Below are positions 1-64,000 of a DNA stretch of 64,000 nt, one piece after another (the first letter of the stretch is position 1; each line of letters begins with the position of its first letter). The notes beneath the pieces were generated by a model, which was given only the letters and a program-made list of their open reading frames with translations, searched no databases and was not told the DNA's origin. Source of the stretch: Thiobacillus sp. (GTDB taxonomy: Bacteria > Pseudomonadota > Gammaproteobacteria > Burkholderiales > Thiobacillaceae); assembly GCA_019459325.1 (NCBI GenBank), contig JAIBFA010000054.1:1-64000 (forward strand), in the 5' to 3' direction. Made by a program: the position numbers and the translations under genes.

Positions 1-428
1 CCTCTGGCGCCGCTTTTGTTTGGTTCAGCGGGAATTTTGAGAAGGCATCGAGCGCTGAGTCGTGCACACACCGGTTGGCAAAGAAACACCCCGCCCGAAA
101 TAAACCCCCCTGAAGCCCTAAACCAAAAACAAAAAAACCGGCGCCCCCCGCGCCCCCCCGAAAAACCCGGTTTGGCAGGAGGAGGAGCGCCTAGGGATAA
201 ACCCTACCGGGAGATCTACAAGGGAAATCAAATCAACCACCCAAGCTGAATATAGGCCGATAAACGGGTTCGCCATCGGCATAGTGATTCGGTTGAAGCA
301 GTTGTATTGAGTAACGGCGCGTTTGTTTTTTTCTTTAATCCGCCCTGGCAGGCTGGTGTGGCGCATCTTGCTGAATGCGGTCGAATCCCGCACCATACCG
401 GCCATTCGACTGAATGACCGGAGTGCCA

Positions 429-1271
429 ATGAAAGACCATCGCGCATCATTCCTCGCCGCCATCGCGGTCTTGTCCATGCTGCTGTCCGGCTGCGAGCAG
501 CCGGCAACGACTGCCAAGAACGTTGCGGCAAAGGTGGACGGCGGAATCATCAGCCAAGCCGAGCTGGATCGTGCGATGGCTCGCCTGGACAAGCTGGGTG
601 CGGCTGAAACCCCCCAGGCGAGGGGCGAGGTCCTGGAAGCCTTGGTCGACCAGCATCTGATCAGCAATGCCGCCAAGGCAGCCAAACTGGACAAAGCGCC
701 GGACGTGGCGCTGGCCATGCAGCAGGCGCAGCGTCAGGTGCTGGTCGAGGCCTACATGGAGCGCCTGTTCAAGGACGTGGCCGCGCCTGCAGACACGGAA
801 ATCCAGGACTACTACACCCGCCACCCCGAATTATTCGCGCAGCGCAAGGTATACCGCGTTCAGGAACTGGAACTGCAACTCGATCCTGCGCGCGTTGCCG
901 AGGTGGAGGCTCAACTGAAACAGAGCCGGTCCCTGGCCGATTTTGCCAACTGGCTGAGCGGACAGGGTATCGACGGCAAGGCGGGGGTGGCAGTCAAGCC
1001 GGCGGAGCAGATTCCGGCCCCCATGCTGGCGCATCTCGCCAATATGAAAGAGGGCCAGGTGGTCGTGGTGCCGATGAAGGGTGGACGCGTCAGCGTGCTG
1101 CAATTGCAGGGCACCCAGTCGCAGCCTGTGACGCAGGAACAGGCCCGTGACGCCATCAAGCGTGTTCTGCTGGGCGAGAAGCGCAAAGCCCTGCTTGAGA
1201 CCGAAATCAAAAAACTGCGCAGCAGCGGCAAGGTGGAATATGCCAGCGGTTTCGCGCCTGCTCCGCAATGA
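429..1271 (+). CDS. epsD: EpsD-family peptidyl-prolyl cis-trans isomerase, lipoprotein
   Basis: Lipoprotein signal ([10 protein letters not shown]), SurA/parvulin-like architecture, next to nucleotide-sugar genes; start chosen at MKDHRASF. Confidence 0.75.
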
Positions 1272-2335
1272 TTCTGGTTACCGGCGGCGCGGGGTTTATC
1301 GGCGCCAACTTCATACTGGACTGGCTGGCTGCGGGAAATGAGCCTGTCGTCAATCTCGACAAACTGACTTACGCGGGCAATCTGGAAAATCTGCGGCCGC
1401 TGCAGGGGGATGCACGGCATATTTTCGTGCAGGCCGATATCGGCGACCGCGAGCGGGTTGAAACGCTGTTGCGCGAACATCGCCCTCGCGCGGTGATCAA
1501 TTTCGCGGCCGAAAGCCATGTCGACCGCTCCATCCACGGCCCCGGCGAGTTCATCCAGACCAATGTGGTCGGCACCTTCAACCTGCTGGAAGCGGTGCGC
1601 GCGCACTGGTCGCAATTGCCGGCTGACGAGCAGGCGGCATTCCGTTTCCTGCACGTGTCGACCGACGAGGTATACGGCTCGCTCGGGCCGGCCGATCCGG
1701 CGTTTTCCGAAACCACGGCGTATGCGCCGAACAGCCCGTATTCGGCATCGAAAGCCGCATCGGATCATCTGGTTCGCGCCTACCACCACACCTACGGCCT
1801 GCCGGTGCTGACCACCAACTGCTCGAACAATTACGGGCCGCTGCAGTTTCCCGAAAAGCTCATTCCGCTGATCATCCACAATGCGCTGGCAGGCAAGCCG
1901 CTGCCGGTCTATGGCGACGGCAGCAATGTCCGCGACTGGCTGTATGTGGGCGACCATTGCAGCGCGATCCGTCGTGTGCTGGAGGCCGGGCGGGTGGGGG
2001 ATGTCTATAACATCGGCGGCTGCAACGAAAAAACCAATCTCGTCGTGGTGAGCACCTTGTGCGCCATGCTCGATGTGTTGCATCCCGATTCACCCGTCAT
2101 CCCGCATGGCAGCCTGATTGCATTCGTCAAAGATCGGCCCGGCCACGACCAGCGCTATGCGATCGACGCCCGCAAGATCGAGCGCGAACTCGGGTGGACG
2201 CCGAGCGAGACCTTCGAGAGCGGGATCAAAAAGACGGTGGCGTGGTATCTGGACCATCAGGACTGGGTGGCCCACGTCACCAGTGGCGAATACCGCAACT
2301 GGGTATCCACAAATTACGCAGGCAATATGACATGA
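1268..2335 (+). CDS. rfbB: dTDP-glucose 4,6-dehydratase
   Basis: [15 protein letters not shown] Rossmann motif, [22 protein letters not shown]; operon with rfbACD. Confidence 0.97.
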
Positions 2336-3216
2336 GCACGCGCAAGGGCATCATCCTCGCCGGCGGCTCCGGCACCCGGCTTTATCCCATCACGCAGGCG
2401 GTTTCCAAACAGCTGCTGCCGGTGTACGACAAGCCCATGGTGTACTACCCCCTGACCACGCTGATGCTGGCGGGAATCCGCGACATTCTGCTGATCTCGA
2501 CTCCGCAGGACACGCCGCGCTTCGAGCAGCTGCTGGGCGACGGTGCGCAGTGGGGGCTTAACATCCAATACGCGGTGCAGGCTGCGCCCGAAGGGCTGGC
2601 GCAGGCCCTCATTATCGGCAGCGATTTCATCGGAACCGATCCCTGCGCCCTGGTACTGGGCGACAACATTTTCTACGGCCACGAGTTGAGCCAGGATTTG
2701 CAGGCGGCGGAGCAACGAACGCATGGTGCCACAGTGTTTGCCTATCCGGTGCATGATCCTGAGCGTTACGGGGTGGTCGAGTTCGACGCCGCCGGGCATG
2801 CGGTCAGCCTCGAGGAAAAGCCGGCCAAGCCCAAGTCGCGCTATGCCGTCACTGGCCTGTACTTCTACGACAACCGGGTGATTGACGTCGCGCGTGCGTT
2901 GACGCCCTCGCGGCGCGGCGAGCTCGAGATCACCGACGTCAACCGCCAGTACCTCGAGTGGGGCGAGCTCGACGTCCAGGTGATGGGACGCGGCCAGGCC
3001 TGGCTCGACACCGGCACCCATGATTCGCTGATCGAGGCGGCGCTGTATATCCAGACCATCGAGAAGCGCCAGGGCCTGAAGATCGCCTGCCCCGAGGAAA
3101 TCGCCTACCGTCAGGGCTTCATTGATGCCGCGCAATTGCAGGCGCTGGCGCAACCGTTGATGAAAAACGGCTACGGGCGCTATCTGATCGACGTGCTGAA
3201 CGACCGGGTGTTCTGA
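2332..3216 (+). CDS. rfbA: glucose-1-phosphate thymidylyltransferase
   Basis: [45 protein letters not shown] overlap with rfbB; listed ORF start (2059) is too far upstream. Confidence 0.97.
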
Positions 3217-3758
3217 TGCAGGTGATCGCCACCCAGCACCCCGATGTCTTGCTGCTGCGGCCCAAGGTATACGGCGATGCACGCGGCTTCTTTTTCGAAA
3301 GCTATAACCGCAAGGCCTTTGCCGAACTCGGCATCGACGCCGAATTCGTACAGGACAACCACTCGCGCTCGGCAAAGGGCGTCCTGCGCGGCCTGCATTA
3401 CCAGATCAGCCAGCCGCAGGGCAAGCTGGTGCGGGTGGCGGCAGGCGAGGTGTTCGACGTGGCGGTCGACCTGCGCCGCAGTTCGCCGCACTTCGGCCGC
3501 GTCGCCACCTTCCGGCTGTCAGCCGAGACGCACGAGATGGCGTGGATTCCGCCAGGATTCGCGCACGGCTTTCTGGTGCTGTCCGACCACGCCGAATTTC
3601 TCTACAAGACCACTGATTACTATGCGCCACAGTTCGAGCGCTGCCTGCTGTGGAACGACCCGGCTATGAACATCGCCTGGCCTCTGGACGATGAGCCGCT
3701 GCTGTCCGCCAAGGACCAGGCCGGCCTGCCGCTCGCCGAATGCGAGGTGTTCGCGTGA
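3216..3758 (+). CDS. rfbC: dTDP-4-dehydrorhamnose 3,5-epimerase
   Basis: RGFFFESYNRKAFAELG, VLRGLHYQ, WNDPAMNIAWP. Confidence 0.97.
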   Translation: MQVIATQHPDVLLLRPKVYGDARGFFFESYNRKAFAELGIDAEFVQDNHSRSAKGVLRGLHYQISQPQGKLVRVAAGEVFDVAVDLRRSSPHFGRVATFRLSAETHEMAWIPPGFAHGFLVLSDHAEFLYKTTDYYAPQFERCLLWNDPAMNIAWPLDDEPLLSAKDQAGLPLAECEVFA

Positions 3759-4633
3759 GGATCCTGCTCACCGGCGTCAACGGTCAGGTGGGCTGGGAAT
3801 TGCAACGTACGCTGGCGCCGCTGGGCGAGGTGATTGCCGTGGACCGCAACCGGCTCGATCTTGCCGACAAGGCAGGCATTCGCCGCAGCGTGGCGGCGAT
3901 CGCGCCGGACCTGATCGTCAATCCGGCCGCCTACACGGCGGTCGACAAGGCCGAATCCGAGCCCGATCTGGCGCACGCCATCAACGCCGTCGCAGCAGGC
4001 GAGTTGGCCGCCTGTGGCATTCCGCTGGTGCACTTTTCCACCGACTACGTATTCGATGGGCGCAAGTCCGACGCGTACACGGAAGACGACACGCCGAACG
4101 CGCTGGGAGTCTACGGTGCGAGCAAGCTGGCCGGGGAACAGGCGGTTGCGCGCACGGGCATTCCGCACCTGATCCTGCGCACCAGCTGGGTCTACGGCCT
4201 GCGCGGGCGCAATTTCCTGCTGACCATGCAACGGCTGGCGCGCGAGCGCGACACCCTGGCGGTGGTCGACGACCAGTTCGGCGCGCCAACCTGGTCGCGC
4301 CTGATTGCCGAGGCCACGGCTTTGGTGGTTGCGCGCTGGCTGGATCGACCCGATCAAACTGCAACGTCCGGGATATATCATCTGAGCTGCGGCGGGCGCA
4401 CCAGCTGGCACGGCTTCGCTGCGGCGATCCTGGCGCAGATGACCGGTGCGGATCAAAAGCTGGCCCGCCTCACGGCGATTCCAAGCTCCGGCTATCCGAC
4501 CCCTGCGGCGCGTCCGGCCAACTCGCAGCTGAACTGCGACCGGCTGGCGGAGACGTTCGGCGTACGCCTGCCCGGCTGGGAAACCGCGCTGGCCCTGTGC
4601 CTGGAACAGAATTTGCCTCAATCGACGACATGA
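3755..4633 (+). CDS. rfbD: dTDP-4-dehydrorhamnose reductase
   Basis: VRILLTGVNGQVGWELQRTL, STDYVFDG, YGASKLAGEQ; GTG start overlapping rfbC. Confidence 0.96.
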   Translation: MRILLTGVNGQVGWELQRTLAPLGEVIAVDRNRLDLADKAGIRRSVAAIAPDLIVNPAAYTAVDKAESEPDLAHAINAVAAGELAACGIPLVHFSTDYVFDGRKSDAYTEDDTPNALGVYGASKLAGEQAVARTGIPHLILRTSWVYGLRGRNFLLTMQRLARERDTLAVVDDQFGAPTWSRLIAEATALVVARWLDRPDQTATSGIYHLSCGGRTSWHGFAAAILAQMTGADQKLARLTAIPSSGYPTPAARPANSQLNCDRLAETFGVRLPGWETALALCLEQNLPQSTT

Positions 4634-4654
4634 CTTTTTAACAGGGCACACGAC

Positions 4655-6076
4655 ATGACCACACTTCATCCCGTGATTCTTTCCGGTGGCTCGGGCACCC
4701 GCCTGTGGCCCTTGTCCCGCGCGGCCTTGCCCAAGCAGCTGCTGCCGCTTGCCAGCGACCACAGTCTGCTGCAGGACACTGTCAGCCGTTTGGCAGACAT
4801 GCCGGAAATGGCCGCGCCCATGATGGTATGCAACGTCGAGCACCGCTTCATGATTGCCGAGCAGATGCGCCAGATCGGCACCCAGCCGCGCGCCATCGTG
4901 CTGGAGCCGGTGGGGCGCAACACCGCACCGGCCATTGCGGTGGCGGCCCTGATGCTGTCGCGCGACGATCCAGACGCGCTGATGCTGGTGCTGCCCGCCG
5001 ACCACCTGATCGGCGACGTGGCGGCATTTCATGCCGCCATCCGCACGGCGGCGCAGGCGGCGCAGAACGGCCACCTCGCCACCTTCGGCATCGTCGCCGC
5101 CACCCCCGAAACCGGTTACGGCTATATCCGCAAGGGCGCGCAGTTGGCCGATAGCGCCGGCGCCTACGAGGTGGCGGCCTTCGTCGAAAAACCCGACCTC
5201 GCCACCGCCCAGCAGTATGTCGATTCCGGCGACTATTTCTGGAACAGCGGCATGTTCCTGTTCCGCGCGTCGGATTTTCTCAAGGAACTGCAGGCCTTGC
5301 GTCCGGACATTCTGGATGCCAGCCGCGCCGCGCTCGATGCCGCCACGCCCGACCTCGATTTCGTGCGGCTTGCGCCCGCCGAATTCGAGGCCTGCCCGTC
5401 GGAGTCGGTCGACTATGCGGTGATGGAACACACCCGCCGTGCCGCCGTGGTGCCAGCCGACATGGCGTGGAACGACATCGGCGCCTGGTCGGCATTGTGG
5501 GACGTGGCGGTGAAAGACGGGCAGGGCAATGCTGTCCGCGGCGACGTCATGCTGGAAAATGCCAGCAACAATTTCGTTCGTGCCGAAACCCGCATGGTGG
5601 CGATGCTCGGCGTGTCCGACCTAGTGGTGGTGGAAACCGCCGATGTGGTGCTGGTGGCGAATAAGGACCAGGTGCAGGACGTAAAAAAACTGGTCGATCG
5701 CCTGAAGGCCGAAAAGCGCTGCGAGCACCTAGTCCACAAGCAGGTTTACCGCCCGTGGGGCTGGTACGAGGGGATCGACGAAGGCGAGCGCTTCCAGGTC
5801 AAGCGCATCATGGTCAAGCCGGGCGAGAAACTTAGCCTGCAGATGCATCACCATCGCGCCGAACACTGGATCGTGGTGTCCGGCACTGCCAGCGTCACCT
5901 GCGGCGAGGAGGTCATGCTGCTGACCGAAAACCAGTCGACCTACATTCCCTTGGGCACGACGCACCGGCTGGAGAACCCAGGCAAGATCGATCTGCACAT
6001 GATTGAGGTGCAGTCGGGAACCTATCTGGGCGAGGACGATATCGTTCGCTTCGAGGATATCTACAAGCGCAATTGA
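4655..6076 (+). CDS. manC: mannose-1-phosphate guanylyltransferase / mannose-6-phosphate isomerase
   Basis: VILSGGSGTRLWPLSRAALPKQLLPL plus C-terminal cupin PWGWYEGIDEGERFQVKRIMVKPGEKLSLQMHHHRAEHWIVVSG. Confidence 0.96.
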   Translation: MTTLHPVILSGGSGTRLWPLSRAALPKQLLPLASDHSLLQDTVSRLADMPEMAAPMMVCNVEHRFMIAEQMRQIGTQPRAIVLEPVGRNTAPAIAVAALMLSRDDPDALMLVLPADHLIGDVAAFHAAIRTAAQAAQNGHLATFGIVAATPETGYGYIRKGAQLADSAGAYEVAAFVEKPDLATAQQYVDSGDYFWNSGMFLFRASDFLKELQALRPDILDASRAALDAATPDLDFVRLAPAEFEACPSESVDYAVMEHTRRAAVVPADMAWNDIGAWSALWDVAVKDGQGNAVRGDVMLENASNNFVRAETRMVAMLGVSDLVVVETADVVLVANKDQVQDVKKLVDRLKAEKRCEHLVHKQVYRPWGWYEGIDEGERFQVKRIMVKPGEKLSLQMHHHRAEHWIVVSGTASVTCGEEVMLLTENQSTYIPLGTTHRLENPGKIDLHMIEVQSGTYLGEDDIVRFEDIYKRN

Positions 6077-6157
6077 GAGGCTTTCAGACCGCACACGCAC
6101 TGTAAATTCGCGGGGTATTTCCGCAAGCCCTTGTTATTCCATGTTGTTTGAACAGCC

Positions 6158-6182
6158 GGGTGGCGTCTGACGAACGCCACCC
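6158..6182 (+). terminator. Hairpin downstream of manC
   Basis: GGGTGGCGT-CTGACGA-ACGCCACCC, 9-bp perfect stem; no T-tract. Confidence 0.45.
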
Positions 6183-6365
6183 GTATGCATTTAACTGCCC
6201 AGGGTTTGTCTTGTAGGACAAACACTGACGTCGCGGGTTATTCATATCGGTCCGGCAATACAGCGCTTATCCACATTAACTTTCCCGGGTGTCGTCCGAA
6301 AACGAATTCACCACGCTGACTTAAGTGTGAATTCGAAAAAAATTCAACGAAGAAGGACGGACAAA

Positions 6366-6680
6366 ATGAAAATGGACGAAATGCTGGACGAAATGCGCGA
6401 TGTCAATCTCAGCTATCTGATGCTGGCGCAGAACATGATCCAACACGACAAGGCCACCGCCATTTTTCGTCTGGGTATCAGCCAGGACGTTGCCGACCTG
6501 ATCGAGGCGCTGACCCCCGCACAGATTCTCAAGCTGGCCGGCTCCGGCATGCTGGTCTCGCGCTTCCGCTTCGATGACGGCGTGGTGCTGAACATGCTGA
6601 CCAGCTACACCAAGGACCGTGCCCTTGCGCAGTCGCACGCCGCGATCCTGATGGCGGGCCAGGCCATGGCCTTTGCCTGA
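6366..6680 (+). CDS. flhD: flagellar transcriptional regulator FlhD
   Basis: MDEMRDVNLSYLMLAQNMIQHDKATAIFRLGIS; followed by flhC. Confidence 0.93.
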   Translation: MKMDEMLDEMRDVNLSYLMLAQNMIQHDKATAIFRLGISQDVADLIEALTPAQILKLAGSGMLVSRFRFDDGVVLNMLTSYTKDRALAQSHAAILMAGQAMAFA

Positions 6681-6723
6681 TTCGGCTGTTCACCACCGCA
6701 ACGCACAAAAAGGGAATGTCCGA

Positions 6724-7278
6724 ATGAGCAAGAAAAGTCTGTTGACCGAAATGCGTGACACCCAGCTGGCGATCGAACTGATCGAACTTGGCGCCCGTCC
6801 CCAGGTGCTGGAATCCGAAACCACGCTGTCGCGCGAACGCTTGCTCAAGCTGTACAAGGAAGTCAAAGGCGTGTCACCGCCCAAAGGCATGCTGCCGTTC
6901 TCGACCGACTGGTTCCTGACCTGGCTGCCCAACGTGCACTCCTCGCTGTTCATCAACATTCACCGCTATATCACCAAGAACAGCGACTGCAGCGGCATCG
7001 AAGCCGTGCTCAAGAGCTACCGTCTGTATCAGGAATACCTGCATACCAACCAGATCGAAGCCGTGTTGAGCTTCACCCGTGCCTGGACGTTGAACCGTTT
7101 TTTTGAGAGCCGCATGCTCGAAACCGCCGTGTGCAGCGATTGCGGCGGCCACTTCGTGGTTCATCCGGACGACCTGCATGACAAATATGTCTGCGGCCTG
7201 TGCAACATGCCCGCGCGCGCCGGAAAAACGCGCAAAGCCAAGGCCGCGGCCCAGATCGAGCTGACCGCCGCCGCCTGA
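6724..7278 (+). CDS. flhC: flagellar transcriptional regulator FlhC
   Basis: FlhC-like core GMLPFSTDWFLTW, Cys4 zinc site CSDC...CGLC. Confidence 0.94.
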   Translation: MSKKSLLTEMRDTQLAIELIELGARPQVLESETTLSRERLLKLYKEVKGVSPPKGMLPFSTDWFLTWLPNVHSSLFINIHRYITKNSDCSGIEAVLKSYRLYQEYLHTNQIEAVLSFTRAWTLNRFFESRMLETAVCSDCGGHFVVHPDDLHDKYVCGLCNMPARAGKTRKAKAAAQIELTAAA

Positions 7279-7301
7279 CCGATTTCCCTGGACTTCCGGT
7301 G

Positions 7302-8060
7302 ATGATGCGTCTGCCGGTCGGTCTCCAGTCGCTCGTCATCCAGTTCGCCGCCGTATTGCTGACAGCGCCGCTGTCCCCCCTGCTGCACATCCTGTTTTCG
7401 TATCAAGCCGCCCTGTGGCAACTCGCTCTCGCACAAGGGACGATCGCCGCCCTGCTTAGCATGCTCTGGCGGCAGCCGGCCTGGTGGCCTCCCCTGCATT
7501 TCGGTTTCCTGCCTGCTGTCCTGCTGGCCCGGCAGATGAGCCTGCCTGCCTGGGTTTACCTGGCGGCATTCCTGCTGCTGGTACTGTTTTACTGGAGCAC
7601 GTTCCGTACCCGGGTGCCGTTGTACCTGTCGGACCGCAAGGCCTGGCAGGGCCTGATTCCCTTGCTGCCCGAGACACAGTCATTCCGCTTCATCGACCTC
7701 GGCAGCGGCCTGGGGGGCGTACCGTTTTATCTGGAGCCGCGTTTTCCGCAGGGCCGCCTCTACGGCACCGAAATTGCCCCGGCGCCCTGGTTCATCAGCC
7801 GTTTGCGTGCTGGGCTCAAACGCAGCCGGGTGACCTTCATGCGGCGCGATTATGCAACGCTCGATCTGGCCGATTTCGATGTGGTGTTTGCCTTCCTTTC
7901 ACCTGCTGCCATGCCCGGTCTGTGGCAACAGGCACAAACCCAGATGCGCAGCGGCAGCCTGTTCATCAGCCTGTCGTTCGACGTGAACGCACGGCAGCCG
8001 GACCAGGTGGTGAAACTGGCCGAAGGTGCACGGCACACCTTGTATGCGTGGCGAATGTGA
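7302..8060 (+). CDS. membrane-anchored class I SAM-dependent methyltransferase-like protein
   Basis: N-terminal hydrophobic segments followed by FIDLGSGLGGVPFYLEPRFPQGRLYGTEIAP (SAM motif I). Confidence 0.75.
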   Translation: MMRLPVGLQSLVIQFAAVLLTAPLSPLLHILFSYQAALWQLALAQGTIAALLSMLWRQPAWWPPLHFGFLPAVLLARQMSLPAWVYLAAFLLLVLFYWSTFRTRVPLYLSDRKAWQGLIPLLPETQSFRFIDLGSGLGGVPFYLEPRFPQGRLYGTEIAPAPWFISRLRAGLKRSRVTFMRRDYATLDLADFDVVFAFLSPAAMPGLWQQAQTQMRSGSLFISLSFDVNARQPDQVVKLAEGARHTLYAWRM

Positions 8061-8094
8061 GGTCAGGGCAGGTGGAAATACTGATACTGCGCCA

Positions 8095-8121
8095 TCAAGT
8101 TTCCTTCAATCTGGTCGAATC
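8095..8121 (+). promoter_or_regulatory. putative sigma-28 (FliA) promoter of motAB
   Basis: TCAAGTTT-N11-GTCGAATC versus consensus TAAAGTTT-N11-GCCGATAA; 95 nt upstream of the motA start. Confidence 0.55.
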
Positions 8122-8215
8122 CTCATTCTGAGAGCCCCGCCTTACGAATGCAGAAAATCGGTGCAGGGTGGAGTCCGCTCCCACCCGGTAAATCAATCAA
8201 AAGGAACAGACGGTC

Positions 8216-9076
8216 GTGCTAGTCATCGTTGGATATATCGTTGTGGTGCTCAGTGTCTTCGGCGGCTTCGCTCTGGCGGGCGGGCACCTGGCTGCGCTGT
8301 TCCAGCCGCTGGAACTGCTGATGATCGGAGGCGGGGCGGGGGGGGCATTTCTGGTAGGCAACAATGGCAAGGCCGTCAAGGCCACGCTGAAGGCGCTGCC
8401 CACCGTGTTGAAGGGTTCGAAATACACCCGCGCGCTGTACATGGACATGATGGCGCTGCTGTATGAACTGCTCACCAAGATCCGCAAGGAAGGCCTGATG
8501 TCGGTGGAGGCCGATGTCGATTCACCCGAGAGCAGCCCGCTGTTCACGAAATATCCGACGATCATGGCCGATCATCACATCGTCGAATTCCTCACCGACT
8601 ATCTGCGGCTGATGGTGAGCGGCAGCATGAATGCCTTTGAAATCGAAAACCTGATGGACAACGAAATCGAAACCCATCATCACGAAGGCGAGGTGCCTGC
8701 TCACGTTATCGCCAAGCTCGGTGACGGCCTGCCCGCATTCGGCATCGTGGCAGCGGTGATGGGCGTGGTGCACACGATGGAATCGGTTCACCTGCCGCCG
8801 GCGGAACTGGGCATCCTGATTGCGCATGCGCTGGTCGGCACCTTCCTCGGTATTTTGCTGGCCTATGGTTTTGTGGGCCCGCTGGCCAGCCTGCTCGAGC
8901 AGAAACTGCACGAATCGACCAAGATGTTCCAGTGCGTCAAGGTCACCCTGCTGGCCAGCATCAACGGCTATGCGCCGGCGATTGCGGTCGAGTTCGGACG
9001 CAAGGTGCTGTTTTCGACCGAGCGTCCTTCCTTCAGCGAGCTGGAAGCGCACGTCAAGGGCGCGAAGTCGCGCTGA
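8216..9076 (+). CDS. motA: flagellar motor stator protein MotA
   Basis: GTG start; FGIVAAVMGVVHTMESVHLPPAELGILIAHALVGTFLGILLAYGFVGPLA. Confidence 0.97.
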   Translation: MLVIVGYIVVVLSVFGGFALAGGHLAALFQPLELLMIGGGAGGAFLVGNNGKAVKATLKALPTVLKGSKYTRALYMDMMALLYELLTKIRKEGLMSVEADVDSPESSPLFTKYPTIMADHHIVEFLTDYLRLMVSGSMNAFEIENLMDNEIETHHHEGEVPAHVIAKLGDGLPAFGIVAAVMGVVHTMESVHLPPAELGILIAHALVGTFLGILLAYGFVGPLASLLEQKLHESTKMFQCVKVTLLASINGYAPAIAVEFGRKVLFSTERPSFSELEAHVKGAKSR

Positions 9077-9110
9077 TTGCCTTGCTGCCAGGTCAGGATA
9101 ACAGCAGAAA

Positions 9111-10043
9111 ATGAGCGAGCAAAAAGCGCCCATCATCGTCAAGCGCATCAAGAAGGTGGCGGGCGGCCACCACGGTGGAGCGTGGAAAATCGCCTATGCC
9201 GACTTCGTGACCGCGATGATGGCGTTCTTTCTGCTGATGTGGCTGCTGGGCTCGACCGCCAAGGGCGACCTAGAGGGCATTTCCGAGTATTTCAAGACAC
9301 CGCTCAAAGTGGCCATGCAAGGGGGCTCCGGCAGCGGCGACAGCTCCAGCGTCATCAAGGGCGGCGGCGCCGACCTGACGCGCAAGGATGGCCAGATCAA
9401 AAAAGGCGAAACCGAAGCCGAAAAGAAATCCTATAACCTCAAGGCCGCACAGGCCGAACTCGAACGCATCGAAGCGGCCAATCTCAAACAGCTGAAAAAG
9501 CGCCTGGAAGTGGCGATCGACGCCAATCCCACGCTGCGGCAATTCAAACGGCAACTGCTGATCGACATCACCAGCGAAGGCCTGCGCATCCAGATCGTCG
9601 ACGAGCAGAACCGGCCGATGTTCAACCTGGCCAGTGCGGAGTTGCAGCCTTACACCAAGATCATCCTGCGCGAGATCGGCCCGGTGTTGAATGATGTGAA
9701 GAACCGTGTCAGCCTGTCGGGCCACACCGATGACAAACCGTATGCCAACGCGAGTCGCGGCTACAGCAACTGGGAGTTGTCGGCCGACCGCGCCAACGCC
9801 TCGCGGCGCGAATTGATTGCGGGCGGCATGGACGAAGCGAAGATGCTGCGGGTGGTCGGGTTGGCGTCATCCGTGCCGTTCAACCAGGCCGCGCCCCACG
9901 ATCCGGTCAATCGCCGCATCAGTATCATCGTGATGAACAAGCGCACCGAGGAGGCCATCACCAAGGAGGCCGCCGGGGTCAACGTCGCCGACGAGGACGC
10001 GGCGCGCGACGAAATCGAAAAAGCCGGCACCCCGCCACGCTGA
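9111..10043 (+). CDS. motB: flagellar motor protein MotB
   Basis: HHGGAWKIAYADFVTAMMAFFLLMWLL; OmpA-like LSGHTDDKPY. Confidence 0.97.
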   Translation: MSEQKAPIIVKRIKKVAGGHHGGAWKIAYADFVTAMMAFFLLMWLLGSTAKGDLEGISEYFKTPLKVAMQGGSGSGDSSSVIKGGGADLTRKDGQIKKGETEAEKKSYNLKAAQAELERIEAANLKQLKKRLEVAIDANPTLRQFKRQLLIDITSEGLRIQIVDEQNRPMFNLASAELQPYTKIILREIGPVLNDVKNRVSLSGHTDDKPYANASRGYSNWELSADRANASRRELIAGGMDEAKMLRVVGLASSVPFNQAAPHDPVNRRISIIVMNKRTEEAITKEAAGVNVADEDAARDEIEKAGTPPR

Positions 10044-10047
10044 GTCC

Positions 10048-10063
10048 CACGCCGCCTGGCGTG
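10048..10063 (+). terminator. Short hairpin after motB
   Basis: CACGCC-GCCT-GGCGTG, 6-bp stem; no T-tract. Confidence 0.25.
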
Positions 10064-10187
10064 AAATAGCAGGCCAAATCCACCCTTATTCCCCTGATTG
10101 CCCGCGCCGGGCATGTCCGATACTTCAGCCTGAAGAAAGCCCGTCTGCAGCAGATGAGTGACGGGTTCCCCCAACAGGTGAGCAGGG

Positions 10188-11330
10188 ATGGCTGAAGAAA
10201 GCGATCAGGAAAAGACAGAACCAGCCTCGCCACAGCGGCTGGAAAAGGCGCGTGAAGACGGCCAGGTGCCGCAATCACGCGAGCTCGCCACGTTTGTCGT
10301 CCTGATGGCCGGTGGGGCCAGCCTGTGGATGATGGCCAACGGCCTCGGTCAGACCCTGTCGCATATCGTGCATGACGGCCTGCAATTCGAACCTGCCATT
10401 GCGCGCGACAGCGCCCACGTCATGGCGCAGCTGTCGAACCAGTTTTTCGAAGCGGCTATGGCGCTGGCCCCCTTCCTTGGCGTGGTGGTGCTTGCCACCC
10501 TGGCTTCGCCGCTGCTGCTGCGCGGCTGGTTGTTCAGCACCAAGGCCTTTGCCCCGAAGTTCGAACGCCTCAATCCGCTGTCGGGCATCAAGCGCATGTT
10601 TTCCAGCCAGGGCCTGATCGAACTGGTCAAGGCGCTCGCCAAGGCGGGTTTGCTGGGCGGGGTCGCCGTATGGCTGATCTGGTCGAACATCGGCGCGATT
10701 TTTTCGCTCAGTCTCGAAGAGCCGACACTTGCCATCCAGCACATGGGCGATATCGTCGGCAAGGTCTTCCTGCTGATCTCGGGCGCGATGATTTTCATCG
10801 TCGTGATCGATCTGCCATTCCAACTCTGGAGCTTTTACAAAAAGCTCAGGATGAGCAAGGAGGAGCTGCGTCGCGAGGCCAAGGAATCGGAAGGCGATCC
10901 GCACCTGAAGGCGAAAATCCGTGCGCAGCAGCGTGAAGTGGCCCGTCGCCGCATGATGTCCGAGATTCCGACGGCCGATGTGGTGGTGACCAACCCGACC
11001 CATTACGCCGTCGCGCTCAAGTACAGCGAAGGCAAGATGCGCGCGCCGCGCGTGGTGGCCAAGGGCGCCGACGCCGTGGCCGCGAAGATCCGCGAACTGG
11101 CCGCCGAGCACAAGGTGCCGCTGCTGGAAGCGCCGCCGCTGGCACGTGCGCTGTTCCGCCACACCGAACTCGGCGACGAGATTCCGGCCACGCTCTATGC
11201 AGCAGTGGCCGAAGTGCTGGCCTACGTATTCCAGCTGCGCCATTTCCAGCAGGTGGGCGGTGCGTACCCCAATGCCCCGGTCGACCTGCCGGTTCCGCCC
11301 GAACTTGATCCGCTGCAGGCCACCGCATGA
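10188..11330 (+). CDS. flhB: flagellar biosynthesis protein FlhB
   Basis: EESDQEKTEPASPQRLEKAREDGQVPQSREL; NPTH autocleavage motif (VVTNPTHYAVALKY). Confidence 0.98.
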   Translation: MAEESDQEKTEPASPQRLEKAREDGQVPQSRELATFVVLMAGGASLWMMANGLGQTLSHIVHDGLQFEPAIARDSAHVMAQLSNQFFEAAMALAPFLGVVVLATLASPLLLRGWLFSTKAFAPKFERLNPLSGIKRMFSSQGLIELVKALAKAGLLGGVAVWLIWSNIGAIFSLSLEEPTLAIQHMGDIVGKVFLLISGAMIFIVVIDLPFQLWSFYKKLRMSKEELRREAKESEGDPHLKAKIRAQQREVARRRMMSEIPTADVVVTNPTHYAVALKYSEGKMRAPRVVAKGADAVAAKIRELAAEHKVPLLEAPPLARALFRHTELGDEIPATLYAAVAEVLAYVFQLRHFQQVGGAYPNAPVDLPVPPELDPLQATA

Positions 11331-13411
11331 ACGGCGCCCTGAGTCTCTCCAGCCTGTTCAGCGGCGCCAATGCGCGTGCGATGGCTGCGCCCATTTTCAT
11401 CGTCCTCATCCTGGCGATGCTGGTGCTGCCGCTGCCGCCGTTCGCGCTGGACATGCTGTTCACCTTCAACATCGCGCTCTCCATCATGGTGCTGCTCGTG
11501 AGCCTGTCGACCAAGAAAGCGCTCGAGTTTGCAGCCTTTCCCACGGTGCTGTTGCTGTCCACCCTGCTGCGGTTGTCGCTCAACGTCGCGTCCACCCGCG
11601 TGGTGCTGCTGGAAGGACACAGCGGGCCGGACGCGGCGGGCAAGGTGATCGAGGCCTTCGGTCATTTCCTGGTCGGCGGCGATTACACGGTGGGCATCAT
11701 CGTGTTCGTCATCCTGGTGGTGATCAACTTCATCGTCATCACCAAGGGCGCCGGCCGCATTGCCGAGGTCAGCGCGCGTTTCACCCTGGATGCCATGCCG
11801 GGCAAGCAGATGGCGATCGATGCCGATCTCAACGCCGGCCTCATCGACGAGAACGAGGCACGCCGCCGGCGCGCCGAGATCGGCCAGGAAGCCGATTTTT
11901 ACGGCTCGATGGACGGTGCCTCGAAATTCGTCCGCGGCGATGCCATCGCCGGCATCCTGATTTTGGTGATCAACATCGTCGGTGGTCTGCTTATCGGTCT
12001 GATGCAGCACGACATGTCGCTGGCCGACGCCGCCCGCAACTACACGCTGCTGGCGATCGGAGATGGCCTGGTGGCCCAGATTCCGGCCCTGGTCATTTCG
12101 ATCGCGGCCGGCATCATCGTCAGCCGCGTCAGCACCGAAGAGGACATCACCGGCCAGATGATGTCCAACGTCTTCAACAAGACGCAGGCGCTCTACATCA
12201 CCGCCGGTATCCTCGGCATGATGGGCATGATCCCCGGGATGCCGAACTTCGCCTTCCTGCTGCTGGCGGGCGGCATGGTCTGGCTGGCTTACAAGAACGG
12301 CAAGCGGCAACAGGCGGCCGCAGCCGCGCCGGAGGTGCAAACCGCGCCGGTCGCCACGGTCGAATCCCAGGAAGCCAGCTGGGAAGACGTCGCGCCCATC
12401 GACACCCTGGGGCTGGAAGTCGGCTACCGCCTGATTCCGCTGGTGGACAGCGCCGCCGACGGCGAACTGGTGCGCCGCATCAAGGGCATCCGCAAGAAAT
12501 TCGCCCGCGAAATCGGCTTCCTGCCGCCCGCCGTGCATATCCGCGACAACCTCGAGATCAATCCGAACAGCTATCGCATCACCCTGAAGGGCGTGGAAAT
12601 CGGCAGCGGCGAAGTCCGCACCGGACTGTTCCTCGCCATCGATCCGGGCAACATCACCGCGACCCTGCCAGGCGTGACCACGCGCGATCCCGCGTTCGGC
12701 CTGCCGGCGGTGTGGATCGAGTCCGCCATGCGCGAACAGGCGCAAGCCATGGGCTACACCGTGGTCGATGCCGGCACCGTGGTCGCCACCCACCTGAACC
12801 ATCTGGTGACGCTGCATGCCGCCGAGCTGCTGGGCCGCCAGGAAGCGCAAGCGCTGCTCGACCACCTGGGCAAGAGCGCGCCCAAGCTGGTGGAAGACCT
12901 GGTGCCGAAGATGCTGACACTGTCCACCGTGCAGAAGGTGCTGCAAAACCTGCTGATCGAAGGCGTGGCGATCCGCGACATGCGCACCATCATCGACACC
13001 TTGCTGGAGAACGCCACGCGCGTTCAGGATCCGCATGAACTCACCGCGCTGGTCCGGGTGGCGCTGGGCCGCTCGATCGTGCAGCAGATCTACGGATCGG
13101 CCAGTGAACTGCCGGTAATCGCGCTGGATCAGGGGCTGGAGCGTCTGCTGCTGCAGACCCTGCAAACCGGCCATGATGCCGCCGGCATGGAGCCTGGCCT
13201 GGCCGACACCCTGCTGGAACGCGCCCAGACTTCGACGCAGCGCCAGGAAGCGCTGGGTCATCCCCCCGTATTGCTGACGCCGGCCGTGCTGCGTCCGCTA
13301 CTTGCACGTTTTCTGCGGCGCACGGTGCCGCAACTCAAGGTGCTTTCGCACGCTGAAGTGCCCGAAGGCAAACAGATCAAAGTGACTTCCCTGGTAGGAG
13401 GAGCAGCATGA
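11327..13411 (+). CDS. flhA: flagellar biosynthesis protein FlhA
   Basis: FHIPEP signatures: FPTVLLLSTLLRLSLNVASTRVVLLEGH, RFTLDAMPGKQMAIDADLNAG. Confidence 0.98.
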   Translation: MNGALSLSSLFSGANARAMAAPIFIVLILAMLVLPLPPFALDMLFTFNIALSIMVLLVSLSTKKALEFAAFPTVLLLSTLLRLSLNVASTRVVLLEGHSGPDAAGKVIEAFGHFLVGGDYTVGIIVFVILVVINFIVITKGAGRIAEVSARFTLDAMPGKQMAIDADLNAGLIDENEARRRRAEIGQEADFYGSMDGASKFVRGDAIAGILILVINIVGGLLIGLMQHDMSLADAARNYTLLAIGDGLVAQIPALVISIAAGIIVSRVSTEEDITGQMMSNVFNKTQALYITAGILGMMGMIPGMPNFAFLLLAGGMVWLAYKNGKRQQAAAAAPEVQTAPVATVESQEASWEDVAPIDTLGLEVGYRLIPLVDSAADGELVRRIKGIRKKFAREIGFLPPAVHIRDNLEINPNSYRITLKGVEIGSGEVRTGLFLAIDPGNITATLPGVTTRDPAFGLPAVWIESAMREQAQAMGYTVVDAGTVVATHLNHLVTLHAAELLGRQEAQALLDHLGKSAPKLVEDLVPKMLTLSTVQKVLQNLLIEGVAIRDMRTIIDTLLENATRVQDPHELTALVRVALGRSIVQQIYGSASELPVIALDQGLERLLLQTLQTGHDAAGMEPGLADTLLERAQTSTQRQEALGHPPVLLTPAVLRPLLARFLRRTVPQLKVLSHAEVPEGKQIKVTSLVGGAA

Positions 13412-14667
13412 ACGTGAAACGAATCGTCGCCAAAACATCCCGTGAAGCCATGCGCCAGTTGCGCGAGGTGCTCGGGCCCGATGCGGTCATCCTGTCCAAT
13501 CGCGCCGTCGATGGCGGGGTCGAGGTGCTGGCCCTGGCGGCCGAGGATATCGCCTCGATGGCACCGCCGGTGGTGGAAGCGCCTGCGTCGGCTCCCGCTC
13601 CCGTCAACCGGGTGGCGGAATCCGACAGGGCGGCCGAGCCGGAACCCGAGGTCACCATCAAGCGCCGCCTGATCGAGCGCGTCGCCGTGCCGAGCGAGGA
13701 CAGCGCCCAGCTGGCGAAAAGCGTCATCAGCGAAATCAAGACCCTGCAGACGCGTCTGGAAAGCCAGCTCGCCGACCTGGCCTGGCGCGACCTGCCGGGG
13801 CGCGATCCGTCCGGTGCCGCCGTGATGCGCGACATGCTGGCGGCCGGCTTTTCCGCCACCCTGGCCCGCGAGATGCTGGAAGCCTTGCCCAAGGGCGACG
13901 CCGAACAGGCACAGGCCTGGATGCGTAACACGCTGATGAAGCGCCTCAACGTGATGCAGAACGAAACCGACATGCTCGACGGCGGCGGCGTGTTCGCCCT
14001 GATGGGGCCCACCGGGGCCGGCAAGACCACCACCACCGCCAAGCTCGCCGCGCGTTTCGTGGTGCGCCATGGTGCCGACAAGCTGGCGCTCTTGACCACC
14101 GACAGCTACCGGATCGGCGGCCACGAGCAGCTGCGCATCTACGGCAAGATTCTCGGCGTGACCGTGCATGCGGTGCGCGATGCCGCCGACCTCCGACTGG
14201 CGCTGTCCGAACTGCGCAACAAGCACACCGTGCTGATCGACACCGTCGGCATGAGCCAGCGCGATCAGGCCGTCGCCGAACAGGTCGAAATGCTGTGCCA
14301 GGCGGGCAAGCAGATCAAACGCCTGCTGTTGCTGAATGCCACCAGCCACGGCGACACGCTGAACGAAGTAGTGCAGGCCTATCAGACGCGCGGGCTGGAC
14401 GGCTGCATCCTGTCGAAAGTCGACGAGGCGGCAAGCCTGGGTCCGGCGCTCGACTGCGCGATTCGCCACGAACTCAACGTGCACTATCTGGCGACTGGCC
14501 AGCGCGTGCCGGAAGATCTGCACCTGGCCAACCGCCAGTACTTGATTCACCGTGCGTTCAAGACCCGCACGCTGTCCTCGCCCTGGCAACTGGACGACAG
14601 CGAGCTGGCTTTCGCCATGAGCGGCATGCAGGCCACCTATCGTGAAAGCGCGGTGGCCCTTGGATAA
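13408..14667 (+). CDS. flhF: flagellar biosynthesis SRP-type GTPase FlhF
   Basis: MNVKRIVAKTSREAMRQLREVLGPDAVILSNR; GPTGAGKTTTTAKLAARF. Confidence 0.97.
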   Translation: MNVKRIVAKTSREAMRQLREVLGPDAVILSNRAVDGGVEVLALAAEDIASMAPPVVEAPASAPAPVNRVAESDRAAEPEPEVTIKRRLIERVAVPSEDSAQLAKSVISEIKTLQTRLESQLADLAWRDLPGRDPSGAAVMRDMLAAGFSATLAREMLEALPKGDAEQAQAWMRNTLMKRLNVMQNETDMLDGGGVFALMGPTGAGKTTTTAKLAARFVVRHGADKLALLTTDSYRIGGHEQLRIYGKILGVTVHAVRDAADLRLALSELRNKHTVLIDTVGMSQRDQAVAEQVEMLCQAGKQIKRLLLLNATSHGDTLNEVVQAYQTRGLDGCILSKVDEAASLGPALDCAIRHELNVHYLATGQRVPEDLHLANRQYLIHRAFKTRTLSSPWQLDDSELAFAMSGMQATYRESAVALG

Positions 14668-15541
14668 ATTCGTCAGTGATCAGGCCGCCGGGCTGCGCCG
14701 CTTGCTGGGGCAGTCCGGGTTTCAGGTCATTACCGTGATGTCGGGCCAGCAGGGCGCAGGCAAGACTGCCGCAACCGCCAATCTGGCGGTCGCCCTGGCG
14801 CGATCCGGGCGCGACGTCCTCATCATCGATCAGAACCAGCATGGGCGAGGCGCCTGCGACGCGCTGGGCCTGAAGCCGCGCTTCGACGTGGCGGATGCGC
14901 TGCAGGGGCGCTGCACCCTGGATGCGCTGATCCTCAACGGCCCCGACAATGTGCAGGTGCTGCCGATCGGTGGCGGCTTCAGCCGCCTGGGCCGATTGTC
15001 GGAACGCGATCAGGAATGGCTGGCGCAGAGCTTCAATCGCCTGCACTGCGGCGTCGACGTGGTGCTGGTGGACATGGAAGACGCCACCGATCCCGATGCG
15101 CTGCCGCTGGGCCTGGCTGCCTCCGAAATCATGGTGGTGCTGCCGCCCGGCAGCACGGCCATCACGCAGGCCTATACCCTGGTGAAACGGCTGGCGCAGA
15201 ACTTCGGCAAACGCCAGTTCCGTCTGCTGCTCAACCGCATGGAATCACCGGACCAAGCGCAGGCCGTGGCGCACAATTTTGCCCACACCGCCGAGCGTTA
15301 CCTGGGGGTGTCGGTCGATTATCTGGGTTATATTCCGCTGGACGAACGCCTGACCCGTGCGGGTCATTTGCATACCTCGGTGGTGGACGCGTTTCCCGTT
15401 GCTCAGTCCACTTCGCAGTTCCGCAAGCTGGCCGACGGTCTGCTGCGCTGGCCGCAGCCGCCCAGTCTGGGCAGTGTCGGGGGATTCATGCAGCGCGTGA
15501 TCCAGGGCGGACGCCTGGTGGAAGCCTACAGGAGAGGGTAA
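14642..15541 (+). CDS. flhG: MinD/ParA-like flagellar number regulator (FlhG/FleN)
   Basis: Between flhF and fliA; P-loop SGQQGAGKTAATANLAVALA, VLIIDQNQHG. Confidence 0.85.
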   Translation: MKARWPLDKFVSDQAAGLRRLLGQSGFQVITVMSGQQGAGKTAATANLAVALARSGRDVLIIDQNQHGRGACDALGLKPRFDVADALQGRCTLDALILNGPDNVQVLPIGGGFSRLGRLSERDQEWLAQSFNRLHCGVDVVLVDMEDATDPDALPLGLAASEIMVVLPPGSTAITQAYTLVKRLAQNFGKRQFRLLLNRMESPDQAQAVAHNFAHTAERYLGVSVDYLGYIPLDERLTRAGHLHTSVVDAFPVAQSTSQFRKLADGLLRWPQPPSLGSVGGFMQRVIQGGRLVEAYRRG

Positions 15542-15547
15542 AGGCCC

Positions 15548-16279
15548 ATGTACACCGCAAGCGGCAAAAGCGAAAAAAGCGACCTGCTCACCCAATACAT
15601 GCCCATGGTCAAACGGCTGGCCCATCACATGATGGGGCGGCTGCCGCCTAGCGTGGAGGAAGACGACCTGGTGCAGGCCGGCATGATCGGCCTGCTCGAC
15701 GCCATCAGTCGCTACGACGAGGCCCAGAGCGCGCAGTTCGAGGCCTATGCCATCCAGCGCATCCGCGGTTCGATGATCGACGAACTGCGCCAGTCCGACT
15801 GGATGCCGCGCAGTGCACGGCAGTCGATGCGCAAGATCGAACAGGCCATCGGCGCCCTGCAGCATCAGCTGGGACGCCAGCCCAGCGAAACTGAAATCGC
15901 CACGGCCATGAAAATCCCGCTGGCCGAATATCAGTCCATGCTGGGTGACGCACGCGGCCACCAGCTGCTGTATTTCGAGGATTTCGGCGAGTCCGACGAA
16001 GATGATTCCTTCCTCGACAAGCAGTCGGCAGACGAGGCCAGCATGCCCCTGCCGCAGTTGCTCGACGCCAACCTGCGCGCCTGCATCATCGCCGGCATCG
16101 AAAACCTGCCCGAGCGCGAACAGCTGCTGATGTCGCTGTATTACGAACAGGAACTCAACCTGCGTGAAATCAGCGAAGTCTTCGGTGTCAGCGAATCGCG
16201 CATCTGCCAGCTGCATGGCCAGGCCATCGCGCGGCTGCGCACCAAACTGAAGGAAGACGCATGGATCGTGGCAGCCTGA
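15548..16279 (+). CDS. fliA: RNA polymerase sigma-28 factor FliA
   Basis: YMPMVKRLAHHMMGRLPPSVEEDDLVQAGMIGLLDAISRY; YYEQELNLREISEVFGVSESRICQLHGQA. Confidence 0.98.
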   Translation: MYTASGKSEKSDLLTQYMPMVKRLAHHMMGRLPPSVEEDDLVQAGMIGLLDAISRYDEAQSAQFEAYAIQRIRGSMIDELRQSDWMPRSARQSMRKIEQAIGALQHQLGRQPSETEIATAMKIPLAEYQSMLGDARGHQLLYFEDFGESDEDDSFLDKQSADEASMPLPQLLDANLRACIIAGIENLPEREQLLMSLYYEQELNLREISEVFGVSESRICQLHGQAIARLRTKLKEDAWIVAA

Positions 16280-16998
16280 TCGGGCTCGGGCTGGCAGGGG
16301 TCGCCATCCTCGGCGGCCAGGCGATGGAAGGCGGGCAGATCAGCCTGTTCCTGCAACCCGCCGCATTCGTCATCGTGGTGATCGGAACCCTGGCGGCCGT
16401 CCTGCTGCATCATCCGCTGCCGGTTTTCATGCAGGGACTGCGCATGGCGAAGTGGGTTTTCCGTCCGCCCGCACCGGAAGACGGCGTGCTCATCCGACGC
16501 GTCGTCCAGTGGTCGCACACCGCGCGCCAGGAGGGCATGCTGGCGCTGGAAAAACACCTCAACATCACGCACGATCCGTTCCAGCGAACCGGCCTGCAAC
16601 TGCTGATCGACGGCGCCGATGCGGCCAAGCTGCGCGACACACTCGATGTGCAGATCGTCAGCTTCGAAACGGCTGAGCGCCAGGCTGCGCGAGTATGGGA
16701 GGCGGCGGGCGGCTATGCCCCCACGCTGGGCATTCTGGGTGCGGTGATCGGCCTGATCCACGTGATGGAAAATCTGGCGGACCCCGGCAAACTTGGATCC
16801 GGTATTGCGGTCGCCTTTGTCGCCACCATCTACGGCGTGGGGCTGGCCAACCTGGTGTTCCTGCCGATCGCCAACAAGATCAAATTCACCATTGCACGCC
16901 GAGTGGCCGAGCGTGAAATCATCTGCGACGGTCTCGTCGGCATCGCCCAGGGCGACAACCCGCGCATCATCGAGGCGCGGCTGAAAGGCTATTTCTGA
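16261..16998 (+). CDS. motC: second flagellar motor stator protein, MotC
   Basis: MotA family: APTLGILGAVIGLIHVMENL, GIAVAFVATIYGVGLANLVFLPIANKIK; paired with motD. Confidence 0.92.
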   Translation: MDRGSLIGLGLAGVAILGGQAMEGGQISLFLQPAAFVIVVIGTLAAVLLHHPLPVFMQGLRMAKWVFRPPAPEDGVLIRRVVQWSHTARQEGMLALEKHLNITHDPFQRTGLQLLIDGADAAKLRDTLDVQIVSFETAERQAARVWEAAGGYAPTLGILGAVIGLIHVMENLADPGKLGSGIAVAFVATIYGVGLANLVFLPIANKIKFTIARRVAEREIICDGLVGIAQGDNPRIIEARLKGYF

Positions 16999-17774
16999 TG
17001 CGCCGTCGTCGCCGCATCGTTTCCGATCACGACAACCACGACCGCTGGCTGATTTCCTACGCCGACTTCATCACGCTGCTGTTCGCGTTCTTCGTGGTGA
17101 TGTATGCCATCTCGGCGGTCAGTGAAAGCAAGTACCGCATCCTGGCCAGTTCGCTCGGCGATGCCTTCGGCAAGACGGCGGCGAGCGACGCGCCGGTGCC
17201 GCAGCTGACGCCGGCCGCGTTGCCTCCCGAAGTCAGGCAACGCAGCCTGAAGCAGCAGCAGGCGATCGAAGAGCAGGCGCACATGACCGAGGTGGCGAGC
17301 AACCTGCTCGACGTGATGGGGCCGCTGGTGAAGGAAGGCAAGGTGAGGCTCACCCAAAGCCGGCGCGGGATCAGCATCGAAATCAATGCCAACGTGCTGT
17401 TCGAGCCGGGACGTGCCGAACTGGAGCCGCAATCGCTGACCGTGCTGCGCACCGTGGCGAACACCCTGAAGAATGAGCCGTTCAACCTGGAAATCACCGG
17501 CCATACCGACGTCGTGCCGATCAGCAATTCGGTGTTCGCCTCCAACTGGGAATTGTCGGCCGTGCGGGCCACCAGCGTGGTACGCCTGCTGGCCGACAGC
17601 GGCATCGCGCCCGAGCGTCTGCTTGCCATCGGACGCGAGGCCAGCAAGCCGATCGCCTCCAACGAAACAGCGGAAGGGCGCGCGCGCAACCGCCGGGTTG
17701 AACTGATGATCCTGTCCGGTCTGCCGGACACGGTCGAGGAAATTCCGGTACCCCCCAATCCGCCTCCACCTTGA
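16998..17774 (+). CDS. motD: second flagellar motor protein, MotD
   Basis: DRWLISYADFITLLFAFFVVMYAIS; OmpA domain ITGHTDVVPI. Confidence 0.93.
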   Translation: MRRRRRIVSDHDNHDRWLISYADFITLLFAFFVVMYAISAVSESKYRILASSLGDAFGKTAASDAPVPQLTPAALPPEVRQRSLKQQQAIEEQAHMTEVASNLLDVMGPLVKEGKVRLTQSRRGISIEINANVLFEPGRAELEPQSLTVLRTVANTLKNEPFNLEITGHTDVVPISNSVFASNWELSAVRATSVVRLLADSGIAPERLLAIGREASKPIASNETAEGRARNRRVELMILSGLPDTVEEIPVPPNPPPP

Positions 17775-17797
17775 AAACGGGCAGATAGGCCCGATAC
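17770..17797 (+). promoter_or_regulatory. putative sigma-32 heat-shock promoter for lon
   Basis: CTTGAAA-N13-CCCGATAC versus sigma-32 consensus CTTGAAA-N11..16-CCCCATNT; overlaps the motD stop codon. Confidence 0.55.
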
Positions 17798-17834
17798 TTC
17801 CTAATCCCGTAGACCGGATTGAGAAGATCAGACC

Positions 17835-20216
17835 ATGCCCAATGACCCTGCGCTTGAAGGTGAAATTCTTCCAGACGACCGCCAGTTGCCGGCCTCCCCG
17901 GTACTGCCGGTCGAGCTGTACCTGCTGCCGCTGACCGAAAAACCTTTTTTCCCGGCGCAAACCCTGCCGCTGCTGATGAACGAGGCGCCGTGGTTGTCGA
18001 CGGTGGAGGCCATCGGCGATACCGCCCACCACATGGTGGGCCTGGTGGTGGTCAAGCCCGACAACACCGACGATGTGAAGCGGGCGGATTTTCGCAGCGT
18101 GGGCACCGTGGTGCGCATCCATCATCCGGTCCGAACAGACGGCAAGATGCAGTTCATCGCGGAAGGCACGCGGCGTTTCCGCATCGTCGAATGGCTGTCA
18201 GAGACGGTGCCGTATAAAGTGCGCGTCGAGTATCCCAACGAGACGGGCAGGGCGGATTCCGAGGAAATTCGCGCCTATTCAATCGCCATCATCAACACCA
18301 TCAAGGAACTGCTGCCGCTCAATCCCTTGTATTCCGAGGAACTCAAATTCTTCCTCAATCGCTTCGGGCCGAACGAGCCCTCCCGGCTGACCGACTTTGC
18401 TGCCAGCCTGACCACAGCCTCCAAGCAGGAATTGCAGGATGTTCTGGAAGCCTTCGGCTTGAAAAAGCGCATGGAAAAGGTGCTGGTGCTGCTGAAGAAG
18501 GAACTCGACGTCGCGCGCCTGCAGTCGGACATCCGCGGCAAGGTCGACGAAAAGATGAGCGAGCAGCAGCGCGAGTTCTTCCTGCGCCAGCAGTTGAAAG
18601 CGATCCAGAAGGAACTGGGTCTCGCCAAGGACGACAAGACCGCCGAGCTCGACACCTTCAACGAGCGTATCGCCAAGCTGACGCTGCCCGAGCAGGCGAA
18701 AAAACGCATCGACGAGGAAATGCACAAGCTCTCCCTGCTGGAGACCGGCTCGCCGGAATATACCGTCACCCGCAATTACCTCGACTGGCTGACCGTGCTG
18801 CCGTGGGGGGTGCACACGCAGGACAAGATCGATCTTGAACGCGCGCGCCATATCCTCGATCGCGACCACGACGGACTGGAGGATGTGAAGGACCGCATCA
18901 TCGAATTCCTTGCCGTCGGCGCCATGCGCGGCGAAATGGCGGGCTCGATCCTGCTGTTGATCGGGCCGCCCGGGGTGGGCAAGACCTCGATCGGAAAATC
19001 CGTCGCCGAGGCACTGGGCCGCAAGTTCTATCGCTTTTCGGTCGGCGGCATGCGCGACGAGGCCGAGATCAAGGGGCATCGCCGCACCTACATCGGTGCG
19101 ATGCCGGGCAAGTTCGTTCAGGCACTGAAAGAAGTGGAATCGGCCAACCCGGTCATCATGCTCGACGAGATCGACAAGATCGGCGCCAGCTACCAGGGCG
19201 ACCCCGCATCGGCGCTGCTGGAAGTGCTCGACCCCGAGCAGAACGCCGATTTCCTCGACCATTATCTCGATGTGCGCTTCGATCTGTCGAAGGCGCTGTT
19301 CATCTGCACCGCGAACGACTTTTCGATTCCGTCGGCGCTGCTCGACCGCATGGAAGTCATCCGTCTGTCGGGCTACATCACGGAAGAAAAGATCGCCATC
19401 GCCAAACACCATCTTTGGCCGCGTGTTCTGGAGCGGGCAGGGCTGAAGAAAAACCAGCTCAGCATCAGCGAAGGCGCGTTGCGCCACGTGATCGAGGGTT
19501 ACGCGCGTGAAGCCGGCGTGCGCAATCTGGAAAAGCAGCTGGGACGGGTGGCGAGGAAGGCCGTGGTCAAGATCCTCGGCGGCGCAGCCACGCCGATCCG
19601 GATTGGGGTGAAGGAAGTCGAGGCCTATCTCGACAAGCCGGTGTTCAGCCGCGAAAAGCCGATGAGCGGCGTCGGTGTCGTCACCGGCTTGGCGTGGACT
19701 GCGATGGGCGGTGCGACGCTGCCGGTCGAAGCGACGCGCGTGCATACACTCAACCGCGGTTTCAAGCTCACCGGCAAGCTGGGCGAGGTGATGAAAGAAT
19801 CAGCCGAGATCGCTTACAGCTATATTGCCTCGCATCTCAAACAGTATGGCGCCGACGCACAGTTCTACGACACAAGCTTCGTCCACCTGCATGTGCCGGA
19901 AGGCGCCACGCCCAAGGATGGCCCGAGCGCCGGCGTCACCATGGCGACCGCACTGCTGTCGCTGGCGAAAAACGTCAAAATCGGCCGGCCGCTGGCGATG
20001 ACCGGTGAACTGACGCTGACCGGCCAGGTGCTGCCGGTGGGCGGCATCCGTGAAAAAGTCATTGCCGCGCGCCGTATCGGCATCAACGAACTGATCCTGC
20101 CCGACGCCAACAGGCGCGACTTCGATAAGCTGCCCGAGCACATCCGCGCCGGGCTGACCGTGCATTTTGCCCGGCGCTACCAGGATGTGGCGGCGGTGGT
20201 GTTCGGCGCGGGTTGA
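17835..20216 (+). CDS. lon: ATP-dependent Lon protease
   Basis: [49 protein letters not shown]; catalytic [11 protein letters not shown]. Confidence 0.99.
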
Positions 20217-20233
20217 CCTGCTGACAACAGGGC

Positions 20234-20269
20234 AGGGCAAGCGCGGCCTAAGCCGGTTGTCCTGCCCCG
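20234..20269. terminator. Hairpin between convergent lon and dsrE2
   Basis: GGCAGGGCAA ... TTGTCCTGCC inverted repeat (about 10 bp with one GU pair) in a convergent intergenic region. Confidence 0.4.
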
Positions 20270-20288
20270 TGCAGCGCGTGGTCCGGTC

Positions 20289-20900
20289 TCAGACGAACAG
20301 GCACACGTCGGATTTCTGCGCGGTAGGCAGAAAGCTCGCCGCACCGATCCAGCCTTCGATCTCGGGGATGAATTCATCCTGCGAATAGCCGAACAGGTCC
20401 ACCGTCATCTGGCAGGCAAACAGTTTGACGTCGGCCTCGATGCAGGCATGCCGCAATTCATCGATGGTGGCCACGCCCTTGCTCTTCACTGTTTGCTTCA
20501 TCAGCCCGGTCGCCACTTTTTCGAAACCGGGCAAGCCCGCCATGACGGCATTCGGAACATTCCAGTTGATGTCTTTGAGCCACTGGGGTCCAAACGGCAT
20601 TTTCATCGGCATGCTGGGGTTGCCGAGCGGGCTGATCTCGAGATGCAGATCCTTCTTGAGCAGTTCCAGTCCGTAGAAGGTGAAGAAAACCGACACGTCC
20701 CAGCCCAGTGCCGAAGCCGTGGACGCCAGGATGAAAGGGGGATAGGCCCAGTCCATCGTGCCCTTGGTGGCGATGATGGACAGAGACGGCACATGCGCGG
20801 CTTCGCGCTCGGCCATTTTGCTTTCAAAGCGCTGATCGAACCACTGATCGAACCGGGATTTGTCCAGATTCTCCGGAATGAGTTTGTCTGCTGCGCCCAT
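20289..20900 (-). CDS. dsrE2: DsrE/DsrF/DrsH-like family protein (DsrE2)
   Basis: Paired conserved Cys in RHACIEADVKLFACQMTVDLFGY; next to tusA. Confidence 0.85.
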   Translation of the reverse strand: MGAADKLIPENLDKSRFDQWFDQRFESKMAEREAAHVPSLSIIATKGTMDWAYPPFILASTASALGWDVSVFFTFYGLELLKKDLHLEISPLGNPSMPMKMPFGPQWLKDINWNVPNAVMAGLPGFEKVATGLMKQTVKSKGVATIDELRHACIEADVKLFACQMTVDLFGYSQDEFIPEIEGWIGAASFLPTAQKSDVCLFV

Positions 20901-20910
20901 GGTTCTCTCC

Positions 20911-21144
20911 TTAAGTCCTGCGAATGAGGAATTCAAACTCGCCCTGATTCGCGCTTGAAGAAATCAGCTCGTGCCCGGTTTGCTTGCAGAAGGCCTGCAT
21001 GTCCTTCAAGGAGCCGGGATCGGTGGCCGTGACGGCGAGCGTTTCACCCGCGCTCATGGTCGACAAGGCCTTTTTGGTGCGCAGAATGGGCAAGGGACAG
21101 TTCATGCCGCGTGTATCCAGAGATTGCGTTGCGTTCGTGCTCAT
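20911..21144 (-). CDS. tusA: TusA-family sulfurtransferase
   Basis: LDTRGMNCPLPILRTKKAL (CPxP motif), about 77 aa. Confidence 0.93.
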   Translation of the reverse strand: MSTNATQSLDTRGMNCPLPILRTKKALSTMSAGETLAVTATDPGSLKDMQAFCKQTGHELISSSANQGEFEFLIRRT

Positions 21145-21168
21145 CGTGATGCTCCTTTGTTGGTAGAT

Positions 21169-21180
21169 GACCGTTCGGTC
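21169..21180. promoter_or_regulatory. TetR-type operator copy 1 (upstream of tusA)
   Basis: Perfect palindrome GACCGTTCGGTC. Confidence 0.6.
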
Positions 21181-21261
21181 AAAAAAATCGGCAAAAAAAT
21201 GCCGGGCGAAAAAGACGACACGAATCCGTACGCATCGAGCAGACGAAGCCTACAGTTGCTA

Positions 21262-21273
21262 GACCGGTCGGTT
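21262..21273. promoter_or_regulatory. TetR-type operator copy 2 (tetR-tusA intergenic)
   Basis: GACCGGTCGGTT; extended ACCGGTCGGTTAACT (21263-21277) nearly identical to copy 3 in reverse orientation. Confidence 0.6.
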
Positions 21274-21313
21274 AACTTGTGGGCGAAAAAAAACGAAGCG
21301 CATCGCATGGCAA

Positions 21314-21928
21314 TCAGACCTTGCCCGTTTCGATGCGCAGGGTTTTGATCGCGGGCCCCAGCCGGTAGAGAACCTCCGGGTCGTTCTGCGCCTTGGCCAA
21401 AAGGATCACGCCTTCGAGGTAGGCGAGCATGGCTTCGGCCGTCAGGGCCGTGTCGAGTGGGGGAATGATGCCAGTCGCTACCGCCTGTTCCAGTGTTACC
21501 CGGAAACGGGATTTTGCCCGCGTAAAAATGGCGAGCAGCTTGGCGCGCAGAATATCGTCCTGTGTGCTGACCTCCAGCGTCAGATTGCCAAAGATGCAGC
21601 CCAGCATCCGCCCGTGCACTTCCTTGATCGACTTTTGCCAGAAATACGCCGCATCGATCAAATAATCGATCCGTTCCATGGGCGGCAAGGCCGGGTCGAA
21701 CGCTTCCGCTACAAAGCCGTGTGCCCAATCGTCCGCGAACTCGTCTATAACAGCCATGACCAGATCGCGCTTGGAAGGGAAGAAATGATAAAAACTGCCC
21801 TTTTGTACGCCGGCGCTCTCGCAGATTTCCTGGATGCCCACATTCGCATAGCTGCGTGAATGAAAACGGGGCTTCGCTGCCGCGATGATTCTGGAGCGTG
21901 TATCGGTTGCGATATTCATGCGCTGCAT
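21314..21928 (-). CDS. TetR/AcrR family transcriptional regulator
   Basis: TRSRIIAAAKPRFHSRSYANVGIQEICESAGVQKGSFYHFFPSKRDLVMAV HTH; start at 21928 or 21919. Confidence 0.93.
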   Translation of the reverse strand: MQRMNIATDTRSRIIAAAKPRFHSRSYANVGIQEICESAGVQKGSFYHFFPSKRDLVMAVIDEFADDWAHGFVAEAFDPALPPMERIDYLIDAAYFWQKSIKEVHGRMLGCIFGNLTLEVSTQDDILRAKLLAIFTRAKSRFRVTLEQAVATGIIPPLDTALTAEAMLAYLEGVILLAKAQNDPEVLYRLGPAIKTLRIETGKV

Positions 21929-21935
21929 GCTAGTT

Positions 21936-21947
21936 GACCGACCGGTA
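21936..21947. promoter_or_regulatory. TetR-type operator copy 3 (tetR promoter/start)
   Basis: GACCGACCGGTA; minus strand reads ACCGGTCGGTCAACT, matching copy 2. Confidence 0.6.
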
Positions 21948-22044
21948 AAATGCAAGGGCTTCAAAAGGCTGAAAATTTTTTGGTCATTACGAGGGATGGG
22001 CCATGCTGCACATGAGGAACCGCCGAGTCGGGTAAAATGCGGCC

Positions 22045-22852
22045 ATGAATGCAGCCGAGCTTATTAGCGCACCGCACCTCGATACGCCGCCTGCACCCGT
22101 CATCAAGGTGCGCGGCGAGTTGCTCACCGAGCTGCCGCAGGATCTCTACATTCCCCCCGACGCGCTGGAGATTTTTCTCGACGCCTTCGAAGGCCCGCTC
22201 GATCTCCTGCTGTATCTGATCCGCCGCCAGAACCTCGACGTGCTGGACATCCCGATGGCGGCGCTGACCAAGCAGTACATGGCCTATGTCGAGGCGGCAC
22301 GGGCGACGCGGCTCGAACTGGCGGCGGAATACCTGCTCATGGCGGCGATGCTGATCGACATCAAGTCGCGCATGCTGCTGCCGCGCCGCGAGCAGGCCGA
22401 GGAGGCGAACGAGGGTGAGGATCCTCGCGCCGAGCTGGTGCGCCGCCTGCTGGAATACGAGCAGATGAAGCTCGCCGGCCAGCTTCTCGATGCCATGCCG
22501 CAGGCCGGGCGCGACTTCGACACGGTCAGCGTGTTCCTGCCGGCGGCGGCGAAGCACCTGCCGAGCATCCATCCCGAGGAGCTGGCCGCTGCCTGGCTGG
22601 CGATCCTGTCGCGCGCGAAGAACCGCACCCATCACCGCATCGGCCGCCAGGAACTGTCGATCCGCGAACACATGAGCCGCATCCTGAAGCGCCTGACCCC
22701 GGGCGAGTTCATGGAATTCAAGGACTTGTTCCCGGAATCCTCGACCGTGCATGAACTCGTGGTCACCTTCCTCGCGGTGCTGGAACTGACCAAGGAAACC
22801 CTGCTCGACGTGACGCAGGCCGAGCCGTTTGCCCCCATCTACGTAAAGCTCC

Positions 22853-22872
<20 letters not shown>
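22045..22872 (+). CDS. scpA: segregation and condensation protein A
   Basis: FLDAFEGPLDLLLYLIRRQNLDVLDIPMAALTKQYMAYV; paired with scpB. Confidence 0.96.
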
Positions 22873-23530
<658 letters not shown>

Positions 23531-23532
23531 CT

Positions 23533-24423
23533 ATGGCCCGCCCCGCATCCCCCATCCGCCGTTCGCCCACCGCCCCCATGGGGCGTGCGGCGAGCCGCCT
23601 GCAGCAGGCGATCGCCCCCGAAGCACCGAGCGAGCGTCTGCAAAAAGCGCTGGCGTCTGCCGGGCTGGGCTCGCGCCGAGAGATGGAGGAATGGATCGCC
23701 GAGGGCCGCGTGCAGGTCAACGGCGAAACCGCCACGATAGGCAGCAAGGTCGGGCCGCGCGACATCGTCAAGGTCAGCGGCCGCCGCATCTACCTGCGCT
23801 TCGATGAAAAGCGCACCCGCATCCTGATCTACCACAAGTCGGAAGGTGAGATCGTCACGCGCGACGACCCCAAGGGCCGCGCCACCGTGTTCGACGCGCT
23901 GCCCAAACTGCGCGGCGCCAAGTGGATTTCGATCGGCCGGCTGGACTACAACACCGATGGCCTGATGATCTTCACTACCGATGGCGAACTGGCCAATCAG
24001 CTGATGCACCCGCGCTTCGAAGTCGAGCGCGAGTACGCCGTGCGGGTGCTGGGCGAACTGACCGAGGACATGATCGCCCAACTGCTGGCCGGGGTGGAAC
24101 TCGACGACGGCCCGGCGCAGCTGCAGAGCTGCTTCGCCGCAGGCGGCGAGGGTGCCAACCGCTGGTATCGCGTGATCATCAAGGAAGGCCGCAAGCGCGA
24201 GGTGCGGCGGCTGTTCGAGCACTTCGGCCTGACGGTGTCGCGCCTGACCCGCATCCGGTTCGGCCCGATTGTGCTGCCGCCGCAGCTGCGCCGCGGTCAG
24301 AAAATGGAACTCGACGACGATCTGGTCGCGCGCGTGATGGAATGGGCGGGATTGGCACCCACGCCGCGCCGGCAAATGCGCGGGGTGCCGGACAAGCATA
24401 CCCGCAAGCCCCGCATGCGCTGA
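23533..24423 (+). CDS. rluB: 23S rRNA pseudouridine synthase RluB-like
   Basis: S4 domain ERLQKALASAGLGSRREMEEWIAEGRV; SIGRLDYNTDGLMIFTTDGELANQLMHPRFEVEREY. Confidence 0.93.
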   Translation: MARPASPIRRSPTAPMGRAASRLQQAIAPEAPSERLQKALASAGLGSRREMEEWIAEGRVQVNGETATIGSKVGPRDIVKVSGRRIYLRFDEKRTRILIYHKSEGEIVTRDDPKGRATVFDALPKLRGAKWISIGRLDYNTDGLMIFTTDGELANQLMHPRFEVEREYAVRVLGELTEDMIAQLLAGVELDDGPAQLQSCFAAGGEGANRWYRVIIKEGRKREVRRLFEHFGLTVSRLTRIRFGPIVLPPQLRRGQKMELDDDLVARVMEWAGLAPTPRRQMRGVPDKHTRKPRMR

Positions 24424-24433
24424 GTGCGTTTTC

Positions 24434-25078
24434 ATGAAGCTGATCCTGGCCGACGACCACACCTTGTTTCGTAACGGACTGGCCTTGCTGCTCAAGTCGC
24501 ACCACGCCGACTGCGAAATCTGGGAAGGGGATGGCCTGGATGCCGCACTGGCCGAAGCCCAAGCCCATCCCGATGCCGAGGTCGCGCTGCTCGACCTGAA
24601 CATGCCAGGCATGGATGGCGTTCGAGGGATCCGGCGCTTCATTGAATCGCATCCCGGGCTGCCGCTCATCATCCTGACCGGTGCCGAGGAGCCGCAACAA
24701 ATTCAGGAGATGCTGTCGGCGGGCGCTTCTGGATACATCCCTAAAAGTTCGACGTCCGCCGTGATGTTGTCCGCGATCCAGCTGGTGCTCTCGGGGGGAA
24801 CCTATGTTCCGCCGCAGGCGCTTTCCACGGTGCCAACCACCGCGTCCAGTCGGGCCGGCTCAAATGGACGGGAGCATGCCCAAACTCAGTTGACCGAGCG
24901 CCAGATGCAGGTGCTGCGCCTGCTGGCCGCGGGCAAACCCAACAAGCTCATCTGCCGTGAACTCAATATCGAGGAAGGCACGGTCAAGGCGCATATCGCC
25001 ACCATCTTTCGGGTGCTGGACGTGGTCAACCGCACCGAGGCGGCGACCGTGGCGCGGGCAACCGGGCTGCTGGATTGA
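24434..25078 (+). CDS. LuxR/NarL-family response regulator
   Basis: REC: MKLILADDHTLFRNGLALLL, ALLDLNMPGMDGV; C-terminal LTERQMQVLRLLAAGKPNKLICRELNIEEGTVKAHIATIFRVL. Confidence 0.95.
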   Translation: MKLILADDHTLFRNGLALLLKSHHADCEIWEGDGLDAALAEAQAHPDAEVALLDLNMPGMDGVRGIRRFIESHPGLPLIILTGAEEPQQIQEMLSAGASGYIPKSSTSAVMLSAIQLVLSGGTYVPPQALSTVPTTASSRAGSNGREHAQTQLTERQMQVLRLLAAGKPNKLICRELNIEEGTVKAHIATIFRVLDVVNRTEAATVARATGLLD

Positions 25079-25091
25079 GCCTGTTCAGGGT

Positions 25092-25313
25092 TTACATCGC
25101 CACGATCTGGGCGCCATAACCCAGATCGCGAACCTGCCCCAGGATCGCTGCCGCAGAGGTGGAGTCCGGATCGTAGGCCACAAACATCAGATGGTCGTGA
25201 CCAGGGCTGAAGCGCGGCGCAATCACGCCTGCCACATCCCGCAAGGACTCCTCCAGCCGGAAGCGTCCGTTTTCCTCGGTTGATTCGTTGACGTGAATCA
25301 ATACATCGCTCAT
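25092..25313 (-). CDS. small protein with HMA/ferredoxin-like beta-alpha-beta pattern, no CxxC
   Basis: MSDVLIHVNESTEENGRFRLEESLRDVAGVIAPRFSPGHDHLMFVAYDPDSTSAAAILGQVRDLGYGAQIVAM; listed ORF extends too far upstream. Confidence 0.65.
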   Translation of the reverse strand: MSDVLIHVNESTEENGRFRLEESLRDVAGVIAPRFSPGHDHLMFVAYDPDSTSAAAILGQVRDLGYGAQIVAM

Positions 25314-25404
25314 GTTCATGGTGTTCTCCTTGTCGACAGACTCGGCCTCATTTATGGCCGCTCTACCGTTCCATATTGCCGTAACCGGAAACAGGGGCAT
25401 TTGC

Positions 25405-25779
25405 TTACATGCATCCCGGTGATTCCGTTTCGGCACTGCTCTGTACATTGCTGTTCGCCGTGTCTGTCGGAATGGTCTTCCGCGTGCCGAGAAACATCAT
25501 GTATTCGATGCGGTCGAAATGCGCGGACAAAGCCTGATCGACCTCGCGATCGGTGAGCCCATCGTAGATGTAGACATTACCCTCACGTTCGTGCACTCGC
25601 TCGTGCTCCGTGGGCTGATTCAGACGGCGCAGCAGCCACTGTTCCAGATTCGTTTGTGCCGAATCCTCCGCCGCGCCAACGGGCAGGGCGCACATCAACG
25701 CAGTTGCGGCCAACATGCAGCCGAAAATCCAACGGCGGCGAACCGCCGCTGGCCCCATCGTGTTTTCAATCCTGTTCAT
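25405..25779 (-). CDS. hypothetical exported protein
   Basis: Hydrophobic signal segment IFGCMLAATALMCALPVGAAEDS; conserved-looking NVYIYDGLTDREVDQALSAHFDRIEYMMFLGTRK. Confidence 0.6.
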   Translation of the reverse strand: MNRIENTMGPAAVRRRWIFGCMLAATALMCALPVGAAEDSAQTNLEQWLLRRLNQPTEHERVHEREGNVYIYDGLTDREVDQALSAHFDRIEYMMFLGTRKTIPTDTANSNVQSSAETESPGCM

Positions 25780-25781
25780 GG

Positions 25782-26159
25782 TCAGGCCCTCCTGTATTGG
25801 AAAAGCATCCTGCTGCCGCCTGCTGCGATATGGGCTTGCCGCACTTCCTGGATGCCCTCATATCCGTCAAGCAGGTTGTAAACATGCTTGAACCCGATTG
25901 TTTCCAGTAGCGCGGCCGCTTCGCAGGAGCGATGCCCGCTGCGGCAGATCACCAGCACATAGTCTTCAGGGGCGATGCATTGCAGCACCCGATCAAGAAA
26001 GCCCCGGTTGGGCTCCCAGTCTGGCGTGTACCAGGGCACATGATGGTCGCCTGGAAGATGCCCGGCTTCGCGTTCATACGCAAAGCGGACATCCAGCACT
26101 TTGGCGCGTGGATGAAGCAGGAAAAACGCGGCCATACCATCAGCGGTCAGGTGTCTCAT
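25782..26159 (-). CDS. rhodanese-like sulfurtransferase domain protein
   Basis: Active-site loop VICRSGHRSCEAAALLETIGFKHVYNLLDGYEG. Confidence 0.9.
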   Translation of the reverse strand: MRHLTADGMAAFFLLHPRAKVLDVRFAYEREAGHLPGDHHVPWYTPDWEPNRGFLDRVLQCIAPEDYVLVICRSGHRSCEAAALLETIGFKHVYNLLDGYEGIQEVRQAHIAAGGSRMLFQYRRA

Positions 26160-26191
26160 GGCGCCTCCTGTAAGTGCTTGGCAAAGACGGA

Positions 26192-26434
26192 TCAATTGCC
26201 GTCGCAATCCCCGCCGTTGACGGGGGGTGCATCGGTCGGCAACGCCTGCCCGCTCACCTTGGCCGCCGTATTTCCGGCAGCCGTCTTCGCGTCGTCACCT
26301 GCTGTGGGTGCAGCGGCCTCCCTCTGGGCAATCGTCGGGCGTTCCGGGTTTGCTTGCGCTTCGGGCGGGCCGGCCTGCGCCACGCCTGCAATCAGCAATG
26401 CCGCGCCAGCCAGCAATAAGGTCTGCTTTGACAT
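26192..26434 (-). CDS. small exported hypothetical protein
   Basis: Signal peptide MSKQTLLLAGAALLIAGVAQAG followed by Ala/Pro-rich low-complexity sequence. Confidence 0.5.
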   Translation of the reverse strand: MSKQTLLLAGAALLIAGVAQAGPPEAQANPERPTIAQREAAAPTAGDDAKTAAGNTAAKVSGQALPTDAPPVNGGDCDGN

Positions 26435-26535
26435 GATCCAACTCCATTCAGCCGCCAACATTGACGATTGCAGTGTGGCGCATCGAAAAGCGGGCTGAAT
26501 CAGCAAGTCAGGCTAATCCGGGACGGCAAGCGGCC

Positions 26536-26556
26536 TAAGCCATCCAGGATGGATTA
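26536..26556. promoter_or_regulatory. 21-bp near-perfect palindrome in divergent promoter region
   Basis: TAAGCCATCC-A-GGATGGATTA (9 of 10 arm positions pair), between 26434(-) and 26623(+). Confidence 0.5.
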
Positions 26557-26622
26557 AGCCAATTGGTCTATATCCAGAACAGCGGTTTCCAATAAGCTCA
26601 AGACAAGCACAAGGGAGTACCA

Positions 26623-28560
26623 ATGCTTAATCGATCACTTGCCGTCATGGCGTGCATGCCCACGGTATTGGCATGGGCCGCGCCCGCGGACCCGCTTTCG
26701 GAGATGGATTATTTCTCAGAGCAGCCGGTGGTACTGTCCGCATCCAGATTGTCCCAGCCGGTGAACCGTGCCCCGGCCGCAGTGACAGTCATCACGCGGG
26801 AGATGATCGAGGCTTCCGGTTTTCGCCATTTGCCCGACCTGTTGCGGCTGGTGCCGGGTTTTCAGGTGAGCTGGGTTCGCGGCAACATACCGACGGTCAC
26901 TTATCAGGGTCTGTCGAGCATCTATTCGCGTCGTATACAGGTGCTGGTGGATGGCCGTTCGGTCTACAACCCGGCCTACGGCCAGGTGCAATGGCGCGGC
27001 ATACCGCTGGCGCTGGATGACATCGACCGCATCGAGGTGGTGCGCGGGCCCAATGCCGCCAACGATGGTGTCAACGCCGTCCAGGCGAGCATCCACATCT
27101 ACACCCGGTCTGCATCTGATGATCCCGGCTGGACAGTCGGTGCGTCTGTTGGCTCGGCGAAAGTCCGTGACGGCCTGCTACGGTACGCTGGCGCCAGCGG
27201 CGACTGGCTATGGCGCGTCACCCTCAACAGCCGCAGTGACGACTGGCTCAAAAACCAGCGGGACGAGGCGCACGACCACCTGCTTGATGCGCGCGCCGAG
27301 TGGCGACCCAACAACCGCGATGCAGTGACGCTGCAAGCGGGTGGCGTGTTGGGCGAGTGGGATAACAGCTCGGTCGGTTACACCTTCTCCAATCAACAGA
27401 CCACTGATTTTTTCAACGGCTATGTGCAGGCCCGCTGGCAGCGAACCTTGAGCACGAGAAGCGAATGGAGCCTGCTGGTCAACCATACCGTCACGCGCGC
27501 TGACGAAACGTTCCCGCCCATTCCCGCCCCGTTGCCTTTTTCTGGCGTACTTGCTCCAGACAATCTCAATTACGGGTTCAGCCGCAGCGCGCTGGAGTTT
27601 TCCTGGCAGGGTCAACCCTTGGAACAATTGCGCACCGTATGGACGGCGGAAGCCCGGCTCGACCGGGCCTGGTCCGCCAGCCTGGCGGGGCCGGATACGC
27701 ACCAGGGCACCATGTACCGGCTGTCCGGCAGCATGGAATGGAATCCGGCCGAGGAATGGGTATTGCACGCCGGTGCCATGCTGGAGAAGCACTACTATGC
27801 GGGCACCCGCCTGTCGCCAAGGCTTGCCGTCAATTGGCTGCCGGTGCCGGGACACAGTTTTCGCCTGGGTGTCAGCCGGGCCTATCGTTCTCCCACCTTC
27901 CTGGAACAGGAATCGGATTTCAAATTCACCCAGGCGCCATTCATTTTCGATCAGCGTCTGCTCAGTCCCTTCAAACTCAAACCTGAGCGCATGGACAGCG
28001 TGGAACTGGGCTACCTGTTCCACCTGCAGAAGCTTGGCCTGGACCTGGACACCAGGCTATTCCACAACCGTCTTGACGACATCATCGACTTTACAACGCC
28101 CTATCCTGTTGCGGGCGAGCTCGCAGGCGACGGCGCTGATTTGACTTACGCCAATCTCTACCGGGCGCACCAATGGGGTGGCGAGTACCAATTGCGCTGG
28201 CAGCCCGGCAAAGCCACCTGGCTGGCCCTGTCACAGTCACGGACGCGTATTCGTTCCGATTTTCAGGATCTGGTCGACTCTGCCCCCGCGCAAAGCCTCA
28301 CGCTGCTGGCCAGTCATGATTTCGGCTTGCTGAGCGGCAGCGTCGGCTATTACCGGGTGGGCAAAATTCGCTGGGTGGGTTCCTTCGAGACCCCGGCCTA
28401 CGACCGTATCGATTTGCGACTGAGTCGGGCATTCAAGGTCGGCAACACACGTGCAGAACTGGCCGTGGTGGCGCAGAGCATCCTGGGCGATTACAGCGAA
28501 TTCGATACCGACCGACTGTTTGAGCCACGGGCTTATGTGTCTTTCAAAATGCATTTCTGA
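26623..28560 (+). CDS. TonB-dependent outer membrane receptor
   Basis: Plug domain PVNRAPAAVTVITREMIEASGFRHLPDLLRLVPGF...DDIDRIEVVRGPNAANDG; C-terminal aromatic VSFKMHF. Confidence 0.93.
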   Translation: MLNRSLAVMACMPTVLAWAAPADPLSEMDYFSEQPVVLSASRLSQPVNRAPAAVTVITREMIEASGFRHLPDLLRLVPGFQVSWVRGNIPTVTYQGLSSIYSRRIQVLVDGRSVYNPAYGQVQWRGIPLALDDIDRIEVVRGPNAANDGVNAVQASIHIYTRSASDDPGWTVGASVGSAKVRDGLLRYAGASGDWLWRVTLNSRSDDWLKNQRDEAHDHLLDARAEWRPNNRDAVTLQAGGVLGEWDNSSVGYTFSNQQTTDFFNGYVQARWQRTLSTRSEWSLLVNHTVTRADETFPPIPAPLPFSGVLAPDNLNYGFSRSALEFSWQGQPLEQLRTVWTAEARLDRAWSASLAGPDTHQGTMYRLSGSMEWNPAEEWVLHAGAMLEKHYYAGTRLSPRLAVNWLPVPGHSFRLGVSRAYRSPTFLEQESDFKFTQAPFIFDQRLLSPFKLKPERMDSVELGYLFHLQKLGLDLDTRLFHNRLDDIIDFTTPYPVAGELAGDGADLTYANLYRAHQWGGEYQLRWQPGKATWLALSQSRTRIRSDFQDLVDSAPAQSLTLLASHDFGLLSGSVGYYRVGKIRWVGSFETPAYDRIDLRLSRAFKVGNTRAELAVVAQSILGDYSEFDTDRLFEPRAYVSFKMHF

Positions 28561-28639
28561 TGCGGCAGACTTCCCGGGTCGCATGCACGGGAAGCAGGCT
28601 CCATGTGGGGGCCGAGCAATAGAAGGGGGGGCTGGAACG

Positions 28640-30589
28640 ATGTTTAAAAAATATGCTTTCAGTCTGGCTATGATGCAGCCGGCACTGGCGTTGGCTGCGT
28701 CGGCAGCCCCCCTTTCGGAGGCGGACTATTTTTCGGAACAGCCTGTGGTGCTGTCGGCGTCGAAGCTCTCGCAGCCGGTGAATCGCGCGCCGGCGGCGGT
28801 CACCGTCATCACGCGCGAGATGATCGAGGCTTCGGGCTTTCGTCATCTGGTGGATGTGCTGCGTCTGGTGCCGGGCTTTGCAGTGGGTTGGGCAGGCGGC
28901 AACATGCCGGCGGCGACTTATCTCGGCCTGTCCGACGCCTTTCCCCATTGGATGCAGATCATGGTGGACGGGCGCAGTGTCTACAACCCGGCTTATGGCC
29001 ATACGACCTGGCGCGGCATTCCGCTGACGCTCGACGACGTCGACCGCATCGAGGTTGTGCGCGGCCCAAACGCGGCAAACGACGGCCTCAATTCCATGCT
29101 TGGGACCATCCACATCTTTACCCGTCACTCAGCCACCACGCAGGGTGGCATGGGCGAGGTCGCGGTGGGCGACAAGCAGTTCAGGGAAATTACTATGAGA
29201 TACGGTGGCGAAGTCAGCAAGGGGAGCTGGCGGATTGGCCTGCTGGGCCGGGAGGACGAAAGGCACGCTGTTCCACAGGATCATGCGTCAGATCTGCAGC
29301 TGAATTTCCGCGGCGATTTCGCGCCCACGCTTCAGGACGACATGATGCTGCAGTTCGGCGCATCCCGTGGGTTCTGGATGGGCAGCAATGTTGGCCAATT
29401 GATGGACGCCGATCAGCACACCTATTATCTCAGTGGCTTTGCCAACCTCGTGTGGAAGCATGCGCTGGGCGAGGGGCGGGAGTGGTCGCTGCAACTGCAA
29501 CACACCTTCAACCAGAACGAGGAGGCGATACCGCTGCCAGGTCCGTTGGACCCGATCAGCGGAAACTATAGAACGACCGGCAGCGGCGTCCAGTTCACCT
29601 ACCTGAACATGGCGGCGTCGGAATGGCGTACGAGTTTATCCGGCGAATTCCGGTTGAACCGGGTGAATTTGCCTGCCCTCCTGGGGCGCGACGCGTACTT
29701 CAAGGATGACATCTTCCGCTTGTCCGGCGCGGTGGAATGGAGCCCGTCCAACGAGTGGGTATGGCATGCCGGCCTCATGATCGAGCGCCATTCCGACACC
29801 ACCAGTACCTATCTCTCGCCACGTCTCGCACTCAACTGGTTGCCTTCCGGCGAACATGCCTTCCGCCTCGGTGTGTCTCACGGAGTGTCGGCCCCCGGTT
29901 TGTATGCGAACAACACCGACATCAAGCTCACAGTCAACGGCACGCTGTATGACCAGTTGAATCTGAGCGTCAATCAACTCGATGCCGAGAAGATCAACAG
30001 TGTCGAGCTTGGTTATCTGTTCAACAAGCCGGATTGGGGTCTCAATTTGGATGTCCGTGTGTTCCATAACAGGATTTACGACATCGTGGACACGCATTAC
30101 ATCGGAGTTAATGATCCGGAATACATCAACGCCCCGGATGGCAACGGTTGGTTCACCTATATCAACAAACCAGAGGTCAGGCAACGCGGACTGGAATATC
30201 AGGTGCGTTGGCATCCAACCCCCAAGGGCTGGCTGGTTTTGTCTCAAACCTGGTTATCAACCGAGTCCGCTCCGGAAACGGGGTGGTACCCAATCTCTGT
30301 TCCACAACACACCCTTTCGTTTTTGGCAGCGCACCCTGTTGCAGGCATCAACGTGAGTCTGGGTTATTACTTCCTGGACAACATGCGTTGGTTTGAGGGT
30401 CATTTCGATAGCAAGCACAACCGCCTCGACCTGCGTCTGTCCAGGGACTGGAAAACCAGCGACGGAAAAGTCGAGGCGGCTCTGGTGATACAAAGTCTGC
30501 TGGGTCAGGAAGAAGAAAGCTTCAAAAATTATTATCAGCAACTGTTTGACCGGCGCGGCTATCTCAGCCTGAAATACGAGTTCCGATAG
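28640..30589 (+). CDS. TonB-dependent outer membrane receptor, paralog of 26623-28560
   Basis: MFKKYAFSLAMM signal; plug motif almost identical to upstream gene; listed ORF start too far upstream. Confidence 0.93.
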   Translation: MFKKYAFSLAMMQPALALAASAAPLSEADYFSEQPVVLSASKLSQPVNRAPAAVTVITREMIEASGFRHLVDVLRLVPGFAVGWAGGNMPAATYLGLSDAFPHWMQIMVDGRSVYNPAYGHTTWRGIPLTLDDVDRIEVVRGPNAANDGLNSMLGTIHIFTRHSATTQGGMGEVAVGDKQFREITMRYGGEVSKGSWRIGLLGREDERHAVPQDHASDLQLNFRGDFAPTLQDDMMLQFGASRGFWMGSNVGQLMDADQHTYYLSGFANLVWKHALGEGREWSLQLQHTFNQNEEAIPLPGPLDPISGNYRTTGSGVQFTYLNMAASEWRTSLSGEFRLNRVNLPALLGRDAYFKDDIFRLSGAVEWSPSNEWVWHAGLMIERHSDTTSTYLSPRLALNWLPSGEHAFRLGVSHGVSAPGLYANNTDIKLTVNGTLYDQLNLSVNQLDAEKINSVELGYLFNKPDWGLNLDVRVFHNRIYDIVDTHYIGVNDPEYINAPDGNGWFTYINKPEVRQRGLEYQVRWHPTPKGWLVLSQTWLSTESAPETGWYPISVPQHTLSFLAAHPVAGINVSLGYYFLDNMRWFEGHFDSKHNRLDLRLSRDWKTSDGKVEAALVIQSLLGQEEESFKNYYQQLFDRRGYLSLKYEFR

Positions 30590-30643
30590 CCTGATGAAGA
30601 CCTGTAGCCATCACTTGTCGGACAGCGCGAGGCGGGCCAGCCC

Positions 30644-31555
30644 ATGATCTGGTTGCTGCGGCATCATCTTGCCCGCCTGTCCTTTGTCCTCCTGGCCTGC
30701 AGCTTGCTCTGCGCCGGGCTGGCGCGTGCGGCACCGGTTATCAACGTGCTGGTGGCGGAACCCACGGGCATCTATCAGGAAACCGCCAACAGTCTGACCC
30801 AGGCCCTGGGTCGCGAGGGCTGGAAGGTCACCGTCACCTCACCTGGGCGCAATCCCGCGAGCGGCGGCGACCTGACGGTGGCGATAGGCACCAAGGCACT
30901 GGAAGCGGCCCTGGCTCAGCCCGGACGCCCGGTGTTGTCGCTGCTGGTCCCTCAACTGACCTATGAACGACTGGCCTCGGGACAGCAGCAAGTCAGCGCC
31001 CTGTATCTGGATCAACCGCTGACACGCCAGTTGCGACTGCTCGGCCTGGCGCTGCCCGGCATGAAAAAGGCGGGGGTTCCCCTCGGACCCGCCAGTCAGG
31101 GACTGCAGGCAGCCTTGCAAAATGCAGCGAAAGACAGCGGCATACAGGTCAACAGCGCCCCGATCAATAAGGGTTCAGATATGTATGCCGTCCTGATCGA
31201 CTTGGCGGAGGACAGCCAGGCCTTCCTGCTGTTGCCCGATCCGGTGGCGACCCAACGCAGCACGCTGCAGAATTTCTTCCTCCAGACCTACCGGCTGAAG
31301 AAACCGGTGCTGGCGTATTCCGCGCCGCTCGTGCAAAGCGGCGCGCTATTGGCCCTCTATGCCACCCCCGCGCAACTGGGTGAGGAAGCCGCAGCCTGGA
31401 TCAGGGAGAGCTGGTCCAAAGGCGTGTTCCGCATGGGAGAGGCACGTTATCCGAAGCGTTTCACCATCGGCGTCAATCACACCGTCGCGCGTTCCCTTGA
31501 TATAGCCCTGCCCAGCGAGGCTGCGCTCACCCGCCAGCTGGAGGCCATGCCATGA
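30644..31555 (+). CDS. periplasmic ABC-type substrate-binding-like protein (PF04392-like)
   Basis: Signal peptide; VINVLVAEPTGIYQETANSLTQALGREGW, VAIGTKALEAAL, PVLSLLVPQLTYERL; no permease or ATPase alongside. Confidence 0.7.
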   Translation: MIWLLRHHLARLSFVLLACSLLCAGLARAAPVINVLVAEPTGIYQETANSLTQALGREGWKVTVTSPGRNPASGGDLTVAIGTKALEAALAQPGRPVLSLLVPQLTYERLASGQQQVSALYLDQPLTRQLRLLGLALPGMKKAGVPLGPASQGLQAALQNAAKDSGIQVNSAPINKGSDMYAVLIDLAEDSQAFLLLPDPVATQRSTLQNFFLQTYRLKKPVLAYSAPLVQSGALLALYATPAQLGEEAAAWIRESWSKGVFRMGEARYPKRFTIGVNHTVARSLDIALPSEAALTRQLEAMP

Positions 31556-33441
31556 AAATCCGCACACGCGCTTTCATGCTGGGATTGCTGCCGACCCTGC
31601 TGGTGGCGGTGGTGTTGACGGCCTACCATCTCCATTCCCGCCTGGATGACCTGGAAAGGACGATGACGCAGCAGGGCATGGCGATGGCCCACCATCTGGC
31701 GTCTTCCGCCGAATACGGCGTGTTCAGCGGAAACACGGCTGAACTGGACAAGCTGCTTGGTCAGGCGATGGAAGAGCCCGGCGTGGCAAGCGCGGCGGTG
31801 ATATGGCCGGACCAGGCCAGGCTGGCGCGCGGTGAGGCCATCACCCGCCTGCCACCGCTGGGCAAGGCCAGCCAATGGCAGGTCGGCAAGCGTTCCTGGT
31901 TTGCCTATCCTGTGCAGCTAAGCCCGCTGGATAAAAACGATCCCTTCAATGAAGACAGAACGACCGCCAGTGCCCCGCTTGCCTGGGTCGTGGTCGGTAT
32001 CGATTTGCATCAGAAGCAGGTGCTCGCGCAGAGATTATTGCTGGCCAGTCTGGGTATCACGCTGCTCGGGCTTGCGCTGTCCATCCTGCTGATCTATCAG
32101 CTTGCCCTGAGCGGGGTGCAACCGCTTCTGGACATCATCGCCACGGTCAAGCGCATCAGTTCGGGCGCCTTCGGGACACATATGGATGTCACCGCCCGCT
32201 CGCCGGAACTGCGCGAGTTGCAGGCCATGGTCAACCAGATGAGCGAATCGTTGCGATCCTACCAGCAGGAAATGGAGGCCAAGGTACGCACGGTCACCGC
32301 CGAGCTGGAATACAAGAAAAAGGAAGCGGAGCAGGCCAGCCTCGCCAAATCCCGCTTCCTGGCCGCCGCCAGCCATGACCTGCGGCAGCCCATGCATGCC
32401 ATCAGCCTCTATGTGGAAAGTCTCAAGCCGCAGATGCAGGGCCGCGCGGCGGAAGACACCCTGAACAAGATCGAGCGCTCGATACTCGGCACGGTAGAGC
32501 TGTTCAACGCCATTCTAGACGTGACCAAGCTCGACGCAGGCGTGGTCCAGCCCACTCTCGCGCCCGTACGCATCCGGAAACTTTATCTCCAACTGGCGGA
32601 TGAATTCAGCGCCGAGGCCGACAGGAGAGGGCTGTCTCTGCGCGTGCGCGCCCCCGATGTCTGGATTGAAAGCGACGCAATCCTGCTGGAGCGCATTGTT
32701 CGCAACCTGCTGTCCAATGCGCTACTCCACACCACGCGCGGAGGCGTTCTTCTGTCAGCCAGGCCCTGTCAAGGAAAACTGCGACTGCAAATATGGGATA
32801 CCGGGAGCGGCATCGCCCCCGAACATCAGCCGCGTATTTTCGAGGAGTTCTACCAGGCGGAAACGCAGTCGCCGCAAACGCGCCATGGGCTCGGCCTGGG
32901 ATTGGCCATCGTCCGTCGCCTGGCCCGATTGCTGGGCTATCCCCTTCAATTGCATTCCCGGTCTGGGCAGGGCACGGTGTTCTCGCTGGATGTGCCGGTT
33001 CTGGAAAACGGCCCGGCAGACATCGACGAACCGGACGAGGGCAGCAGCGGAACCCTGAAAGGATGGGCGGTTGTCGTGGACGACGATCCGGCCGTACTCA
33101 ACGCGCTGGGCCACCTGATGCGGCAATGGGGCATGGAGACGCGGCTATTTAACAGCCTGCAGCAGATCGTGCATGACCTGCAGACCGCGCCCGATGTGGT
33201 TCTCGCAGATTACCAGCTGCTCAACGGGGAAACCGGGCTGATGGTCGCGTGCGAGGTGCACAAGCGCTGGGGTGCGCATATCCCGATCGTGCTTATTACC
33301 GGTGACACGCGCACGGAAACCATTCAGACCTTGCGCCAAAGCGGCTTTCCGATCCTTCACAAGCCGGTGAGCGCCAATCAGCTGCGCGCTTTGCTTTCGA
33401 CCCTGCTACAGGAACCCTCCATTCGTCAAACCGGCGGATGA
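31552..33441 (+). CDS. hybrid sensor histidine kinase/response regulator
   Basis: Two TM segments, HAMP-like linker, H-box AAASHDLRQPMHAISLYVESL, ATPase GTGSGIAPEHQPRIFEEF-type and GLGLGLAIVRRLARLLG, C-terminal REC (VVDDDPAVLNALG, VVLADYQL). Confidence 0.95.
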   Translation: MKIRTRAFMLGLLPTLLVAVVLTAYHLHSRLDDLERTMTQQGMAMAHHLASSAEYGVFSGNTAELDKLLGQAMEEPGVASAAVIWPDQARLARGEAITRLPPLGKASQWQVGKRSWFAYPVQLSPLDKNDPFNEDRTTASAPLAWVVVGIDLHQKQVLAQRLLLASLGITLLGLALSILLIYQLALSGVQPLLDIIATVKRISSGAFGTHMDVTARSPELRELQAMVNQMSESLRSYQQEMEAKVRTVTAELEYKKKEAEQASLAKSRFLAAASHDLRQPMHAISLYVESLKPQMQGRAAEDTLNKIERSILGTVELFNAILDVTKLDAGVVQPTLAPVRIRKLYLQLADEFSAEADRRGLSLRVRAPDVWIESDAILLERIVRNLLSNALLHTTRGGVLLSARPCQGKLRLQIWDTGSGIAPEHQPRIFEEFYQAETQSPQTRHGLGLGLAIVRRLARLLGYPLQLHSRSGQGTVFSLDVPVLENGPADIDEPDEGSSGTLKGWAVVVDDDPAVLNALGHLMRQWGMETRLFNSLQQIVHDLQTAPDVVLADYQLLNGETGLMVACEVHKRWGAHIPIVLITGDTRTETIQTLRQSGFPILHKPVSANQLRALLSTLLQEPSIRQTGG

Positions 33442-33476
33442 CATCGCGGGGAGGCCGGCACTTGGGCCGGCGCCGT

Positions 33477-34148
33477 TTACTTTTCCGTCAGTTTCTTGAT
33501 CACGCCCGCTGCCCATTCGCGGCCGCCCAGACCGAACGCCAGGGCAAACGCCAGACCAATCGCGCCGAAGCCGATCTGGAAGGCGGCGGTCAGCAGCGTG
33601 GTGCCGATCGCCAGCTGTTCCAGCGCGACAAACACCACAAAAATGATCACCCCATATTCCGCCAGCGTGCTGATGGTGAGCGCGCCCTGCACGCCGATGT
33701 TGTTGAGGTAGGCGAACACCATGCGGTTGATGAAACGCGCCACCAGCACGCCGAACACCAGCACCAGGATGGAGACAATGATGTTGGGGATGTAGAGCAC
33801 CACCTTGTTGAACAGTTCGGCCACCATGTGCAGGCCCAGGCTGTTGGCCACGGTGACGACGACGATAAAAATGACGATCCAGTAGGCCAGTTTGGCGAGC
33901 AGCCGCGACAGCGACACATCCAGATTGCCCTGTTTGAGGAAAGCTTCGATGCCGGTCTTTTCAGCGAGACTGTCGAAGCGCAGCAGGTCGAGCAGTTTCA
34001 TGACGCCGGTACGCACCAGATTGGCGAGCAGCCAGCCCACGAACAGCAGCAGCAGGGCTGCCAGCAGCTGCGGCACAAAGCCTGCCAACTGGGTCCAGAA
34101 AGAAGTCAGGGAAGCGACGAACACGTCGAGTTGCTGCTGCATGACACA
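33477..34148 (-). CDS. conserved-TM-helix/mechanosensitive channel-like membrane protein
   Basis: Multiple TM helices, LLLFVGWLLANLVRTGVMKLLDLLRFDSLAEKTGIEAFL, AFGLGGREWAAGVI. Confidence 0.75.
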   Translation of the reverse strand, partial: CVMQQQLDVFVASLTSFWTQLAGFVPQLLAALLLLFVGWLLANLVRTGVMKLLDLLRFDSLAEKTGIEAFLKQGNLDVSLSRLLAKLAYWIVIFIVVVTVANSLGLHMVAELFNKVVLYIPNIIVSILVLVFGVLVARFINRMVFAYLNNIGVQGALTISTLAEYGVIIFVVFVALEQLAIGTTLLTAAFQIGFGAIGLAFALAFGLGGREWAAGVIKKLTEK

Positions 34149-34223
34149 CTCCTTCATTGCGGCGGAAAGGCGCATTATAGCGAACGCGTCAGGATGATTT
34201 TTTCATCAGTGTGAACCTGTGGC

Positions 34224-34243
34224 GCGATACAGTAGCGATACAG
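34224..34243. repeat. Tandem direct repeat upstream of hydrogenase operon
   Basis: GCGATACAG-TA-GCGATACAG, 11-bp period. Confidence 0.6.
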
Positions 34244-34305
34244 GTCAAGATCTGTTTGCCGCCGGACTTTGTGCCTAAACTGCAAAAAAGGGAGCATTTC
34301 CAACC

Positions 34306-35430
34306 ATGTTTTCCTCACCCGAACCCGCCGGATTTCTGCCGCTTGACCAGTTGCATGCACTGGTGGCCAGGCTCATGCAGTTGGGGTATCAATGTCTGGG
34401 ACCGGCTGTGGAAAACGACGCCATCGTCATGCGCGAACTCGATGCGCCCGACGGACTGCCGCGCGGTTTGCAGGCCGAGCAGGCGCCGGGCCGCTACCGG
34501 CTGACGACCGATCCCCAACACCGCTATTTCGCCTGGGCCAACGGACCGCAAGCCATCAAGCCGCAGGCGTTCGCGCCGCAGGAATCGCTGTGGCGCGTGG
34601 AACGGGACGCGGCGGGCATGCTGCAATTCGAAGCCGTGGTGCCGAATGCGCCCGCGCAAGCCATCATCGGCGTACGCGCCTGTGACCTGGCGGCCTTGGC
34701 CTTGCAGGATGCGCATTTCCTGCGCGAAGGCCGGCGCGATCCGCACTACGCCAAACGACGCGAGCAGCTGTTTCTGGTGGCGGTGCAATGTGCCGAGCCG
34801 GGGGCGACCTGCTTTTGCGCCTCCACCGGCGACGGCCCGACCCCGACCGCGGGCTACGACCTTGCGCTGGCAGAACTGCCGGACGGCTTTGTTGCGGTGT
34901 CCGGCAGTGCGAAGGGCGCTGCGGTACTGAGCGCATTGAATCTGTCGGCGGCCAACGCGCAGCAGGTCGACGCCGTCCGCCAGCAGGGACAAGCCGCCGC
35001 AGCCGCCCAGACACGCAGCCTGCCGGGGCGCACGCTGCGCGACGCGCTGATGAGCCGTCTGGAACATCCGCGCTGGGACGAGGTGGCGTCCCGCTGCCTC
35101 GCCTGCGGCAACTGCACCGCAGTATGCCCCACCTGTTTCTGCCACGCCGAGATCGACGGACCTGCGCTCGACGGCGAGGCCAGCCGCCACGAGCGAATCT
35201 GGGATTCATGCTTCGGCGAGAGCCACGGCCATCTGCATGGATTCAACGTGCGGCCCGATATTCGCAGCCGCTACCGTCAGTGGCTGACCCACAAGCTCGC
35301 CACGTGGCATGACCAGTTCGGCCGCAGCGGCTGCGTCGGCTGCGGTCGCTGCATCGCCTGGTGCCCGGTGGGCATCGACCTGACTGAAGAAGTCGCCGCG
35401 TTGACGGGCAGCGGGGTGAGCCATGAATGA
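34306..35430 (+). CDS. hydB: NiFe hydrogenase (group 3b, sulfhydrogenase-type) beta subunit, 4Fe-4S protein
   Basis: CLACGNCTAVCPTCFC and CVGCGRCIAWCPVGID clusters; first gene of hydrogenase operon. Confidence 0.88.
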   Translation: MFSSPEPAGFLPLDQLHALVARLMQLGYQCLGPAVENDAIVMRELDAPDGLPRGLQAEQAPGRYRLTTDPQHRYFAWANGPQAIKPQAFAPQESLWRVERDAAGMLQFEAVVPNAPAQAIIGVRACDLAALALQDAHFLREGRRDPHYAKRREQLFLVAVQCAEPGATCFCASTGDGPTPTAGYDLALAELPDGFVAVSGSAKGAAVLSALNLSAANAQQVDAVRQQGQAAAAAQTRSLPGRTLRDALMSRLEHPRWDEVASRCLACGNCTAVCPTCFCHAEIDGPALDGEASRHERIWDSCFGESHGHLHGFNVRPDIRSRYRQWLTHKLATWHDQFGRSGCVGCGRCIAWCPVGIDLTEEVAALTGSGVSHE

Positions 35431-36274
35431 TATGTCGCAGGGAATCGATGCCGGACCGCCGCATGCCGCCACCGTGGTGGCGCGCACCCAGGAATCCCCC
35501 ACCATCTTTACCCTGCAGCTGCGCCTCGACGATGCGGCGACGCAGGCGGCCTACCGCTTCGCCCCCGGCCAGTTCAACATGCTGTATCTCTACGGCGTCG
35601 GCGAGGTGCCGATTTCCATCATGTCCGACCCGGAAGAGCGCGATGTCATCGGCCATACCATCCGCGCGCAGGGGCGCGTCACGCAGGGACTCGCGGCGCT
35701 GCAACCCGGCGACCAGGTCGGGCTGCGCGGGCCGTTCGGGCGTGGCTGGCCGCTGCAGGAAGTGAGCGGATGCGACGTCGTGCTGGTGACGGGCGGCCTC
35801 GGCTGCGCGCCGGTGGTGTCGGTCATCCGTTACGTGTTGCGCCGGCGCGAACGCTTCGGCAAGCTGGTCATCATCCAGGGCGTGAAGCATGCCGAGGACC
35901 TGATCTGGCGTGAGCAGTACGACCGCTGGGCGACGCTGCCGGATACGCAGGTGCTGGTGGCGGCGAGCGAAGGCGCGGCGTTCTGGCCCTGGCATGTCGG
36001 CCGGGTGACCGAACTGTTCGGTCTCGCCAACTTCGACCCGGACTGCGCCGTGGCGATGATGTGCGGGCCGGAAGGCATGATGCATGCGGCGGCCGACAGC
36101 CTGCTGGCGCGCGGCCTGCCCGAGTCGCGCCTGTATCTCAGCATGGAACGCAACATGCAGTGTGCCGTGGGCCGCTGCGGCCACTGCCAGATCGGCGGCG
36201 CCTTCGTCTGCCGTGACGGTCCGGTGTTCAACTGGGGCGAGGTCAAGGCCTTGCTGGCACACAGGGGGTTCTGA
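35423..36274 (+). CDS. hydG: NiFe hydrogenase gamma subunit, FAD/NAD(P)-binding
   Basis: Ferredoxin-NADP reductase-like fold; C-terminal CAVGRCGHCQIGGAFVCRDGPVF. Confidence 0.9.
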   Translation: MNDMSQGIDAGPPHAATVVARTQESPTIFTLQLRLDDAATQAAYRFAPGQFNMLYLYGVGEVPISIMSDPEERDVIGHTIRAQGRVTQGLAALQPGDQVGLRGPFGRGWPLQEVSGCDVVLVTGGLGCAPVVSVIRYVLRRRERFGKLVIIQGVKHAEDLIWREQYDRWATLPDTQVLVAASEGAAFWPWHVGRVTELFGLANFDPDCAVAMMCGPEGMMHAAADSLLARGLPESRLYLSMERNMQCAVGRCGHCQIGGAFVCRDGPVFNWGEVKALLAHRGF

Positions 36275-37077
36275 TGAATACGCCGAAAGCCGATCCCATC
36301 AAGCCGCGCGTGGCAGTGCACAAGTTCAGCTCCTGCGACGGTTGCCAACTGGCCTTCCTCAATCTCGGCGAGGATCTGCTCACGCTGGCCGGGCGGGTCG
36401 AGCTTGTCCACTTTGCCGAGGCCGGGCCGCTCGATCCGGATACCGATGTGGACGTCGCGTTTGTCGAAGGCAGCGTGTCGACAGCGGAAGACCTCGAGCG
36501 CATCCAGCACATCCGCCAGCACAGCGGACTGCTGATCGCCATCGGCGCCTGCGCCACCTCGGGTGGCATCCAGGGCCTGCGCAACGGCGTCTTCGGCGAA
36601 AACTGGGTGACGCAGATCTACAGCCATCCCGAGGCGATTGCCAGCCTGGAACGCTCGACTCCGATATCGAGCCACGTCAAAGTGGATTTCGAACTGTGGG
36701 GCTGCCCGGTCAGCGGCCCGCAGATGCTGGCCGTGGTGAATTCCCTGCTGCTCGGCGTGACCCCGCGCGACAACGCCGACAAGGTGTGCACCGAATGCAA
36801 GCGGCGCGGCTATCCCTGCATCATGGTTACGCGCGGGATTGCCTGCATGGGTCCGGTGACGCGGGCCGGCTGCGGCGCGCTGTGTCCCAGCCTCGGGCGC
36901 GACTGCTACGGCTGCTACGGCCCGGCGGAAAATGCCAACACCGGTGCGCTGGCGGTGCAGTTCCGCAGCCAGGGGCTGAGCCCTGAGGCCGTCGTGCAGC
37001 GTTTCCAGTCGATCAACAGCCAGGCGCCGGTGTTTCTCGCCGCCGCCGACAGGATCAGGATAAAAAGCCATGACTGA
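36274..37077 (+). CDS. hydD: NiFe hydrogenase delta (small) subunit
   Basis: KFSSCDGCQLAFLNLGEDLL, IGACATSGGIQ, CGALCPSLGRDCYGCYG. Confidence 0.93.
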   Translation: MNTPKADPIKPRVAVHKFSSCDGCQLAFLNLGEDLLTLAGRVELVHFAEAGPLDPDTDVDVAFVEGSVSTAEDLERIQHIRQHSGLLIAIGACATSGGIQGLRNGVFGENWVTQIYSHPEAIASLERSTPISSHVKVDFELWGCPVSGPQMLAVVNSLLLGVTPRDNADKVCTECKRRGYPCIMVTRGIACMGPVTRAGCGALCPSLGRDCYGCYGPAENANTGALAVQFRSQGLSPEAVVQRFQSINSQAPVFLAAADRIRIKSHD

Positions 37078-38371
37078 CCAGCAACGCAGTGTCGCGATCC
37101 ATGTGCCGGTGCTCGCCCGGGTGGAAGGCGAGGGCGCTCTCGACCTGCGCATCGAGGATGGCGACATCGCCGAGTTGCGTCTACGCATTTTCGAGCCGCC
37201 GCGCTTCTTCGAGAAGTTTCTCGAAGGCCGCCACTACACCGAAATCCCCGACATGGTGGCGCGCATCTGCGGCATCTGTCCCGTGGCGTATCAGGTCACT
37301 GCGGCGCAGGCGCTGGAGAAGCTGTTTGGCGTCGAACTCGATCCCTGGGCACGCGACATGCGCCGGGTGTTCTACTGCGGCGAATGGATCCAGAGCCACA
37401 GCCTGCACATCCACCTGCTGGCAGCGCCGGATTTTTTCGGCTGCAACAACGCCATCGAGCTGGCGCGCATTGCGCCGGAGGAAGTGCGCCGCGGTCTGCG
37501 CATCCAGGCGCTGGGCAACGAACTGATGGACCTGTTCGGCGCCCGCTCGGTGCATCCGGTGGGCGTGCGTATCGGCGGCTTCCATGGCGCGCCCTCACTG
37601 GCGCGCATTCAGGCTATGCGGGAAAAACTGCGCGCGGCCTTGCCGGAAGCCGAAGCGCTGATTCGCTGGGCAGCCGCCATTCCGATGCCGCAGGACGATC
37701 AGGCGTTCGTTTCGGTGGCCACACACCACCCGACCGATTACGCCATCGAACGCGGCCAGATCGCGGTCAGCGACGGACTGCGCATAGAGGCGGATGCCTT
37801 TGACGCCCATTTCGCCGAGCAGCACGTACCGCATTCCACTGCGCTGTTCAGCACCTATCACCATCAGCCGTATCTGGTCGGTCCGCTGGCGCGCTTGAAT
37901 CTCAACCACGTGCGTCTGCCCGAACAGGTCAGGGCATTGCTGACCGAAAGCGGCCTGGCGCTGCCCAGCCGCAATCTGTTCCACAGCCTGCTGGCGCGCG
38001 CGGTGGAAATCCTGCTCGCCCTGCACGAAGCACTCCGCCTGCTTGATGGCTATCGCGTACCGGATTCGCCCTGGGTGCCGGTCACGCCGCGCGCCGGCGT
38101 CGCCATCGGCTGCACCGAAGCACCGCGGGGCCTGTTGTGGCACCGCTATGAAATGGACGGTGAGGGGCGGGTGGTCAACGCGCGCATCGTGCCGCCGACC
38201 AGCCAGAACCAGGGGCGCATCGAGGAAGACCTGCGGCTGTCGCTGCTCAACTTCGGGCTTGATCATCCGGACGACGCACTGCGCCTGCATTGCGAAAAAG
38301 TCATTCGCAACTACGACCCCTGCATTTCCTGCGCGACCCACTTTCTGCGTTTCAATCTCGACCGCGCGTGA
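37070..38371 (+). CDS. hydA: NiFe hydrogenase alpha (large) subunit, group 3b-like
   Basis: L1 RICGICPVAYQ and L2 DPCISCATHF nickel-ligand motifs; processable C-terminus FLRFNLDRA. Confidence 0.95.
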   Translation: MTDQQRSVAIHVPVLARVEGEGALDLRIEDGDIAELRLRIFEPPRFFEKFLEGRHYTEIPDMVARICGICPVAYQVTAAQALEKLFGVELDPWARDMRRVFYCGEWIQSHSLHIHLLAAPDFFGCNNAIELARIAPEEVRRGLRIQALGNELMDLFGARSVHPVGVRIGGFHGAPSLARIQAMREKLRAALPEAEALIRWAAAIPMPQDDQAFVSVATHHPTDYAIERGQIAVSDGLRIEADAFDAHFAEQHVPHSTALFSTYHHQPYLVGPLARLNLNHVRLPEQVRALLTESGLALPSRNLFHSLLARAVEILLALHEALRLLDGYRVPDSPWVPVTPRAGVAIGCTEAPRGLLWHRYEMDGEGRVVNARIVPPTSQNQGRIEEDLRLSLLNFGLDHPDDALRLHCEKVIRNYDPCISCATHFLRFNLDRA

Positions 38372-38829
38372 GTCGGCTGTGTATTCTTGGTATCGGCTCA
38401 CCGTCGGGCGACGACCAGGCGGGCTGGATGGTCGTCGATGCCTTGCTGAGCGGCGGCGTTCAAGCAGGCGGCGAGACCGTCATCGACAAGCTGGACCGAC
38501 CCGGCTCCACGCTGGTTTCGCTGCTTGAGCAGGCTGACTGGGCCATTCTGATCGACGCCATACAGGGCAACGGCCAGCCCGGCACCATCCGTCGATTCGA
38601 TCAACGGGACTGGCCCGCGTACCGCGGCGGTCTTTCCAGCCACGGCTTCGGCGTGCTGGATGCGTTGATGCTGGCGCGCGAACTTGGCAGCCTGCCGTCC
38701 AGACTCGATTTGTATGGAATTGAAATTGGCTCGGCAAGTCCTGGTGAAGAGGCGCGCAGCGAGATTCTGGCCGCGTCAGCGCAACTCGCCCAACGTATTG
38801 CAGCCGATTTGGCCGACCCGATCCGCTGA
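38368..38829 (+). CDS. hydrogenase maturation protease
   Basis: GTG start overlapping hydA stop; ILGIGSPSGDDQAGWMVVDAL, SSHGFGVLDALMLARELG, YGIEIGS. Confidence 0.9.
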   Translation: MSRLCILGIGSPSGDDQAGWMVVDALLSGGVQAGGETVIDKLDRPGSTLVSLLEQADWAILIDAIQGNGQPGTIRRFDQRDWPAYRGGLSSHGFGVLDALMLARELGSLPSRLDLYGIEIGSASPGEEARSEILAASAQLAQRIAADLADPIR

Positions 38830-38976
38830 GCGTGAACGGCATGCACCTGCGGAATACCCAAGCAAGCCAATGTTTTGCATAGGGTTATTCGTTCGCGCTC
38901 TGCACGTTTATACAATGGTTGGCAGAGGATTCAGCGCCTATACTTGCCATCAGAATAAGCTCACTCCACCGTAGCC

Positions 38977-41268
38977 GTGAGACACGACACGGCTCAAACC
39001 CTTAGGACAGAAAATCGCGTGGTGTTTCGTATTTTTCTACAGGCCGGGCTGTTCTGGCTGGCGTCGTGTTCCCTGGCGTGGGCCGCGCAGGACAGCATTC
39101 CGGTCCGGGTAGGCGTATTCGAGAATTCGCCTATCGTCACAGCAGCGCCCGGCGCGCTCCCCGAAGGCATCGCGATCGACATGATCCGCTGGGTGGCCGA
39201 ACGGGAAGGATGGCAGATCACCTATGTCCCCGATTCCTTTGACAACCTCGTAGAACGTCTCGACAAGGGCGATATCGATCTGCTCGTAGGCTTCGCCTAT
39301 AGTGACGAACGCGCCAAACGTTTCCAGTTCAGCCAGCAGAGCCTGCTTGGCAACTGGGGGATGGTGTTCCGTCATGCCCAAGCCGACATCAATTCGCTCC
39401 CCGATCTCAAAGGCAAGCGGATCGCGCTCATGCGCAGCAGTACCCACGGCCAGGCCCTGGTTGCCTTGTTGACCCAGTTCGACGCGCCGTTCACGCCTGT
39501 CTACGTGGATACCTATCCCCAGGTTCTGGAAGCGATCGTCGAGCGTCGGGCCGACGCGGGCGCGGTGAACCGGGTGTTTGCCGCGCTGCATGCGCACCAT
39601 CCGGACGTGGTGGTGACCAGCATCGTCTTCAATCCCGTTTTCGTTCACTACGCGGCACCGAAGGGCGCCAACCCGGCGCTGCTGGCGGCGCTCGACCGTC
39701 ATCTGGCGGCGCTCAAGGCGGACCCGCAGTCGGCCTACTACGATTCCTTGCGGCATTGGCTCGAAGCGACGCCTGGCAACCGGGTTCCAAACTGGCTGCC
39801 GTGGACCGCTGCCGCTGCCGGAAGCCTGCTGGTACTGGTGTTGGTCGTCGCCGGGTTTCTGCGCTATCAGGTGCAGCGCCAGACCGGCGAACTGCAGCGG
39901 CGTGCCGACCAACTGCAGTCCGAGATCGAACAGCGCGAGCAGGCCCAGGCGCATTTGAATCAGCTTGCCTATTTCGACGGACTGACCAAGTTGCCGAACC
40001 GAGAGGGTTTTCGTACCGCACTGCACCAGACCTTGACAGGCTTGCAGGGCACCGATGAACGCCTGGCCTTGCTGTTCATCGATGTCGATCGTCTGAAAAA
40101 CATCAACGACGGACTCGGACACGGCGCGGGCGATCTGCTGCTGCAGCAGATCGCCATACGCTTGCAATCGGTGTTGCGTGCGCACGATCATCTGAGCCGC
40201 TTCGGCGGTGATGAGTTCGTCGTGATCGTGTCCGAAATCGGCGCATCCTCGGATGCCGAGCTGGTGGCCACCCGGCTGCTGCAAAGCCTGGCCATGCCGA
40301 TCGATATCGGCGCCACCCAGATCTACAGCAGTGCCAGCATCGGCATTGCGCTGTATCCGGACGACGCGACGTCGATGGAAACGCTGCTCAAACATGCCGA
40401 CACGGCCATGTATCAGGCGAAGGAGCAGGGCGGCAACCGTTCCCTGTTCTATCAAGCGCAGCAGACCGAACGCGTGGTCGAACGATTGACCCTCGACACC
40501 CGCTTGCGTCAAGCGCTGGAACGCGACGAACTGCTGTTGCATTACCAGCCGATCGTGGAGTTGGGCAGCCGGCGTATCGTCGGGGTCGAGGCGCTGCTGC
40601 GCTGGAACGATCCGGATCGCGGCATGGTGATGCCGGGCGCGTTCATTTCAGCCGCCGAGGACACCGGCCTGATCGTTCCGCTCGGCGAGTGGGTGCTCGA
40701 AGCCGGCTGTGCTCAGCTGCGTGACTGGCAGAAGCGGGGGATGGCAGACGGCATGACGCTGGCAGTGAACGTGTCTACCCGTCAGTTCGAAGGGCGGCGC
40801 CTGGTGAAATCGGTGGAGCAGTCGCTTTCACGCACCGGTCTGGCGCCGGAGTTTCTCGAACTGGAGATCACCGAGAACGTGATGCTGATCATGAACGACG
40901 AGGTGCGCAGCAGCCTCGACAGCTTGCGCGGAATGGGCGTTCGTCTGTCGCTCGACGATTTCGGTACCGGCTATTCCAGTCTGAGCTATCTGAAACAGCT
41001 GCCGTTTCATACGCTCAAGATTGACCAGTCGTTTGTCAGCAAAATCCCGGGGCAGGCGGGCGACACCCAGATCGTGACGACGATTCTTGCGCTGGCAAAA
41101 GGCCTGGAGCTGGAGGTCGTCGCCGAGGGCATCGAAACTCAGGTGCAGTATGATTTCCTGCGCGAACATGGCTGCGAATTCGGCCAGGGTTATCTGATGA
41201 GCCGGCCGCAGCCGGCGGACGTACTGGCCGCCATGCTCGGCCGGCCGCTGGTCGCCGGCATCGCCTAG
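38977..41268 (+). CDS. periplasmic-binding-domain diguanylate cyclase/phosphodiesterase (SBP_bac_3-GGDEF-EAL)
   Basis: PBP N-terminus, TM, RAHDHLSRFGGDEF, EALLRW, DDFGTGYSSL, EGIET. Confidence 0.95.
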   Translation: MRHDTAQTLRTENRVVFRIFLQAGLFWLASCSLAWAAQDSIPVRVGVFENSPIVTAAPGALPEGIAIDMIRWVAEREGWQITYVPDSFDNLVERLDKGDIDLLVGFAYSDERAKRFQFSQQSLLGNWGMVFRHAQADINSLPDLKGKRIALMRSSTHGQALVALLTQFDAPFTPVYVDTYPQVLEAIVERRADAGAVNRVFAALHAHHPDVVVTSIVFNPVFVHYAAPKGANPALLAALDRHLAALKADPQSAYYDSLRHWLEATPGNRVPNWLPWTAAAAGSLLVLVLVVAGFLRYQVQRQTGELQRRADQLQSEIEQREQAQAHLNQLAYFDGLTKLPNREGFRTALHQTLTGLQGTDERLALLFIDVDRLKNINDGLGHGAGDLLLQQIAIRLQSVLRAHDHLSRFGGDEFVVIVSEIGASSDAELVATRLLQSLAMPIDIGATQIYSSASIGIALYPDDATSMETLLKHADTAMYQAKEQGGNRSLFYQAQQTERVVERLTLDTRLRQALERDELLLHYQPIVELGSRRIVGVEALLRWNDPDRGMVMPGAFISAAEDTGLIVPLGEWVLEAGCAQLRDWQKRGMADGMTLAVNVSTRQFEGRRLVKSVEQSLSRTGLAPEFLELEITENVMLIMNDEVRSSLDSLRGMGVRLSLDDFGTGYSSLSYLKQLPFHTLKIDQSFVSKIPGQAGDTQIVTTILALAKGLELEVVAEGIETQVQYDFLREHGCEFGQGYLMSRPQPADVLAAMLGRPLVAGIA

Positions 41269-41275
41269 ACGATGA

Positions 41276-43338
<2,063 letters not shown>

Positions 43339-43686
43339 TCAGGCTCCAAAAATGGCGTGGTACTGGTCTTCGGCGAAACCGAGATGATACTGACCGTCGC
43401 GTTCCAGTACCGGGCGCTTGATCACGCTGGATTGGGAAAGCATCAAGGCAATCGCGCCGGCTTCTACTCCGGCGGCAGCCTTTTCCGTGTCAGAGAGATT
43501 GCGCCAGGTGGTGCCGCGCGTGTTGAGCAGCGCTTGCCAGCCGGTCTGTGCCGCGACTTTCTCCAACCAGACCGCATCGACGCCCTGTTTCTTGAAGTCG
43601 TGGAAGGGTACGTCCTGGCCATGTTCGGTAAGCCAGGCGCGCGCTTTCTTCACCGTGGTGCAGTTGGGGATGCCGTAGAGTTTCAT
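43339..43686 (-). CDS. ArsC/Spx-family reductase-like protein
   Basis: MKLYGIPNCTTVKKARAWLTEHGQDVPFHDFKKQGV; KRPVLE. Confidence 0.9.
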   Translation of the reverse strand: MKLYGIPNCTTVKKARAWLTEHGQDVPFHDFKKQGVDAVWLEKVAAQTGWQALLNTRGTTWRNLSDTEKAAAGVEAGAIALMLSQSSVIKRPVLERDGQYHLGFAEDQYHAIFGA

Positions 43687-43766
43687 GGTTTCAGCCGTCC
43701 GCGTCGGCAAGTGCCTCGCATGGACGTAAAATCGGGAACAACAAAGATGAGATTCTACCCGACCTG

Positions 43767-45563
43767 ATGCATCCAGCCGTTCATTCCCATACTGCGCCCC
43801 CGCCGCCCGGCGACGCCAGCCTGCGTTCCCTGGGCCGATTGTTTCCCTACCTGTGGGAATTCCGCGCACGCGTTCTGATGGCGCTGGCGCTGCTGGTCGG
43901 CGCCAAGCTGGCGTCGGTGGCGGTGCCGCTGGTGCTGAAGGAGATCATCGACGCGCTCGACCAGCCGCGCCCCGAACTGGTCCTGCCGCTGGCCCTGATC
44001 CTGGGCTACGGCGTATTGCGCTTCGCCAGCACCACCTTTGCCGACCTGCGCGACGTGATCTTCGCCAAGGTCACGCAACGCGCGATGCGGCGCATCAGCA
44101 TGGCGGTGTTCAAGCACCTGCACGCGCTGTCGCTGCGCTTCCACCTGGAGCGTCAGACCGGCGGCATCACGCGCGACATCGAGCGCGGTTCCAAGGCGCT
44201 GTCCAGCCTGGTCGGCTACCTGCTGTTCCGCATCACCCCCACGGTGCTGGAAATCCTGATGGTCGCAGGCATCCTGTTCGTCAAGCTCGACTGGGTGTTC
44301 GGCGTGCTGACCCTGGTCACGCTGGCCGCCTATATCGGCTTCACCGTCACCATCACCGAATGGCGCACCCAGTTCGTGCGCCGCGCCAACACGCTCGATT
44401 CCGAAGCCTACGGCCGCGCCATCGACAGCCTGTTGAACTACGAGACGGTGAAGTATTTCGGCAACGAGAAATACGAGGCCGCGCGCTACGACAAGAGCCT
44501 GGTCGAGTGGGAGGACATGGCGCTGAAATCGCAGCGCTCGCTGGGCATGCTGAACGCCGCCCAGGCCGGCGTCATCGCCATCGGCGTGACCCTGATGGTG
44601 TTGCGCGCCGCCGGCGGTGTGGTCGAGGGCACGCTGACGCTGGGCGATCTGGTGATGGTCAACGCCTTCCTGCTGCAGATGTTCCAGCCGCTCAGTTTCC
44701 TCGGCGTGATGTATCGCCAGATCAAGGAATCGATCACCGACGTCGAGCGCATGTTCGCGCTGATGAATCGGCCGCGCGAGGTCGAAGACAAGCCTGATGC
44801 GCGCGAGCTCGACGTCATGGCCGGCGCGGTAAGGTTCGATCATGTCAGCTTCGCCTACAACGCAGATCGCCCGATCCTGCACGATGTCAGCTTCACCATT
44901 CCCGCCGGCAAGACGGTGGCGGCGGTGGGTTCGAGCGGCGCCGGCAAGTCGACGCTCGCGCGACTCTTGTTCCGCTTCTACGACGTCGGCGCCGGCAGCA
45001 TCGCCATCGACGGCCAGGACATCCGCCACGTCACGCAGGACAGCCTGCGCGCCGCCATCGGCGTGGTGCCGCAGGACACCGTGCTGTTCAACGACAGCAT
45101 CTACTACAACATCGCCTATGGGCGCCCGGACGCGACGCGAGACGAGGTGGTCGAAGCTGCGCGCGCCGCGCACATCCTGCATTTCATCGAAGCCCTGCCG
45201 CAGGGCTGGGACACGGTGGTGGGCGAGCGCGGGCTCAAACTGTCGGGCGGCGAGAAGCAACGCGTGGCGATCGCACGGACGCTCTTGAAGAACCCGGCCA
45301 TCCTCATCCTCGACGAGGCCACTTCGGCGCTCGACACCAAGACCGAAAAAGCGATCCAGGCCGAACTGCTGGAAATCGCCAAGAGCCGCACCAGCCTCAT
45401 CATCGCGCATCGTCTGTCCACCGTGGTCGAGGCCGACGAGCTCCTGGTGATGGAGGGCGGCCGCATCGTCGAGCGGGGACGCCATCCCGAGCTGCTGGCG
45501 CAGAACGGCGTGTACGCCCACATGTGGGCGCTGCAGCAGCAGGCCGAGGACGAGACCGCCTGA
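43767..45563 (+). CDS. ABC transporter permease/ATP-binding protein (Atm1/HMT-like)
   Basis: Fused TM domain and ABC: VGSSGAGKSTLARLLFRFYD, LSGGEKQRVAIARTLLKNPAILILDEATSALD. Confidence 0.95.
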   Translation: MHPAVHSHTAPPPPGDASLRSLGRLFPYLWEFRARVLMALALLVGAKLASVAVPLVLKEIIDALDQPRPELVLPLALILGYGVLRFASTTFADLRDVIFAKVTQRAMRRISMAVFKHLHALSLRFHLERQTGGITRDIERGSKALSSLVGYLLFRITPTVLEILMVAGILFVKLDWVFGVLTLVTLAAYIGFTVTITEWRTQFVRRANTLDSEAYGRAIDSLLNYETVKYFGNEKYEAARYDKSLVEWEDMALKSQRSLGMLNAAQAGVIAIGVTLMVLRAAGGVVEGTLTLGDLVMVNAFLLQMFQPLSFLGVMYRQIKESITDVERMFALMNRPREVEDKPDARELDVMAGAVRFDHVSFAYNADRPILHDVSFTIPAGKTVAAVGSSGAGKSTLARLLFRFYDVGAGSIAIDGQDIRHVTQDSLRAAIGVVPQDTVLFNDSIYYNIAYGRPDATRDEVVEAARAAHILHFIEALPQGWDTVVGERGLKLSGGEKQRVAIARTLLKNPAILILDEATSALDTKTEKAIQAELLEIAKSRTSLIIAHRLSTVVEADELLVMEGGRIVERGRHPELLAQNGVYAHMWALQQQAEDETA

Positions 45564-46846
45564 TGGCGCCGCTGCTGCAGCCGGGCGTGCGCAAGCGCGA
45601 ATTGTGGGCGTGGGCGATGTACGACTTCGCCAACTCGGGCTACACCACCGTCGTCATCACCGCCGTGTTCAGCGCCTACTTCGTCGGCGTCGTCGCCGCC
45701 GACGCGCCCTGGGCGACCTTCGCCTGGACGCTCGCGCTCTCGGTATCCTACGCGCTGGTGATGCTGACCGCGCCGCTGATCGGCGCCTGGGCCGATGCGC
45801 ACGCCAGCAAGAAGAAGTTGCTAAGGCTGACCACACTCGGCTGCGTCGGCTTCACTGCGGCGCTTTATTTTGCTGCGCCGGGCGCGCTGCTGCTGGCGAT
45901 CGCGGCGCTGATCCTTTCCAACTATTTTTTCGGAACCGGTGAAAACCTGATCGCCGCCTTCCTGCCCGAACTCGCACGCCCGCGTGCGCTCGGCCGGGTG
46001 TCGGGCTGGGGCTGGGCGCTGGGCTACGTGGGCGGGCTGGTGTCGCTCGGTGCGAGCCTCGCTTACATCAGCTGGGCGCAGAAGCAGGGGCAGGGCGCGG
46101 CCGACTTCGTGCCGGTGGTGATGCTCCTCACTGCAGGGATCTTTCTGCTGGCGAGCCTGCCGACGCTCCTGATGCTGCGCGAACGCGCTACGCCGCAGTC
46201 CGGCCATACAGCGCAGAACGCGTGGGCGCAGGTGCGCCACACGCTGGGCCATCTCGAACGTCTGCCCGATCTGAAACGCTTTCTGATCTGCACCGTGCTA
46301 TATCAGGCCGGCATCCAGGCGGTCATCACGCTGGCGGCGATCTATGCCAGCCAGGTGTTCCGCTTCGACGCGCAGCAGACGATCCAGCTGGTGCTGGTGG
46401 TCAACGTCACCGCAGCGCTCGGCGCCTTCGCCTTCGGCCATGTGCAGGATCGCATCGGCCACGTGCGGGCAATCGCGCTGACATTGCTCGGCTGGATCGC
46501 GATGGTGCTGCTCGCCTGGGCCGCGCCCGACGAGCGCATGTTCTGGGTCGCCGCCAATCTGGCCGGCCTGTGCATGGGGGCGTCGCAGTCGGCAGGACGC
46601 GCGATGGTCGGGCTGCTCGCGCCGCCGGCTCAGCAGGCCGAGTTCTTCGGCCTGTGGGGGCTGGCGGTCAAGCTGGCGTCCATCCTCGGGCCGCTGACCT
46701 ACGGCGCGGCCAGTTGGATCACCCAGGGCGACCATCGCCAGTCCCTGCTCATTACGGGCAGCTATTTCGTCGCCGGGCTGTGGGCGCTGCGCGGTGTGCA
46801 GGCGCCACGCGGCCATCGCGCCGCGCGCCGCTTTGCCCGAGCCTGA
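45563..46846 (+). CDS. MFS transporter, UMF1-like
   Basis: RKRELWAWAMYDFANSGYTTVVITAVFSAYFV. Confidence 0.92.
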   Translation: MAPLLQPGVRKRELWAWAMYDFANSGYTTVVITAVFSAYFVGVVAADAPWATFAWTLALSVSYALVMLTAPLIGAWADAHASKKKLLRLTTLGCVGFTAALYFAAPGALLLAIAALILSNYFFGTGENLIAAFLPELARPRALGRVSGWGWALGYVGGLVSLGASLAYISWAQKQGQGAADFVPVVMLLTAGIFLLASLPTLLMLRERATPQSGHTAQNAWAQVRHTLGHLERLPDLKRFLICTVLYQAGIQAVITLAAIYASQVFRFDAQQTIQLVLVVNVTAALGAFAFGHVQDRIGHVRAIALTLLGWIAMVLLAWAAPDERMFWVAANLAGLCMGASQSAGRAMVGLLAPPAQQAEFFGLWGLAVKLASILGPLTYGAASWITQGDHRQSLLITGSYFVAGLWALRGVQAPRGHRAARRFARA

Positions 46847-46849
46847 ATC

Positions 46850-47278
46850 ATGGCGGCGTTCGCGATCACCGCAACCGACTGGGCGCACGATGCGACTCGC
46901 CTCGCCGCGATCCGGCGCACCGTGTTCATCGACGAGCAGGGTGTGCCCGAGGACATGGAATGGGACGAATTCGACGAAGCGTCGGTGCATTTCCTCGCCA
47001 CCGCGGATGACGGCGCCCCGATCGGTTGCGCCCGCCTGCTGCCCGACGCGCATCTCGGCCGCATGGCGGTGCTGCCTGCCTGGCGCGGATGCGGCGTCGG
47101 CCGAGCCTTGCTGGAAGCCGCCCAGGATACGGCACGGCGGCGCGGGCACACGATGCTGCAACTCAGCGCCCAGACGCATGCGGCCGAGTTTTACGCACGC
47201 GCCGGTTTCGTCGCCGTGGGCGATGCGTATCAGGAAGCCGGCATTCCGCATGTGGCCATGCAGAAAGCGCTCGCCTGA
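46850..47278 (+). CDS. GNAT family N-acetyltransferase
   Basis: VFIDEQGVPEDMEWDEFDE, LGRMAVLPAWRGCGVGRALLEAA. Confidence 0.93.
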   Translation: MAAFAITATDWAHDATRLAAIRRTVFIDEQGVPEDMEWDEFDEASVHFLATADDGAPIGCARLLPDAHLGRMAVLPAWRGCGVGRALLEAAQDTARRRGHTMLQLSAQTHAAEFYARAGFVAVGDAYQEAGIPHVAMQKALA

Positions 47279-47331
47279 GCGCAACGCCATCAGCTGGCGC
47301 AGGGTCTTTGCATTGGCACTTAAGAATTTAC

Positions 47332-47358
47332 TGATAAAGTTCGCATCACACTTTATCA
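47332..47358. promoter_or_regulatory. Perfect 9-bp inverted repeat upstream of FAD protein gene
   Basis: TGATAAAGT-TCGCATCAC-ACTTTATCA. Confidence 0.45.
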
Positions 47359-47403
47359 ACATCAAGCTGGCCGCAACGCGGCCACCATCAGGATAAACAG
47401 GCT

Positions 47404-48414
47404 ATGACAAAACTTCACCCGCAAGGGGTAGGCTGTTCTGAAACGTCAAGAACCCCGCTCCGCGCAGGCATTGTCGGGGCAGGGATCGCCGGTGCCAGTT
47501 GCGCGGGGACGCTCGCCGCCGCCGGCTGGGATGTCGACGTGTTCGACAAGGCGCGCGGGGCAGGCGGTCGCCTGTCGACCAAACGTACCGAACAGGGCTG
47601 GGCCACGCTCGGTACCCCCTTCATTTCGGCCAAGCGCGAGCCCTTCCGCAGCCAGTTGCGCGACTGGGTGCGGCAGGGCTGGATTGCTCCCGTGCGCGGC
47701 AACATCTGGCAAGGGCGGGCCACCATTTCGTGGGCGGAGGCGCAGATGCAGAACCATTACCGTCCCACCATCCAACCGTCGCAGCTGGTCCGACACCTGC
47801 TCGGCAACGCCCATCTGCACACCGGGTCGCGTGTGGTCGCCTTGCAGCCGCGCACCCTCATACTGGAAAACGGCGAAGTTCGCGGCAATTACGATTGCGT
47901 GATCTGCAGCGTGCCCTCCCCGCAGGCCATTCCCCTGCTCGACGCACTCCCCTTGTTGCGCGAGCGACTGGGCGAGGTGCGTTATCGCCCGATCTGGTCA
48001 TTTCTGATGCGCTGGGAAGGCGGCCCCGCGGCCGACGTCATCAAGTTCGACGACCATCTGCTGAACCTGGCGGTGCGCCAGACCTCTGACGGCCCAGGCC
48101 TGTGGGCTGTGCACAGCAGCCACGAGTTTGCGGAAACCTACCTCGAAGCCTCCGAGATGGAAGCCAGCAATCGCGCGGCCTCGGCGCTGATGGGTCTGCT
48201 GGGGCTGCCGTGGCCGGTCGAGATCGAGGCCTCGCACCTGTGGCGTTATGCGCGGCCGGAAAGCTCGGCAGAAGGCTTCTGGCTGGGCGATCGCGAGAAT
48301 CGCGTGGCCCTGATCGGCGACGGCATTGCCGGGGTGGGCGTCGAGCGTGCGTGGGAAAGCGGCGTGCGGCTGGCCCAGGCGCTGATCCAGTCCAAGGAAG
48401 AACTGACAGTCTGA
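47404..48414 (+). CDS. FAD/NAD(P)-binding oxidoreductase, renalase-like
   Basis: AGIVGAGIAGASCAGTLAAAGWDVDVFDKARGAGGRLSTKR. Confidence 0.85.
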   Translation: MTKLHPQGVGCSETSRTPLRAGIVGAGIAGASCAGTLAAAGWDVDVFDKARGAGGRLSTKRTEQGWATLGTPFISAKREPFRSQLRDWVRQGWIAPVRGNIWQGRATISWAEAQMQNHYRPTIQPSQLVRHLLGNAHLHTGSRVVALQPRTLILENGEVRGNYDCVICSVPSPQAIPLLDALPLLRERLGEVRYRPIWSFLMRWEGGPAADVIKFDDHLLNLAVRQTSDGPGLWAVHSSHEFAETYLEASEMEASNRAASALMGLLGLPWPVEIEASHLWRYARPESSAEGFWLGDRENRVALIGDGIAGVGVERAWESGVRLAQALIQSKEELTV

Positions 48415-48446
48415 GCAGGTCCGTTCCAAGAAATCCGGCTGCCTGC

Positions 48447-48761
48447 TCAGCCCATTCCACTACGACTGCCTTGCCCCCGTAACGCGTCCATTTCCTCGAG
48501 CAGATCGGCCACCAGGGCGGCCAGTTCAGGCACGGCATCGAAATCGCGCTCCAATTGCCGCATGCGCCGCGCGCGCAGCAGGCTTGCTCCGGAAAAACGC
48601 CAGGTATTCGCCACGCTTTCGGCACAGGGGAAGAGGCCTTCCTCGATATGACGGATAAGCCAGGCCGGTTCCACTCGACAGGCGGCGGCCACCTGTTCCA
48701 GGGTCAGCCAGGAATCGTCCATCAGGCTGCCGATGAGAATGTCGTCATCACGCATACTCAA
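48447..48761 (-). CDS. cbpM: chaperone modulatory protein CbpM-like
   Basis: MerR-like small protein [26 protein letters not shown] directly downstream of cbpA, overlapping. Confidence 0.8.
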
Positions 48762-49711
48762 GCCCTTTCATGCCGGCGCGGCTCGAACGCCAGTTCGCGC
48801 GCCATGGTTTCATACAATTCCCGCGCCTTCGGGGTGTCGGCCGGCGGCAGCACCACCTTGAGATCGAGCAACAGGTCGCCGGGCGGCTGGCCGGGAATGC
48901 CGTGACCGCGCACCCGCAATTGCCGTCCGCTTTGGGCGCCCTCGGGGATGCGCACCTTGACGCTGCCATGCGGCAGGTTCACCGCAACGATGGCCCCCAG
49001 GGCAGCTTCCCATGGCGCCACCGGCAGGCTCAGGTGCAGATCGCGTCCGTCTGCCCGGAAGCGTGGATGGGGTTTGAACTGCACTTCGAGCAACAGGTCG
49101 CCCGCGGATGAACCGCCCATCCCGGGCGCACCCTGACCCGCCAGCCGGATCACCTGGCCTGCGCGAACGCCCTTGGGAATCTTCACGTTGAGGGTGCGTG
49201 TCCTCAGTTGCACCCTGCCTTGAGCGTCCATCTGCGGCACGCGCAGGGCAATCTGCCGGGTGGCCCCGCTGAAGGCGTCCTCCAGGTCGAGCAGCACCTT
49301 GGCGTGGTGATCCTCGCCCTGCGTCCGAAAACCGGCGTGGGCGGGTCGTGCACCCGCGTGCGTGCCGCCCATGCGGCCGAACAGTTCGGCGAAGAAGTCG
49401 CTGAAGTCGGCGGCTTCGTGGGGCGAATACCCCTGACCGGTAAACTCGAAACCGGCGTCCCAGTACGGCGGTGGGCGGAAATCCTGTCCGGGCTGATAGC
49501 CACGCCCGAGCTGGTCGTAGGCGGCGCGTTTCTCCGGATCGGAGAGCACGGCGTTGGCCTCGTTCACCTCCTGCATGCGCAACTCGGCATCGGGCTCCTT
49601 GGAGATATCCGGGTGGTACTTGCGCGCGAGCTTGCGGAACGCCTTCTTGATGTCATCCGCCGTGGCATCACGCGGCACCCCCAGGGTCTGGTAATAGTCC
49701 TTGAACTGCAT
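48758..49711 (-). CDS. cbpA: DnaJ-type curved-DNA-binding co-chaperone CbpA
   Basis: J-domain [36 protein letters not shown]. Confidence 0.93.
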
Positions 49712-49900
49712 GCGGCTTCCTTTTGTTCGTGGCCAGGCTTTGAAGTATTGAAGTCTAGTGCACGCACTCTCAAGTGCGTGACGCCGGCACCCCATGCACT
49801 GAAATCAGGGGTAAGCGCGCAGGCCATGAGGCTCATGCAGGTTTGGGGCGGCGAATAGTCGAAGAGACTGACGATTTGCGTTGTCGAAGGGGGAGCCCCG

Positions 49901-50785
49901 TCAGGGCTCGGCGATGACGTAACGGTTGCGTCCGCTTTGCTTGCCTTCATACAACGCCTGATCGGCACGCTTGATGACGCTGGACAAATCCTCCATTTCG
50001 CCGGCCAGTGCCAGTCCAAGCGTAATGGTCAGCCTCAGGGTTTCGTCGTTATCGATCGGGACCGGAGTCGTGCCCACCGAGGCCAGAATTCGGCGTGCGG
50101 ATTTCCTGGCCTCTTCTGCGGATTTGCATTTCAGCAGCCAGAGAAATTCTTCTCCGCCATAGCGATACAACGGTTCATCGCTGCGCAAGCCCTGTTTCAA
50201 CGTGCTGGCGATATGGCGCAAAACCATGTCGCCCACAAGATGCCCATAGGTATCGTTGATCGGCTTGAAATGGTCCACATCGATCATCACCACATACAGC
50301 AGGGTGCGGTTGCGCCGGGCTTCCTTCTGGTAGAGGGCGAAGTCGTTCTCGATGCCGTAGCGCAGCGGCAGTTCGGTCAACGGGTCGCAGCGGACCGCCC
50401 TGGACAGGATCAGGGTTTTGAAATTGGCCAGCAGGCTGATCAGCTCGGATTGCGACTGCTCAAAACTGTCCAGGTCAACGGGATGCCCCGTTGCGCCATT
50501 CATGACCTGGGCGCACAGGGATCGTATGGCGTCATGCATGGTTTGGTGCACCGTTTCGACGCGGCGCGCGGCGGGCGCATCCAGTGCCTCGAACTGAGCC
50601 CGGTTTTCCATGAACCAGGCGCCGAAATGGCACAGGGTGTGCGCCATGGGGTCGAGCACGTCCTCGCCGGGCGTCGCGTGCAGCACGGCGCAGCGGAGAA
50701 TCCGGCGGGTCCAGTTCATATGCGCCTCGACCGCCGTATCGAGTTCGGCGATGAAGGTATCGATTTCGGCGGGCAGGTCAGACAT
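49901..50785 (-). CDS. diguanylate cyclase with N-terminal CZB-like (zinc-binding chemoreceptor) domain
   Basis: HMNWTRRILRCAVLHATPGEDVLDPMAHTLCHFGAWF...H pattern typical of CZB; GGEEF in RYGGEEF. Confidence 0.85.
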   Translation of the reverse strand: MSDLPAEIDTFIAELDTAVEAHMNWTRRILRCAVLHATPGEDVLDPMAHTLCHFGAWFMENRAQFEALDAPAARRVETVHQTMHDAIRSLCAQVMNGATGHPVDLDSFEQSQSELISLLANFKTLILSRAVRCDPLTELPLRYGIENDFALYQKEARRNRTLLYVVMIDVDHFKPINDTYGHLVGDMVLRHIASTLKQGLRSDEPLYRYGGEEFLWLLKCKSAEEARKSARRILASVGTTPVPIDNDETLRLTITLGLALAGEMEDLSSVIKRADQALYEGKQSGRNRYVIAEP

Positions 50786-50902
50786 GGTTATGTTCCTAAC
50801 CTGGTATTAATCGGACAGTTATCCTGCAATCTTGATGTGGTGCCTGAGTAATCACATGCTGCAATACAGCTGTTTTATATTTCGCGCAGCACCCGGCGGT
50901 GG

Positions 50903-51775
<873 letters not shown>

Positions 51776-52029
51776 GGTGAGCGCGGCATCGGGCAAGGAA
51801 TCCTGATTATGCCAGCTTCGTTTTCGCCTCGCTTCATGAAGCCCGGGCGCGTGGAATTGATTTTTTTGCGCGCCAGCCGAATGCATGGCGGATTCGCAGT
51901 CAGAGCGGTGGGGCAACATTATGGCTGCGAGTCGTGGGTAGTTCAGCCGTTTGATGCAATCCGGTAACAAAACGACACAATCCCGCGCACGAAGCCAGCA
52001 TACAATTTGCGGAAACACACCATCCTCCC

Positions 52030-53478
52030 ATGAACCGTCCCCTCTTTACGCCCTTGTTGTTCATCCTCGCCGGTCTTGGCCTCGCGGGATGCGTTGCAGT
52101 CGGCCCCGATTACACCCCGGCGGCGCCAGACGTGCCGGACGGCTGGAAGCGGATCGACGCGGCCGCCCGCCCGGTGACGCATGCCGCTGCGACAGGCGAT
52201 CTCAGCCAGTGGTGGCAAGGCCTGAACGATCCGCTGCTGTCCCAGCTGGTCGCCGAAGCCCTGCAGGCCAGCCCCGATCTGCGTACCGCGCAGGCGAGAC
52301 TGCGCGAAGCGCGTGCCCGCCGCACCGTGGCCGCAGCCGCGCGTTTCCCCGGCGTGACCGCATCGGGCAGCGCCCGCCGCAGCCAGTCGAGCGAGGAGAC
52401 CGGCAGCGGCGACGCGCGCAATGCCTTCAGCGCTGGCTTCGACGCCAGCTGGGAGATCGATGTGTTCGGCGGCGTGCGGCGCAGCGTCGAGGCGGCCGAG
52501 GCCGACCTCGAATCGAGCGGTGCGAACCTGGACAACACCCGGGTATCGCTGGCATCCGAAGTGGCGCTGAACTATGTCGAGGTGCGTGCCCTGCAGACCC
52601 GCCTCGGCATTGCCCGCGCCAATCTCGCCAGCCAGTCCGAGACGCTGCAGCTCACCGACTGGCGCGCGCAGGCCGGACTGGTCAGCAGCCAGGACGTCGA
52701 GCAGGCACGCAGCAACCGCGAGCAGACCCGGGCGCAGATCCCGAGTCTTGAAACCAGCCTTGCCGAATCGGAACATCGCCTGGATATCCTGCTGGGCCGT
52801 GCGCCGGGCACGCTGCATGCGCGTCTGGCCGCAACCGGCGAACTGCCGGCCGTGCCGGCGCAGATCGCCGTCGGCATCCCGGCCGATACCCTGCGCCAGC
52901 GTCCCGACGTGCGCGCAGCCGAGCGCAAGCTGGCGGCGGAAACCGCGCGCGTGGGCGTGGCCGAAGCGGCGCGCTATCCATCCTTCACGCTCTCGGGGTC
53001 GATCGGTCTCGAAGCGCTGACCCTGGGCGCGCTCGGCAACGGCGGCGCCACCTCGTCGCTGCTTGCCGGAATCACCAGTCCCGTCTTCAATGCCGGACGC
53101 CTGCGCGCCCAGGTCGAGATCCAGGACGCGGTACGCGAGCAGGCGCAGGTGAGCTATGAACAGGCCGTTCTGACCGCGCTGCAGGAGGTGGAAAACGCGC
53201 TGGTGGCGCTGGCCCGCAACCGCGAGCGCGTCGAGGCGCTGGCGATCGCTGCCGAATCCGCGCGCAACGCGGCCGAACTCGCGAGGCAGCGCTACAGCGC
53301 GGGGCTCATCGATTTCCAGTCGGTACTCGACACCGAACGCAGCGTGCTGTCCGCCGAGGACAGCCTCGCAAGCGCCCGCGCCGACGGCGTACTGGCGCTC
53401 ATCCGTTTGTACAAGGCACTGGGTGGCGGCTGGTCGCCTCAGGCCGCAACCCGCCCGGTCAGCAAGGACGCTCAATGA
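52030..53478 (+). CDS. efflux outer membrane lipoprotein, NodT family
   Basis: Lipobox LGLAGCVAVGPDYTPA; TolC-like repeats, AALLALRQP-type LRQRPDVRAAERKLAAETARVGVAEAARYPSFTLSG. Confidence 0.95.
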   Translation: MNRPLFTPLLFILAGLGLAGCVAVGPDYTPAAPDVPDGWKRIDAAARPVTHAAATGDLSQWWQGLNDPLLSQLVAEALQASPDLRTAQARLREARARRTVAAAARFPGVTASGSARRSQSSEETGSGDARNAFSAGFDASWEIDVFGGVRRSVEAAEADLESSGANLDNTRVSLASEVALNYVEVRALQTRLGIARANLASQSETLQLTDWRAQAGLVSSQDVEQARSNREQTRAQIPSLETSLAESEHRLDILLGRAPGTLHARLAATGELPAVPAQIAVGIPADTLRQRPDVRAAERKLAAETARVGVAEAARYPSFTLSGSIGLEALTLGALGNGGATSSLLAGITSPVFNAGRLRAQVEIQDAVREQAQVSYEQAVLTALQEVENALVALARNRERVEALAIAAESARNAAELARQRYSAGLIDFQSVLDTERSVLSAEDSLASARADGVLALIRLYKALGGGWSPQAATRPVSKDAQ

Positions 53479-54769
53479 ACGATTCCAGCACTACACAAGC
53501 CAAGCAGGGACCCGCCCTGAAGCAACTCCTCGCAAGCAAATCCGGCGGCCTGTTTTCCGGACGCTGGCTGTGGCTGACTGTCGCACTGATCGTGATTGCC
53601 GTCGCGGCCTGGCTATTGCTGCGTTCCGGCGAAGACAAGGCCGCGCCACGCTACACGACCGAAGCGGCCGCGCTCGGCACGCTGGTGGTCAGGGTCTCCG
53701 CCACCGGAAACCTGCAGCCGACCAACACGGTGGACGTCGGCAGCGAACTCTCCGGCATCGTCGACAAGGTCTACGTCGACGACAACGATGAAGTGAAAAA
53801 GGGACAGATCCTGGCGCAGCTGGATCTGTCCAGGCTGCAGGATGCGGTGGCGAAATCGCGCGCATCGCTCGCCGCAGCCGAGGCGCAGGTGCTGCAGGCG
53901 CAGGCGACGGTGGCGGAAGCGCGCGCCGCGCTGTCGCGCTTCCAGCAGGTGTCGCTGCTGTCCGGCGGCAAAGTGCCGTCCAAAACCGAAATGGACACCG
54001 CCGAAGCCAACCTGAAGCGGGCCGAGGCCAACGTCGCCAGCGTCCGCGCCAGCGTGACCCAGGCGCGGGCCACGCTGCAATCCGACGAGACCAATCTCGG
54101 CAAGGCCAGCATCCGCTCGCCCATCAATGGCGTAGTGCTGTCGCGCGAGGTGGACCCGGGCCAGACCGTCGCTGCCTCGTTCCAGGCGCCGGTGCTGTTC
54201 AAGCTGGCCGAGGACCTGACCAAGATGGAGCTGCAGGTCGACGTCGACGAAGCCGACGTCGGCCAGGTCAAGGCAGGCCAGAAGGCGACCTTCAGCGTCG
54301 ATGCCTGGCCCGGCCGGGAATACAGCGCCGTGATCACCCGGGTCGGCTATGGCGCACAGGAAGCGGAAGGCGTCGTGTCCTATCTCACCGTGCTCGAGGT
54401 CGCCAACGACGACCTCAGCCTGCGACCCGGCATGACCGGCACCGCCGACATCACCACCCTCACGCGCGAAAACGCGCTGCTGGTGCCGAATGCCGCGCTG
54501 CGCTTCACCCCAGCTGCCACCGATGCTGCCGAGGAGAAATCGGGCAGCAGCGTGATGGGGGCTCTGATGCCGCGTATGCCGAGACAGACGCGAAAGCCCA
54601 GGCCGGCGGACAGCAACAGCAGCGCGCAGCGTGTGTGGGTGCTGCAGAAGGGGCAGCCGGTCGCCATCGACGTGCAGACCGGCGCCACCAACGGCCGCGT
54701 GACAGAGGTCACCGGCGGGGCGCTCAAGGCCGGCATGCAGGTGATCACCGAGGCCCTGAGCGCGCAGCC

Positions 54770-54773
<4 letters not shown>
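53475..54773 (+). CDS. macA: MacA-like efflux periplasmic adaptor subunit
   Basis: HlyD features: TNTVDVGSELSGIVDKVYVDDNDEVKKGQILAQLD; operon with macB-like genes. Confidence 0.92.
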
Positions 54774-55473
<700 letters not shown>

Positions 55474-55474
<1 letters not shown>

Positions 55475-56676
55475 TGTTGTGGAACACGCTGCAGCTCGCG
55501 CTGCGCTCGATCCGGCGCAATCTGATGCGCTCCTTCCTGACCATCCTCGGCATCGTCATCGGCGTCGCAGCCGTCATCACCATGGTCACGCTCGGCAACG
55601 GCGCAACGAAATCGGTGTCGGACCAGATCTCCAGCATGGGCAGCAACCTGCTGATCGTGATGCCGGGCCAGCGCTTCGGCCCCGGTGCCGAGGCGGCCCC
55701 TCCGTTCAAAAGCGCCGACGTCGAGGCCATCCGCAACCAGATCACCGCCGCCAGACTGATCGCGCCGCTGGTGAGCAAGTCAGCGACGGTCGTGTTCCAG
55801 GCCAGCAACTGGTCGACCGTGGTCACCGGCACAAGCAACGAGTATTTCCAGGCGGGCAACTGGGAAATCGCAGCCGGCCGCAGCTTCACCGAGGCAGAGG
55901 AACGGGCGGGCAAGGCGGTGTGCGTGATCGGCGAATCGGTGCGCGACAAGTTGTTCGGCCGGCAAAATCCGGTGGGCAGCGAAATCCGCATCAAGCAATT
56001 CGCCTGCGAAGTGATCGGCCTCTTGAAGGCCAAGGGTCAGTCGTCCATGGGCTCCGACCAGGACGACATCGTGGTGATGCCCTTGCGCACCGTGCAGCGG
56101 CGGCTCTCCGGCAGCCAGGACATCAACCGGCTGACCGTCTCGGTGAAGGAGGGCGCCTCGATCGACGCGACCAAGCAGCAGCTCACCCTGCTGCTGCGCG
56201 AGCGGCGCAACATCGCCGAAAACGAGGACGACGATTTCCGCGTGATGGACACCCGGCAGATCGCCGAGACGCTGACCAGCACCACCAAAATTCTCACCAT
56301 GCTGCTCGCCGCGGTGGCGGCGGTGAGCCTGCTGGTCGGCGGCATCGGCATCATGAACATCATGCTGGTGTCGGTGACCGAGCGCACCCGTGAAATCGGC
56401 ATCCGCCTCGCCATCGGCGCGCTGGAGCGCGAAGTGCTGCTGCAGTTCCTGATCGAGGCGGTGGTGCTGTCGAGCCTGGGCGGACTGATCGGCATCGCGA
56501 TCGCCACCGCCGCCTCCATCTTCCTCGCCGGTCTGATGAACGTGCCCTACCTGTTCGACCCCGGCATCAACCTGCTGTCCTTCTTCTTTTCCGCCGCCAT
56601 CGGGGTGATCTTCGGCTTCTTCCCGGCGCGCCGCGCGGCAGGACTCAACCCGATCGACGCCTTGCGGCACGAATAA
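55474..56676 (+). CDS. ABC transporter permease (MacB/FtsX-type)
   Basis: FLTILGIVIGVAAVITMVTLGNGA, GIGIMNIMLVSVTERTREIGIRLAIGA. Confidence 0.95.
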
Positions 56677-56726
56677 ACCCTGCTATTGCCGCACTCCTTT
56701 TTCGACCACCCCCTGGAGCATTCCTC

Positions 56727-56921
56727 ATGTACGACACCTTCAAACCCGAACAGCCCATGGGTCTGATGGACTTCGACCGCGCCGCCATGGCTGCCGCCGT
56801 GCTGCAGATGATGGGCTTCAGAAACGTGCTGAACATGGAAGGAGGCCACGTCCGCTGGGAAGCCAACGGCGTGTGTCTGGTGACCGAATTCCAGGACCTG
56901 TTCGACTGCCTGGCACGCTAG
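56727..56921 (+). CDS. 64-aa protein resembling the C-terminal half of a rhodanese domain
   Basis: MMGFRNVLNMEGGHVRWEANGVCLV resembles rhodanese GFxxVxNLxGGxxAW; catalytic CxxGxR loop absent. Confidence 0.5.
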   Translation: MYDTFKPEQPMGLMDFDRAAMAAAVLQMMGFRNVLNMEGGHVRWEANGVCLVTEFQDLFDCLAR

Positions 56922-57027
56922 CGCAGCAAGCCGGGCGGGAAAACGGCGAATGACCTAAAATAGGGCACGTTTTCATCAACCATGGCGCATGGGGACGGGA
57001 TCCCCGCACCCACGCCCCGCAACACGC

Positions 57028-57858
57028 ATGCTTTACATCGACCTCTTCAAATCCCTCGAGCGCGCCCGCTGGAACATGGAAACCGACATTCCGTGGGACA
57101 CGTTCGACGCCAGCAAGCTGACCGACGAACAGGCGCTCACCATCAAGATGAACGCCATCACCGAGTGGGCCGCGCTGCCGGCTACCGAGATGTTCCTGCG
57201 CGACTTCGTGCACGACAGCGACTTTTCCGCCTTCATGTCGATCTGGTTCTACGAGGAACAGAAGCACGCGCTGGTCCTGATGGAATATCTGCGCCGCTTC
57301 AGGCCCGAATTCGCGCCGACCGAGGAAGAACTGCACGCGATCCGCTTCCCGTTCGATCCGGCGCCGCCGATGGAAACCCTGATGCTGCATTTTTGCGGCG
57401 AGGTGCGCCTCACCCAGTGGTACAAGTGCGCTTCCGAATGGCACACCGAACCGGTGATCAAGTTCATCTACGAAACGATCTCACGCGACGAAGGGCGCCA
57501 CGGCGGCGCCTACCTGCAATACATGAAGCGCGCACTGAAGCAGGGCGGGCAGGGTGTCGCCGCCGCGTTCGCCAAGATCGGCTTCCTGATGGCGTCGAGT
57601 CAGCGCTCCGACAAGGCGCTGCACCCCACCAACCTGCACGTCAACGAGGCGCTGTTCCCCAAGGACACCATCCAGTCGCGCCTGCCCAACCCGGAATGGC
57701 TGGAACACTGGCTCGACGAGCAAATCCATTTCGACGACGTCTGGGAAAATCGCGTCGTCGGCGGCATCCTGCGCAACCTGTCGAACCTCCTGGGGCAGAC
57801 CTTCGAGAACGTGCGCGACCTCAACAAGTACCGCAAGCAGGCGCTGGCGGCGACCTGA
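57028..57858 (+). CDS. ferritin-like diiron protein (acyl-ACP desaturase/AurF-like architecture)
   Basis: FYEEQKHALVLMEYL and ETISRDEGRHGGAY ExxH motifs in an all-alpha protein. Confidence 0.7.
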   Translation: MLYIDLFKSLERARWNMETDIPWDTFDASKLTDEQALTIKMNAITEWAALPATEMFLRDFVHDSDFSAFMSIWFYEEQKHALVLMEYLRRFRPEFAPTEEELHAIRFPFDPAPPMETLMLHFCGEVRLTQWYKCASEWHTEPVIKFIYETISRDEGRHGGAYLQYMKRALKQGGQGVAAAFAKIGFLMASSQRSDKALHPTNLHVNEALFPKDTIQSRLPNPEWLEHWLDEQIHFDDVWENRVVGGILRNLSNLLGQTFENVRDLNKYRKQALAAT

Positions 57859-57948
57859 CATTCCTATCCGGATATCAGGCCAGCCGGACTGAAGGCGGAT
57901 CGGCGCCATTCGCTTCATAAATGAACGGAAAAGCCGATATCTCTTGTC

Positions 57949-59832
57949 ATGAGAGACAAGCGCTTCTACGAGTTCGTGCACCGCCAGATCCCGGTGTTCA
58001 TCACGCTTTCGCTGGCCCCGGGTCTGGGCTACCTTTTCCTCGGCTGGCTCAACGACATCTTCACCCCGGCCTTCGTCTGGTATCTGCTGGTCGTCGCCGG
58101 TTCCGTATGGGGCATCACCCTCTACCGAAATTTCGATTTCGATACCATGAGCGAAGACCGGCGCAATCGCTGGTATCGACACTGCAGCTGGTTCTTCTAT
58201 ACGTTTTTCCTGCTGTGGGCGCTCGTCTTCCTGCTGTATGTCGGGCAGAAGGCCACCAATCTCCATTACATCGCCATCTTCACCGAAATCGGGGCGTCGG
58301 TGGTGGCGTCGTCCCTGCTGTCCTCGGACCGGCGGCTCTACCGGCCCACCCTTTACATTTTGATGGTGCCGTTGATTGTCTATTTCCTGCTGATCGGCGA
58401 ATGGTATGGCTACGTTTTGTCACTCTTTGCCTGCACCCTGACCTGGGTGCTGCTGTATGCCGCCAACAGCAGCAACCAGCTGCTGATGCAGGCGACCTAC
58501 CAGGCCACGCACGACGCGCTCACCGGCCTGCACAACCGGCAATACTTCATCGAGCATTTGCAGAAGCGGATGAATACGCTGGCCGAAAGCGGCCAGTTTT
58601 CCTTCCTTCTGCTCATCGATCTGGATCACTTCAAGACCGTCAATGACTCCCTGGGACACGATATCGGCGACCAGCTGCTGAAGAGCGTCGTGTCGCGGCT
58701 TCAGCAGCACGTTCCGGACGGCTGCCTGATCGCCCGTCTCGGCGGGGACGAATTCATCATTACCGGGAGCGATTGCGTAGACTGTGAAACCTGTGAACGC
58801 AACTCGCTTGAGATATCCGAACAGCTCATTGCCAGGTTGAAGGAAACCTATGTCGTCGGCCAGCATCATCTGTACATCAGCGCCAGCATCGGCGTAAGCA
58901 TCATCAGTGCGAACAGCATCAACGCCAACAGCTTCATCAAGGAAGCGGATATCGCAATGTATGAAGTGAAGGCAAAAGGACGCGACGGCGTTTTCATGTT
59001 CAATGAAGAAATGTCAGACCGGGTGGAAAAACACCTCGAGATCGAGCGCCTGCTTCACTTCGCCCTGGCCAACGAAGAGATCACGCTGCACTATCAACCG
59101 CAGTTCGACCACAGTGGACGAATCATGGGCGCAGAATCGCTGGTGCGATGGAACAATCCTGAGCTCGGACCGATTTCACCGACCCAGTTCATTCCCATCG
59201 CCGAGCAGACCGGATTGATCATCGAACTGGGAAACCACATCCTCGAAACCGGATTCAGGACATTGCGCGCATGGCGCGACGAAGGCATCGAGCTCGAGCA
59301 GTTCTCGATCAACATCAGCATGCGGCAGTTCACCCATCAAAACTTCGTGGCCCAGGTGAAACACCTGATGCAGCGTTACCTGGACGCCGACCTGGTCCAC
59401 AAGCTTGTATTCGAGATCACCGAATCGATCGTGGTCGAGGACGTTAACCGTGTCATTTTGTTGATGAAGCAGCTGAAAGCAATGGGCATCCGTTTTTCGA
59501 TGGATGATTTCGGTACCGGCTACTCGTCGCTGAGCAATCTGAGCCGGCTGCCTCTCGACGAGATCAAGATCGACCGTTCATTCGTCGGTGCACTTTCTCT
59601 GGATGAAGGGCATCGGGCGATGGTGGTCACCATTCTGAACATGGCAAGCATCCTCAAGCTGAATATCGTGGCCGAAGGCGTGGAAACGGCCGAGCAGCTC
59701 GATTTTCTTCTATGCCATGACTGCAAGATTTTCCAAGGCTACTTTTATTCGAAGCCGCTGCCAAAAGAGGCGTTCGTGCACTTCTTCCGCAATCGGCCCT
59801 CACACGGTCAGCAGGCAGCGCACCCAGGTTGA
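57949..59832 (+). CDS. integral membrane GGDEF-EAL protein
   Basis: Several N-terminal TM helices; RLGGDEF; ESLVRW variant of EAL; DDFGTGYSSL; EGVET. Confidence 0.95.
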   Translation: MRDKRFYEFVHRQIPVFITLSLAPGLGYLFLGWLNDIFTPAFVWYLLVVAGSVWGITLYRNFDFDTMSEDRRNRWYRHCSWFFYTFFLLWALVFLLYVGQKATNLHYIAIFTEIGASVVASSLLSSDRRLYRPTLYILMVPLIVYFLLIGEWYGYVLSLFACTLTWVLLYAANSSNQLLMQATYQATHDALTGLHNRQYFIEHLQKRMNTLAESGQFSFLLLIDLDHFKTVNDSLGHDIGDQLLKSVVSRLQQHVPDGCLIARLGGDEFIITGSDCVDCETCERNSLEISEQLIARLKETYVVGQHHLYISASIGVSIISANSINANSFIKEADIAMYEVKAKGRDGVFMFNEEMSDRVEKHLEIERLLHFALANEEITLHYQPQFDHSGRIMGAESLVRWNNPELGPISPTQFIPIAEQTGLIIELGNHILETGFRTLRAWRDEGIELEQFSINISMRQFTHQNFVAQVKHLMQRYLDADLVHKLVFEITESIVVEDVNRVILLMKQLKAMGIRFSMDDFGTGYSSLSNLSRLPLDEIKIDRSFVGALSLDEGHRAMVVTILNMASILKLNIVAEGVETAEQLDFLLCHDCKIFQGYFYSKPLPKEAFVHFFRNRPSHGQQAAHPG

Positions 59833-59913
59833 GCGCCGCGAAACCGGTCGCGCAAAGGCGATAATGACAAGCAATCCCGCGCTGCGACTTGGCGCCCGTA
59901 GGGGCAACCCCAA

Positions 59914-59938
59914 GCCACCAGCGTGCTGGCTTTTTTAC
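59914..59938 (+). terminator. Rho-independent terminator-like hairpin
   Basis: AGCCA-CCAGCGTGC-TGGCT followed by TTTTT. Confidence 0.5.
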
Positions 59939-60192
59939 AGAGATACGAAAGCCTTTTCTTAAGGGCTAATCAGAGTTTTCCTACAGTAATTCTGACTGCG
60001 GCCTTGCATGATGCACTGAGCATACGGAGCGATCGGCAGGGCTATGAATCAAGTTGGCACCGCAAAACAATTGGGGCGCCGGGCGCTAGTGGGAGGACGC
60101 GCGCCCAGTGGGCAAGCCTCATCCGGCGCTTTCTCCATGATCAAAAATGAAAGAAGCCTGCATTTGCTGACAAGCGCGACAGGCGCGCGGTC

Positions 60193-62166
60193 ATGACGTC
60201 GGCCAGGCAGCAAATCAGCCATATCCTTGATCGCGAAGCTGTCGCGTGGGGCGTGTTGGTGCTTGCGCTGCTGCTTACGCTGGGATTATGGCGACAGTCG
60301 GAAATGGAGGTGTCCCGTCGCCAACATGATCATTTTCAGCGTATAGCGGAAAAGCAGAAAAACATTCTGAATAGCCGCATGCATGATTACGAGCAGGTTT
60401 TGCGCGGCGGCGCAGCACTTTTCGCGGCGAACGGCATGCCTAGCCGCGAGGAATGGCGTGCCTATGTCGAGACGCTTGAACTCGACAAATCCCTACCTGG
60501 ATTCCTGGGCACAGGCTTCGCTCTGATGGTGCCCAAGGAGGCCCGGTACACGCATGAGCGCTCCATACGCGCGGAAGGCTTCCCCCAGTACGCGATCTAT
60601 CCAGAGGGCGATCGCGAGATGCTCAGTAGCATTGTTTATATCGAGCCTTTCACGGAGCGCAATCAACGGGCGTTCGGCTACGACATGTATTCCGATCCCG
60701 TGCGGCACGAAGCCATGGAACGCGCACGCGATACCGGCCAGCCTGCCCTGTCGCGAAAAGTCACGCTCGTGCAAGAAACCGGCACCACAGTGCAGCCTGG
60801 ATTCCTGATTTATTTTCCCGTTTATCGCACCGATATGCCGCGTGATACGGTGCCAGCACGACGAAATGCCTTGATCGGTTTTGTGTATAGCCCGTTTCGC
60901 TCTTTCGATCTCCTGAATGGCGTGTTCAATACCCCCACCCAGCTCCTTGAAATCAAGTTGTTCGATAGCGTGCCTGCGCCGGAGAATCTGCTTTATTCAT
61001 CTGAACGGGCAGGCCACAGCGCGGAACACGTGACCGAGATGCAGCTCCACATCGGGGGACACGTTTGGGTAGCCCGCTTTCGCAGCAGCCCTAAATTCGA
61101 GGCAAGCGAGGCGAGCAGCCAGCCCATGGTGATCCTCTTCGGCGGACTGGCGCTCGACCTGTTGGTGTTTTCCGTGCTCTACATGAATGCGGGACACCGG
61201 CGCAAGATGCGCGACGCAGCGGCGAAGCTCGAACAAAGCCTCGACAACTACAAGACCCTGGTCGAAAACATTCCGGGCGCTGTGTTCCGTTCCGAAGTGG
61301 GGGCCTCATTGCCCGTGTTCCAGGTCAGTCAGGGGGTCCAGGCGCTGACCGGCGAGCCGCCCCAACGCTTTCTGTCAGGGGAAATTTCGTATACACACCT
61401 GATCCATCCCGACGACAGGCGCAAGGTCAACGAGGCAATTGCCGCAGCCATAGCCAGACGGAGCGCATACAGCATCGAGTACCGCATCAAGGCCAGCGAT
61501 GGCTTTACCCGCTGGGTCAACGAACGGGGCCGCGTCACCTCTGACCAGAACGGCCAGTCGCGATGGCTGGACGGACTCGTCCTGGACGTTACCGAACGCA
61601 AGGCCGCCGAAATCATGATTCGCGATCTGGCATTCAACGACACCTTGACCGGGCTGCCAAACCGTCGCCTTCTCCTCGACCGTCTCGACCGCCAACTCGC
61701 CACCAGCGAGCGCACCGGCAGACACGGTGCGCTGCTGTTCATCGACATGGACAATTTCAAGATGATCAACGATACGCTCGGTCACGAAGCAGGCGACCAG
61801 GTGCTCATGGAGGTCGCACACCGCCTGATCGCAAGCGTCCGGGAAAGCGATACCGTTGCCCGCTTAGGGGGTGACGAATTCGTCGTCATTCTGGACAATC
61901 TGGGCAACACCGCTGACGCGGCCGCCGTGGAGGCTGCGGAGCTGGGCAGCAAGATTCTGGTCATGCTTTCCAAGCCTTATCGGCTGGGGGAACACCTTCG
62001 CAACAGCACGCCCAGCATAGGCATCACGACATTCTGCGGCCACCAGGTCACCGCCGACCAACTGCTCAGGCGAGCCGATCAAGCCATGTATAAAGCCAAG
62101 TCGGCCGGGCGCCGCCAACTGCAGTTCTACGACGAAGACTCCATCGCAGCAGTGCGTTTCGGCTGA
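60193..62166 (+). CDS. CHASE-PAS-GGDEF diguanylate cyclase
   Basis: N-terminal TM, CHASE-like periplasmic domain, PAS (VENIPGAVFRSEVG), RESDTVARLGGDEFVVIL. Confidence 0.92.
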   Translation: MTSARQQISHILDREAVAWGVLVLALLLTLGLWRQSEMEVSRRQHDHFQRIAEKQKNILNSRMHDYEQVLRGGAALFAANGMPSREEWRAYVETLELDKSLPGFLGTGFALMVPKEARYTHERSIRAEGFPQYAIYPEGDREMLSSIVYIEPFTERNQRAFGYDMYSDPVRHEAMERARDTGQPALSRKVTLVQETGTTVQPGFLIYFPVYRTDMPRDTVPARRNALIGFVYSPFRSFDLLNGVFNTPTQLLEIKLFDSVPAPENLLYSSERAGHSAEHVTEMQLHIGGHVWVARFRSSPKFEASEASSQPMVILFGGLALDLLVFSVLYMNAGHRRKMRDAAAKLEQSLDNYKTLVENIPGAVFRSEVGASLPVFQVSQGVQALTGEPPQRFLSGEISYTHLIHPDDRRKVNEAIAAAIARRSAYSIEYRIKASDGFTRWVNERGRVTSDQNGQSRWLDGLVLDVTERKAAEIMIRDLAFNDTLTGLPNRRLLLDRLDRQLATSERTGRHGALLFIDMDNFKMINDTLGHEAGDQVLMEVAHRLIASVRESDTVARLGGDEFVVILDNLGNTADAAAVEAAELGSKILVMLSKPYRLGEHLRNSTPSIGITTFCGHQVTADQLLRRADQAMYKAKSAGRRQLQFYDEDSIAAVRFG

Positions 62167-62268
62167 TTTTCGTGGCCTGACGCAGTTGAGCTGACCGGGT
62201 CAAAACCGGACCACAAGTTTAATCGCAGAGCCCAGTGTCAGGTGAGACACCAATGACAGAACGCGTGT

Positions 62269-62706
62269 TCACTGCATCGCGACCCACAGCGCCAGTGCCG
62301 CCAGGGCAATCCCCAACGAAACACACGCAATGATGAGAACCTTCGTTCGAATTCGAAGGATCTCAATGGCCTCGACCACGCGCACATTCTGCTCAGCGAG
62401 CGATTTGATCAGTTCCGCCGACGTTTTCTGTTCGATCCCCAGTTCATCGACCTTCGCCTGGATATGAAGAACGCGCTCGTCCATCTGCGCGAACTTGTCG
62501 TTCTGAGAGGAAGCGCTGGCGGGTGTGGGCGAAATGACAGGGTCTTCGGCAGCGTTGTCCTTGGTTGTGGCGAAAAGACGCTTCGCTGCCTTGACGATGT
62601 GCGGGGCCGCCTCGACTACGTCACCCCAGGGAATGATCTTCAGCGCCGTGATCCAACCTATAGCCAAGGCTTCATCTCCAATATCGAGCACGCCCGGGTG
62701 CGACAT
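62269..62706 (-). CDS. hypothetical protein with coiled-coil-like region and C-terminal TM
   Basis: MDERVLHIQAKVDELGIEQKTSAELIKSLAEQNVRVVEAIEILRIRTKVLIIACVSLGIALAALALWV. Confidence 0.5.
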   Translation of the reverse strand: MSHPGVLDIGDEALAIGWITALKIIPWGDVVEAAPHIVKAAKRLFATTKDNAAEDPVISPTPASASSQNDKFAQMDERVLHIQAKVDELGIEQKTSAELIKSLAEQNVRVVEAIEILRIRTKVLIIACVSLGIALAALALWVAMQ

Positions 62707-62822
62707 GCAACAGCCATCGTCTTGCAGATGGCGCTCTACCCGTGGGAAAAATTATGCGCTTTCCAAACTGATCACAAAAGGAGGGGGGGTAATTTATTAG
62801 AAAACCTGTCCGTCTTCCGGCC

Positions 62823-64000
62823 TCATTCCATCGTGGCTTTAGGAGACTTGACCCGTATCACTGTCCCCTCGCGGCGGGGGTCAGCGGCACCGCGTTGTTC
62901 GCCCGTTGCAAGGTCAATAAAGACGGCTTGCACCGAGCCGATCATGTCCTGGCAGCCATCCGTCCCAACTCCACCCAGTCCCACATGTCCCAGCCTGCGC
63001 AGGGCGTCCTGCGCGGCCACGCCAAAGCGCGGCTGCATGAAATCCTGACCCCCTTCGCAATTCACCTTGCCTGCCGCGTGCGTTACCGACAGGCGCGGCG
63101 CGGCTATGGCCTGCTGCATGCTCATGCCATGGTCGATGAGGTTGAGTGTGACGTTGAGAACGGAGTTGATGATGGTGGCGCCGCCGGGCGAGCCGTAGGC
63201 GGCGACGGGCTTGCCATCCTTGAACAATAGCGTCGGCGCCATGCTGGAGCGCGGGCGCTTGCCGGGCGCGACGTCGTTGGCGCCGGGGTTGCCCTGGACA
63301 GCGTCGGCTGCGGGCATGAAGTTGAAATCGGTCAACTCGTTGTTGAGCAGGAAACCATAGCCCGGCACGGTAATGCCCGATCCCCAGGTGAATTCGATGG
63401 TGCTGGTGGTGCTCACCACGTTGCCCCAGCGGTCGACGATGGAGAAGTGGGTGGTGTGCGGGCTGTCCCGTTTTGTACGCGACGGTTTCGGTTGCACGGC
63501 GGCGGCTGACTCCCAGGGCAGGGGGTCGCCCGCCTGGGGCGTGTCCATGCGGCGGTCGGTCTGGATCAAGGCCGCGCGCGTCGCCAGATAGCCGGGATGC
63601 AGCAGGCCCTGTCGCGGCACCGGCGCGGCATCGTCGTCGCCGATCCAGACCGCGCGGTCGGCAAAGGCCAGGCGCATGGTCTCGATCATTGCGTGCAGGG
63701 TTTGCGGGCTGCCGAAGCCGTAGCCTTGCGTGGCGTCGCCGAGCGGAAAGCGTTCCAGCAGCTTCAGCATCTGCAGGAGGGTGAGGCCGCCGGAAGACGG
63801 CGGCGGCATGCCGGCCAGCGTCCAGCCACGGTAATGCCCGATCAGCGGTTCACGGATAGCCACCTGATACTGCGCAAGATCGGCGAGGGTCATGCGGCCC
63901 TGGCCGGCTTCGCCCAGTTCGCTGCGGGTGCGCTGCTGTGCCTTGACGATCGCCCGTGCGAGGGGGCCGCGATAGAAAGCATCCGGACCTTTGGCGGCAA
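62823..64000 (-). CDS. ggt: gamma-glutamyltransferase, 5' end truncated by window edge
   Basis: THFSIVDRWGNVVSTTSTIEFTWGSGITVPGYGFLLNNELTDF; reading frame stays open to 64000. Confidence 0.93.
   Translation of the reverse strand, partial: AAKGPDAFYRGPLARAIVKAQQRTRSELGEAGQGRMTLADLAQYQVAIREPLIGHYRGWTLAGMPPPSSGGLTLLQMLKLLERFPLGDATQGYGFGSPQTLHAMIETMRLAFADRAVWIGDDDAAPVPRQGLLHPGYLATRAALIQTDRRMDTPQAGDPLPWESAAAVQPKPSRTKRDSPHTTHFSIVDRWGNVVSTTSTIEFTWGSGITVPGYGFLLNNELTDFNFMPAADAVQGNPGANDVAPGKRPRSSMAPTLLFKDGKPVAAYGSPGGATIINSVLNVTLNLIDHGMSMQQAIAAPRLSVTHAAGKVNCEGGQDFMQPRFGVAAQDALRRLGHVGLGGVGTDGCQDMIGSVQAVFIDLATGEQRGAADPRREGTVIRVKSPKATME

Follow-up and report, generated by a model that had tools for sequence, protein, structure and literature searches.

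In LuxP-LuxQ and NspS-MbaA, a periplasmic binding protein is encoded with a sensor kinase or a c-di-GMP enzyme and without a transporter, and in YfiBNR outer-membrane, periplasmic and cyclase parts make up one signalling system. The FecA-FecR-FecI system uses an outer-membrane TonB-dependent receptor (TBDR) as an input to signalling. Kinases activated by substrate-binding proteins have been discussed elsewhere (PMC11113362). Among the BarA/GacS-type kinases, the ligand of GacS was called unknown in a review (PMC7695008), and in E. coli the periplasmic domain of BarA itself responds to acetate (PMC8639471), which means that an sCache_4 sensor can do without a binding protein; the word TonB is absent from these two papers and from the paper on the GacS structure (PMC5595915). 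Here we describe an operon of a Thiobacillus sp. that probably (at a probability of about 0.7) encodes a modular trans-envelope sensory relay, running from TBDR to binding protein to Cache sensor, with its output probably directed to a LuxR-type regulator. The presentation of a ligand to a sensor by a binding protein is a principle already known from LuxPQ and NspS-MbaA; no earlier description of the module, with its combination of TBDRs, a PF04392 branch and BarA/GacS-type sensors, was found in the open-licence literature searched.

The window analysed is a stretch of 64,000 nt (contig JAIBFA010000054.1, positions 1 to 64,000). Its plus-strand operon at 26623-33441 consists of TBDR1, TBDR2, the binding protein and the hybrid kinase, and the LuxR-type regulator gene lies 1.5 kb 5' of it on the same strand, with four small minus-strand genes in between (Table 1). 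Pfam and NCBIfam searches found all of these genes where an earlier sequence-only reading had placed them, and the start-stop overlap that it reported is real; this ATGA overlap of the binding-protein and kinase genes is consistent with translational coupling. For TBDR2, the ATG at 28640 is a likelier start than the first possible start at 28451. No permease or ATPase gene was seen near the operon, in agreement with the earlier reading. An Rfam search of the sequence gave no match, and promoter and terminator counts were no higher than chance. Both flanks are separate from the module: upstream are TusA and DsrE_2 genes (20289-21144), TetR-family genes, then scpA, scpB (names that are a reading of the translations) and a pseudouridine synthase gene; downstream are an MscS-like channel gene and a [NiFe]-hydrogenase operon.

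Table 1. Features of the sensory locus in the window.
Feature	Position	Strand	Basis or remark
LuxR/NarL-type response regulator, REC + GerE (6e-20, 3e-17)	24434..25078	+	Pfam
Small protein of ~75 aa, no assigned family	25092..25319	-	No Pfam match
Secreted 124-aa protein, no assigned family	25405..25779	-	Kept beside the module in some genus-mates
Rhodanese-domain protein	25782..26159	-	Pfam PF00581, 3e-14
Small secreted 80-aa protein, no assigned family	26192..26434	-	
TBDR1, plug + barrel	26623..28560	+	Pfam
TBDR2, plug + barrel, 46% identical to TBDR1	28640..30589	+	Pfam
Periplasmic binding protein, PF04392 ABC_sub_bind, transporter-free branch with DQPxxR signature	30644..31555	+	
ATGA stop/start overlap, binding protein/kinase	31552..31555	+	Sequence
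Hybrid histidine kinase, sCache_4 + HAMP + HisKA + HATPase + REC	31552..33441	+	Pfam

The receptors carry the plug (PF07715) and barrel (PF00593) domains of TBDRs, and the best NCBIfam model, NF053590, scored under its cutoff. The earlier reading saw no TonB/ExbBD genes at the locus; the genome has four ExbD genes elsewhere, one of which (G000:C56:65128) lies just outside the window. By Pfam the window TBDRs have only plug and barrel, with no N-terminal STN signalling domain, and no sigma-factor gene adjoins them. Lacking the STN domain and an anti-sigma/ECF pair, they do not belong to the FecA-type transducers. An outer-membrane TBDR as input is common to both systems, but in the window system the messenger would be the binding protein.

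The binding protein matched PF04392 at 35.2 bits (gathering threshold 25.9; 1e-8), the match covering only residues 117-255. Its AlphaFold model is a two-lobed binding-protein fold (pLDDT 90.5), for which Foldseek gave 3lkv, 3lft (an L-Trp complex) and 6hni as the closest folds. Residues 123-128 form the DQPxxR signature, of which D123-Q124-P125 and R128 are kept in 88-93% of 136 module-branch sequences, whereas this place in 3lkv, 3lft and 6hni has SDxxP or SDxxS and no arginine. Many positions in both lobes are strongly conserved within the module branch. Because the branch has DQPxxR and not SDxxP or SDxxS, its binding pocket has, to judge from these residues, probably changed relative to canonical PF04392 members, and the ligand is then not transferable from tryptophan. 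The protein shares its fold with the binding proteins of TrpXYZ-type importers (3lft, 3lkv), but the module has DQPxxR and a neighbouring sensor, and no permease or ATPase partner. A PF04392 binding protein is thus present, but with no adjacent permease or ATPase and no TrpY-like permease in the genome (E<=1e-25) the locus was not classed with TrpXYZ-like importers.

The neighbourhood was surveyed across genomes with the binding protein alone as query, so the neighbours were not selected for. A first search of 60 relatives found close orthologues in four genomes of the same genus; nearly all its other genomes, and also other families, have a paralogue that is ~36% identical. A profile built from 12 binding proteins (threshold E<=1e-15) gave matches in 89 of 370 Gammaproteobacteria (GTDB class; about a quarter) and, within the order, in 59 of 200 genomes, the weakest of these matches being canonical PF04392 proteins. 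Of the stronger places 120, some intermediates included, were taken and annotated with HMMs made from Pfam-verified domains. An sCache_4 membrane sensor follows directly downstream on the same strand in 130 of the 138 family members and a TBDR lies directly upstream in 100, in counts that contain related genomes of one genus and so are not independent samples. The junction of binding protein and sensor measured <=150 bp in 129 of the 130 pairs, with the exact 4-nt overlap in 64. The gene order proposed from the window is therefore kept far beyond the genus. Canonical TrpX-like loci served as positive controls: permease and ATPase adjoined the binding protein in both (L048 and L172), versus a TrpXYZ-type permease beside none of the module loci. 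Genome-wide, a TrpY-like permease was absent at E<=1e-25 from 36 of 38 module genomes, the window genome among them. A scan of contigs added one locus, L052, apparently the same record as G612, and a plasmid search returned distant, uninformative matches only.

The sensors that follow the binding protein carry different outputs: BarA-like kinase-REC(-REC)-HPt, kinase-REC (in the window a NahK-type hybrid kinase), GGDEF and GGDEF-EAL. The binding-protein tree, a quick tree with many weak branches, requires at least 11 switches from one type of output, kinase or cyclase, to the other. Three loci of one genus (L041, L134 and L141), with binding proteins 71-78% identical, have kinase-REC-HPt, GGDEF and GGDEF-EAL outputs. 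One input module is thus plugged into both kinases and c-di-GMP enzymes. TBDR, binding protein and sCache_4 domain show correlated divergences (Spearman 0.62-0.66; the maximum for binding protein versus sensor in 200 permutations was 0.24), as co-evolving parts should, with common ancestry contributing. Shared vertical descent also yields such a correlation, which is a point against a relay.

Domain analysis of the window kinase gave sCache_4, HAMP, HisKA, HATPase and REC, the architecture of BarA/GacS kinases. The phosphoacceptor histidine lies in an SHDLRQP box at about residue 275, the catalytic part is NahK/ErcS-like, and there is a single receiver domain and no HPt; a stand-alone HPt candidate (G000:C24:10666) is present in the genome. 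The kinase core scored best with NF041832 (337.6 bits; cutoff 400) and is only related to NahK/ErcS. It is not a BarA either, having no HPt and 208.6 bits against a cutoff of 890; the sCache_4 family is common to the window sensor and BarA/GacS, but the window kinase is short and NahK-like in its catalytic part. The model of its N-terminal sensor (pLDDT 91) resembles the Cache domains of WalK, LapD-type proteins and CitA, and the closest solved domain by sequence, at weak significance, is 5o7j, which we read as the detector domain of GacS. In the ped locus of P. putida, a LuxR regulator and a rhodanese gene stand beside a NahK/ErcS-like kinase (PMC12997753). The window resembles this ped/erb locus in its kinase core and in the LuxR regulator and rhodanese nearby, but neither NosP nor PQQ alcohol-dehydrogenase genes were seen near the window kinase.

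Of 56 genomes of the genus, 12 have the regulator; 10 of these 12, and no others, have the kinase (Fisher 1.9e-9, ignoring the relatedness of the genomes), which upholds the proposed pairing of hybrid kinase and LuxR regulator. Regulators 36-40% identical to that of the window adjoin modules in distant genomes. In three genus-mates (G617, G010 and G014) the kinase occurs but the binding protein does not. The corresponding chromosomal site of G617 has the regulator directly before the kinase and lacks the TBDRs, the binding protein and the rhodanese. Since kinase and regulator are adjacent there without the TBDR/binding-protein cassette, the LuxR-type regulator is probably the output of the window kinase and the cassette a separable input.

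A receptor and a transporter-less binding protein placed before a membrane sensor in many Gram-negatives suggest a relay that starts from a chemical outside the cell, and the capture route from outer membrane to periplasm feeding signalling, which the sequence-only reading had proposed, gains from this conserved order across many families. The operon is conserved, it has no transporter, its outputs are interchangeable and its kinase is paired with a regulator. The TBDRs, powered by TonB/ExbBD encoded elsewhere, would bring a ligand that is scarce outside the cell into the periplasm, where the dedicated binding protein, whose branch has lost the transporter, would capture it. Loaded or empty, the binding protein would then touch the sCache_4 domain of the neighbouring sensor and switch its output. 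In the window the NahK-like hybrid kinase would signal to the LuxR-type regulator, directly or via a separate HPt protein. Relatives would use this input module to drive BarA/GacS-type phosphorelay kinases or c-di-GMP enzymes. As in LuxPQ and NspS-MbaA, a binding protein is co-encoded with a membrane sensor and no transporter, but the binding-protein family and the sensor domain are different and those operons have no TBDR. YfiBNR likewise brings outer-membrane, periplasmic and cyclase parts together, but YfiR is not known to belong to PF04392, nor YfiB to the TBDRs.

A plain TBDR/ABC importer was ruled out, as the permease partner is lacking everywhere beside the module. A regulated importer, in which a nutrient enters through the TBDRs and is handed by the binding protein to some unlinked or unrelated transporter of the inner membrane, while the kinase and regulator do no more than govern how the cluster is expressed, would account for the transport-type nature of TBDR and binding protein and for three loci (L095, L096 and L100) that have both without an adjoining sensor. 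We nevertheless consider it unlikely. The binding protein is coupled translationally to a sensor and not to a permease, nearly all module genomes do without a TrpY-like permease, and GGDEF/EAL outputs give no direct control of a transport operon. The genus-wide paralogue, moreover, pairs binding protein and sensor with no adjacent TBDR, as do other loci; ATPase matches ~4.5 kb upstream of this paralogue look by sequence like ABC-F (Uup-like) proteins and were rejected as parts of an importer. The separability of the parts (kinase alone, loci without a TBDR, loci without a sensor) is also a point against the relay.

The binding protein could instead be a degenerate regulator that locks the state of the sensor, as YfiR acts on YfiN, with the TBDR as an input for the state of the surface or envelope and not a channel. 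The partial PF04392 match and the DQPxxR motif in place of the canonical SDxxP/SDxxS would fit such a protein, but a high-confidence model with a complete two-lobed fold and strong conservation in both lobes argue against degeneration, and we judge this explanation quite unlikely.

Very unlikely is a sulfur- or metal-responsive system that includes the rhodanese/HMA-like small-gene operon, as the ligand had been supposed to be. The rhodanese gene is conserved beside the module in genus-mates, where it tracks the TBDR/binding-protein cassette, and the TusA and DsrE_2 genes are nearby. Against this, it accompanies the module only inside the window's genus, and clustering of the neighbours of 113 loci found cysM, part of the barA/gacS synteny block, as the sole recurrent sulfur gene. 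The closest solved relatives with a known ligand bind tryptophan (3lft) and tyrosine (CD0873). The rhodanese is the only one of the four small minus-strand products with a recognised domain. The HMA label, given to 25092-25319 (-), found no support: besides the absent Pfam match, one weak NCBIfam match (UxxU metal-binding) reached 16.6 bits against a cutoff of 95. Rhodanese and HMA genes as the core of the module were thus ruled out beyond the genus. That an ordinary two-component system is a chance neighbour of the cassette, as kinase and regulator without it in G617, G010 and G014 might suggest, is most improbable, being contradicted by adjacency in 130/138 and by the recurrence of this order across many families, where flanks are unrelated and outputs differ.

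The relay connects with BarA/GacS through its position and its kinases. At least 41 module loci belong to the barA/gacS synteny block, being placed beside cysM/rlmD and/or pdxJ/acpS/recO/era/rnc (both sides in 22), genes that surround barA in E. coli and gacS in Pseudomonas. The NCBI model of BarA is the best match of ten module kinases, and in nine the alignment spans all or nearly all of it, or at least the larger part, at 530-781 bits versus the cutoff of 890; in 37 of 39 module genomes the best BarA match is, judged from positions, the kinase beside the binding protein. Scores of 907-920 bits put three module kinases (L088, L081 and L123, in genomes G341, G407 and G255) above the curated cutoff; each is immediately preceded by the binding-protein gene, with no adjacent TBDR. 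It is possible, though less likely than not, that the relay from TBDR to binding protein is the ancestral input of BarA/GacS-type sensors and was lost or replaced in lineages such as Pseudomonas and E. coli. Many Gammaproteobacteria would then have their Gac/Csr switch controlled by an extracellular ligand that enters through a TBDR and is presented by the binding protein.

BarA/GacS governs lifestyle switching in many Gammaproteobacteria. If the ancestral-input reading is true, the 'evanescent' GacS signal would be traceable through the ligand of the binding protein, and if this purifiable protein is the dedicated input of BarA/GacS-type sensors, its ligand would be findable by standard binding screens, which turns an open question into a testable one. 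The relay, if true, would add a class of outer-to-inner-membrane signalling beside the FecA-type transducers.

Genes for sulfur trafficking cluster around the site of the module, with TusA and DsrE_2 in the window and a DsrE-like gene in G617, a genus-mate that has the regulator and kinase adjacent and no receptor/binding-protein cassette (table below). The neighboring [NiFe] hydrogenase is probably of group 3, the NAD(P)-linked kind. Judged by eye from its sequence, the fusion protein near the module locus would be another link of a binding protein to c-di-GMP.

Features around the module site, in the window and in G617, and elsewhere in the source genome (G000)
Feature	Position	Strand	Remarks
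TusA and DsrE_2 genes	window 20289-21144	-	upstream of module locus
DsrE-like gene	L174:11193-11618 (G617)		between kinase and mechanosensitive channel
[NiFe] hydrogenase operon, four genes	window 34306-38371		cytoplasmic; downstream of module locus
SBP_bac_3-type periplasmic domain fused to GGDEF-EAL	window 38977-41268		one protein; assigned by eye
Genus-wide module paralogue	G000:C105:18344-19246 (L032:8333-9310)		binding protein and sCache_4-GGDEF-EAL sensor
Tandem TBDR pair	G000:C36:26684-30819 (L183)		∼40% identity to TBDR1

The genus-wide paralogue occupies a conserved site, and no TBDR adjoins its binding protein and sensor. In loci L095, L096, and L100, a TBDR and binding protein are followed by a TsaA-like methyltransferase gene with no adjacent sensor; their sensor may act in trans. 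Most genus members have receptors resembling the tandem TBDR pair of L183; the examples examined showed no neighboring sensor or binding-protein gene.

The transporter-free binding protein is encoded immediately 5' of kinases scoring above the NCBI BarA cutoff in L088, L081, and L123. In L049, five PF04392-like binding proteins in tandem directly precede a 1498-aa kinase, which is the same idea as the module in a different arrangement.
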